Under the pieces are notes generated by a model. That model was not told the origin of the DNA. It made no database searches and worked only from the letters and a program-made list of their open reading frames with translations. A program made the translations under genes and the position numbers. Shown here piece after piece: positions 1 to 35,083 of a stretch of DNA of 35,083 bases. Numbering within the stretch: the first letter of the stretch is position 1; each line of letters begins with the position of its first letter. Source of the stretch: Candidatus Saccharimonadota bacterium (lineage in GTDB: Bacteria; Patescibacteriota; Saccharimonadia; Saccharimonadales; Saccharimonadaceae); contig JAFWHE010000029.1 of NCBI GenBank assembly GCA_017512045.1, positions 1 to 35,083 of the forward strand. The letters are read 5' to 3'.

Positions 1-1
1 A

Positions 2-139
2 GAAGCGCAGAGCGTTATATTTCTGTGTCGAGACGAATATAAATTTGGGCGTCTCGGCACAATGGAGATATTCGTCTCTGCTGTAAAAAGATTGGACGTC
101 TGCCGAGCGCCCAAACTTAGGATTATTGATGATTATTAG
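2..139 (+). CDS. 3' end of an unknown protein (partial, cut by window edge)
   Basis: Frame 2 is open from the window edge for 45 codons and ends in TAG at 137-139, five bases before a rho-independent terminator at 144-168. The residues read like a real C-terminus (charged, with the segment RDEYKFGRLGTMEIF), not like random translation. The stretch carries two interlocking inverted repeats, which is unusual for coding DNA. It would be the last gene before the restriction-modification pair of the element. I do not recognise the family. The terminator spacing supports a real gene end, but the fragment is short, so confidence is moderate. Confidence 0.5.
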   Translation, partial: EAQSVIFLCRDEYKFGRLGTMEIFVSAVKRLDVCRAPKLRIIDDY

Positions 140-143
140 ATAA

Positions 144-168
144 GGGCGCAAGGTAGCGTCCTCTTTTT
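144..168 (+). terminator. Rho-independent terminator
   Basis: GGGCGC (144-149) pairs with GCGTCC (156-161), including one G-T pair, around a 6-base loop. A T-rich run follows at 162-168. It lies just after the stop of the partial upstream ORF and before the methyltransferase gene. Confidence 0.7.
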
Positions 169-170
169 GT

Positions 171-207
171 GCATCTTTCTGCTAGAAAGAAAGTTCAGCA
201 GAGATGC
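171..207 (+). promoter_or_regulatory. Hairpin that would bury the methyltransferase start codon
   Basis: GCATC (171-175) can pair with GATGC (203-207), and TCTGCT (178-183) with AGCAGA (197-202), leaving a 2-base bulge. The 13-base loop holds the only purine-rich, Shine-Dalgarno-like stretch (GAAAGAAAG). The ATG at 204 lies inside the stem. A translational control role is inferred only from this layout. Confidence 0.4.
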
Positions 208-1703
208 CTACTAAGAATAATAGCCAAAAGAAGGCTCAAAAATACTCTCTATATAAAACCAACAACACGACCGATGAGTTTATAAAGGTAAAACATCGGG
301 GGAAGATATATACGCCAGATTACCTAGTGGAGATAATTCTAGATAGAGGTGGATATTCCGGCGCAGATATTCTCAAAAAGCACGTAATCGACAATAGCTG
401 TGGAGACGGCCAGTTCATGATCCATGTCGTCGATAGATATTGCAAAGAGTTTCTTAAAGAATCAGACAACAAGGACACGCTCAAGAAAGAGCTAGAAAAA
501 TTCATTCATGCAATAGATATAGAAAAGGATGAACTCGAAACATGCAAAGAGCGCTGCAATAAAGTCGCATCTATTTATGGCGTAGAGAATGTTGAGTGGG
601 ACTTCATTAACGAAAACACGATGAAGGTCGATAAATTCGACGGCAAAATGGATTTCGTAGTAGGCAACCCGCCATATGTTAGGATTCACAACTTAGACGA
701 AAATGCTATCTCTGTCAAAGAACATATCTTCTGTAAGAGCGGAATGACAGATTTATATATCCTTTTCTATGAAATCGGCATCAAAATGCTAAATAAAACC
801 GGCACCTTGGCATACATTACGCCATCGTCTTTCTTTACTAGTCTAGCCGGCCTAGAAATGCGTGAGTATTTAACAAAAAATAATTTATTAGTAAGCGTTT
901 GCGATCTAAAACATTTTCAAGCTTTTAATGCAACAACATACACGACAATCATCTGCTTAAAAAAGGATAATGAGAAGAAAACTATTAACTATGCCGAATT
1001 CGACGCAGAATCATTGTCGCCAGTAGAGATAAGCTCACTAGAAAAAGACGATTATTTAATAGACGACAAGTTCTACTTTTCCGATAAGAAATCCCTCGAT
1101 TTGTTGAAGTCTATTATCGAATGCGACGCAAAGTATGATTTCTCTGTTAAAAACGGCTACGCAACACTAGCGGATAAGGTCTTTATAAACAATTTTGATT
1201 TCGAATCGAAGTTCATTATTCCAGTAGTAAAAGCGTCATGCGCAAAATGGACGAAAATCTTCTATCCGTACGACGAAAATGGAAAACTTTATAGCGAAGA
1301 AGAGCTATTCAAAGACAGCAACATAAAGAACTACCTTTCCGAAAGAAAAGAGCAGCTAATAAAGCGTGCTAATGAAAAGGACAGCGAAAAATATTGGTAT
1401 GCTTTTGGTCGAAGCCAAGCTATAAATGACACATACAAGGATAAGCTTGCTCTCAATGCGCTAGTAAAGACGGAAAAAGACATAAAGCTAGTAGAAGCGA
1501 AGAAGGGCATGGGCGTTTATAGCGGTCTTTACATAGTGAGCGACACAATACCGGTCAAAAAGATTAAAGAATTAATTCAAAATGAAGATTTTTGCAAATA
1601 TGTCTCACTCCTCGGCAAATACAAGAGCGGAGGCTATTATACGTATTCTTCAAAAGATGTTGCTGCGTTTCTAAACTATAAGCTATCGAAGGAGGAAAAG
1701 TAA
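204..1703 (+). CDS. Type II N6-adenine DNA methyltransferase
   Basis: This 499-aa protein methylates adenine in a specific DNA site and protects the DNA from the partner nuclease encoded next to it. The N-terminal GKIYTP motif (about 33-38), the SAM-binding motif [10 protein letters not shown] (63-71) and the catalytic motif NPPY (155-158) appear in the order of gamma-type amino-methyltransferases. The length matches type IIP enzymes in which one polypeptide carries catalysis and target recognition, with the C-terminal 200 residues as the likely recognition region. The nuclease gene starts two bases after the stop, so the two are co-translated. A hairpin covers the start codon. The recognition sequence cannot be read from the protein. 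The gene lies on an element inserted at tRNA-Phe. Confidence 0.88.
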
Positions 1704-1704
1704 T

Positions 1705-2433
1705 ATGTTATCAAACTCTCAATTCCTAGATGTAATTAAAGATTCATTCAAAACATATCTTTCCGTCGGAACGTCCAGAAGTACCGCAAAACTAAAATCT
1801 TTGCATGGTAAAATCGCACGAGATCTACAAGAAGCATTTGGTCCTGAATACACCATCCAGTCTCAGGGATACGGCATGGATAAAGAGGGCTGCCTAGACG
1901 GGCGTTATTATCCTAAGAATGTAGATATTACGATAAGTCTTAGAGGAAAACCTGTTGCCGGATATGCCGTTAAGTTCGTCATGCGCAATTACTCGCAGAA
2001 TAGCAATAACTATTTCGAAAACATGCTTGGCGAAACAGCTAATTTAAGAGCTAACGCAATACCATACTTTCAGATTTTCATCATATTCGACAAGGTCCCA
2101 TATTACAAAGCTGGCGGCACATTCCAGAAATGGGATGTTATTACGCAACATAATCTAGATAAATATGTAAAGATATCAGCCGACAATCCAGACACATTCT
2201 TTCATACACCAGACAAAACGCTCGTCGTATTACTAAGCCTAAAAGAGCAACCAGGCAAGACATTTATTAATGACTCTGATTATGCAGCGCATTATCTTAG
2301 TAGAATTAACGAGAATGGCCTAATAACTTATTCAAATAAAATTAATGACGTATTTGGCGATTCAGTTATTCTAAATAATTATGAAGATTATATAAAGAGA
2401 ACTGTATTCATTTCAAAAGGCAAAATGAAATAA
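1705..2433 (+). CDS. Probable type II restriction endonuclease
   Basis: This 242-aa protein is encoded directly after the methyltransferase, behind a GGAGGAAAAG ribosome site inside the end of that gene. Its position and length are typical of a type IIP restriction nuclease. Around residues 72-110 it reads NVDITI..., [11 protein letters not shown], then [14 protein letters not shown]. This is compatible with a PD-(D/E)XK core, using Asp74 and Lys90, but the usual acidic residue two before the lysine is an alanine. The active site is therefore either a variant (perhaps using Glu105 or Glu110) or I have misplaced it. The nuclease call rests mostly on context. The downstream hairpin at 2433-2454 may end its transcript. 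Confidence 0.65.
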
Positions 2434-2473
2434 ACATTACATTATTGTAATGTTTTAACAAAAGCGGTATACT
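2433..2473 (+). promoter_or_regulatory. Palindrome overlapping the promoter of the MerR-like gene
   Basis: AACATTAC (2433-2440) and GTAATGTT (2447-2454) form a perfect 8-bp inverted repeat with a 6-base loop. A promoter overlaps it: -35 TTGTAA (2445-2450), 17-base spacer, -10 TATACT (2468-2473). The palindrome covers the -35 box, so it could be an operator for the gene downstream, or a weak terminator for the nuclease gene, or both. Confidence 0.5.
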
Positions 2474-2495
2474 TACTTTAATTAAAGGAGGTAAG

Positions 2496-3077
2496 ATGCC
2501 GGAACTTGACAGCATCAAAATCTGTAAGCTATCTAAAGAAGCGCAAGCTAAAATCGATAGTAAAGCCGAATACCGAGAGAAAATCCTTCATTTCTTTCAT
2601 AATGACGATTTATTTCGCATTGGCAATACAAATGTTTCGGCCAGAAACGCCGTTTATCTTGAAAAAGTAGGCCTGCTAAAAGAAAAGAAAGCTAAGACGG
2701 GCTGGCGCAAACTAAACTTTATCGATGCCATCTATTTTGATTTATTAGTCGAACTGCGCAAGTTCGGAATGACCGCCAAGAAACTCATTCATCTCAAAGA
2801 GGCTTTCTATAAAAGCGATGATGCGATGGATGCAATGCTCCTGGCGGCTTTTTATGGCTACGAAATAACACTCATTATCTTCAATGATGGAAGTGGCTAT
2901 ATTTTTGATCCATACACATTAGCAGACTATTCCAAGAAAGTCCCTAACGACAAGGCGAGAATCATTCTGGAGCTAAATCCTTATGTCAATAAAGCCTTAT
3001 CATTACTCAATATTCCGACCGTAAAAATATCCTATACTGCGAGAAATATCGAGAAGGGAGGTAATGCTGATAGATAG
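2496..3077 (+). CDS. MerR-like winged-helix DNA-binding protein
   Basis: This 193-aa protein has a MerR-type DNA-binding layout. An N-terminal lead-in of about 40 residues is followed by VSARNAVYLEKVGLL (residues 48-62), GWRKLNFIDAIYFDLLVELRKFGM (about 68-91) and a helix ending in KEAFY. This matches the helix-turn-helix and wing of the family (R.W...GLL...GYR.Y...D...l..LR..G). The C-terminal half has no recognised ligand domain and few cysteines, so it is not a classical metal sensor. A strong AAAGGAGG site lies 5 bases before the ATG. It sits between the R-M pair and the serine recombinase. It may regulate the element, or act as the accessory directionality factor such recombinases use; both are inference. 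Confidence 0.6.
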   Translation: MPELDSIKICKLSKEAQAKIDSKAEYREKILHFFHNDDLFRIGNTNVSARNAVYLEKVGLLKEKKAKTGWRKLNFIDAIYFDLLVELRKFGMTAKKLIHLKEAFYKSDDAMDAMLLAAFYGYEITLIIFNDGSGYIFDPYTLADYSKKVPNDKARIILELNPYVNKALSLLNIPTVKISYTARNIEKGGNADR

Positions 3078-3137
3078 ACTCTAACTACACGCCTTAGGGC
3101 GTCTCCGCAATGCGCCCGTTCTACGGGGGAGTACATC

Positions 3138-3293
3138 ATGGAGCCAACCGAGGTTCTGAACATTAAGAAAATCGCCAGAAAGGTCAAGAAAGGCGATAAA
3201 AATACTAAACTACAAATCGCAAAGGAACTAAACGAAATTGCGAAAATAATTATCGAATTACACCATAACGAAAAGCAAGGTAAAACACCATGA
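3138..3293 (+). CDS. Small basic protein translationally coupled to the recombinase
   Basis: This 51-codon ORF starts MEPTEVLNIKK and is rich in lysine, with a predicted amphipathic helix and no recognised domain. A GGGGGAG ribosome site lies 9 bases before the ATG. Its stop overlaps the recombinase start in an ATGA at 3290-3293, typical of translational coupling. The reading frame, ribosome site and overlap together support a real gene. Location suggests an accessory factor for the recombinase, but nothing in the sequence proves that. Confidence 0.6.
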   Translation: MEPTEVLNIKKIARKVKKGDKNTKLQIAKELNEIAKIIIELHHNEKQGKTP

Positions 3294-4849
3294 ATCAAAG
3301 AGCCATAGCATACACAAGAGTTTCATCTCAGCGTCAGGTCGACGAAGGGAATAGTCTTTCTGTCCAGAAGAAACATATTCTTGAATATGCCGAGAAGAAT
3401 GGCTTTGAGATTATGAAATTCTTTGTCGAGCAGGGCGAAAGCACCAAGAATGCGAATCGTACGCAACTAAAAGCCATGCTCGAATATCTTTACAAGAATC
3501 ATTCAAAAATTGATGCACTTATTATTTACAAGGTGGACCGTCTGGCTCGCAACAATGTCGACTATTACGATATTAAGCAAATTTTAGCCAAGCTCGGCAT
3601 TCGCTTGTATTCCGTTATGGAGCAATTCGACGACGATATTACTGGCCATGCCATGGAAGGCATGCTTTCCATCTTTGCCCAGTTCGACAACGAAAACAGA
3701 GCAAAAGTATGTAAGAACGGCATGATAGAAGCCGCCAAGAGTGGTAGATATACTAGACCAGCACCAAGAGGCTACAAAAACGGCCGAGACGCCAATAATA
3801 AGCCAAATATACTACTCTCAGACAATGTTGAGCTCGTAAACGCTCTAGCGGCATCCTGGAAGCTAATCGACCATGGGTTATCATGTGCCGACGCTCGCAA
3901 ACAAATCAATGACCGACTAAAAGAAATTGGCGAAAGACCAATCACGAAACAAACATTTTCCAACATGATCCATAATGAGATTTATATCGGGATTATCCAT
4001 GCTTTCGGTTTAACCATAGATAGTCCGACTATTCCGCATCTTATAGACCGAGATACTTTCTATCGAGTACAAGCCATTCTTTCAAAAGAAAAGAAACGAG
4101 GCAATCGCTATTCGAAATATAACCCTCTATATCCATTACGAGGTATTCTATTTTGTAAGCATGGCCATAGGATGACCGCAAGCTCGCCAAAGGGACGAAA
4201 CGGTCATTATCCGAAGTATTGTTGCCAGAAATGCCGAGGCAAAGATGCTGCCAATTATGATGTAGACACGACGCATATTAAGTTTGATGAATATATCGAG
4301 AATATTACACTCGACCAAGATATCAAAGATGCACTTATGGAAGCGTTTAAGGTCAATATAGACACCGTAGAACGCAATACCAAGACGACTATGGACAAAC
4401 TAAAGAAACAGTTGGAGAAGATCCAAACAAATCGAGAGATACTGACTGAAAAACTCATAAATGGCGCTATTCCGGACGCATCGGCTCGCAAGATGTTCGA
4501 CAAATACGACAAAGATGAACTCGATATTAAGAGCGAGCTATTGGAGCTCAGAACGCACAATGACGACGCCGAGGAATTGCTAGAGCTTGGATTTGACAAA
4601 CTTACAAATCTCAAGCAAACGCTCGAAGATATTAAAGAGCCAGAAGTTCGATTCAGGTTCCAGAAATGGCTATTTCCAGTCGGGTTGACATATGACGGAG
4701 AAAAATTTGGAACCACCCAAATGCCACTCATTTACAGATTAAAAAAGAACACCCTTTCGGGTATTCTTAATCGAACGTCAAATCTGGTGGCTCCGACTGG
4801 ACTTGAACCAGTGACACAAGGCTCTTCAGGCCTCTGCTCTACCAACTGA
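3290..4849 (+). CDS. Large serine recombinase (integrase), 3' end fused into tRNA-Phe
   Basis: This 519-aa site-specific recombinase cuts and rejoins DNA through a serine-DNA link. The resolvase domain comes first: YTRVSS with catalytic Ser12, and YKVDRLARN with Arg84 and Arg87. A recombinase domain follows (about 150-270), then a zinc ribbon (FCKHGH ... CCQKCRG, about 286-312) and a long charged coiled coil (about 358-430), as in large serine integrases. The last 20 residues (500-519, VAPTGLEPVTQGSSGLCSTN) are simply the antisense reading of the tRNA-Phe gene, and the stop codon lies within it. The tRNA terminator also lies inside this frame. The gene therefore ends at the integration junction; its own stop may have been lost or replaced on insertion. 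Confidence 0.93.
   Translation: MNQRAIAYTRVSSQRQVDEGNSLSVQKKHILEYAEKNGFEIMKFFVEQGESTKNANRTQLKAMLEYLYKNHSKIDALIIYKVDRLARNNVDYYDIKQILAKLGIRLYSVMEQFDDDITGHAMEGMLSIFAQFDNENRAKVCKNGMIEAAKSGRYTRPAPRGYKNGRDANNKPNILLSDNVELVNALAASWKLIDHGLSCADARKQINDRLKEIGERPITKQTFSNMIHNEIYIGIIHAFGLTIDSPTIPHLIDRDTFYRVQAILSKEKKRGNRYSKYNPLYPLRGILFCKHGHRMTASSPKGRNGHYPKYCCQKCRGKDAANYDVDTTHIKFDEYIENITLDQDIKDALMEAFKVNIDTVERNTKTTMDKLKKQLEKIQTNREILTEKLINGAIPDASARKMFDKYDKDELDIKSELLELRTHNDDAEELLELGFDKLTNLKQTLEDIKEPEVRFRFQKWLFPVGLTYDGEKFGTTQMPLIYRLKKNTLSGILNRTSNLVAPTGLEPVTQGSSGLCSTN
4741..4768 (-). terminator. Terminator of tRNA-Phe, inside the recombinase frame
   Basis: On the minus strand AAGAATACCC (4768-4759) pairs with GGGTGTTCTT (4754-4745) apart from one G-T or mismatch position, around a GAAA loop. 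A T run follows. It lies 17 bases after the tRNA-Phe CCA end and within the recombinase coding sequence on the other strand. Confidence 0.75.
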
Positions 4850-4860
4850 GCTACAGAGCC
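4785..4860 (-). tRNA. tRNA-Phe (GAA)
   Basis: On the minus strand the acceptor GGCTCTG pairs with CGGAGCC, the D arm is GCTC/GAGC, and the anticodon loop CTGAAGA gives anticodon GAA. The T arm is ACTGG/CCAGT with loop TTCAAGT, and CCA is encoded. The serine recombinase gene enters this tRNA from its 3' side, marking it as the attachment site of the element to the left. A TATAAT box on the same strand lies just upstream. Confidence 0.95.
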
Positions 4861-4999
4861 AACCTTGAGCTATTATAACACAACTCTCATAAAAAGAGAA
4901 GAAGTAATAAAAGACCCAGCTCGATTAGGCTGGTTCTATGTAGCGGTCGAGTATATATTCTAAGTGTCATGTGTTATCCGATAATACTCAATGTATAGA

Positions 5000-5028
5000 T
5001 TGACAAAAAAGACATTTTGTAGTATAAT
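5000..5028 (+). promoter_or_regulatory. Consensus -35/-10 promoter
   Basis: TTGACA at 5000-5005 and TATAAT at 5023-5028 are both perfect consensus boxes with a 17-base spacer. It drives the 170-aa gene starting at 5077, leaving a leader of about 40 bases. Confidence 0.85.
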
Positions 5029-5076
5029 TAAATAAGTAGCTAAAATTTTAGTTAAGTAATTTAGGAGGTGTATGTT

Positions 5077-5589
5077 ATGGAAACTGATTATGGCAGTGAG
5101 CAGATTATTACAAAGCATGCCGCAAAAATGCGAGCAATGAGAGAAAGACTGGAAAGAGCCTGTATCGAGAAAAAGCATGACTATACAACAGTGCGTGGTT
5201 ATCCTTGTGACATCGCTTTTCTCTTGCAAAATGATTATGTCATTGCTTTTGAGTATTATAGTCCGGTCATTGACGAAAGATTCCATGATCAAAGTGATAG
5301 ATTTGACTACGGGGAAATCATGAAGCTAGACGGTAAACCACTGCCAATAGATATGGTAAAAAATATCGGCGAAATGGTTGCCAAGGAGCCGGATCGTCAT
5401 CCAAAGTTATATTTTTACCACTATACTATTGGTCAACGGAAAAACAAACGACATTTGAATCGTGTAACTTGGCTAGGACTACAAAAATTCTGGAAAAATC
5501 ATCCAGGAGCGGAAGTTTACGCCATAACATTTGGCCGTTTATTACATCTAAAATACATCCTCGACACATATCTGGACCCGACAACTTAA
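5077..5589 (+). CDS. Unknown cytosolic protein, 170 aa
   Basis: I do not recognise this protein. The start chosen is the ATG at 5077, 8 bases after AGGAGG (5063-5068); an in-frame GTG at 5068 overlaps that site and is unlikely. There is no signal peptide or membrane segment. The N-terminal third is a charged helix (KMRAMRERLERACIEKK), and the rest is mixed with many aromatic residues (FEYYSP, LYFYHYTIG). It is a single-gene transcript with a perfect promoter and a terminator that overlaps the stop codon. It lies just outside the tRNA-Phe insertion point, so it is probably host rather than element DNA. Confidence 0.75.
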   Translation: METDYGSEQIITKHAAKMRAMRERLERACIEKKHDYTTVRGYPCDIAFLLQNDYVIAFEYYSPVIDERFHDQSDRFDYGEIMKLDGKPLPIDMVKNIGEMVAKEPDRHPKLYFYHYTIGQRKNKRHLNRVTWLGLQKFWKNHPGAEVYAITFGRLLHLKYILDTYLDPTT

Positions 5590-5607
5590 GTCGGGTCTTA
5601 TTTTTTC
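5575..5607 (+). terminator. Terminator whose loop contains the stop codon
   Basis: GACCCGAC (5575-5582) pairs with GTCGGGTC (5590-5597). The 7-base loop holds the TAA at 5587-5589, and a T-rich run follows to 5607. The stem encodes the last residues of the upstream protein, so termination and coding overlap. Confidence 0.85.
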
Positions 5608-5624
5608 TGTGGTATAATATATTT

Positions 5625-6953
5625 ATGAAAAAGTTCAATACCTCTCCAATTTCTGGCATGCAGGAACTTTTGCCTCCTGCCCAGGCTATTTTTAATGATT
5701 ATAAGTCTAAAATTGCTGAGGTATATCATCTCCATGGTTTTCAGAATATAGAAACACCAACTATTGACCGCAATGAGATATTATTTGCCAAGGCTGGTGG
5801 TGACACGGAAAAGCAAATTTATCGTGTGATTAAGACTGATGAATCTGCGGAGGATTCTACTCAGTCGCTTCGATTCGATCACACAGTGCCTCTAGCACGC
5901 TATGTAGTAGAACATGAAAGCGACCTTAGCTTCCCATTCCGCGTATCGCAGATTGGTCGTAATTTTCGTGGAGAGAGGGCGCAGAAAGGTCGTTTCCGCG
6001 AGTTTTATCAATGTGATGTGGATGTGATTGGCCGCAATAACTTACCGATTTTCTATGATGCGCAGGTAATTTATACATTTTATCAGGCGGTTTCAGCCTT
6101 TGTGAAGACTCCAGTAAGGATTCGTTTGAATAATCGTAAATTTATCTCTGGTTTCATAAAAGCGGTTGGCGTGATAGATTATGCGAAAGATATTTATAGC
6201 ATCATAGACCACGCAGAAAAAGTTCCAGAGGGCAAGACCATAGAATTTCTACATGAATTGCAAATTCCAGAGGATACCGTTGTAAAAATTACAACATTTA
6301 TCAATACACATGGTGATATCCAGACTATTAAATCTATGTTGAAAGAAATTGGAATTGATACTGATGCTCAACCAGATGATTTGCTAGAAGGTCTAACGGA
6401 GTTAGAGACCGTAATGACAGAACTTCAGAAGCTAGGCCTAGGGTCAGATGAGGCAGAAATAGACCTGAAGATTGTGCGTGGTCTGGATTACTATACTGGT
6501 ACAGTGTTTGAAGGGATTTTACCAGCATATCCAGAAGTTGGCTCTATTGGCGGCGGTGGTAGATATGATAATCTCGCTAGTAATTTCACCGACCAGAAAT
6601 TCCCAGGTGTGGGCGCGTCGATTGGTTTGTCGCGATTATTCTTCATTTTAAATGAAAATAATCTCATAGGAAATGGAATCAGCGAAAACAATCAATTAGT
6701 TCAACCAGTAGATTATGTAATTATCCCAATGACAACTGAACAAAATTCTGCTTCCTATGTATTAGCAGAAAAACTACGTAAAGAGGGAAAATCGGTAGAC
6801 ATTATTCCGGTAGAAAAGAAACTTGGTGACACTATGAAATCTGCCGCCAGGGTCGCAAAATTTGGCATCGTGCTAGGAGAAAACGAGGTCAAAAACAGCT
6901 CTTGTATGGTAAAAGATTTTGCAACTGGCGACCAGACTTTGATGAAGCTTTAA
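5625..6953 (+). CDS. hisS: Histidyl-tRNA synthetase
   Basis: This class II synthetase charges tRNA-His. The 442-aa protein starts MKKFNTSPISGMQELLP, as in the family, and has ETPTIDRNEILFAKAGGDTEKQ, RFDHTVPLARYV (motif 2 region), the histidine motif RGLDYYTGTVFE and motif 3 GGGGRYDNL with GVGASIGLSRL. A C-terminal anticodon-binding domain follows (about 350-442). The ATG at 5625 is chosen over upstream in-frame codons because the family N-terminus begins there and an extended -10 box (TGGTATAAT, ending at 5618) lies only 6 bases before it. That implies a leaderless message. The methyltransferase gene follows 2 bases after the stop. Confidence 0.96.
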   Translation: MKKFNTSPISGMQELLPPAQAIFNDYKSKIAEVYHLHGFQNIETPTIDRNEILFAKAGGDTEKQIYRVIKTDESAEDSTQSLRFDHTVPLARYVVEHESDLSFPFRVSQIGRNFRGERAQKGRFREFYQCDVDVIGRNNLPIFYDAQVIYTFYQAVSAFVKTPVRIRLNNRKFISGFIKAVGVIDYAKDIYSIIDHAEKVPEGKTIEFLHELQIPEDTVVKITTFINTHGDIQTIKSMLKEIGIDTDAQPDDLLEGLTELETVMTELQKLGLGSDEAEIDLKIVRGLDYYTGTVFEGILPAYPEVGSIGGGGRYDNLASNFTDQKFPGVGASIGLSRLFFILNENNLIGNGISENNQLVQPVDYVIIPMTTEQNSASYVLAEKLRKEGKSVDIIPVEKKLGDTMKSAARVAKFGIVLGENEVKNSSCMVKDFATGDQTLMKL

Positions 6954-6955
6954 TC

Positions 6956-7534
6956 ATGCGAAAAGATATTCTTTCTCAACATTTCTTGCGTAGCCCACGT
7001 ATTGCGTTGATGTTGATTGGTCATAGCAATATCAAGAAGCGTGATTTGGTAGTAGAAATTGGTGCTGGCTCCGGTGTGATCACTTCGGCTTTAGCGCATC
7101 GTTGTCGTCAGGTGATTGCGATAGAATATGACCATGAGACTGCGGAGAAATTACGTCAAAATCTAAAATCTCGCAATATTCATAATGTGCAGGTAGTAGA
7201 GCGAGATTTCATATCATATGATTTGCCGACGGAATCGTATAAAGTATTCGCTAATCCGCCATTCCACCTATCATCAGAAATTATCCGAAAACTAATTAGG
7301 GCTGGTAATCCGCCGGATAGTTTTTATTTAATTTTGCAAAAACAGTTTGCGCTGAAGCTGCTCAATACAGAGCGGCATTATACTTCGCAGCTAGGACATG
7401 AGTTGATAGCAAAGTACCAAACGAAAATTCGTTATCCACTCAGGCCGACAGATTTTACTCCGCCACCAGCTGTGCCGACTGTGTTATTCGAGGCGAAAGC
7501 TATTTCTTTAGTCCGCTGTCCAGATATTTCTTGA
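6956..7534 (+). CDS. rRNA adenine N6-methyltransferase, Erm/KsgA family, short form
   Basis: This 192-aa SAM-dependent enzyme is predicted to methylate adenine in rRNA. It has the family N-terminus LSQHFLRSP, motif I VEIGAGSG (33-40), the acidic motif II residue Glu57, motif III Asp84 and catalytic NPPF (100-103). It closes with the FTPPPAVPTVLFEA signature. Erm proteins are usually about 245 aa and KsgA about 270, so most of the C-terminal helical lobe is missing. NPPF in place of the KsgA-type NLPY favours an Erm-like enzyme (23S rRNA) over KsgA (16S rRNA), but this is not settled. The start at 6956 follows the hisS stop by 2 bases. The 3' end overlaps the convergent DsbA-like gene by 35 bases. 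Confidence 0.85.
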   Translation: MRKDILSQHFLRSPRIALMLIGHSNIKKRDLVVEIGAGSGVITSALAHRCRQVIAIEYDHETAEKLRQNLKSRNIHNVQVVERDFISYDLPTESYKVFANPPFHLSSEIIRKLIRAGNPPDSFYLILQKQFALKLLNTERHYTSQLGHELIAKYQTKIRYPLRPTDFTPPPAVPTVLFEAKAISLVRCPDIS

Positions 7535-8222
7535 CGTAATCCCAACCCCAGTTATTGTCAAATCCACCAGTAGCAAATTTATTAAATTTGAAATATGGCA
7601 AGCCGTTGGTTAATCTGGCAGCTTTTTCGGTATTTTCTTGAACTTTAGAAACCATTTTGTGGCTATTTAGACATTCCGCAAATTGATCTCCTAATCCGAT
7701 GGATTTACCGATATTTAGCCAATAATTCGCCGGTAAGTCTGTAATCGGCTCAGAAGTTTTGGATACGCCAATACCGTTTGATTGATAATCATCCCAGAGA
7801 GCAGCTAGCGCAGCGTGGTAATAATCCCAGAACTTGTCTTCTTCCGTTGCACAGTAAATTGCCTCAGCACTATCGCGTGACATCTGGGCATGAGCGTCGC
7901 TATATTCATAAATCATATCCGTGGCGCGGACTTCGTAAAGGATGTCCTTGTCCTCGATATAATCTTTCTTAAATTCATCTTCATGATTCATAATTTCGCG
8001 TGAGAAAACAGTGCAATATGGGCAGGCGAGATCAGTATATTGAATATAGTAATTTTTCGCATCAATATCGCCGATGGTAGTTCTAGTATCCCAAACTGTG
8101 TCAGAGTGGTCTACTTTGGATGAAGAGCTAGAAATAAACAGAGTGATTAACAGTATTACTAGTCCACACAAAACAATCCATTTACTCACTTGGAAAACTT
8201 TATTATTCTTTAGGTCGGTCAT
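7500..8222 (-). CDS. DsbA-like thioredoxin-fold protein, membrane anchored
   Basis: This 240-aa protein has an N-terminal membrane anchor (about 13-31) and an extracytoplasmic thioredoxin-like domain with active site CPYC (67-70) in the context YTDLACPYCTVF, as in DsbA-type oxidases. A cis-Pro-type segment NGLPYF occurs near residue 205. It probably introduces or shuffles disulfides in secreted proteins. The start MTDLKNN (8222) is chosen because GGAGG lies 10 bases upstream; an earlier in-frame ATG at 8246 precedes that site. The gene overlaps the end of the upstream membrane-protein gene by 20 bases, so the two are co-translated. That partner carries a CPTC motif and may re-oxidise it. Confidence 0.85.
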   Translation of the reverse strand: MTDLKNNKVFQVSKWIVLCGLVILLITLFISSSSSKVDHSDTVWDTRTTIGDIDAKNYYIQYTDLACPYCTVFSREIMNHEDEFKKDYIEDKDILYEVRATDMIYEYSDAHAQMSRDSAEAIYCATEEDKFWDYYHAALAALWDDYQSNGIGVSKTSEPITDLPANYWLNIGKSIGLGDQFAECLNSHKMVSKVQENTEKAARLTNGLPYFKFNKFATGGFDNNWGWDYVKKYLDSGLKK

Positions 8223-8820
8223 CTCTCTTTTTCCTCCATTGTTCATCTTTTATTATAACATAGGCTTCCAGTCCGACTTTCTTGATTGAAAGCAGTAATA
8301 TAATAATTGCGATAATGGTGATAATGCCAGAAATTGTGCCAGCAATGGCGTAGCTGCCACTGGAGAAGATAGAGCTGATAATTGGTGTGATGAGTGCAGT
8401 GCCACAAGTTGGGCAACCACTGCCAAGCAATGCCAAAGTTGCGGCGATGCCAGCATTTTGAATGTCTGATGATTTGGTGCGATTATTTTTGATGCGTTTT
8501 TTCCAGATGAAGATAATTAGAGAGATTAAGGTACCTTGTAATAGTGCAAGGGCGAATGGCATCAACCAATCTAAAAATGTTCGTCCTACTCCGAATAATG
8601 CTAAGAAGTTAGTCCAGAGGATATCTATTTTGCCACCAAAGTCCAGAGCGAAGAATAGATTGATGGAACCAAAGCCGTCAGATAATAAATTAAGCAAAGT
8701 GCCAAAGACGATAAAAACAATCAGGAATGATACCCAGAATTTCGGCTTCCTCGTGGATAGGATAATACCAAGCGCTGCCATGCGCCACTCGTCGCACCAT
8801 TTAGCAATTTTTGCTTTCAT
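8203..8820 (-). CDS. Polytopic membrane protein with a CPTC motif
   Basis: This 205-aa protein has about five hydrophobic segments (near 28-46, 68-80, 84-106, 121-150 and 158-178). A GSGCPTCG motif (Cys136, Cys139) lies at a membrane segment. The family is not one I can name; it is not an obvious DsbB, VKOR or CcdA by motif. Its tight coupling to the DsbA-like gene suggests that the CxxC pair passes electrons from that protein to the membrane. Transcription appears leaderless: an extended -10 (TGCTATAAT, minus strand, 8833-8828) lies 7 bases from the ATG at 8820. Confidence 0.75.
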   Translation of the reverse strand: MKAKIAKWCDEWRMAALGIILSTRKPKFWVSFLIVFIVFGTLLNLLSDGFGSINLFFALDFGGKIDILWTNFLALFGVGRTFLDWLMPFALALLQGTLISLIIFIWKKRIKNNRTKSSDIQNAGIAATLALLGSGCPTCGTALITPIISSIFSSGSYAIAGTISGIITIIAIIILLLSIKKVGLEAYVIIKDEQWRKKRDDRPKE

Positions 8821-8991
8821 AAAGATAATTATAGCATATGTGTTTTGGGCAAGTGGCGATATTTAGCAAGAAATCGCACTACATCTATTTTCTTATTATA
8901 TCACAGATAGCGATAAAAGTCAATGGATTTTTGGATTCTACCTCTGTTATTTCTGAAAATATTATGACATAAAAAATCTAAAAAAACAATA

Positions 8992-9020
8992 TTGACTTGA
9001 ATTTTTGCTAATGTTAAAAT
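8992..9020 (+). promoter_or_regulatory. Promoter of the small RNA
   Basis: -35 TTGACT (8992-8997), 17-base spacer and -10 TAAAAT (9015-9020) predict a start near 9027. No protein gene follows on this strand before the terminator at 9106-9140. Confidence 0.7.
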
Positions 9021-9026
9021 CTAAGT

Positions 9027-9142
9027 GAGGAGTTATGTGAAGTTGAGAGCCATATAACTCCGTGGAGTTTCTAGCTATTCTTGTAAACTAAACTACCTAG
9101 AAACCAAAAATGCGCTAGTCCCACAACTACGCGCATTTTTCT
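9027..9142 (+). ncRNA. Candidate stand-alone small RNA, three hairpins
   Basis: Between a good promoter and a strong terminator lie about 116 bases with no protein gene. Hairpin 1 pairs GGAGTTAT (9029-9036) with ATAACTCC (9054-9061), extendable by three pairs. Hairpin 2 pairs GTTTCTAG (9067-9074) with CTAGAAAC (9097-9104). Hairpin 3 pairs AAAAATGCGC (9106-9115) with GCGCATTTTT (9131-9140) and serves as the terminator. The next gene is on the opposite strand, so this is not a riboswitch leader. It does not look like 6S, SRP, RNase P or tmRNA. A GAGGAG site precedes an ATGTGA start-stop and a 6-codon GTG ORF inside hairpin 1, which could be a minimal leader peptide. Confidence 0.65.
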
Positions 9143-9157
9143 TGTCAAAGATATCAT

Positions 9158-9186
9158 AAAAAAAGAACCCCCAATATTGGGGGTTC
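9158..9186 (-). terminator. Terminator of the 258-aa gene
   Basis: GAACCCCC (9165-9172) and GGGGGTTC (9179-9186) form a perfect 8-bp stem with a 6-base loop. On the minus strand a run of seven T follows (9164-9158). It lies 7 bases after the stop of the gene at 9193-9969. Confidence 0.9.
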
Positions 9187-9192
9187 GGTTGG

Positions 9193-9969
9193 TTATTGAC
9201 TATTGATTATATTCCTTCCTGTTGTAATTTTTGCCTTCTGATCCTCGCTCAGGATAGATGATGTGCAATTTTCCTCCGCTAATGCGAACTTCACCAGCAA
9301 ATCGCTGATACGTTTTACAGTTACTTCAGTCTCTTTCGTGTTGCCGAAAAAATCCCTCAGCTTTCTACGCAGCAATCTGGTATTATTTAAGCATTCGTTC
9401 CTATCTTGGAGATATACGAGGGCGATTACTGACTTCAAGTCATCACCCTCTAGTTTCAAAGCTCTGTGTATCCAGGCCGCTGCTAGATAAGCAGATACAA
9501 TGTTACTCCCGCGGTAGCAAATATCGCCATTCTCATCTGTATTACGGGTATATTTCTTCCCGCAGTCACGTAGGATAGCGTACATAGTGGCAGTCCTCCC
9601 ATTAATGCCAGATTCTCCTACGAGATTACAAATGGTAATAGCTGTTTGTTCCGAGATAGTCTCCTTATGAGTGGCGGAAGTCTGTTCCCAAATGAAGCCT
9701 TCATAAGGCGTGATGCTGGACCGATCAACCTCCTGGTCAATCTCTTTCCTGGAAATAACAGGAAATCTCATCCTGCCTTCTTTGTCCACCTGCTCATAAA
9801 TGGCAGATACTAGTGGATCTTTTTCTTCCAAGAAGTTGTACAGATCTTTGGGGAGACATCTTCCTTCCTCACAGACGCTCTGTAATGGCTCTTCAAATAC
9901 CTCGCCGTTCATGACGGACTGATAAATGCCATTAAGCGTCCTAGGTAAATCTCTGACTATCTTATTCAT
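9193..9969 (-). CDS. Unknown soluble protein, 258 aa
   Basis: I do not recognise a family. The ATG at 9969 is chosen because AGGAGGGG lies 2-3 bases upstream; the longer frame to 9996 would put the ribosome site inside the gene. There is no signal peptide or membrane segment. The protein looks largely helical, with many charged residues and scattered cysteines (CEEGRC near 35-40; C at the NLVGESG and RDCGKK segments). It is a single transcription unit with a clear promoter (10066-10093) and terminator. The segment MYAILRDCGKKYTRN followed by a helical region has some feel of an HD-type helical bundle, but no HD motif is present. Confidence 0.75.
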   Translation of the reverse strand: MNKIVRDLPRTLNGIYQSVMNGEVFEEPLQSVCEEGRCLPKDLYNFLEEKDPLVSAIYEQVDKEGRMRFPVISRKEIDQEVDRSSITPYEGFIWEQTSATHKETISEQTAITICNLVGESGINGRTATMYAILRDCGKKYTRNTDENGDICYRGSNIVSAYLAAAWIHRALKLEGDDLKSVIALVYLQDRNECLNNTRLLRRKLRDFFGNTKETEVTVKRISDLLVKFALAEENCTSSILSEDQKAKITTGRNIINSQ

Positions 9970-10065
9970 AGCCCCTCCTTTCGGAAAAACCAGCACAAAA
10001 ACAGAAGTAATAATAAATAGTCTACTAGGGTTAAGGTGCTAGCTTATTGAAAAGTTACCTGTAAT

Positions 10066-10093
10066 ATTATACACACATTCTGGGAATAGTCAA
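10066..10093 (-). promoter_or_regulatory. Promoter of the 258-aa gene
   Basis: On the minus strand -35 TTGACT (10093-10088) and -10 TATAAT (10071-10066) are separated by 16 bases. The leader to the ATG at 9969 is about 90 bases and ends in AGGAGGGG. Confidence 0.75.
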
Positions 10094-10150
10094 GTAAATT
10101 ACTTCAAAATAATTTTTTATGCCATCATAATTGACAGATTAAGAGCAATC

Positions 10151-10170
10151 AAAAAAGACCCCTTCGGGTC
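10151..10170 (-). terminator. Terminator of tRNA-Gly
   Basis: On the minus strand GACCC (10170-10166) pairs with GGGTC (10161-10157) around a short GAAG-type loop. A run of six T follows (10156-10151). It lies just after the tRNA-Gly 3' end. Confidence 0.85.
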
Positions 10171-10183
10171 AAAAATTCCTTAA

Positions 10184-10260
10184 TGGTGCGAATGAAGAGA
10201 CTCTAACTCTCGACCTCTTCCTTGGCAAGGAAGCGCTCTAAACAACTGAGCTACATTCGC
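10184..10260 (-). tRNA. tRNA-Gly (GCC) with non-canonical D and T loops
   Basis: On the minus strand the acceptor GCGAATG pairs with CATTCGC, the anticodon stem is CTTCC/GGAAG, and loop TTGCCAA gives anticodon GCC. CCA is encoded. The D loop AGTTGTTTA has U where G19 is expected, and the T loop TTAGAGT has A where C56 is expected. The near-universal G19-C56 contact would thus be replaced by U19-A56. The discriminator base is A. The six other tRNAs in the window have normal TTC T loops. It has its own -10 box (10277-10272) and terminator, so it appears to be expressed. Confidence 0.9.
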
Positions 10261-10338
10261 ATGTTGCATTCATTATAACATACTTATTTGGTTTTTGGCA
10301 AAAATCATCTATTTTTATGATATAATGGGTGTGGAAAT

Positions 10339-10412
10339 GGCGCTTTGGCGGAGTGGTTACGCAGAGGTCTGCAAAACCTTTTACACCGGTTCAATTCCGG
10401 TAGGCGCCTCCA
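10339..10412 (+). tRNA. tRNA-Cys (GCA)
   Basis: The acceptor GGCGCTT pairs with AGGCGCC, the anticodon loop CTGCAAA gives GCA, the T loop is TTCAATT and CCA is encoded. A TATAAT at 10321-10326 precedes it by 12 bases. tRNA-Leu follows 10 bases later, so the two are co-transcribed. Confidence 0.95.
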
Positions 10413-10422
10413 ATTACAGTGA

Positions 10423-10507
10423 GGCCGAGTGGCGGAATTGGTATACGCGTTCGACTTAAAATCGAATGAAGAAATTCATACGGGTTCAAGTCCCGTCTCG
10501 GCTACCA
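10423..10507 (+). tRNA. tRNA-Leu (UAA)
   Basis: The anticodon stem TTCGA/TCGAA with loop CTTAAAA gives anticodon UAA. There is a long variable arm typical of tRNA-Leu, T loop TTCAAGT and an encoded CCA. The acceptor is GGCCGAG/CTCGGCT, so the first pair is a G-U wobble. It is co-transcribed with tRNA-Cys. Confidence 0.94.
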
Positions 10508-10508
10508 A

Positions 10509-10533
10509 AAAGTCCCTGAAGAGGGACATTTTT
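10509..10533 (+). terminator. Terminator after tRNA-Cys/tRNA-Leu
   Basis: GTCCCT (10512-10517) pairs with AGGGAC (10522-10527) around a GAAG loop and is followed by T-rich DNA. The A run before the stem could let it also end the convergent phosphoesterase transcript. Confidence 0.85.
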
Positions 10534-11431
10534 ATTCCTCGTTTCCATTCACTTCTACCACGCTCACCTCAGCTGCCTTGATAAAATTCATCGCCTGGGT
10601 GATTTTTGGCGCACAGAATTGAGCACCCACCATGCCAGGGTTGACTAGTGCTAGGGTGCTTTTTCCCACTCTAAATGCAGTGCGAGTATGACGTGGAAAA
10701 GGTGCCATATTAGGGGAGACTATGCCAAAATGTAAGTGTAATTTTTCCATTAATTCATCCAAGCCTTTTGGCACGATGCCACCATGAGTATGGCCGAATG
10801 ACATTATGTCGAATTGGCGCAAATACTCCATGCTTGCCTTGGTCAAGTATGGTGAATGTGCGGCAAACCAGTTCACCTTGGACGGCTCTATTCTGCTATA
10901 ATCATAATTCTTGACTTGTTCCAGGAAGACACCCGGATTCTCATGCCACTTTTTCTTATTAGCGATGACACACGGCACGTCTTGGAAAGAGCCAAAGATG
11001 CGGATTTTGTCTGTCTCATACCACTCGTCCAGTAATAATTTGATGCCGGTTTTTTCGCAAAGTTTTTCCCAGTGCAAGAGTGAAAATTCTTTCATCACCT
11101 TTGGTGGCTTGGTCGGAGTGATGTAATCGTGTGAGCCTAGTACCATTACGGTTGGAGCGGCCTTTGCGCAGAGTCGCAGATTAGAGTATAGCTTTTTCAG
11201 GGAAGTGTCACGTTTCAATTCTATCGGGCTATCCACCAAATCGCCTTGCAAAATGATAACATCAGGTGAGGTATTTTCTATCGCCTGTTTCAGGAAATCA
11301 CGCTGTCTTTCTGACACGATTGGACTAACGTGCCAGTCGCCAGTTACTAGTACTTTTACAGGGGCCAAGGCACGATCAAAATTGACTTTATGTAGGCGCA
11401 CTTTGATAGTATTAGGCTCATGCAAATTCAT
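10532..11431 (-). CDS. Calcineurin-like metallophosphoesterase
   Basis: This 299-aa protein is predicted to hydrolyse phosphoesters with a two-metal centre. The family motifs appear in order: GDWH (31-34), GDLVD (63-67), GSHD (99-102, where GNHD is usual), AAHSP with His192, and GHTHGG (213-218). The Asn to Ser change in the third motif affects a metal and substrate ligand and may alter activity. There is no signal peptide, so it is probably cytosolic. The ATG lies 7 bases after an extended -10 (TGTTATAAT, minus strand, 11444-11439), a leaderless arrangement. It is divergent from lemA. The substrate cannot be predicted. Confidence 0.88.
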   Translation of the reverse strand: MNLHEPNTIKVRLHKVNFDRALAPVKVLVTGDWHVSPIVSERQRDFLKQAIENTSPDVIILQGDLVDSPIELKRDTSLKKLYSNLRLCAKAAPTVMVLGSHDYITPTKPPKVMKEFSLLHWEKLCEKTGIKLLLDEWYETDKIRIFGSFQDVPCVIANKKKWHENPGVFLEQVKNYDYSRIEPSKVNWFAAHSPYLTKASMEYLRQFDIMSFGHTHGGIVPKGLDELMEKLHLHFGIVSPNMAPFPRHTRTAFRVGKSTLALVNPGMVGAQFCAPKITQAMNFIKAAEVSVVEVNGNEE

Positions 11432-11454
11432 TTGTTTTATTATAACATTTTTGA

Positions 11455-11525
11455 TATAATAAAGTCATCCAAATAGAGTGTGGATTCTGTTTGGGTGGAT
11501 AAAATAATTTTTCAAAGGAGGAAAA
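11455..11525 (+). promoter_or_regulatory. lemA -10 box and leader with hairpin
   Basis: TATAAT at 11455-11460 is followed by a leader in which CATCCAAA (from about 11467) can pair with TTTGGGTG (to about 11496), with one G-T pair. AAAGGAGG then lies 5 bases before the lemA ATG. The -35 box is not clear. The region also holds the opposite-strand promoter of the phosphoesterase gene. Confidence 0.5.
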
Positions 11526-12098
11526 ATGAGTACAGGCGCAATCATAGCGATTATAGTCGGTGCTGTTGTATTACTTATTATCGCATTTATCTGGGGTAGT
11601 TATAACAAGCTAGTCCGTTTAGATGAGAGAGTTAATGAGGCTTGGTCTGACATTACAGTCCAGCTCAAGCGTCGTTCAGACTTGATTCCAAATTTAGTAG
11701 AATCAGTCAAGGGTTATGCCAAGCATGAGACAGAGGCTATCAAACAAGTTTCTGATGCTCGTGCCAAGATGATGGGTGCTCGTTCTGTCAAGGCTACAGC
11801 AGAGGCAGACCAGTCATTCATGGGTGCACTTTCTCGCATTATGGCAGTGTCAGAGTCTTATCCAGAGCTAAAGGCAGATAAGAACTTCCAGCAACTTTCT
11901 CAGGAGTTGTCTGATACAGAAGATAAGATTCAGGCCGCTCGTCGTTATTATAACGCTGGTGCTAAGGAACTTAATACCAAGATTAAGGTTTTCCCAGTTA
12001 ATCTTTTCCACGGTTTTGGTTTCAAGAAGCGTGAATATTACGAAGTAGCCGAAGCAGAAAAAGAAAAGATTCAGGACGCACCAGAAGTTAAGTTCTAG
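11526..12098 (+). CDS. lemA: LemA family membrane protein
   Basis: This 190-aa protein has an N-terminal membrane segment (about 5-25) and a long helical domain with the family features YNKLVRLDERVNEAWSDI, QLKRRSDLIPNLVESVKGY, and a C-terminal RRYYNAGAKELNTKIKVFP. LemA proteins are widespread and poorly understood; the helical domain is thought to face the cytoplasm or the membrane surface. It is followed 24 bases later by htpX, a pairing common in many bacteria, which suggests a shared membrane stress or quality-control role. AAAGGAGG precedes the ATG. Confidence 0.93.
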   Translation: MSTGAIIAIIVGAVVLLIIAFIWGSYNKLVRLDERVNEAWSDITVQLKRRSDLIPNLVESVKGYAKHETEAIKQVSDARAKMMGARSVKATAEADQSFMGALSRIMAVSESYPELKADKNFQQLSQELSDTEDKIQAARRYYNAGAKELNTKIKVFPVNLFHGFGFKKREYYEVAEAEKEKIQDAPEVKF

Positions 12099-12122
12099 TT
12101 CTATTTACGGAGTAAATCTATT

Positions 12123-12998
12123 ATGATGCAGAAGCAAATCACCGCTAATAAGAGAAATACAATTTTTATCATTATCTTCTTTGTGATTTTGATTGGTCTG
12201 ATTGGCGGTGTTTTTGCTTATCTGTATAATAGCATTTGGGTGGAAGTTTATGTCATTGTGATTGCTGCGATTTATGCCATTATTCAATATTTTGCGGCTG
12301 GGCCTATTGCGGTAGCCATGACTGGTGCCCATGAGATTCAAAAAAAGGATAATCCCAAGTATTACAATATCGTGGAGAACTTAGCGATTACGGCTGGCTT
12401 GCCGATGCCAAAAGTTTATATTATAGATGATCCAGCACCGAATGCCTTTGCTACTGGTCGCGACCCAAAGCACGCGATGGTGGCAGCTACTACTGGATTA
12501 CTGGACATCATGGATAAGAGTGAGCTAGAGGCTGTAATGGCGCATGAACTATCTCATGTCAAGAACTATGATATTCGTGTATCTATGATTACATTTGGTT
12601 TGGTTTGTGTAATTGGCTTTATTTCTGATATTGGCCTTAGGATGTTGATTTTCAGAGATAATGACGAGGACAGAAGCCCAGTTGGCGCAATTATTGTGTT
12701 AGTTACGGCGATTTTCGCACCAATCGCTGCATCTCTGGCACAGTTAGCAGTGTCTAGGGAGAGAGAATATTTGGCGGATGCCTCCGCAGTCAACATTACT
12801 CATTATCCAGAAGGAATGATTAATGCTCTAAAGAAATTAGAAACTCATTCTCGCCCGATGAAGCGCCAGAATACCGCCACAGAAGCACTCTATATTAATA
12901 ATCCTCTCAAGAAAGGGAAGATATCTAACCTATTTAGCACCCACCCACCGATAGAAAAGCGTATAGAGAGACTAGAAAATGGCAAAAAAACTTTCTAA
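12123..12998 (+). CDS. htpX: HtpX-type M48 zinc metalloprotease
   Basis: This 291-aa membrane protease degrades damaged membrane proteins. It has two N-terminal membrane segments (about 16-34 and 38-60), the zinc site HELSH (His141, Glu142, His145) within VMAHELSHVKNYD, and two further segments (near 155-175 and 190-210). The third zinc ligand lies in the REREYLADASAV motif. The C-terminal FSTHPPIEKRIERL is a family hallmark. A second Met codon directly follows the first, so the start could be 12126. The 3' end overlaps the next gene by 20 bases, so lemA, htpX, the membrane protein gene and ligA form one unit. Confidence 0.95.
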   Translation: MMQKQITANKRNTIFIIIFFVILIGLIGGVFAYLYNSIWVEVYVIVIAAIYAIIQYFAAGPIAVAMTGAHEIQKKDNPKYYNIVENLAITAGLPMPKVYIIDDPAPNAFATGRDPKHAMVAATTGLLDIMDKSELEAVMAHELSHVKNYDIRVSMITFGLVCVIGFISDIGLRMLIFRDNDEDRSPVGAIIVLVTAIFAPIAASLAQLAVSREREYLADASAVNITHYPEGMINALKKLETHSRPMKRQNTATEALYINNPLKKGKISNLFSTHPPIEKRIERLENGKKTF

Positions 12999-14016
12999 AA
13001 AATCTGCCAAGAAATCTGTGGCTACTGGAGCCGCTCAGCAACAGAAGTCAGAACGTAAGCGCTGGCACCGTTCCTTCCGGCGTTCATACCGAGAAGATTA
13101 TATTCGCCCTTTTGAGGGGCCAGGTCTCTTATCACACGCTGTCAAGACTTTCCAAGTAATATTCAAGAATTGGAGACTATTCTTGCCACTTGTCCTAGTA
13201 ATTATCGTATTAAATATTTTACTGGTCGGCCTGATGAATGAGGATACTTATGTTCAATTCCAGAAGACTTTGGACGAAACTAATTCTTCTTTCGCTTCTG
13301 GTAAGGAACTGGGTACTTTTGCACGTTCTGGGTTATTGCTGATTTCTACTATTACTACCGGTGGATTATCACAAGGAATGTCAGATGTGCAGAGAGTTTT
13401 CGCGGTATTACTTTTCTTGATTACCTGGTTGGTAGTGATTTATATTTTACGACACACTATGGCTAAGCAGAAGATTAAGCTCCGCGACGCATTGTACAAT
13501 GCTTTGTCGCCATTACTTTCTACCTTCATTGTACTGGCAGTAATATTTGTCCAGGCAATCCCAGCGATGGTGGTAGTCATTACTTACTCGGCTGCGGTAC
13601 GGACTAATTTCCTTTCTACGCCGTTTTATGCGCTGATATATTTCATTTTCGCGGCATTATTACTCTTACTCTCAATCTATCTCATCTCTAGCTCGCTAGT
13701 GGCATTAGTGGCGGTTTCTGCGCCTGGGTTATATCCGATGATGGCGATTAATACCGCTTCAGACCTTTTGGCTGGGCGCAGAGTGAAGTTTATCATTAGG
13801 CTACTTTATCTAGTTTTCGTAGTGGCGGTAATCTGGGTAGTGGTAATGTTGCCACTGATTGCGCTAGATCTCTGGCTAAAGAGTTTTTTGACGGGATTAG
13901 CTGGCATTCCGTTTGTGTCGTTCGAACTGTTATTTATGACTTGTTTTACGGTGATTTATATCACGACATATGTTTATCTGTATTATAGGAGATTACTTGA
14001 TTATGAAGACGATTAG
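12979..14016 (+). CDS. Polytopic membrane protein of unknown function, 345 aa
   Basis: The first 45 residues are very basic (MAKKLSKKSAKKS, then many Arg and Lys). They are followed by about six hydrophobic segments (near 61-83, 108-122, 137-153, 178-205, 210-245 and 270-345). No catalytic motif is visible. The layout, with a cytosolic basic tail and alternating short and long loops, resembles DUF-type integral membrane proteins with glycerophosphodiesterase-like membrane domains, but I cannot name the family. It overlaps htpX by 20 bases upstream and ligA by 14 bases downstream, so it is translated as part of that unit. Confidence 0.8.
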   Translation: MAKKLSKKSAKKSVATGAAQQQKSERKRWHRSFRRSYREDYIRPFEGPGLLSHAVKTFQVIFKNWRLFLPLVLVIIVLNILLVGLMNEDTYVQFQKTLDETNSSFASGKELGTFARSGLLLISTITTGGLSQGMSDVQRVFAVLLFLITWLVVIYILRHTMAKQKIKLRDALYNALSPLLSTFIVLAVIFVQAIPAMVVVITYSAAVRTNFLSTPFYALIYFIFAALLLLLSIYLISSSLVALVAVSAPGLYPMMAINTASDLLAGRRVKFIIRLLYLVFVVAVIWVVVMLPLIALDLWLKSFLTGLAGIPFVSFELLFMTCFTVIYITTYVYLYYRRLLDYEDD

Positions 14017-16018
14017 CCACGAGGAAGCAGAGCAAAGGATTGCTAAGCTGCGGGAATTAATTAACGATTACCGCTATCACTATCATGTCTTAGATGAATC
14101 AACCATGTCGGAAGCAGCGGCAGACTCTCTCAAGCATGAATTATCGCAGCTAGAAGAGCAATTTCCAGATTTAATTACACCAGATTCTCCTACTCAGCGA
14201 GTAGCAGGTAAGCCGTTAGATAAGTTCCAGAAAGTCACACATGAGAAACGAATGATTTCTCTGGCAGATGTATTTTCTGAGGAAGAAATCAAAGATTGGC
14301 TCACTCGGAACGAAAAACTGATTTCTAGCAGTGAGGCAAAGGAACTAAAGTTTTTTACCGATATCAAGATGGATGGTCTGGCTTGTGCGATTCACTATGA
14401 TAATGGCATTTTGACTCGTGCAGTGACGCGTGGTGATGGCCTGGTGGGGGAAGATGTAACGATGAACGTCCGCACTATCGAGAATGTACCACTGAAGTTG
14501 AGAGGAGCTGATTCCGGAGGCCATGTCGAGGTGCGTGGTGAAATAGTCATCTTTAAGGATGATTTTGCTCATCTAAATGAATTGCAAGGGAAGAAAGGAG
14601 AGAAACCTTTTGCTAATCCGCGTAATCTGGCGGCTGGTAGCATTCGCCAGCTAGATCCGAAAATTGCCGCTTCGCGCCCGCTCAAGTTTATTGCTTATGA
14701 TCTAGTGGTACCAGATTTACCTACCCACGCAGAGGCTTATCGAGCACTCAGAGAAATGGGTTTCCAGACCTCTGGTCAAGATAATGTATTTGACAGTCTG
14801 TCAAAAGTATTTTCTGAAATAAAACATCTGGGGGAAACCAGGGGAGATTTGCCATTTAATACCGACGGTATGGTAATCAAAATCAATAATCGTAGTATTT
14901 ATAATCGTCTCGGCATCGTTGGCAAGACTCCGCGTGGGGCAGTCGCCTTCAAGTTCCCAGCCGAGGAATCCACTACTAAGGTGCGTGACATCGTAATTTC
15001 TATTGGCAGGACTGGCGCGGCTACGCCAGTGGCGATTTTGGATCCAGTAGTAGTGGCTGGCAGTACGGTTACACATGCTTCGCTTCATAATGCAGACGAG
15101 ATTGCGCGTTTGGATGTGCGGGTGGGTGATACAGTGATTATTTATAAAGCTGGTGATATCATCCCTCAGATTAAGGAAGTCTTAGTAGCGCTTCGTCCGG
15201 ATGGCACAGAGCCGTATGACTATGAGGCGGCACTCCATACTCAATATCCAGAGTTGGAGTTTGTCCGGCCAGCGGGAGAAGTAGTTTATCGCGTCAAGGG
15301 GGAGACATCAGATTTGATTTTGAAGCGTGCCTTGGAATATTATGCTAGCAAACCAGCGCTTAATATTGATGGTTTGGGAGAAAAAAATGTCACGGCCTTG
15401 GTGGATAGTAAGATGGTGGGCTCTATTGCGGATTTGTATCGTTTGACCGAAAATAAAGTAGCGCAGCTGGAGAGATTTGCAGAGCTTTCTGCGCATAATC
15501 TAGTCCAGGCAATTCAGAAGTCTAAGACTGCGCCGCTAGCGAAGTTTATTACGGCACTTGGTATTCGTCATGTAGGAGCACAGACGGCTAATAGTTTGGT
15601 GAAAAAATTCCATTCCATAGATGCACTAAAAGATGCGACGGAAGATGATTTATTAGAAATTCCAGATATTGGAAAAATTGTAGCAGAATCCATCTTGGCC
15701 TACTTTGCCGATGAAGATAATCTAAAGATGCTAGATGAAATGAAATCCCTCGGTATGAATCCGACGTATGAGGATACTTCTGAGCTACCACTGAGTGGCA
15801 AAAGCTATATTATCTCTGGTACTTTGTCTGACTATGGTAGAGAAGAAGCAGAGGATGCTTTGCGTAATCTCGGTGCCACAGTGACAAGTTCCGTTACAAA
15901 AAACACCACTGCCTTAATCACTGGTGAAAAGCCAGGTAAGGGCAAGACTGATAAGGCGGAAAAACTCGGCATCCCGATTGTCGGAGAAGCCGAGTTCTTG
16001 AAACTGATTGGCAAATAA
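14003..16018 (+). CDS. ligA: NAD-dependent DNA ligase lacking zinc-finger cysteines
   Basis: This 671-aa ligase seals nicks in DNA using NAD. In order: domain Ia with RYHYHVLDES, the nucleotidyl-transferase domain with KMDG (Lys122 accepts AMP), TRGDGLVGEDVT, the OB fold (VSIGRTGAATPVA region), helix-hairpin-helix repeats and a C-terminal BRCT domain (about 595-671, LSGKSYIISGTL). In the zinc-finger region (about 413-450), where CPxCG and RCxNxxCPAQ are expected, the sequence reads VRPAGEVVYRVKG then LILKRALEYYAS, with no cysteine. The whole protein has one cysteine (Cys128). The start at 14003 matches the family N-terminus and overlaps the previous gene by 14 bases. It converges on eno. Confidence 0.96.
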   Translation: MKTISHEEAEQRIAKLRELINDYRYHYHVLDESTMSEAAADSLKHELSQLEEQFPDLITPDSPTQRVAGKPLDKFQKVTHEKRMISLADVFSEEEIKDWLTRNEKLISSSEAKELKFFTDIKMDGLACAIHYDNGILTRAVTRGDGLVGEDVTMNVRTIENVPLKLRGADSGGHVEVRGEIVIFKDDFAHLNELQGKKGEKPFANPRNLAAGSIRQLDPKIAASRPLKFIAYDLVVPDLPTHAEAYRALREMGFQTSGQDNVFDSLSKVFSEIKHLGETRGDLPFNTDGMVIKINNRSIYNRLGIVGKTPRGAVAFKFPAEESTTKVRDIVISIGRTGAATPVAILDPVVVAGSTVTHASLHNADEIARLDVRVGDTVIIYKAGDIIPQIKEVLVALRPDGTEPYDYEAALHTQYPELEFVRPAGEVVYRVKGETSDLILKRALEYYASKPALNIDGLGEKNVTALVDSKMVGSIADLYRLTENKVAQLERFAELSAHNLVQAIQKSKTAPLAKFITALGIRHVGAQTANSLVKKFHSIDALKDATEDDLLEIPDIGKIVAESILAYFADEDNLKMLDEMKSLGMNPTYEDTSELPLSGKSYIISGTLSDYGREEAEDALRNLGATVTSSVTKNTTALITGEKPGKGKTDKAEKLGIPIVGEAEFLKLIGK

Positions 16019-16023
16019 TTGTA

Positions 16024-17313
16024 TTAGAATAAATCTTTTGCCTTAGCGATGGCTAGGCGTGAATTTGCTTCAGAAATACGCATCAACTCATTGTACTTAG
16101 CGATTCTTTCGGAGCGAGAGAGTGAACCGGTCTTAATTTGTCCAGCACCCAGACCGACAGCCAGATGGGCGATAGAAGTATCCTCTGTCTCGCCAGAACG
16201 ATGAGAGATAACCGTATTATAGCCAGCTTTTTTGGCAGTCAATACGGCATCAATGGTTTCTGAGAGGGTACCGATTTGATTTGGTTTGACCAGGATAGCG
16301 TTAGCCACCTTTTCTTTGATACCTTTTTTCAGCAATTTAGTATTAGTGACGAAGAGATCATCTCCGACCAGCTGGCACCTCTTGCCGAGACGCTCGGTCA
16401 TTACTTTCCAACCAGCCCAGTCATTTTCCGCCAAACCATCTTCGATGGATACCACAGGATAATTATCCAGAATCCACTCATACCAATTAATCAAATCGTC
16501 AGCAGTCTTCCAGTCGCCATTAGTTTTTAGCTCATAGTGGTCATCATGATAGAACTCTGATGATGCAATATCCATGCCGATGCAGATTTCTTTGCCTGGT
16601 TCATAGCCGGCGCGCTCGATGGCTAACTTGATACATTCGAGTGGTTCATTATCTCCATCGCGCACGTTAGGCGCATAACCACCTTCGTCGCCTACTGTGG
16701 TAGGGTAGCCACGTTCCTTGAGTACATCCTTCAGTGCATGAAATACCTCTGCGCCATACTGAACTGCTTCATTAATATTACCTGCGCCCACTGGTATAAT
16801 CATATATTCCTGGAAATCCGTGCTCCAATCGGCGTGCTCGCCACCGTTCATTACGTTCATCATTGGTAGTGGCAGAGACATTTGGCTAGTGGTACCAGCC
16901 AGCTCAGCAATATATTCATAGAAATTAAGTTTTTTAGCTTTGGCGACTGCTTTTGCCGTGGCAAGGGAGACGGCCAGAGTAGCATTAGCACCCAGCTTAG
17001 ACTTATTATCTGTACCATCAAGGTCTAGCATCAGATGATCGACTATCTTTTGCTCGGCGGAATTGCCGACTAGTACATCGCGAATCTTAGAATTGACATT
17101 CCAGACGGCTTTTAGTACACTTTTGCCGCAGTAATATTTTTTATCGCCATCGCGTAACTCTAATGCCTCGCCGGAGCCAGTAGAAGCGCCAGACGGAACC
17201 GCTGCTCGTCCGGTGTGACCGGTGCTCAGAATGACATCCGCTTCCACGGTCGGGTTGCCACGACTATCTAAGATTTGTCTTGCCTTAATATCAGAAATTG
17301 TAAATTTATCCAT
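16024..17313 (-). CDS. eno: Enolase
   Basis: This 429-aa glycolytic enzyme converts 2-phosphoglycerate to phosphoenolpyruvate. The family motifs are present: [16 protein letters not shown] at the N-terminus, [32 protein letters not shown], the magnesium ligands in [11 protein letters not shown] and [10 protein letters not shown], and [18 protein letters not shown] near the C-terminus with the catalytic lysines KPNQIGT and AKYNELMRI. The length is normal. The ATG lies 6 bases after an extended -10 (TGTTATAAT, minus strand, -10 at 17325-17320), implying a leaderless message. The gene is convergent with ligA, with only 5 bases between the stops. Confidence 0.97.
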
Positions 17314-17374
17314 AGAACAATTATAACATTTATGCTAAAATAAGACTATAAAAAGTATGGAGGAAAGGTCTATT

Positions 17375-18571
17375 ATGGACGGAAAAGTAGCTGATGGCTC
17401 GGCACCAGCTGTTGCTGATGTTAGCCTAGAGCAAGAAAACCACAAAAAGAAAAAGCCGCTATTCATCGTTGGGATTATACTCGCGATTTTGATAGTTATC
17501 GGTGGTGGCGTTGGTGCGTTCGCATTCTTCTCTTGGAAGAATTCACCAGATACTATTGCACTAGATATCTTTTCTAGTTTAATGAAAGAAAAGAATGTCA
17601 CTACTACTGGCAAGATTAAGCTGACCAATAACGGTCTGAGCTCTAGCTATGATAGTGTAGAGATTTCTCTAAAGAATATCATAAATAGTGATGCTAATGC
17701 TTCGCTTTCTGCCGATGTCACGATTAAAGCAGATGAAGACCGTCGCATTGGTTTGAGTGGTATTTATTTATCTAATGGTGACTTATATTTCAAGCTCGAG
17801 GACAAGTCAGATGCATACAGTCCAGCCTTCGAACTGAAAGACATTTTGGATAGTATGTCGGTGGATAGTGCTGCCTCTGCTTCTTTGATTAGCACAGAAG
17901 AAATCTTTGACATGAGCGATTTGGACGGTACCTGGTGGAAGATATCCATCCCAGAAATTGCAGAAGTATTGAGTGAATACTTTGGTTCTGCTATTGGTAG
18001 CATGGTTGACAGTATTTATTCTTGTACCACTGATGCCATGAAAGAGATTTATCAGAATAGTAATGATCAGGTAGAACTTTACAAGAAGAATAATTTCCTT
18101 TCTCTCAAAGAGAAGTCCAAGAATGTTTACGATGCTAGTATTGATCGTAATAAATTTGTCAGCTTTATCAATGGTATGAGTGAGACTTCTGGCATGAAGA
18201 AACTAAATAGTTGCCTTGGTAGTCTGAGTGCTCTATCTGGTAGTATTAGTGCTAATATAACAGACGAAGAAAATATTGCAGAAAAAATCCCAAGCACATT
18301 CGTTATTAGCACTAATGACCAGCGTCAATTGACAAAGATTGCTTTTCAGTCTGATAATGATGACTCTAGGATGGATATAGATCTCTCCTTTGAGTATAAT
18401 GGCTATACTAACGTTTCTGCTCCGAGCGAGTCCACTTCTGTTGCTGACTATATCTTAGAGGCTTTGTCTGGCATTTTTGGCGGTGGATCATCAATTAATG
18501 AATGTAGTGACAGTGAGGGCTGCATGTCAATTGATTACTCATCTTTGCTAGAACAGTTCAATAGTTTATAA
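17375..18571 (+). CDS. Single-pass membrane-anchored extracellular protein, unknown
   Basis: This 398-aa protein has a short acidic N-terminus, a lysine stretch (KKKK), one membrane segment (about 29-52) and a large outer domain rich in Ser, Asp and Asn. No family is certain. The outer domain (TTGKIKLTNNGLSSSYDSVEI; GDLYFKLEDKSD) has the alternating pattern of beta-rich lipoprotein-type domains such as DUF-class LppX-like folds. Two cysteine pairs late in the protein (SCLG, and ECSDSEGC near the end) could form disulfides. The start at 17375 is chosen because GGAGGAAAGG lies just upstream; the in-frame ATG at 17357 would overlap that site. It is divergent from eno and runs into uvrC. Confidence 0.75.
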   Translation: MDGKVADGSAPAVADVSLEQENHKKKKPLFIVGIILAILIVIGGGVGAFAFFSWKNSPDTIALDIFSSLMKEKNVTTTGKIKLTNNGLSSSYDSVEISLKNIINSDANASLSADVTIKADEDRRIGLSGIYLSNGDLYFKLEDKSDAYSPAFELKDILDSMSVDSAASASLISTEEIFDMSDLDGTWWKISIPEIAEVLSEYFGSAIGSMVDSIYSCTTDAMKEIYQNSNDQVELYKKNNFLSLKEKSKNVYDASIDRNKFVSFINGMSETSGMKKLNSCLGSLSALSGSISANITDEENIAEKIPSTFVISTNDQRQLTKIAFQSDNDDSRMDIDLSFEYNGYTNVSAPSESTSVADYILEALSGIFGGGSSINECSDSEGCMSIDYSSLLEQFNSL

Positions 18572-18579
18572 TATAACTA

Positions 18580-19857
18580 ATGACGGATGAGCTCAAAGCT
18601 AAGCTAAAGACTTTACCATCCTCTCCCGGCGTTTACTTTCATAAGAATCAGTCGGGGGAGGTGATTTATGTTGGTAAGGCGGCAGTGCTAAAAAACCGTG
18701 TGCGTCAATATTTCCAGAATACAGAGAAAGATCCAAAGACCGCTGCTCTGGTGGCGGAAATCTATGATACGGATTGGATAGTAGTAGATACAGAGATGGA
18801 TGCCCTGTTTCTGGAAAGCGAGATGATTAAGCGCTACAAACCAAAGTGGAATATTTTGCTAAGGGATGACAAGACGGTATCTTATGTACGGATAGATATG
18901 AAATCAGATGTACCGTACGTATCCATGACACGTCAGCCTCAGGATGACAAGGCGACTTATGTTGGCCCTTTCTACGCAAAGAATACTATTGCTACGGCAC
19001 TCAGGATTTTGCGTAAGGTCTTTCCATACTATGACAAGCCTTATGACGGCAAGAAAACTCTCAATACTGACTTGGGTCTGACTCCTGGTATAGAAATCGG
19101 CAAGTCCACTCCAGCGGAGTATAAAAAGAACCTGCGCAAGCTGATTCGTTATCTGGAAGGGAACCGCCAGAAATTAATCAGTGAAATAGAAAAAGAGATG
19201 AAAAAAGCCTCTGCGCTTGGCGAGTATGAGCAGGCGGCGGAGCTCAGGAATCAGTATTTCGGACTAAAAGGCCTGCGCAAAAAGATTGTCTTTTCTGATA
19301 AGGAGTTCCTGGATATTTCTTCCGATCAAGCACTGATTCAGCTACAAAAGATGTTAAATTTGCCAGAGCCACCACGACGGATAGAGGGGTATGATATTTC
19401 TCATGAGCAGGGGACGAATGTCGTGGCTAGCATGGTGGTGTTCGTCAACGGTGTGTCTGATCGCTCGGAATACCGTAAGTTTAAGCTTCGTCACCAGAAG
19501 AATGATGATACGGCAAATATGCGAGAGATTATAGAGCGCAGACTGAAGCACCAGGAGTGGGATTTGCCAGATTTGATTATATTAGATGGTGCGGAGGGAC
19601 AAATCAGTGCTGTGGCAGATTTGCTAACGGATATGAATATTCCAGTAATAGGACGTGATAAGTCTGGCGACCACACTAAGAATGCTGATGTAGTAATCGT
19701 TATCCCTGACAAGGCTAGCAATCAACTCTCATTCCGGCATGAAGTTTTGCCACCGAGTTCCCATATCGCCAAATTGATTGCACGGATAGATGAAGAGGCT
19801 CATCGCTTCGCAATTACTTATCACCGCCTATTAAAGCGCAAAACTATGCTAAAATAG
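18580..19857 (+). CDS. uvrC: UvrC excinuclease subunit, truncated form
   Basis: UvrC makes the two cuts around DNA damage. This 425-aa version has the GIY-YIG domain (SPGVYFHKNQSGEVIYVGKA, about 15-34), a UVR helical motif (about 200-235) and the RNase-H-like C-terminal nuclease (RRIEGYDISHEQGTNVVASMVVF, LIILDGAEGQ, and ...HRFAITYHR). Typical UvrC has about 600 aa. This one stops right after the nuclease and lacks the tandem helix-hairpin-helix domain. The cysteine-rich segment after GIY-YIG is replaced by LNTDLGLTPG; the protein has no cysteine at all. The ATG lies 7 bases after TATAAT (18567-18572), within the end of the previous gene. Confidence 0.93.
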   Translation: MTDELKAKLKTLPSSPGVYFHKNQSGEVIYVGKAAVLKNRVRQYFQNTEKDPKTAALVAEIYDTDWIVVDTEMDALFLESEMIKRYKPKWNILLRDDKTVSYVRIDMKSDVPYVSMTRQPQDDKATYVGPFYAKNTIATALRILRKVFPYYDKPYDGKKTLNTDLGLTPGIEIGKSTPAEYKKNLRKLIRYLEGNRQKLISEIEKEMKKASALGEYEQAAELRNQYFGLKGLRKKIVFSDKEFLDISSDQALIQLQKMLNLPEPPRRIEGYDISHEQGTNVVASMVVFVNGVSDRSEYRKFKLRHQKNDDTANMREIIERRLKHQEWDLPDLIILDGAEGQISAVADLLTDMNIPVIGRDKSGDHTKNADVVIVIPDKASNQLSFRHEVLPPSSHIAKLIARIDEEAHRFAITYHRLLKRKTMLK

Positions 19858-19862
19858 TCTTT

Positions 19863-20231
19863 ATGATAAAGAACCAAATTATCGAGTTTATCATCCGGTC
19901 GGTGTTATCGGCTTTTGGGATGTGGATTTGTATCAGTCTGTTCGCTACTGTTAATGGCGATTTGGGCTTTTGGATTTTTGTCGTGGCGGGGCTGATTTTC
20001 TCTCTATTTAATGCTTTCGTTCGGCCACTAGTGACGATGTTCGCCTTACCCTTGGTAGTACTGACGATGGGATTATTTACAGTTTTGATTAATACTGCTA
20101 TGGTTTCTCTGACGATTCGCTTTATTCCTAATGTCACAATGGGTTTCGGCGGAGCGGTATTATCTTCACTTGTAATGAGTGTTGCAAATGGACTTGTAAA
20201 TTATTGGCCTACGCCGTATAATAGAAGGTAA
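19863..20231 (+). CDS. Phage-holin-4-superfamily (YvlD-like) small membrane protein
   Basis: This 122-aa protein has four membrane segments (about 10-28, 33-50, 58-80 and 93-112). It carries the family signature FNAFVRPLVTMFALPLVVLTMG, with the conserved N..RP in the loop after segment 2. Proteins of this family are common chromosomal membrane proteins of unknown role and are not real phage holins. The ATG lies 7 bases after an extended -10 (TGCTAAAAT ending at 19855), so it can be transcribed leaderless on its own. secG follows 2 bases after the stop. Confidence 0.85.
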   Translation: MIKNQIIEFIIRSVLSAFGMWICISLFATVNGDLGFWIFVVAGLIFSLFNAFVRPLVTMFALPLVVLTMGLFTVLINTAMVSLTIRFIPNVTMGFGGAVLSSLVMSVANGLVNYWPTPYNRR

Positions 20232-20233
20232 TT

Positions 20234-20461
20234 ATGGAAATTGGATCATTACTTCAGACTATTACTTTGATTTCTGCGATTTTGTCAATTTTGTTGATTT
20301 TATTGCAACAACGTGGAGCATCTCTAGGTGCAGGTTTCGGTGCCTCTGGGGAGCTTTATACTACTCGCCGTGGGTTAGAGAAGTCTCTTTTCGTCACTAC
20401 ATTAGTATTAGTTTTGATTTTCATTTCGTCAATTATCGGGCTATTAGTTGTCCCAGCATAG
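20234..20461 (+). CDS. secG: Preprotein translocase subunit SecG
   Basis: This 75-aa protein has two membrane segments (about 5-23 and 52-72) separated by the conserved loop LLQQRGASLGAGFGASGELYTTRRG, which matches SecG. It assists SecYE in protein export. It lies between the YvlD-like gene and the substrate-binding protein gene with gaps of only 2 and 6 bases, so the three are one transcript. Confidence 0.93.
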   Translation: MEIGSLLQTITLISAILSILLILLQQRGASLGAGFGASGELYTTRRGLEKSLFVTTLVLVLIFISSIIGLLVVPA

Positions 20462-20467
20462 GTATTT

Positions 20468-22201
20468 ATGAGGCAAAAGATAAAGAAAAGTGGGCGAAAA
20501 CTAGCGAGGCGTGTTTCGCGTTTTTCTAAAAAAGCCGGTGCAGAGAGTAAGGAACACATCAGGGAGAATTTCCTGGAACGCATTTCTCATATTAAGGATA
20601 TTCGGCTACTGATTTTGGAGTGGTCATTACTAGTGATAGTGATTATTATGTTATCTGTCACCCAATCTTTCCTATATTCAGAATCATATGCCACTGCTGC
20701 CTATGCTAAGGGTGGCACATATTCAGAAGCTACACTGGGCCGTGTCAATTCGCTTAATCCACTCTTTGCCAGTACAGATAGCGAGAAAGTTCTCAGCAAG
20801 TTGATGTTTTCTACCCTATCAGCAGTAGATTATTCTGGACATATTGGACTGGGACTAGCAGAGAGCATAAAGACCGATGAAACTGGCTCTGTCTGGACAG
20901 TGAAATTGCGTGATAATATGAAATGGTCAGATGGCGAGCCAATTACCAATAAAGATGTGATATTTACCGTCGGCCTGATTCAATCCCCATCCGTCACGTC
21001 ATCTTATTCTACTAATCTGTCTGGCGTACGTGTCGAGGAGGAAAATGGCGAGCTGATATTTATTCTAGCTACACCATATGCTAATTTCTCCTCTGCATTG
21101 GAGTTTCCGATTTTGCCAGAACATGTGCTGAGCGATGCTAATCCATCACGCTTATTAGAGCATTCATTCTCTAATTCTCCAGTTACTTCTGGCGCATTTT
21201 CTTATAAGGCTACCCAGACGGTAGGAAACACCGGGGAAAAGGTGATTTATCTTTCTCCTAATACTGCCTATTATAAGGGTGAGCCGATGGTGGACAGTTT
21301 CGCAGTCCATGCCTATATGACAACAGATGATATTATTGCCGCGATTAACTCTGGCTCTGTCACGGCCACAGCGGAGCTTTTGCCGACTGATGCGGATAAG
21401 ATTACTACAGCTAATATTTATGAGAAGCAGACCGCCCTCAACTCTGGTATTTTTATCTTCTTTAATATGAATAGCCCAGTAATGTCGAACAAACTAATTC
21501 GCCAGGCATTACAACAGGGAATTGATATGCGTTCTTTGCGCGCACCACTAGGTGATGAAACAGCGCTAGATTATCCGCTTTTGCCTAATCAGACAGACTT
21601 AGATGATTATCCGAGCTTGCCAGATTACGATCCAGATGCAGCCAAGGAAAAGATTGGCCAGGCAGGTATAGAACAAGGTCAAAAGGTGATGATTGCCACA
21701 ATTAATACTGGCTATTTCCCGGCTTTGGCAGAGAATCTGAAATTCCAGTTGGAGAATCTAGGTATAGAGGCAGAAATTAATATGATGTCTCCGGGGCAGG
21801 ACTTCTTGATGAATGTGATTCGCCCGAGAAACTACGATATATTGTTGTATGAGATTGAGCTTGGCTCCGATTCCGATCTCTTTGCTTATTATCACTCTTC
21901 GCAAGTGTCAGAAAATGGTCTGAACCTATCTAATTATCGTAATACCATCGTGTCGGATGCGATTCTGGCATCCCGTGGCACGATGAATGAGAACATCCGT
22001 AATGCCAAATATAGGACTTTCCTAAAGAACTGGGTAGAAGATGTCCCAGCTATTGGCATTTGCCAGGTGAATTTATCATATTTCGTAAACAAGAATGTAC
22101 GTACTTTCTCCGAGGACGTGCGTTTAGTCAGTCCAGCAGATCGTTTCGTGGATGTTCAATATTGGGCAACAGAGAAAACTACAAAGAATAGGACACCGTA
22201 A
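20468..22201 (+). CDS. Family 5 extracellular solute-binding protein (peptide ABC type)
   Basis: This 577-aa protein has a basic cytosolic N-terminus, one membrane segment (about 51-68) that anchors it, and an extracytoplasmic domain of the SBP_bac_5 family. Signatures include LNPLFASTDSEKVLSKLMFSTL, MKWSDGEPITNKDVIFT, RQALQQGIDM and a late NYDILLYEIELG. It probably binds oligopeptides for an ABC importer whose permease genes are not in the window. The N-terminal anchor replaces the lipoprotein signal used by most relatives. It is the last gene of the uvrC-YvlD-secG run. A weak hairpin (CCTAG/CTAGG near 22210) follows. Confidence 0.9.
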   Translation: MRQKIKKSGRKLARRVSRFSKKAGAESKEHIRENFLERISHIKDIRLLILEWSLLVIVIIMLSVTQSFLYSESYATAAYAKGGTYSEATLGRVNSLNPLFASTDSEKVLSKLMFSTLSAVDYSGHIGLGLAESIKTDETGSVWTVKLRDNMKWSDGEPITNKDVIFTVGLIQSPSVTSSYSTNLSGVRVEEENGELIFILATPYANFSSALEFPILPEHVLSDANPSRLLEHSFSNSPVTSGAFSYKATQTVGNTGEKVIYLSPNTAYYKGEPMVDSFAVHAYMTTDDIIAAINSGSVTATAELLPTDADKITTANIYEKQTALNSGIFIFFNMNSPVMSNKLIRQALQQGIDMRSLRAPLGDETALDYPLLPNQTDLDDYPSLPDYDPDAAKEKIGQAGIEQGQKVMIATINTGYFPALAENLKFQLENLGIEAEINMMSPGQDFLMNVIRPRNYDILLYEIELGSDSDLFAYYHSSQVSENGLNLSNYRNTIVSDAILASRGTMNENIRNAKYRTFLKNWVEDVPAIGICQVNLSYFVNKNVRTFSEDVRLVSPADRFVDVQYWATEKTTKNRTP

Positions 22202-22246
22202 AAATAAGCCCTAGATATACTAGGACATATTTATGGATATTGTCAA

Positions 22247-22335
22247 TGGTGCGCGCGACTAGACTCGAACTAGCACAGCTTAAAATCGCCACTACCACCT
22301 CAAGGTAGCGTGTCTACCAATTCCACCACGCGCGC
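22247..22335 (-). tRNA. tRNA-Leu (GAG)
   Basis: On the minus strand the acceptor GCGCGCG pairs with CGCGCGC, the anticodon stem is CTACC/GGTAG, and loop TTGAGGT gives anticodon GAG. There is a long variable arm, T loop TTCGAGT and an encoded CCA. A TATAAT on the minus strand at about 22356-22351 serves as its promoter. Confidence 0.95.
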
Positions 22336-22418
22336 TAAAAATGTGCAGGATAATTATATCACAAGATGGATAAAATCGCCAGACTGATTTTATGGTATAG
22401 ATTTTTGTCATAAATCGC

Positions 22419-22447
22419 TTGACATAAGCATAATCCAGCTATAAAAT
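22419..22447 (+). promoter_or_regulatory. Promoter of first small secreted protein
   Basis: -35 TTGACA (22419-22424), 17-base spacer and -10 TAAAAT (22442-22447). The stretch CTTGACATAAGCATA differs by one base from the same region of the promoter at 23543, so the two paralogous genes appear to share a control element. Confidence 0.8.
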
Positions 22448-22497
22448 AGATAAGAGGAACTTTATTTTATTACCAATTATTGAAAGGGGTAAAACAG

Positions 22498-23208
22498 ATG
22501 TCTAGGATGAGAACGATTTTGGCTGGATTAGGCGTAGCCGCAGGGCTGGGCGTTGCCTCTTTTCCTGTTTTTGTCTCTGCTACTACGGAATGTGAGACTG
22601 GCGTAGACTGTCGTGAGTCTGGCGCTATGTTTACCACGGTCAATCTTGGCGATGTTATCAGTATGCGTATTGTTTCCCATTCTGATTCCGCTACCACCAC
22701 TACTACTTGTAATTCTCTGGATAAGACCCCTTCTTCTGATGGTTGTACTGGTGACGAACAAAGTACGCTAACCAATCTTCTTCCTAGTTCCAGCAATATC
22801 ACTGGCAATACGTCCACAGCATATTCATATATCTATGTCAGCACTAATTCATCCAATGGCTATACACTCACTCTCATAGATACAGATGAGAATGTCAATC
22901 TAGTCAATGCTGCTGGCCAGACTATCGGTGCGATTAATTCTACTCCAGTTGCTGGTAGTAATCCAGGTTGGGCAGTCGCAGTGAATGGTGGTAGCTGGCA
23001 AATTATGAAACATAATAAAAACTCTTCTGGCACAATTCCAGCAGAGACACCTATCACTGTGAAGACTAACGTTCCGACATCTTCTGGCACAATGACATCT
23101 CTTATCACGGATGATCAGTCTACTGTATACTATGGTTATGCTACGTCTAGTACGCAAGCCACAGGGCTTTATACTGATACTATAGAATATACGGCTACTA
23201 CATTGTAG
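22498..23208 (+). CDS. Small secreted surface protein, WxL-like (paralogue 1)
   Basis: This 236-aa protein has a signal peptide (MSRMRTILAGLGVAAGLGVASFPVFVSA) and a Ser/Thr-rich mature part with five cysteines in its first third. Its C-terminal part (VYYGYATSSTQATGLYTDTIEY, ending TATTL) closely parallels the protein encoded at 23632 (VYYG, TGLY, YTATT), so the two are paralogues. The position directly before two WxLIP-like genes and the beta-rich composition suggest a small WxL-type wall-associated protein. The exact WxL motif is not clear, so this is inference. The ATG at 22498 follows AAAGGGG by 8 bases. Confidence 0.8.
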   Translation: MSRMRTILAGLGVAAGLGVASFPVFVSATTECETGVDCRESGAMFTTVNLGDVISMRIVSHSDSATTTTTCNSLDKTPSSDGCTGDEQSTLTNLLPSSSNITGNTSTAYSYIYVSTNSSNGYTLTLIDTDENVNLVNAAGQTIGAINSTPVAGSNPGWAVAVNGGSWQIMKHNKNSSGTIPAETPITVKTNVPTSSGTMTSLITDDQSTVYYGYATSSTQATGLYTDTIEYTATTL

Positions 23209-23224
23209 TAAATCATTACAATAC

Positions 23225-23415
23225 ACATTTTATGGGTCCTGTCGCGACATTGGTGTTTGAGGTCTGGACTTGAACGTTCTGAACGTCATACGATGTAAAA
23301 ATAAAGCAACCCCCTTTCAGGAGTTGCTTTATTTTTAGGCATGAATATACGTTAGAACGTTCAAATCTACCAGCTTCAAGACCTCAAAACCAATTGTCGC
23401 GCCACCCGCAAAATG
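23225..23415. repeat. Palindromic element with hairpin core (MITE-like)
   Basis: An imperfect inverted repeat of about 190 bp. The left arm starts at 23225 (ACATTTTATGGGTCC...). The right arm, read on the minus strand from 23415, gives CATTTTGCGGGTGG, CGCGACAATTGG and TTTGAGGTCT. Inner arms share TTGAACGTTCT (near 23270 and 23353). The core is a perfect 14-bp stem, AAAAATAAAGCAAC (23297-23310) with GTTGCTTTATTTTT (23323-23336), which can also end the upstream transcript. The left 42 bases recur at 34330-34371 with one mismatch. A third, weaker right-arm copy lies at 23432-23474. Confidence 0.75.
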
Positions 23416-23431
23416 ATATCGCCAAGGATTT

Positions 23432-23474
23432 CCGCCTCAAGCCACAAAAAGTAATTGTCGCACCACCCACCATT
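23432..23474 (-). repeat. Diverged extra copy of the element arm
   Basis: Read on the minus strand this gives GGTGGGTGGTGCGACAATTA followed by TTTTGTGGCTTGAGGCGG. It aligns with the right arm of the element at 23371-23415 (GCGGGTGGCGCGACAATTGG). The two copies are in tandem, about 58 bases apart. Confidence 0.5.
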
Positions 23475-23542
23475 AAACCAATAATGTATTCTAATGTGGA
23501 AAACATTGTGATTATAGGGATAAAAATTATGGCAGAAAAGTC

Positions 23543-23572
23543 TTGACATTAGCATAGGCGGTATAGTATACT
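23543..23572 (+). promoter_or_regulatory. Promoter of second small secreted protein
   Basis: -35 TTGACA (23543-23548), 18-base spacer and -10 TATACT (23567-23572). The segment CTTGACATTAGCATA matches the promoter at 22419 in 14 of 15 positions. The leader of about 50 bases ends in AGAAAGGA. Confidence 0.8.
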
Positions 23573-23631
23573 AAGAATCACAAAGGTCATATAAATAAAC
23601 AATTAAACAAATATAGAAAGGAAAATTTATT

Positions 23632-24354
23632 ATGTCCAAAAAATCTACTAAGATTATTGCTGCTGCTGGCGTAGTCGCTGGCCTAGGTGTCGCTGCTTTA
23701 CCTGCAATGACGTTTGCTACCCAATCCGTTAATGGTTCTGCAGATATCTATGCTCAGATCGATCCAGCAATTGCTATGTCTATTACTGGTAACAATGATG
23801 ACAATAGCCATGTTTCTAACAGCTATGGCGCTGCTAAAGCAAAAGCTCCAAACACCATTACCGCTCTTGATACTTTGACTTCTACAGATTTGGCCGACTA
23901 TTCTAACGGTACTGCAGCTGTAACATCTTCTAGCTGGATTAACCTTCTGCCAAATACTTCTGCTCATGGTTCTGATAGTAATGGCTTCAAGTCTACCATC
24001 ACTGTTTACACAAATGATACTGGTTATACTCTAAGTATCAGTGGTTCAGGATCTGAGGGTGCTCTTGGTAACATGGTGAACCAGACTACAGGCAGTTCTG
24101 CTTATATTGAGGCGAATGGTATCGTAAAAGCTGGTTCTGATGGTTGGGGCTACGCAGTTGATACAGCTGTAACAACTGATGCTTCTGGCTCAACTCCAAA
24201 CTACGAAGTTGACGGTGGCCAAATTAAGGATGGTACTGGTCCTACATCTGGTGGTGAAGTTACAACAGTTTACTACGGTGTTTCTTCTAACCCAGATCAG
24301 GAAACCGGCCTTTACAAGGCAACTGTTACCTACACCGCTACAACCGATCATTAA
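23632..24354 (+). CDS. Small secreted surface protein, WxL-like (paralogue 2)
   Basis: This 240-aa protein has a signal peptide ending near PAMTFA and a mature part rich in Ser, Thr, Asn and Gly with no cysteine. A WINLLPN segment, GWGYAVD (parallel to GWAVAVN in paralogue 1) and the C-terminal VTTVYYGVSSNPDQETGLYK and YTATTDH show relation to the protein encoded at 22498. Abundant GCT, TCT and AAC codons and strong control signals suggest high expression, as for a major surface protein. It ends at a strong terminator and precedes two WxLIP-like genes. A WxL-type wall protein is the best guess, from context. Confidence 0.8.
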   Translation: MSKKSTKIIAAAGVVAGLGVAALPAMTFATQSVNGSADIYAQIDPAIAMSITGNNDDNSHVSNSYGAAKAKAPNTITALDTLTSTDLADYSNGTAAVTSSSWINLLPNTSAHGSDSNGFKSTITVYTNDTGYTLSISGSGSEGALGNMVNQTTGSSAYIEANGIVKAGSDGWGYAVDTAVTTDASGSTPNYEVDGGQIKDGTGPTSGGEVTTVYYGVSSNPDQETGLYKATVTYTATTDH

Positions 24355-24372
24355 TTATAGCGGTAATCAGAA

Positions 24373-24400
24373 AATAAGCCCCTCACGGGGCTTATTTTTT
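24373..24400 (+). terminator. Strong terminator after paralogue 2
   Basis: AATAAGCCCC (24373-24382) pairs perfectly with GGGGCTTATT (24387-24396) around a 4-base loop and runs into six T. The next 140 bases hold no gene that I can see, up to the promoter at 24541. Confidence 0.93.
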
Positions 24401-24540
24401 AGCGATGACTCATAATCCAACTATATGTATCTGAGTCTATTCCTTGCCATGATGCTACGCATTGGCCTACCTCAATTACGATGATTTCATTAGAATCTTA
24501 AAATCGTCCCTCCAAATTTGGAGTAAATAGCATTTTCCCC

Positions 24541-24569
24541 TTGTCATTTCTCCCTAGACCATTTATAAT
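24541..24569 (+). promoter_or_regulatory. Promoter of the WxLIP-like gene pair
   Basis: -35 TTGTCA (24541-24546), 17-base spacer and -10 TATAAT (24564-24569), then a 15-base leader with AAGGAGG before the ATG at 24591. Confidence 0.85.
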
Positions 24570-24590
24570 GGAATAATAACAAGGAGGTAA

Positions 24591-25568
24591 ATGGCTAAAA
24601 AAATAAAACTTATTCTTGCTGCTTTTGTCGCGGCCGTATCTTTCGGAATTTATCAGACACTAGCTATTAACAATGCTTCGGCGGAAGAGGCGGATCGTCA
24701 TCCGATTTTGCTTCAGATTTCTCCGACTAAGCAAAAGATTTCTATTACCCCGGGTTCGTCTTATGTCGGCTCTTTCATCGTGCATAACGCTGGCACACAG
24801 AGATTCAGCTACTCTGTTTCTGCTACACCATATAGCGTAACCAATCAGGAATACAACCCAGATTACAGCACTGTGGCCAGATATTCTCAGATGTCGGATT
24901 GGATTACATTTGATGAGTCCACTCGTACCGGTACATTAGAGCCAGGTACGATGAGGGACGTAGCTTTCACAGTTAATGTTCCGGCAGATGTTCCAGCTGG
25001 TACACAGTATGCTGCCTTGATGGCTCAGACTGAGGATGGCAACGCAGATAACGCCACCATCGCCGTTATTCACCGTGTCGGTATGATTCTTGCCGCTACT
25101 GTTCCAGGTGATACTCGTGAGACGGGCGAGATTATTAAGAATAACGTCAGTACTTTTTACTTCAATCCTCCAGTCACTATGTCTTCTCTTGTCAAAAACA
25201 CTGGTAACGTAGAGCAGACAGCCAAATACACATACAAGATTTACCCATTATTCTCCAATGAAGCTCTCTATAACAATGAGGAAGACCCACAGAAGCTAGA
25301 TATTTACCCAGAGACAGAACGCTTTAATTCTATGACTTGGGAGGGCGCACCTACTCTTGGTATCTTCTGGATGGAGCAGACCGTAGAACTAGGCGACCAA
25401 GTCCCGATTTCTAAGGTAGGGAAGCTAGTGCTCATCTGCCCACTCTGGCTAATATTCATCATCTTTGCTTTGCTCTTCGCTGCAATTTTCTGGCTGGTCG
25501 CCCGTGCGAGAAGCCGCAAAAATGTCGGAGCGGAAGCTAATTCATCTGATAAAAAGGAGGAAGCATAA
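24591..25568 (+). CDS. WxLIP/DUF916-like membrane-anchored surface protein A
   Basis: This 325-aa protein has a signal peptide (about 1-31), two Ig-like beta domains, a C-terminal membrane segment (about 281-308) and a basic cytosolic tail (ARARSRK). The first domain (SPTKQKISITPGSSYVGSF, TLEPGTMRDVAFTVNVPADV, PAGTQYAALMAQ) follows the pattern of DUF916, the peptidoglycan-binding half of WxL-interacting proteins. The second (VTMSSLVKNTGNVEQTAKYT) fits the DUF3324-like half. In Gram-positive bacteria such proteins hold WxL proteins at the wall. It is translationally coupled to the next gene through a TAATG overlap (stop 25566-25568, start 25568). Confidence 0.75.
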   Translation: MAKKIKLILAAFVAAVSFGIYQTLAINNASAEEADRHPILLQISPTKQKISITPGSSYVGSFIVHNAGTQRFSYSVSATPYSVTNQEYNPDYSTVARYSQMSDWITFDESTRTGTLEPGTMRDVAFTVNVPADVPAGTQYAALMAQTEDGNADNATIAVIHRVGMILAATVPGDTRETGEIIKNNVSTFYFNPPVTMSSLVKNTGNVEQTAKYTYKIYPLFSNEALYNNEEDPQKLDIYPETERFNSMTWEGAPTLGIFWMEQTVELGDQVPISKVGKLVLICPLWLIFIIFALLFAAIFWLVARARSRKNVGAEANSSDKKEEA

Positions 25569-26569
25569 TGTTAAAAACAATTGTAAAATCCACAGTTGTC
25601 TTGGGAGCGGTTTTGGCGTCAGCCTTCTCTCCTCTAGCCAATGTTTTTGCAGAGGATGGGATACTCATCTCTCCACAACAGAACACGACGGAGGTGCGCG
25701 CGGACGATGGTCCGGTCAACTCCTGGTTACAAGTGGCACCAGTATCTAATAGGGTGAAGCTGATTCCTGGTAGCACACTGGAGTATTCTCTCATCGTTTC
25801 TAATATTGGGAATCAGAACTTTGATTTCAGTGTTTATTCTGCACCATATAGCATTGTAGATGAGGATTACAACCTCAGCTTTAGTAATGAGAACCAGCGC
25901 ACCCAGCTTTCTCGTTGGATTCAGTTCATCAATGCAGATGGTTCTCTGACAGATAAGTTCAAAGGCACGGTGGCTGCAGGGGAGCAGATGGCAGTTAATT
26001 ATCGCATTACTGTCCCAGATGATGTCCCATCAGGTGGCCAGTATGCTGTTATCTTGACTCAGACTGAGAACGATAACGAGGCTGAGAGTGTAGGTGTTCA
26101 GACTGTATCTAGGGTAGGCACAGTTATCTATGGTCGTACCGATGGTGATACAAATGAGAAGGCAGAGCTTCTCAGTATGGACATTCCGACTTTCAAGACT
26201 CAAGGCAAGATCAACGCATCTTCCGTGGTGAAGAATACTGGTAATACCGATTTTGAGGCGAAATATCGCTTCGTTGTGACATCTATCATCGGCAAAGAAC
26301 TCTATGTCAGTGAGAATTCCCACTTAATCTTGCCAGATACCCAGCGCAAGGCAGAGTTTGTCTGGGATGATACACCAGCAATCGGTATCTTCCAGGTACA
26401 TTATCAGATAGAAACCTATGGCGAAATGCTAAAGGAAAAGACTGTCTATGTAATGATTGTGCCAATTTATTTGATAGTGATTATGATTTTATTATTGACA
26501 TTTGCAGTCATTTGGATTATAATGCTAATTAGGAAACGCAAAGAACGTAAATCTCGTCTCTTGGTCTAG
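25568..26569 (+). CDS. WxLIP/DUF916-like membrane-anchored surface protein B
   Basis: This 333-aa paralogue of the previous protein has the same plan: signal peptide (about 1-28), DUF916-like domain (LIPGSTLEYSLIVSNIGNQN, VAAGEQMAVNYRITVPDDVP, SGGQYAVILTQ), a second beta domain (INASSVVKNTGNTDFEAKYR), a C-terminal membrane segment (about 295-322) and a basic tail (RKRKERKSR). It starts in the stop codon of protein A, behind AAAAGGAGG. The tandem pair suggests that the two form a complex or serve the two small secreted paralogues upstream; this is inference. Confidence 0.75.
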   Translation: MLKTIVKSTVVLGAVLASAFSPLANVFAEDGILISPQQNTTEVRADDGPVNSWLQVAPVSNRVKLIPGSTLEYSLIVSNIGNQNFDFSVYSAPYSIVDEDYNLSFSNENQRTQLSRWIQFINADGSLTDKFKGTVAAGEQMAVNYRITVPDDVPSGGQYAVILTQTENDNEAESVGVQTVSRVGTVIYGRTDGDTNEKAELLSMDIPTFKTQGKINASSVVKNTGNTDFEAKYRFVVTSIIGKELYVSENSHLILPDTQRKAEFVWDDTPAIGIFQVHYQIETYGEMLKEKTVYVMIVPIYLIVIMILLLTFAVIWIIMLIRKRKERKSRLLV

Positions 26570-26660
26570 AACGAGCGACAGAGAATTACAACTGCGAATC
26601 ATAATTCTTTGCGTAAGCCAAAACAAAAATATCAAACCAAAATAACAAGAGAGTGTGGTT

Positions 26661-27266
26661 ATGAAGGAAAGTAAGAAAAAATTACTGGGTCTTGCTGGCT
26701 TGGCGGTCGTTGCGGGGTTGACTGCTTGCGCCATCAATATGCCGGTTGGCGCCGTTTCCGTGAGTGGCGGCGTGGAGATTAATGTCGAGGTTTATAGTAT
26801 CAACTATGAAACCGTGATTGAATCTCCAGAGGATAACGCGGTATATACCCAGCCAGTAATAAAGTTCACAGAGCGCCATAGTCGCGTGGATAGTGTAAAA
26901 TACTATCTTATCAATTTGACGACTGGGGTTACCTATGAACTGTCAGAATACGAGGTCAGTGGAACGGACGTCAGCGGAAGGACGGAGTTCATGCTGGACC
27001 TTGATCAATTCGGTGGATATGGCACATATATCTTCAAGTCAAAGATTGTATCCTATGGTTCGCACTTTGACGATGAAGATTCTGTTCAGTTCACCTATGC
27101 GTCAGATTCTCCAGACGTACCAAATACCGGTGGTTCGGGTTTGAGCGCCTTTTATGGCTCGCTAAACGTGGCGAAATCTGACATCTTAATTACAGGATTG
27201 ATTGGATTTTTCGCAATTAGTTTTGTGACACTATACATCATCCGTAAGTCAAATCGCAAAGAATAG
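26661..27266 (+). CDS. Surface protein with LPXTG-like sorting tail
   Basis: This 201-aa protein has an N-terminal signal (KKKLLGLAGLAVVAGLTAC), a beta-rich outer domain and a C-terminal tail with VPNTG (153-157), a membrane segment (about 175-194) and a positive end (RKSNRKE). That tail is the layout of a sortase sorting signal, with Val in place of Leu. The signal peptide also contains LTAC (20-23), which fits a lipobox, so lipoprotein processing at Cys23 is possible. Both anchors in one protein would be unusual; one is probably not used. ATG 26661 is chosen over the GTG at 26655. The ribosome site is weak. No sortase gene lies in the window. Confidence 0.75.
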   Translation: MKESKKKLLGLAGLAVVAGLTACAINMPVGAVSVSGGVEINVEVYSINYETVIESPEDNAVYTQPVIKFTERHSRVDSVKYYLINLTTGVTYELSEYEVSGTDVSGRTEFMLDLDQFGGYGTYIFKSKIVSYGSHFDDEDSVQFTYASDSPDVPNTGGSGLSAFYGSLNVAKSDILITGLIGFFAISFVTLYIIRKSNRKE

Positions 27267-27312
27267 CGCTAACGCTAGATAGTAGATAGATTTTGTTTTT
27301 GGCTTATCTTTT

Positions 27313-27350
27313 GAGCGGGCATCATGCGAGGGATGCTCGCTCCGTGTTTT
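27313..27350 (+). terminator. Terminator of the surface locus
   Basis: GAGCGGGCATC (27313-27323) pairs with GATGCTCGCTC (27332-27342) with one G-T pair, then a T-rich run to 27350. A second small stem (GGCG/CGCC near 27365-27380) lies between it and tRNA-Val. Confidence 0.75.
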
Positions 27351-27417
27351 CTAATGATTTATGCAGGCGATTTAACGCCTTGAAAAAATGCATAGCTTAT
27401 GGTAGTATAGTAGCTAT

Positions 27418-27494
27418 GGGCGGTTAGCTCAGTTGGCTAGAGCGCGTCTTTGACGTAGACGAGGTCAGAGGTTCAACTCCTCTATCGCCCACCA
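27418..27494 (+). tRNA. tRNA-Val (GAC)
   Basis: The acceptor GGGCGGT pairs with ATCGCCC, the anticodon stem is CGTCT/AGACG, and loop TTGACGT gives GAC. The T loop is TTCAACT and CCA is encoded. It is followed by tRNA-Lys after a 100-base spacer. Confidence 0.95.
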
Positions 27495-27578
27495 GTTCGT
27501 TTCATCTTGGCATTTTTCCGCGCTCGCTCGGCAGGCAGCCGCGCTTCGCTTAGAGAAAATACCAATCTAAAACGAACT
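27494..27578. repeat. Imperfect inverted repeat between tRNA-Val and tRNA-Lys
   Basis: AGTTCGTTT (27494-27502) pairs with AAACGAACT (27570-27578), and the match continues inward over about 23 bases (roughly 18 of 23). A GC-rich inner part (CCGCGC, GCGCTTCGC) follows. It could fold as a long hairpin separating the two tRNAs for processing, or be the remnant of an inserted repeat. Confidence 0.5.
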
Positions 27579-27594
27579 ATCAGTATCACAATTT

Positions 27595-27671
27595 GGGTCG
27601 GTAGCTCAGTTGGTTAGAGCACGGGCCTTTTAAGCCCGGTGTCGAGGGTTCGAACCCCTCCCGACTCACCA
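27595..27671 (+). tRNA. tRNA-Lys (UUU)
   Basis: The acceptor GGGTCGG pairs with CCGACTC, the anticodon stem is CGGGC/GCCCG, and loop CTTTTAA gives UUU. The T loop is TTCGAAC and CCA is encoded. A terminator follows 12 bases later. Confidence 0.95.
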
Positions 27672-27680
27672 CAGAAATAA

Positions 27681-27704
27681 AAAGCCCGAATGGGCTCTTT
27701 TTTT
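27681..27704 (+). terminator. Terminator of the tRNA-Val/tRNA-Lys unit
   Basis: AGCCC (27683-27687) pairs with GGGCT (27692-27696) around GAAT. A run of seven T follows at 27698-27704. Confidence 0.88.
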
Positions 27705-27760
27705 ATGACTATTCTCTATTTAGAATTATACGGTATAATAGAATTGCAAAAGGAGTGTTT

Positions 27761-28306
27761 ATGGATATTTATGATTTTAAGGTTAAACAAACAGATGGCA
27801 AAGAGTTTAGTCTTGCTAAACTTAAAGGTAAAGTGCTCTTAATTGTCAACACTGCCACCGGCTGCGGTTTTACCCCACAATATGAAGGGCTTGAGAATCT
27901 TTACCGAGAGTATCACGACCAAGGTCTTGAAATTCTCGATTTTCCTTGCGACCAATTTGGACATCAAGCTCCTGGCACTGATGAAGAAATACATAATTTT
28001 TGCGTCCTTAAATACAATACTACTTTTACCCAGTTTTCCAAAATAGAGGTCAATGGTGATAGCGCAGAACCCCTATACACATATCTAAAATCTCAAATTC
28101 AAGATGACACTATCAAGGGTGCTAAAAATAAAATTGCTATGAAGGCTATAGAGAAGTTACCTGGTGTCAGTAAAGAGCCTGGTTTTATCAAATGGAATTT
28201 TACTAAGTTTCTAGTTGATAAAAAAGGAAATGTGGTCGCTCGCTTCTCTCCAACTTATAACCCTGCCGACATGAAGTCAGAAATTGACAAACTTATCAGC
28301 CAGTAA
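27761..28306 (+). CDS. Glutathione-peroxidase family thiol peroxidase
   Basis: This 181-aa enzyme reduces peroxides. It has the GPx signatures VNTATGCGFTPQ with peroxidatic Cys35, FPCDQFGHQ with Gln69, and KWNFTKFLVD with Trp145 and Asn146, so the catalytic tetrad is complete. FPCDQFG has Asp where the usual motif has Asn. It uses cysteine, not selenocysteine. A further Cys63 and Cys81 could act as the resolving residue, as in thioredoxin-dependent members; such small bacteria usually lack glutathione synthesis, so thioredoxin is the likelier donor. The ATG at 27761 follows AAAGGAG by about 6 bases. A TATAAT box lies near 27734. Confidence 0.93.
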   Translation: MDIYDFKVKQTDGKEFSLAKLKGKVLLIVNTATGCGFTPQYEGLENLYREYHDQGLEILDFPCDQFGHQAPGTDEEIHNFCVLKYNTTFTQFSKIEVNGDSAEPLYTYLKSQIQDDTIKGAKNKIAMKAIEKLPGVSKEPGFIKWNFTKFLVDKKGNVVARFSPTYNPADMKSEIDKLISQ

Positions 28307-28375
28307 TTCAATTTGTAGGTAGAAACTTAGAACATATTCATGGTATAATGATAATAAGAATAAACGGAGTATGGA

Positions 28376-29008
28376 ATGAAAAAGAATACAGATAAGTCAA
28401 AAAGGAAATCGGGCAAAGGCGCACCGATTACATATGAAATACTAGAAGCCAAAATTAGTAAAGGTATCAGTGCCGCTATTATTTCTTCGTTAGCTTTTGT
28501 CATTCTTGGTATATTGTTCATTGTATTTCCAGAGAATTTCTTGGATATTCTGCGCTGGATTATTGCGATTATCTTCCTGGCTGGCGGTATGATGCTAGTG
28601 TTCGCTGGTCTGAGGAGTAGATTTTTCCTCGGTAGCACGATTTTTGCCGCTATTTTGATTGCAGTTGGACTACTTTTTGCTACCCAGCCTGGCATTACTG
28701 CTATCTTCTCTGTAATTTTAGGTGTGTGGTTCATCGTTAGTGCGTTGGTATCGTTTAGTGCATCTTCCACTCTGTCTGGCAGTGTCGCATTTATCTCTGG
28801 GATAATGTCGTTTATCTCTCTGGTATGTGGTATTTTGCTGATTATTAATCCGTGGGGCGGATCTATCTCTATGATGATGTTCCTCGGTGTTGTTACTATC
28901 ATTCACGCAGTATCTTCTCTGGCAGATGCGATGATTATGCGCTCTCACCTCAAGGATATTGGTAAGAAGATTAAACCAATGGTTATAGAGGGTGAAGAAG
29001 TAAAATAA
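28376..29008 (+). CDS. DUF308/HdeD-like membrane protein
   Basis: This 210-aa protein has a basic N-terminus (KKNTDKSKRKSGKG) and six membrane segments in three pairs. Repeated features (GILFIVFPENFLDILRWIIAI, GLLFATQPGITAIFSVILGVW, GILLIINPWGGSISMMMFLGV) are the mark of DUF308, the family that includes acid-resistance protein HdeD. Its function is not known here. A TATAAT box lies at about 28342-28347, with GGAG upstream of the ATG. typA follows after its own promoter. Confidence 0.88.
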   Translation: MKKNTDKSKRKSGKGAPITYEILEAKISKGISAAIISSLAFVILGILFIVFPENFLDILRWIIAIIFLAGGMMLVFAGLRSRFFLGSTIFAAILIAVGLLFATQPGITAIFSVILGVWFIVSALVSFSASSTLSGSVAFISGIMSFISLVCGILLIINPWGGSISMMMFLGVVTIIHAVSSLADAMIMRSHLKDIGKKIKPMVIEGEEVK

Positions 29009-29048
29009 TCTTGCCTTATACCATGAAAAGTGCTATAATAGCACGGTT

Positions 29049-30929
29049 ATGCAAAAAATCAGAAATGTCGCTATTATAGCTCATGTTGACCACGGTAAAA
29101 CTACCCTCGTAGATGGGCTTTTGAAGCAGTCCCATACTTTCCGGGATAACCAGGCAGAAATGTCTCAGACCTTGATTATGGATAGTATGGATCAGGAACA
29201 TGAGCGTGGCATTACTGTTACCGCAAAACAAACAGCAGTTTTCTATAACGATTATAAGATTAATATTATTGATACACCGGGCCATGCAGACTTTTCTGGT
29301 GAGGTGGAGCGTACGCTTAACATGGCAGATGGTGTACTTTTGATTGTGGATGCACAAGAGGGTCCAATGCCACAAACGAAGTTTGTCTTGCAGAAGGCGC
29401 TTGGTCTTCACCTGAAACCGGTCGTAATTATTAACAAGATTGACAAGCCTGCTGCCAGGATTACAGAGGTAGAGAGTGAGATCGCTGATTTGTTTCTAGA
29501 ACTTGCTACTGATGAGAGTCAGTTAAATTATCCAATTTATTACGCGATTGCGCGTGATGGTAGAGCTGGTAAGACTACGGACTTAGATGACGATTTGCAC
29601 GTGATTTTTGAGAGCATTATTAATGATATCCCAGCGCCAAAGGTGGATGAAGATGCGGCAAAGGGCGCACAACTCCTAGTGGCTGCTCTTGCTGCAGATA
29701 ATTACCTCGGCAAATACGCCATCGGTAAAATATTTCGTGGTAAGCTCAAGAAGGGCGAAAATGTTAAGATTCTGGGGAGGAGAGTAGGTGATAGTTCTTT
29801 TGCGGACCATAAGCATGGCCGAGCGGCCACGAGCGTGTCCGCAAAAGAAGCTATCACTACTCTCCCATGCAAGATTGACCGTATTTTTACCTATCGTGGT
29901 CTTGGTAAGGAAGAAGTGGAAGAGGCTACTGCTGGCGATATCGTCGCTCTGACTGGTCTAACTGACGCTAATATTGGCGATACTATTGCTACTGGTGATA
30001 CTCCAGAAGCTTTGCCGACTATTGAGCTAGAGCCACCAACGTTATCAATCTACATTGGTCCAAATACTTCTCCGCTCAAGGGTAAGGAGGGCGAGTTCAC
30101 TACTTCTCGTCAAATTGCAGAGAGATTAGAGAGGGAATTAGAAACTAATATCGCACTCAAAATTGCACCGGATGGTCTTGGATATAAGGTTTCTGGTCGT
30201 GGTGAGTTGCATCTTTCAGTCCTAATAGAAACGATGCGTCGTGAAGGGTATGAGCTAGAGGCAGGACGACCAGAAGTAGTTTATCGTGAAATCGATGGCC
30301 AGCTAGAAGAGCCAATAGAAAATCTGACGATAGAAGTTTCCTCTGAGTTTGTCGGTGCAGTATCTCAAGAAATGGGCATCAGAAAGGCTGAGCTCAAGAC
30401 TCAGGAACTTACTTCTACTGGTAGTACTCGTTTTACATATGAGATTACCACTGCAGCATTAATTGGCTTGCGTAATAATTTACTAACTGCAACTAAGGGT
30501 ACAGTGATTATGTCTAGTATCCCAAGCGGTTACAGACCAGTAGAAAGCAAGTATAAGCCGGAGCGAAACGGTGCTTTGATTTCTTTTGAAGATGGTGTTT
30601 CTACGGCTTATGCCTTGGACGCGGCCCAGGCGCGTGGCGTGCTTTATATCCCGCCACAAGTGCCAGTCTATCAGGGTATGATTGTCGGACTTTCTAATAA
30701 AAAAGATGATCTCGATATCAATATTTGTCGCGAGAAACAATTAACTAATATGCGCACCCATGCTTCTGATGGGGCAATTCAGCTCACTCCATATACGCAA
30801 CTTTCTCTGGAACAATGTCTAGATTTCCTTCTGGATGATGAATTATTAGAAGTAACACCAAAATCTCTCCGCTTGCGCAAACGTCAATTAGACCCAATCA
30901 AACGCAAAAGGGAAAATCGTCAAGCATAA
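29049..30929 (+). CDS. typA: Translational GTPase TypA/BipA
   Basis: This 626-aa ribosome-binding GTPase takes part in ribosome assembly and stress response. The N-terminus has the P-loop [10 protein letters not shown] (about 11-20), the switch region [24 protein letters not shown], and NKIDKP. These are followed by domain II, the EF-G-like domains III and V, and the family-specific C-terminal domain with [20 protein letters not shown] and [19 protein letters not shown]. The length is normal. An extended -10 (TGCTATAAT ending at 29039) lies 9 bases before the ATG, so the message has almost no leader. A terminator lies at 30938-30967. Confidence 0.97.
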
Positions 30930-30937
30930 CAAGCAAT

Positions 30938-30967
30938 AAAAAAGCTGGCCGCACGGGGTCAGTTTTT
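30938..30967 (+). terminator. Terminator after typA
   Basis: CTGGCC (30945-30950) pairs with GGTCAG (30957-30962) with one G-T pair. It is flanked by an A run and followed by TTTTT (30963-30967). Confidence 0.8.
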
Positions 30968-30971
30968 GGCG

Positions 30972-31000
30972 TTGCATTAACGACGTTATCGTGTTATAAT
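30972..31000 (+). promoter_or_regulatory. Promoter of the coiled-coil gene
   Basis: -35 TTGCAT (30972-30977), 17-base spacer and -10 TATAAT (30995-31000). A leader of about 43 bases ends in AAGGAGG before the ATG at 31050. Confidence 0.8.
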
Positions 31001-31049
31001 TATTTTCGTACGGGGTTACCCGCAGCTCTTTTATAAGGAGGAAAAAGTT

Positions 31050-31859
31050 ATGTATTCTTTAGCAACACGGCTTGCTTATGAAGAAAAGCAAGCAGCATAT
31101 CAAGCGATGGATGCAGCTCGCAAAGAGATGAATGCACTTAATAATTCTATGCATGAGATGTATCTGGAAATTGGTCAACTGCAGGCCGATTTCGATGTTA
31201 TCGGCAAGACGGCTGATGATATGTGGGATAATTTTATGTCCACACTGAATGATTATGACAAGCGTATATCTGATATGGGTTGCGCTATCCAGGAAGCAAA
31301 AGATTTATCGGAGAAGTTTGAATTTATTGCTCAGAAAGAAGAAAGTCAGGGTAAGAAATCGCTCTACGAGTCTGCCTCAGAATTTTTTAGAGAAAAAAGT
31401 ATAGAACTCAAGGCAGATAGGGCTACTCTGATAGAAGAGAAGAAAGCTGTCCAGAAGCCGGATACTTCTGCCAGAGATGATTTACGTAATACTCTGAAAG
31501 AAAAAAGAGCCGAGCATAAGAGGCTCAAAGATTGCTATGCAGATGTAAAAGAGAATTTTTTCAAAAAGAAAGAATTATTCAGAATTGCTCAAGATAAGTA
31601 TTATAAGCTTAAAGAAGAGGAAGATTTCATACCTGATGATGGCGTTGATGATAATGAACGTCGCAACGAGATACTGAAAGCCGCTAATATAGCAGAACAG
31701 TATTGGTCGGGAGCTGTTATCAGAGAAGATAATGAGATAATCCATATTTACTATGGCGGTGATGAATCATATGCGCATGGTCATGTCGTTCTGAAGGGTA
31801 ATGATATCGACTTTGTTCGTAAACCGCGTGCATATAGTCAAGCAGTTGCTATGATATGA
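31050..31859 (+). CDS. Cytosolic coiled-coil protein, unknown
   Basis: This 269-aa protein has no signal peptide or membrane segment. Residues about 8-60 and 75-205 are highly charged and helical with heptad-like spacing (ARKEMNALNNSMHEMYLEIG, RATLIEEKKAV, KEKRAEHKRLKDCYADVKE), so long coiled coils are likely. The last 60 residues are a small globular tail with EIIHIYYGGDESYAHGHVVL and DIDFVRKPR. I do not recognise a family. The gene is a single transcript with its own promoter, strong AAGGAGG and a terminator downstream. It may be a structural or scaffold protein, but the sequence does not say. Confidence 0.75.
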   Translation: MYSLATRLAYEEKQAAYQAMDAARKEMNALNNSMHEMYLEIGQLQADFDVIGKTADDMWDNFMSTLNDYDKRISDMGCAIQEAKDLSEKFEFIAQKEESQGKKSLYESASEFFREKSIELKADRATLIEEKKAVQKPDTSARDDLRNTLKEKRAEHKRLKDCYADVKENFFKKKELFRIAQDKYYKLKEEEDFIPDDGVDDNERRNEILKAANIAEQYWSGAVIREDNEIIHIYYGGDESYAHGHVVLKGNDIDFVRKPRAYSQAVAMI

Positions 31860-31907
31860 TACTAATATGATAATATACTATTAAATTATAATTTAGATTT
31901 CTCCTAA

Positions 31908-31936
31908 TAGACTGGGGCCTTTTGGCTCCAGTTTTT
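31908..31936 (+). terminator. Terminator after the coiled-coil gene
   Basis: ACTGGGGCC (31911-31919) pairs with GGCTCCAGT (31924-31932) around TTTT, with one G-T pair, and runs into T. Confidence 0.88.
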
Positions 31937-31951
31937 CTTTTCGGTGATAGA

Positions 31952-31980
31952 TTGACTTTTGCGCTTATGTATGCTATAAT
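31952..31980 (+). promoter_or_regulatory. Promoter of the transglutaminase-like gene
   Basis: -35 TTGACT (31952-31957), 17-base spacer and -10 TATAAT (31975-31980) preceded by TGC. Transcription should start near 31987, giving a leader of about 120 bases. Confidence 0.85.
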
Positions 31981-31986
31981 AGGAGG

Positions 31987-32109
31987 GTTGGGTGTTAACT
32001 TTGCTAACAGATAGGGGAATATCAGTTAGCGGTGGCCAAGGTTCTTTAAAGTGATTTTAGAAATATTTAAGCATTGGCTACCAGATTCAGCTAAAAGGAG
32101 GAGAGTAAT
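31987..32109 (+). promoter_or_regulatory. Structured 5' leader, possible cis-regulatory RNA
   Basis: The leader of about 120 bases can form TGTTA/TAACA (near 31992-32009) or, in competition, GCTAAC with GTTAGC (near 32003-32031). It also forms a 9-bp helix GGTGGCCAA/TTGGCTACC (near 32031-32082) with one G-T pair. AAAAGGAGGAG follows before the ATG. Overlapping alternative stems next to a strong ribosome site resemble an RNA switch, but no known riboswitch class is recognisable. Confidence 0.4.
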
Positions 32110-32790
32110 ATGCTGAATTTCAGAATTACAGCCACTAAGGAGTGGCAGGAATTGTTGGCGGATGTAGTAAAAACCAGCAAAGAGAGATATCTTTGTGGGT
32201 ATAGTCTACACGAGTTGTTTGAGCAATCAGCGATTGCTAGGTTGGCACTGCTGGCAGGGCATAATTTTTGCTATGAGTTAGCGGCGTTGGCCATGTTCAC
32301 TGTTCCAAACAACCACACCGCTCGCATCATCAGTGGCTCAGCTGAGGTTAAGTGCGAGGATGGGAGTTTCTACGATGTGGATGATCACTATGTTGTGGAA
32401 CTTAATCATCGTGGGCAGACGTATGTCTTGGATTTCGCTTGGGCAGCTGGCGTGCCGATTCCGATCGACGCGTACTGCGACGTAATTGATTTTGCTCCCA
32501 GGGGCACAATCCATAATTTACTATTCTGGACGCGCAGGGAAGTTTGGAAGTTCTTGGAGTGCTCGATGTTGCCAGATACTTCCAACATCCTCGTGGAATT
32601 ACGTCAGTATCTTTGTCCTGAACCGGCTCAGGCAGACGAATATGGCTTTTGCCGTGGCATGAAACTGTCGGAGAATACCGGCAGGATATTCTTGCCGTAT
32701 TTCAATAAAGACGGCGAAACCATAACCAAAGAGGTAGTGGATAGAATTATGCGTCCGTGGTCGCGGTCGCAAAGATTGGCCGGATACTGA
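32110..32790 (+). CDS. Transglutaminase-like cysteine enzyme (predicted)
   Basis: This 226-aa soluble protein has a spacing of residues that fits the transglutaminase/papain-like fold. Cys54 starts a helix (GHNFCYELAALAMF), His93 lies on a strand (DDHYVVELNHRGQ) and Asp108 on the next strand (YVLDFAWAAG). This Cys-His-Asp order is the catalytic triad of transglutaminase-like proteases and arylamine acetyltransferases. No family-specific motif lets me choose between them. There is no signal peptide, so it acts in the cytosol unless exported in another way. A structured leader and AAAAGGAGGAG precede the ATG; a strong terminator follows. The call is motif-based inference. Confidence 0.65.
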   Translation: MLNFRITATKEWQELLADVVKTSKERYLCGYSLHELFEQSAIARLALLAGHNFCYELAALAMFTVPNNHTARIISGSAEVKCEDGSFYDVDDHYVVELNHRGQTYVLDFAWAAGVPIPIDAYCDVIDFAPRGTIHNLLFWTRREVWKFLECSMLPDTSNILVELRQYLCPEPAQADEYGFCRGMKLSENTGRIFLPYFNKDGETITKEVVDRIMRPWSRSQRLAGY

Positions 32791-32795
32791 ATCAC

Positions 32796-32828
32796 GAAAG
32801 CCCCGCACTATATATGTGGGGCTTTTTC
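32796..32828 (+). terminator. Terminator between the cysteine-enzyme gene and tatD
   Basis: An 11-bp stem, AAAGCCCCGCA (32797-32807) with TGTGGGGCTTT (32815-32825) including one G-T pair, followed by T. Confidence 0.9.
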
Positions 32829-32844
32829 GTGCTAAAATAGAGGT

Positions 32845-33693
32845 ATGTTAATAGATACGCACTGTCATATTCATGATGTGGAGACTTATAAATTTGCCCT
32901 GACACGCCAGCAGGCGGGGAAAAAATTGCGTCGGGTATTAGAAGAGGACCCAGATTATGGCCATTATCCTCTGGAAATTTCTGATTTTACGGGAGAAAAG
33001 ATAATCTCTCGGGCAGAAAAGGCTGGTATCCAAAAGATGATTACAGTTGGCACATCTGATACGGATTCACGCTTGGCTTGCGAATTTGCTGAGCGGCATG
33101 ATAATGTTTTTTGGTCATACGGTATTCATCCAGATGAGGCGACAAGCGTGGCTGAAAGCGGCTGGAACTGCCCTTCTCTGGAATCTTTCGCGTACCTTGT
33201 TGCTATTGGTGAGGTTGGGCTGGATTATTATGGTAAAACATCTGCAGAAGATGGCGATTTCCAGGGGGAACAGATGAAATTATTTGAGCAGATGTTGCAA
33301 TTGGCTAGGGACAATAATTTACCGTTAATTTTTCATGTGAGAGAGGCATTTGATGATTTTTTCGCGATTTTGGCCAACTTTCCAGAGGTAAGAGGTGTGG
33401 TCCACTCTTTTTCTGATACGAAGGAGAATATGATGAGGGCTCTGGAGCGAGGATTTTACATTGGAGTAAATGGCATGGCGACATTTGCAGATGATTTTCC
33501 GTTGCCGCCGCTGGAGAGAATGTTGCTAGAAACTGATGCTCCATTCTTGACACCAGTGCCATTTCGTGGTACAATAAATGAGCCGGCACATATTAGAGAT
33601 ATTTGTGCCTATATATCTAAGATAAAGGGAGAATCTGAGCGAGAAATTGCAAAGATTACAACGCAAAATGCAGAACAATTATTCAGAATATAA
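32845..33693 (+). CDS. tatD: TatD-family metal-dependent DNase
   Basis: This 282-aa TIM-barrel hydrolase has the family motifs IDTHCHIHD (metal site, residues 3-11), YGIHPDEA, AIGEVGLDYYG, PLIFHVREAF, GVVHSFSDT and the final LLETDAPFLTP. TatD proteins are 3'-5' exonucleases with roles in DNA turnover. An insertion of about 25 residues after the first metal motif (VETYKFALTRQQAGKKLRRV) is longer than usual. The ATG lies 6 bases after an extended -10 (TGCTAAAAT ending at 32838), a leaderless layout. The 3' end overlaps the next small gene by 26 bases. Confidence 0.93.
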   Translation: MLIDTHCHIHDVETYKFALTRQQAGKKLRRVLEEDPDYGHYPLEISDFTGEKIISRAEKAGIQKMITVGTSDTDSRLACEFAERHDNVFWSYGIHPDEATSVAESGWNCPSLESFAYLVAIGEVGLDYYGKTSAEDGDFQGEQMKLFEQMLQLARDNNLPLIFHVREAFDDFFAILANFPEVRGVVHSFSDTKENMMRALERGFYIGVNGMATFADDFPLPPLERMLLETDAPFLTPVPFRGTINEPAHIRDICAYISKIKGESEREIAKITTQNAEQLFRI

Positions 33694-33817
33694 CACCGTA
33701 CCATCTTTTGGACAGCAACCTGCCTATGCTTTTGATACGCCAGAATTAGAACTATACCATGAGCTCAGTAGCATCTCCGAGGAGATTGGAAAATGCCGCT
33801 CGGGTCAGCTAAAGTAA
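33668..33817 (+). CDS. Small protein, 49 aa, overlapping tatD and the next gene
   Basis: The ORF begins at ATG 33668 inside the end of tatD and stops at 33817 inside the start of the next gene. It fills a stretch that would otherwise be a 100-base gap in a tight run. The residues (MQNNYSEYNTVPSF, then ELELYHELSSISEEIG) look like a disordered start followed by a short acidic helix. No domain is recognised. Double overlap suggests translational coupling. There is no comparative support, so confidence is moderate. Confidence 0.5.
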   Translation: MQNNYSEYNTVPSFGQQPAYAFDTPELELYHELSSISEEIGKCRSGQLK

Positions 33818-34302
33818 GAGAAATTAAGTCTCCCCGTCGTAAGGAAGTCAAGAGTAAAGACATTAAAAATAATTACGCCGCTCGGAGAATAGCGAAGAAA
33901 TCAGCCCTTGCCGCCTCTGTTATTTCACGCAAACCTACTACGAAGAAGCGCAAAAAAATCAGCCTGAAAGAAATTTTTCGGGCGACACCTGCTCGTCAGA
34001 GGTTGACAGAGGCAGATTTAATTAACGCGGAGTCTGCACTAGGTGCTACGCTTTTTGGTCCAGTGCCAAACGGCCATAGACGTGAATTTTTCCGTTTTCA
34101 GCACAATATTTGGATTTATCATGAGTCTTGGACCGAGAATGGAAAACACTTGGAATCTACTATCACGTATGAGGTGCGTGAAAATGGCGTATATAAACTG
34201 CCATTAGGTGGGCAATATATCAAAATTAAGGGTACAGAGCTAGAAAACTTTCGCAAGGCAGTCAAAGAATATGCAAAGCTGATCAAGGCGAAGCTATATT
34301 AA
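33793..34302 (+). CDS. Small basic protein of unknown function, 169 aa
   Basis: The first 60 residues are very basic and probably disordered (SPRRKEVKSKDIKNNYAARR, TTKKRKKISLKEIF). The remaining 100 form a compact alpha/beta-looking domain (LFGPVPNGHRREFFRFQHNI, WIYHESWTE, TITYEVRENGVYKLPLGG). The basic tail suggests nucleic acid or membrane contact. I do not recognise a family. It is the last gene of the tatD run; its stop lies 28 bases before the dispersed repeat at 34330. Confidence 0.75.
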   Translation: MPLGSAKVREIKSPRRKEVKSKDIKNNYAARRIAKKSALAASVISRKPTTKKRKKISLKEIFRATPARQRLTEADLINAESALGATLFGPVPNGHRREFFRFQHNIWIYHESWTENGKHLESTITYEVRENGVYKLPLGGQYIKIKGTELENFRKAVKEYAKLIKAKLY

Positions 34303-34329
34303 AGCGAGTGGTGGGGAATTTACCGGCAT

Positions 34330-34371
34330 ACATTTTGTGGGTCCTGTCGCGACATTGGTGTTTGAGGTCTG
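34330..34371 (+). repeat. Distant copy of the 42-base arm found at 23225
   Basis: Forty-one of 42 bases match 23225-23266, in the same orientation, 11.1 kb away. The core contains the palindrome TGTCGCGACA. Similarity stops exactly where the truncated FISUMP domain begins, so the repeat edge is a recombination joint. No right arm or terminator core follows here. Confidence 0.85.
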
Positions 34372-34652
34372 CATTTTCCAAATCCTGGTCCTACTTATTC
34401 ACTACCTATGGGTATGGGGATAATGAGAGTGGGAATCATGGTGCTAGAAGTTACCCATTATCTTATGTATATTCAGGTGACTATTACTGGCAAATGGGCA
34501 GGCTTTATTATCAAATAATACATGGCGGCTACTGGTCATCCAATATTTATACTATTTTTGGCAATTACCGTCTCGGTATGTACGGTGTACGATTAGACGG
34601 AACAATGAACAATAATAAGTGCTATGGATTTACCCTGCGTTGTATACCAAAG

Positions 34653-34664
34653 TTAGCATGCTAA
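34653..34664. repeat. 12-bp palindrome shared by two convergent gene ends
   Basis: TTAGCATGCTAA is a perfect palindrome. Read on either strand it encodes Leu-Ala-Cys-stop, forming the C-terminus of both the plus-strand cassette and the minus-strand gene. Confidence 0.9.
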
Positions 34665-35083
34665 CCCAACAGCACAACGCAGAGCGAGCCCGATGCGCTT
34701 ATTATAGCTAGGCGCCTTAAACAAGCGTGTATTATACATATACAGGTAGTAACTATTGGTGCTACTAACTATACTAGACGACCAGTAGAGGCCATTCACC
34801 GTCTGGAGGTAAAGCCTACCCGTATCCCAGTAATAGTTGCCAGAATATACATACGACAATGGATAAGATCTTGCACCAAGGCTACCAGTGGAGAGAAAGA
34901 ATCTTAGCTCCATCACACAATGCAAAGCAAATCCCATGAGCTTATTACCAACGCTAGCATTATACGAGCGTACACTATACATGTCCAGACAGTATCCAGC
35001 AGTGCTGTTAGCTGCACTGGGTGACCAATAACGACCGTTAGAAGATTGACCGTAAAGCTTGCCAGTACCCCAATAATAGTAGC
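34653..35083 (-). CDS. Multi-domain FISUMP-type surface protein, 3' part (cut by window edge)
   Basis: The frame on the minus strand is open from the window edge for 142 codons to the stop in the shared palindrome. It holds two tandem domains. The first is YYYWGTGKLYGQSSNGRYW, DMYSVR and GFALHC. After the linker MELRFFLSTGS comes the second: LGARSYPLSYVYSGNYYW, GLYWSSSIVSSTNSYYLYMY and LALRC. The pattern matches the Fibrobacter succinogenes major paralogous domain, a C-type-lectin-like fold found in large surface proteins and, in other systems, in diversified receptors. The second domain lacks its N-terminal half, like the plus-strand cassette. It is probably an adhesin. The signal peptide and most of the protein lie beyond 35083. 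Confidence 0.75.
   Translation of the reverse strand, partial: YYYWGTGKLYGQSSNGRYWSPSAANSTAGYCLDMYSVRSYNASVGNKLMGFALHCVMELRFFLSTGSLGARSYPLSYVYSGNYYWDTGRLYLQTVNGLYWSSSIVSSTNSYYLYMYNTRLFKAPSYNKRIGLALRCAVGLAC

Follow-up and report, generated by a model that had tools for sequence, protein, structure and literature searches.

WxLIP proteins of the EfmWxLIP1 type (DUF916-DUF3324; PDB 9i1y, 9i25) are known from Firmicutes, where they comprise 337–365 aa made up of a signal peptide, a pair of Ig-like domains, a transmembrane (TM) helix and a tail, are encoded next to one or more small secreted proteins and an LPXTG-type protein, and have been proposed to bind WxL proteins by insertion of a strand of the DUF916 domain (PMC10599100). 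Their partners, the WxL proteins (PF13731), are small secreted β-proteins encoded beside WxLIP; the two motifs of small WxL proteins lie roughly 106 residues apart (PMC9772566), and some large versions are fused to other modules. In archaic chaperone-usher systems (SCPU/CsuA/B subunits with CsuC of the PapD family), tandem subunit genes precede one chaperone-like gene. In Actinobacteria (plasmids of Arthrobacter, Clavibacter and Cellulosimicrobium; Leucobacter), the gene of a DUF916-TM protein is immediately preceded by one for a small secreted protein. Few candidates have been described for the means by which ultrasmall epibionts recognize and hold their hosts; in cultured Saccharibacteria, type IV pili, a T4SS and various adhesins are known to take part in host contact (PMC10633639), DUF916 and sortases are not mentioned in the main text of that paper, and our literature search found no paper treating WxL and Saccharibacteria together.

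We analysed a stretch of 35,083 nucleotides (the window) from a genome of 0.73 Mb (97% complete; contig C12). The D1 protein encoded there is 74% identical to a protein of Candidatus Saccharibacteria RGIG5655 (sheep duodenum), and the named relatives are nearly all Saccharibacteria from ruminant guts; the reduced-genome bacterium assumed in the preliminary description is thus, judging by these relatives, a member of the Saccharibacteria, as had been guessed there. The interval 22419–27350 reaches from the SP1 promoter to just beyond LP, and the cluster is flanked by a tRNA-Leu gene (- strand) on one side and tRNA-Val/Lys on the other. It contains the following features:

22419–22447, + strand: promoter-like site of SP1, TTGACA-17-TAAAAT (consensus scan, 11 of 12)
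22498–23208, + strand: SP1, small secreted protein, 236 aa, signal peptide, GYTL ... EYTA layout (ORF, SP-family profile, SP2 paralogue)
23297–23336, no strand assigned: terminator-like hairpin 3' of SP1 with T/A tails (sequence inspection, partly consensus scan)
23543–23572, + strand: promoter-like site of SP2, TTGACA-18-TATACT (consensus scan, 11 of 12)
23632–24354, + strand: SP2, small secreted protein, 240 aa, predicted β-sandwich of pilin-like fold (ORF, AF2 model, Foldseek/VIA matches to chaperone-usher pilins)
24371–24400, + strand: terminator-like hairpin 3' of SP2 (sequence inspection)
24541–24569, + strand: promoter-like site of D1, TTGTCA-17-TATAAT (consensus scan, 11 of 12)
24591–25568, + strand: D1, WxLIP homologue, 325 aa, in which a signal peptide precedes a DUF916/PapD-like Ig domain, another Ig-like domain, a TM helix (about 285–310) and a basic tail (PF06030, hhalign, model, PDB profile match)
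25568–26569, + strand: D2, second WxLIP homologue, 333 aa, architecture of D1, 1-base overlap with the D1 stop (D1 paralogy, same-order orthologues in relatives)
26495–26523, + strand: promoter-like site of LP, located within the 3' end of D2, TTGACA-17-TATAAT (consensus scan, 12 of 12)
26661–27266, + strand: LP, secreted Ig-like protein, 201 aa, VPNTG-linker-TM-basic tail as in sortase-type anchors (ORF, orthologues)

For SP1 we prefer the ATG at 22498, which has a good ribosome site, over the TTG at 22480. SP1 and SP2, both of which start with a signal peptide, are paralogous to each other (E 5e-7, 37% identity), and so are D1 and D2 (E 1e-49, 36% identity), each with a signal peptide, two β domains, one C-terminal TM helix and a basic tail; the two paralogous small secreted proteins and the tandem pair with C-terminal anchors were hence correctly recognized beforehand. 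All five genes were also rightly described as running in one direction, and strong sigma-70-like promoters that match 11–12 of 12 consensus positions precede SP1, SP2, D1 and LP. The region contains 21 promoter-like sites versus 13.6 +/- 3.1 expected, so that no single one counts as proof. A terminator hairpin of its own seems to follow each of SP1 and SP2, which makes several transcripts probable and does not imply a single operon. Searches of PHROGs and PADLOC with the five cluster proteins gave no match, and thus no sign of a phage or defence origin.

Judged by sequence profiles and predicted fold, D1 and D2 are homologous to WxLIP. PF06030 (WxLIP_PGBD, formerly DUF916) matches D genes in 89 of 149 genomes at E 0.001 and in 28 of the 149 above the curated cut-off; D1 of the window, searched alone, scores 17.4–19.5 bits, under the cut-off of 27.3. 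By hhalign the D family matches Enterococcus WxLIP at 97.2% across the DUF916 domain, and a D profile picked EfmWxLIP1 among the PDB sequences (E 0.0019); for the collection scan 13 D sequences were used, an alignment of 66 being too diverse. The D1 model (pLDDT 92) has helices at residues 2–24 (N-terminal) and 285–324, which together with the hydrophobic segments points to the signal peptide and C-terminal TM helix typical of WxLIP. Its best PDB match is EfmWxLIP1 of E. faecium, both as the structure alone and as the structure with bound long WxL (9i25_C/9i1y_A; Z 14.2/13.5, Foldseek E 2e-13, 229–231 residues aligned). This alignment covers both domains (residues 38–284); the large rmsd of 7.9 arises because the inter-domain angles differ. 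Next-best are two-domain fimbrial chaperones including CsuC, PapD and FimC (Z 11–12). By sequence D is tied to WxLIP, not to PapD.

The DUF916/WxLIP kinship that the preliminary description had proposed for both anchored proteins is therefore upheld; a fold unrelated to DUF916, named beforehand as the outcome speaking against it, is not what the D1 model adopts. Profile searches, suggested at the same time for DUF916, DUF3324 and WxL, gave matches above the cut-off for the first of these families only. No relative's second D domain scores above the sequence cut-off of PF11797 (DUF3324, HBD), its likeness being one of fold, and for WxL there was no match in the 149 genomes at E 0.001. In chain length (325–333 aa) D1 and D2 resemble the Firmicutes proteins. 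Further differences from these are the tandem duplication of the gene in the main cluster and the sequence PxDAPAGGQYA in place of the WxLIP hallmark NQIDKxxxYFDLK, which we did not see in D.

The third type of protein in the cluster, LP, ends in VPNTG-linker-TM-KSNRKE, as noted before, and in 29 of 30 LP relatives an xPxTG motif is found 43–52 aa from the end. A search for sortases, also proposed earlier, revealed four genes over the cut-off elsewhere in the same genome. With xPxTG motif, TM helix, basic tail and genomic sortases, LP has the sequence features of a sortase-anchored (LPXTG-type) protein. At 201 aa, the LP of the window is without the second Ig domain of its 300–360-aa orthologues. 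A relationship between SP and LP was considered and rejected: our first SP profile matched LP because LP sequences had entered the iteration and because of the common signal peptide, and with a clean SP profile the match to LP disappears.

The gene set and its order are repeated across Saccharibacteria, which confirms that the cluster exceeds chance and bears out the conservation expected for it. The order SP-(SP)-D1-D2-LP recurs at many loci within the genus and is found in full in TM7 oral taxon 351 (human oral); D-D-LP is present on a Nomurabacteria contig. In a second layout, SP(s)-X-D, X is a membrane protein of ~185 aa with conserved cysteines. Separate occurrence of the genes in relatives had been named as evidence against a common system. 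We found instead a same-strand SP gene upstream of 110 of the 126 D genes in named loci (8 of the remaining 16 are cut by a contig end), and in other families of the order an SP-like gene lies directly upstream in 17 of 20 D loci. Tandem arrays comprise up to five SP genes ahead of one D gene. Moreover, pairwise distances of neighbouring SP and D correlate with r 0.734, as compared to 0.610 +/- 0.038 for partner swaps within loci (an r this high was attained in 0 of 3000). As these within-locus swaps control for species history, the correlation argues for a functional partnership, and SP and D probably work together. Being abundant and multi-copy in Saccharibacteria and present in one human oral species, the cluster represents a concrete and conserved candidate for a host-contact system.

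We consider it reasonably probable that the locus encodes a WxLIP-type surface complex for adhesion, in which D acts as anchor and donates a strand to SP, and LP is anchored by sortase. D1 and D2 would be secreted and held in the membrane by the C-terminal helix, with their two Ig-like (PapD-like) domains exposed and arranged as in WxLIP. Each D would bind β-sandwich subunits of the SP1/SP2 type, most likely by lending them a strand of its DUF916 domain, in analogy to WxLIP–WxL and PapD-like chaperone–pilin pairs. LP would be fixed to the wall by sortase via VPNTG and contribute an Ig domain, while the SP subunits would be displayed on the surface, singly or as short polymers, and would serve adhesion, probably to the host cell. 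We infer SP–D binding, strand donation, display and adhesion by analogy with the described systems; as SP is not WxL by sequence, the argument for SP–D binding is drawn from gene linkage and analogy. The missing DUF3324 sequence match of domain 2 and two further SP genes of the same genome (contig C17) without a D neighbour speak against such a complex. The WxL-like surface system of the preliminary description is accordingly retained with regard to the WxLIP scaffold, the LPXTG-type protein, the sortases and the conservation, but not with regard to the WxL identity of the small proteins.

Other readings of the locus differ in what they take SP to be. In one that we rate as unlikely, SP subunits would polymerize by donor-strand complementation, D would be a membrane-anchored PapD-like chaperone or assembly base, and LP would cap or anchor the fibre, giving an usher-less fimbria in a monoderm. 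The AF2 model of SP2 (pLDDT 79, pTM 0.73) has the archaic pilin CsuA/B (7zl4) as its best Foldseek match (E 8e-4), and in VIA it matches many chaperone-usher pilins at Z 6–7.6 (best about 7.5), values that are all below 8 and may reflect only the common β-sandwich arrangement. A weak SCPU (PF05229) signal appears to be specific to SP genes, which provide 5 of the top 7 weak matches in 89 genomes; SCPU is also the top Pfam family, over nearly the whole profile, for 3/3 tested SP domains and for 0/5 shuffled ones. These scores are nevertheless sub-cut-off (at best 18.7 bits versus 22.4), and SCPU is absent from the Pfam matches of a 64-member SP set including the SPs of the window. The chaperone-like fold of D and the tandem SP arrays fit a pilus as well. 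A C-terminal aromatic residue is a pilin-like feature recognized by chaperones; at order level, a G-x-Y-x-x-T strand with a C-terminal F or Y closes 22 of 23 SP-like proteins, but the C-termini of the window SPs are not strictly aromatic. Such a fibre would also have to be built without an usher, which is not expected in a monoderm, or any other export platform, and with a chaperone-like protein that is membrane-anchored. All in all, sequence and model weakly favour a pilin (SCPU/Csu-like) over WxL as the better match for SP. Should D lend a strand to a pilin-like SP, this would connect WxL/WxLIP with chaperone-pilin systems, which have so far been described apart. The broader proposal that Saccharibacteria build usher-less, fimbria-like SCPU-type polymers with a membrane-anchored WxLIP/PapD-like chaperone, and that WxL/WxLIP and archaic chaperone-pilin pairs are branches of one strand-donation family, is speculative and in our estimate improbable.

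Equally doubtful in our view is the idea that SP proteins are extremely diverged, peptidoglycan-binding WxL domains in which Trp has been replaced by Tyr. Nearly all members of the SP family share N-x-x-G-[YWF]-x-[LVI], followed by an invariant late W and a terminal Y-x-x-x-[VIA]-x-[YF]-x-[LA]; the second aromatic site (YxL/YxA) lies about 102 residues after the first, close to the spacing of small WxL proteins. However, WxL is present at site 1 in only 3 of 64 members and W at site 2 in none, and SP1 and SP2 of the window have Tyr at both. At E 10 the best PF13731 match of the 149 genomes falls on an SP gene that has a D gene next to it (E 0.0012, below cut-off); this match may be compositional, since the WxL profile does not separate 149 SP proteins from shuffled versions of them (AUC 0.53). 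With hhalign at 0.9% for SP versus WxL, the small proteins are not WxL as far as single-sequence and profile searches can tell, contrary to the preliminary description. The WxL chain 9i25_A is not among the matches listed for the SP2 model, which is uninformative. Actinobacterial small proteins could be intermediates: those encoded beside DUF916 genes can be linked to WxL by hhalign (94%) and by Pfam (E 3e-4 and 9e-4), but hhalign of SP with them gives 1–12%. According to the last reading, which we regard as highly improbable, SP would be S-layer-like or matrix proteins of an unrelated surface layer, with D and LP as general adhesins nearby by coincidence. The SP paralogues on contig C17 and the fusion of SP-type domains to adhesin-like modules would agree with it, whereas the strong SP–D linkage and the locus-wise co-diversification disagree.

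Some additional searches with SP and its candidate relatives can be reported briefly. The SP profile had no match among PDB sequences, and tblastn of SP against plasmids gave none either. DUF4402 (PF14352) was discarded as a candidate family, as it yielded scattered weak matches only, and SCPU yardstick proteins sought on the Cupriavidus metallidurans megaplasmid were not found.

The D profile matches the Actinobacteria DUF916 proteins at E 1e-18 or better. Most of their small partners resemble WxL more closely than SP, and the Leucobacter protein alone is an SP member (E 1e-18). As the Actinobacterial plasmid pairs reach WxL, DUF916-TM with a small β partner suggests itself as a unit broader than the WxL name implies, with WxL, Actinobacterial and Saccharibacterial partners. 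Finally, SP-type domains also occur fused to InlB-repeat/FISUMP adhesin-like modules; in large SP-type proteins the domain is N-terminal, not C-terminal as in WxL proteins, and some large SP versions adjoin D.

Two Leucobacter genomes, those of L. chromiireducens LYC-2 and Leucobacter sp. Ag1, encode a homologue of the small secreted proteins SP1 and SP2 (SP family) and one of the membrane-anchored WxLIP-homologous (DUF916) proteins D1 and D2 (D family), adjoining fn3 proteins:

L164 1912-3614, SP-D pair, Leucobacter chromiireducens LYC-2
L166 2188-3890, SP-D pair, Leucobacter sp. Ag1

In the D profile search, the Leucobacter D proteins lie near those of Saccharibacteria (E 1e-84). Since each of the two assemblies carries a single ribosomal S12 gene, contamination with an epibiont is not indicated. 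Leucobacter is among the known host genera of Saccharibacteria, and it is possible that the SP and D genes reflect gene exchange between epibiont and host.

Further SP arrangements, and a gene that precedes the window's cluster:

G000:C17 (L039) 8530-9357 and 10276-10986, extra SP paralogues
L046 2524-5646, large SP-domain protein (1041 aa)
L071 468-2249, large SP-domain protein (594 aa)
L061 10330-10875 and L065 5676-6260, examples of the SP-X-D layout
window 20468-22201, family-5 solute-binding protein gene

The two extra paralogues, on another contig of the window's own genome, are 50% and 71% identical to SP2, and no D gene was found near them. In both large proteins the SP-type domain is N-terminal and followed by FISUMP (Fibrobacter-major-domain) modules, to which the 1041-aa protein adds List_Bact repeats; a D gene directly precedes one of the two, which thereby resembles a 'large' partner. 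In a second layout, a conserved gene X is placed between SP and D; its product (~185 aa) carries an N-terminal TM and a pair of conserved cysteines, and has no confident Pfam family match.

On Actinobacterial plasmids (L198-L201), DUF916 genes are preceded by unannotated genes for small secreted proteins. These proteins are distantly related to WxL, and their W-x-L motifs are degraded. The solute-binding protein gene precedes the window's cluster, and such a gene also adjoins an SP-D unit in another genome (L173).
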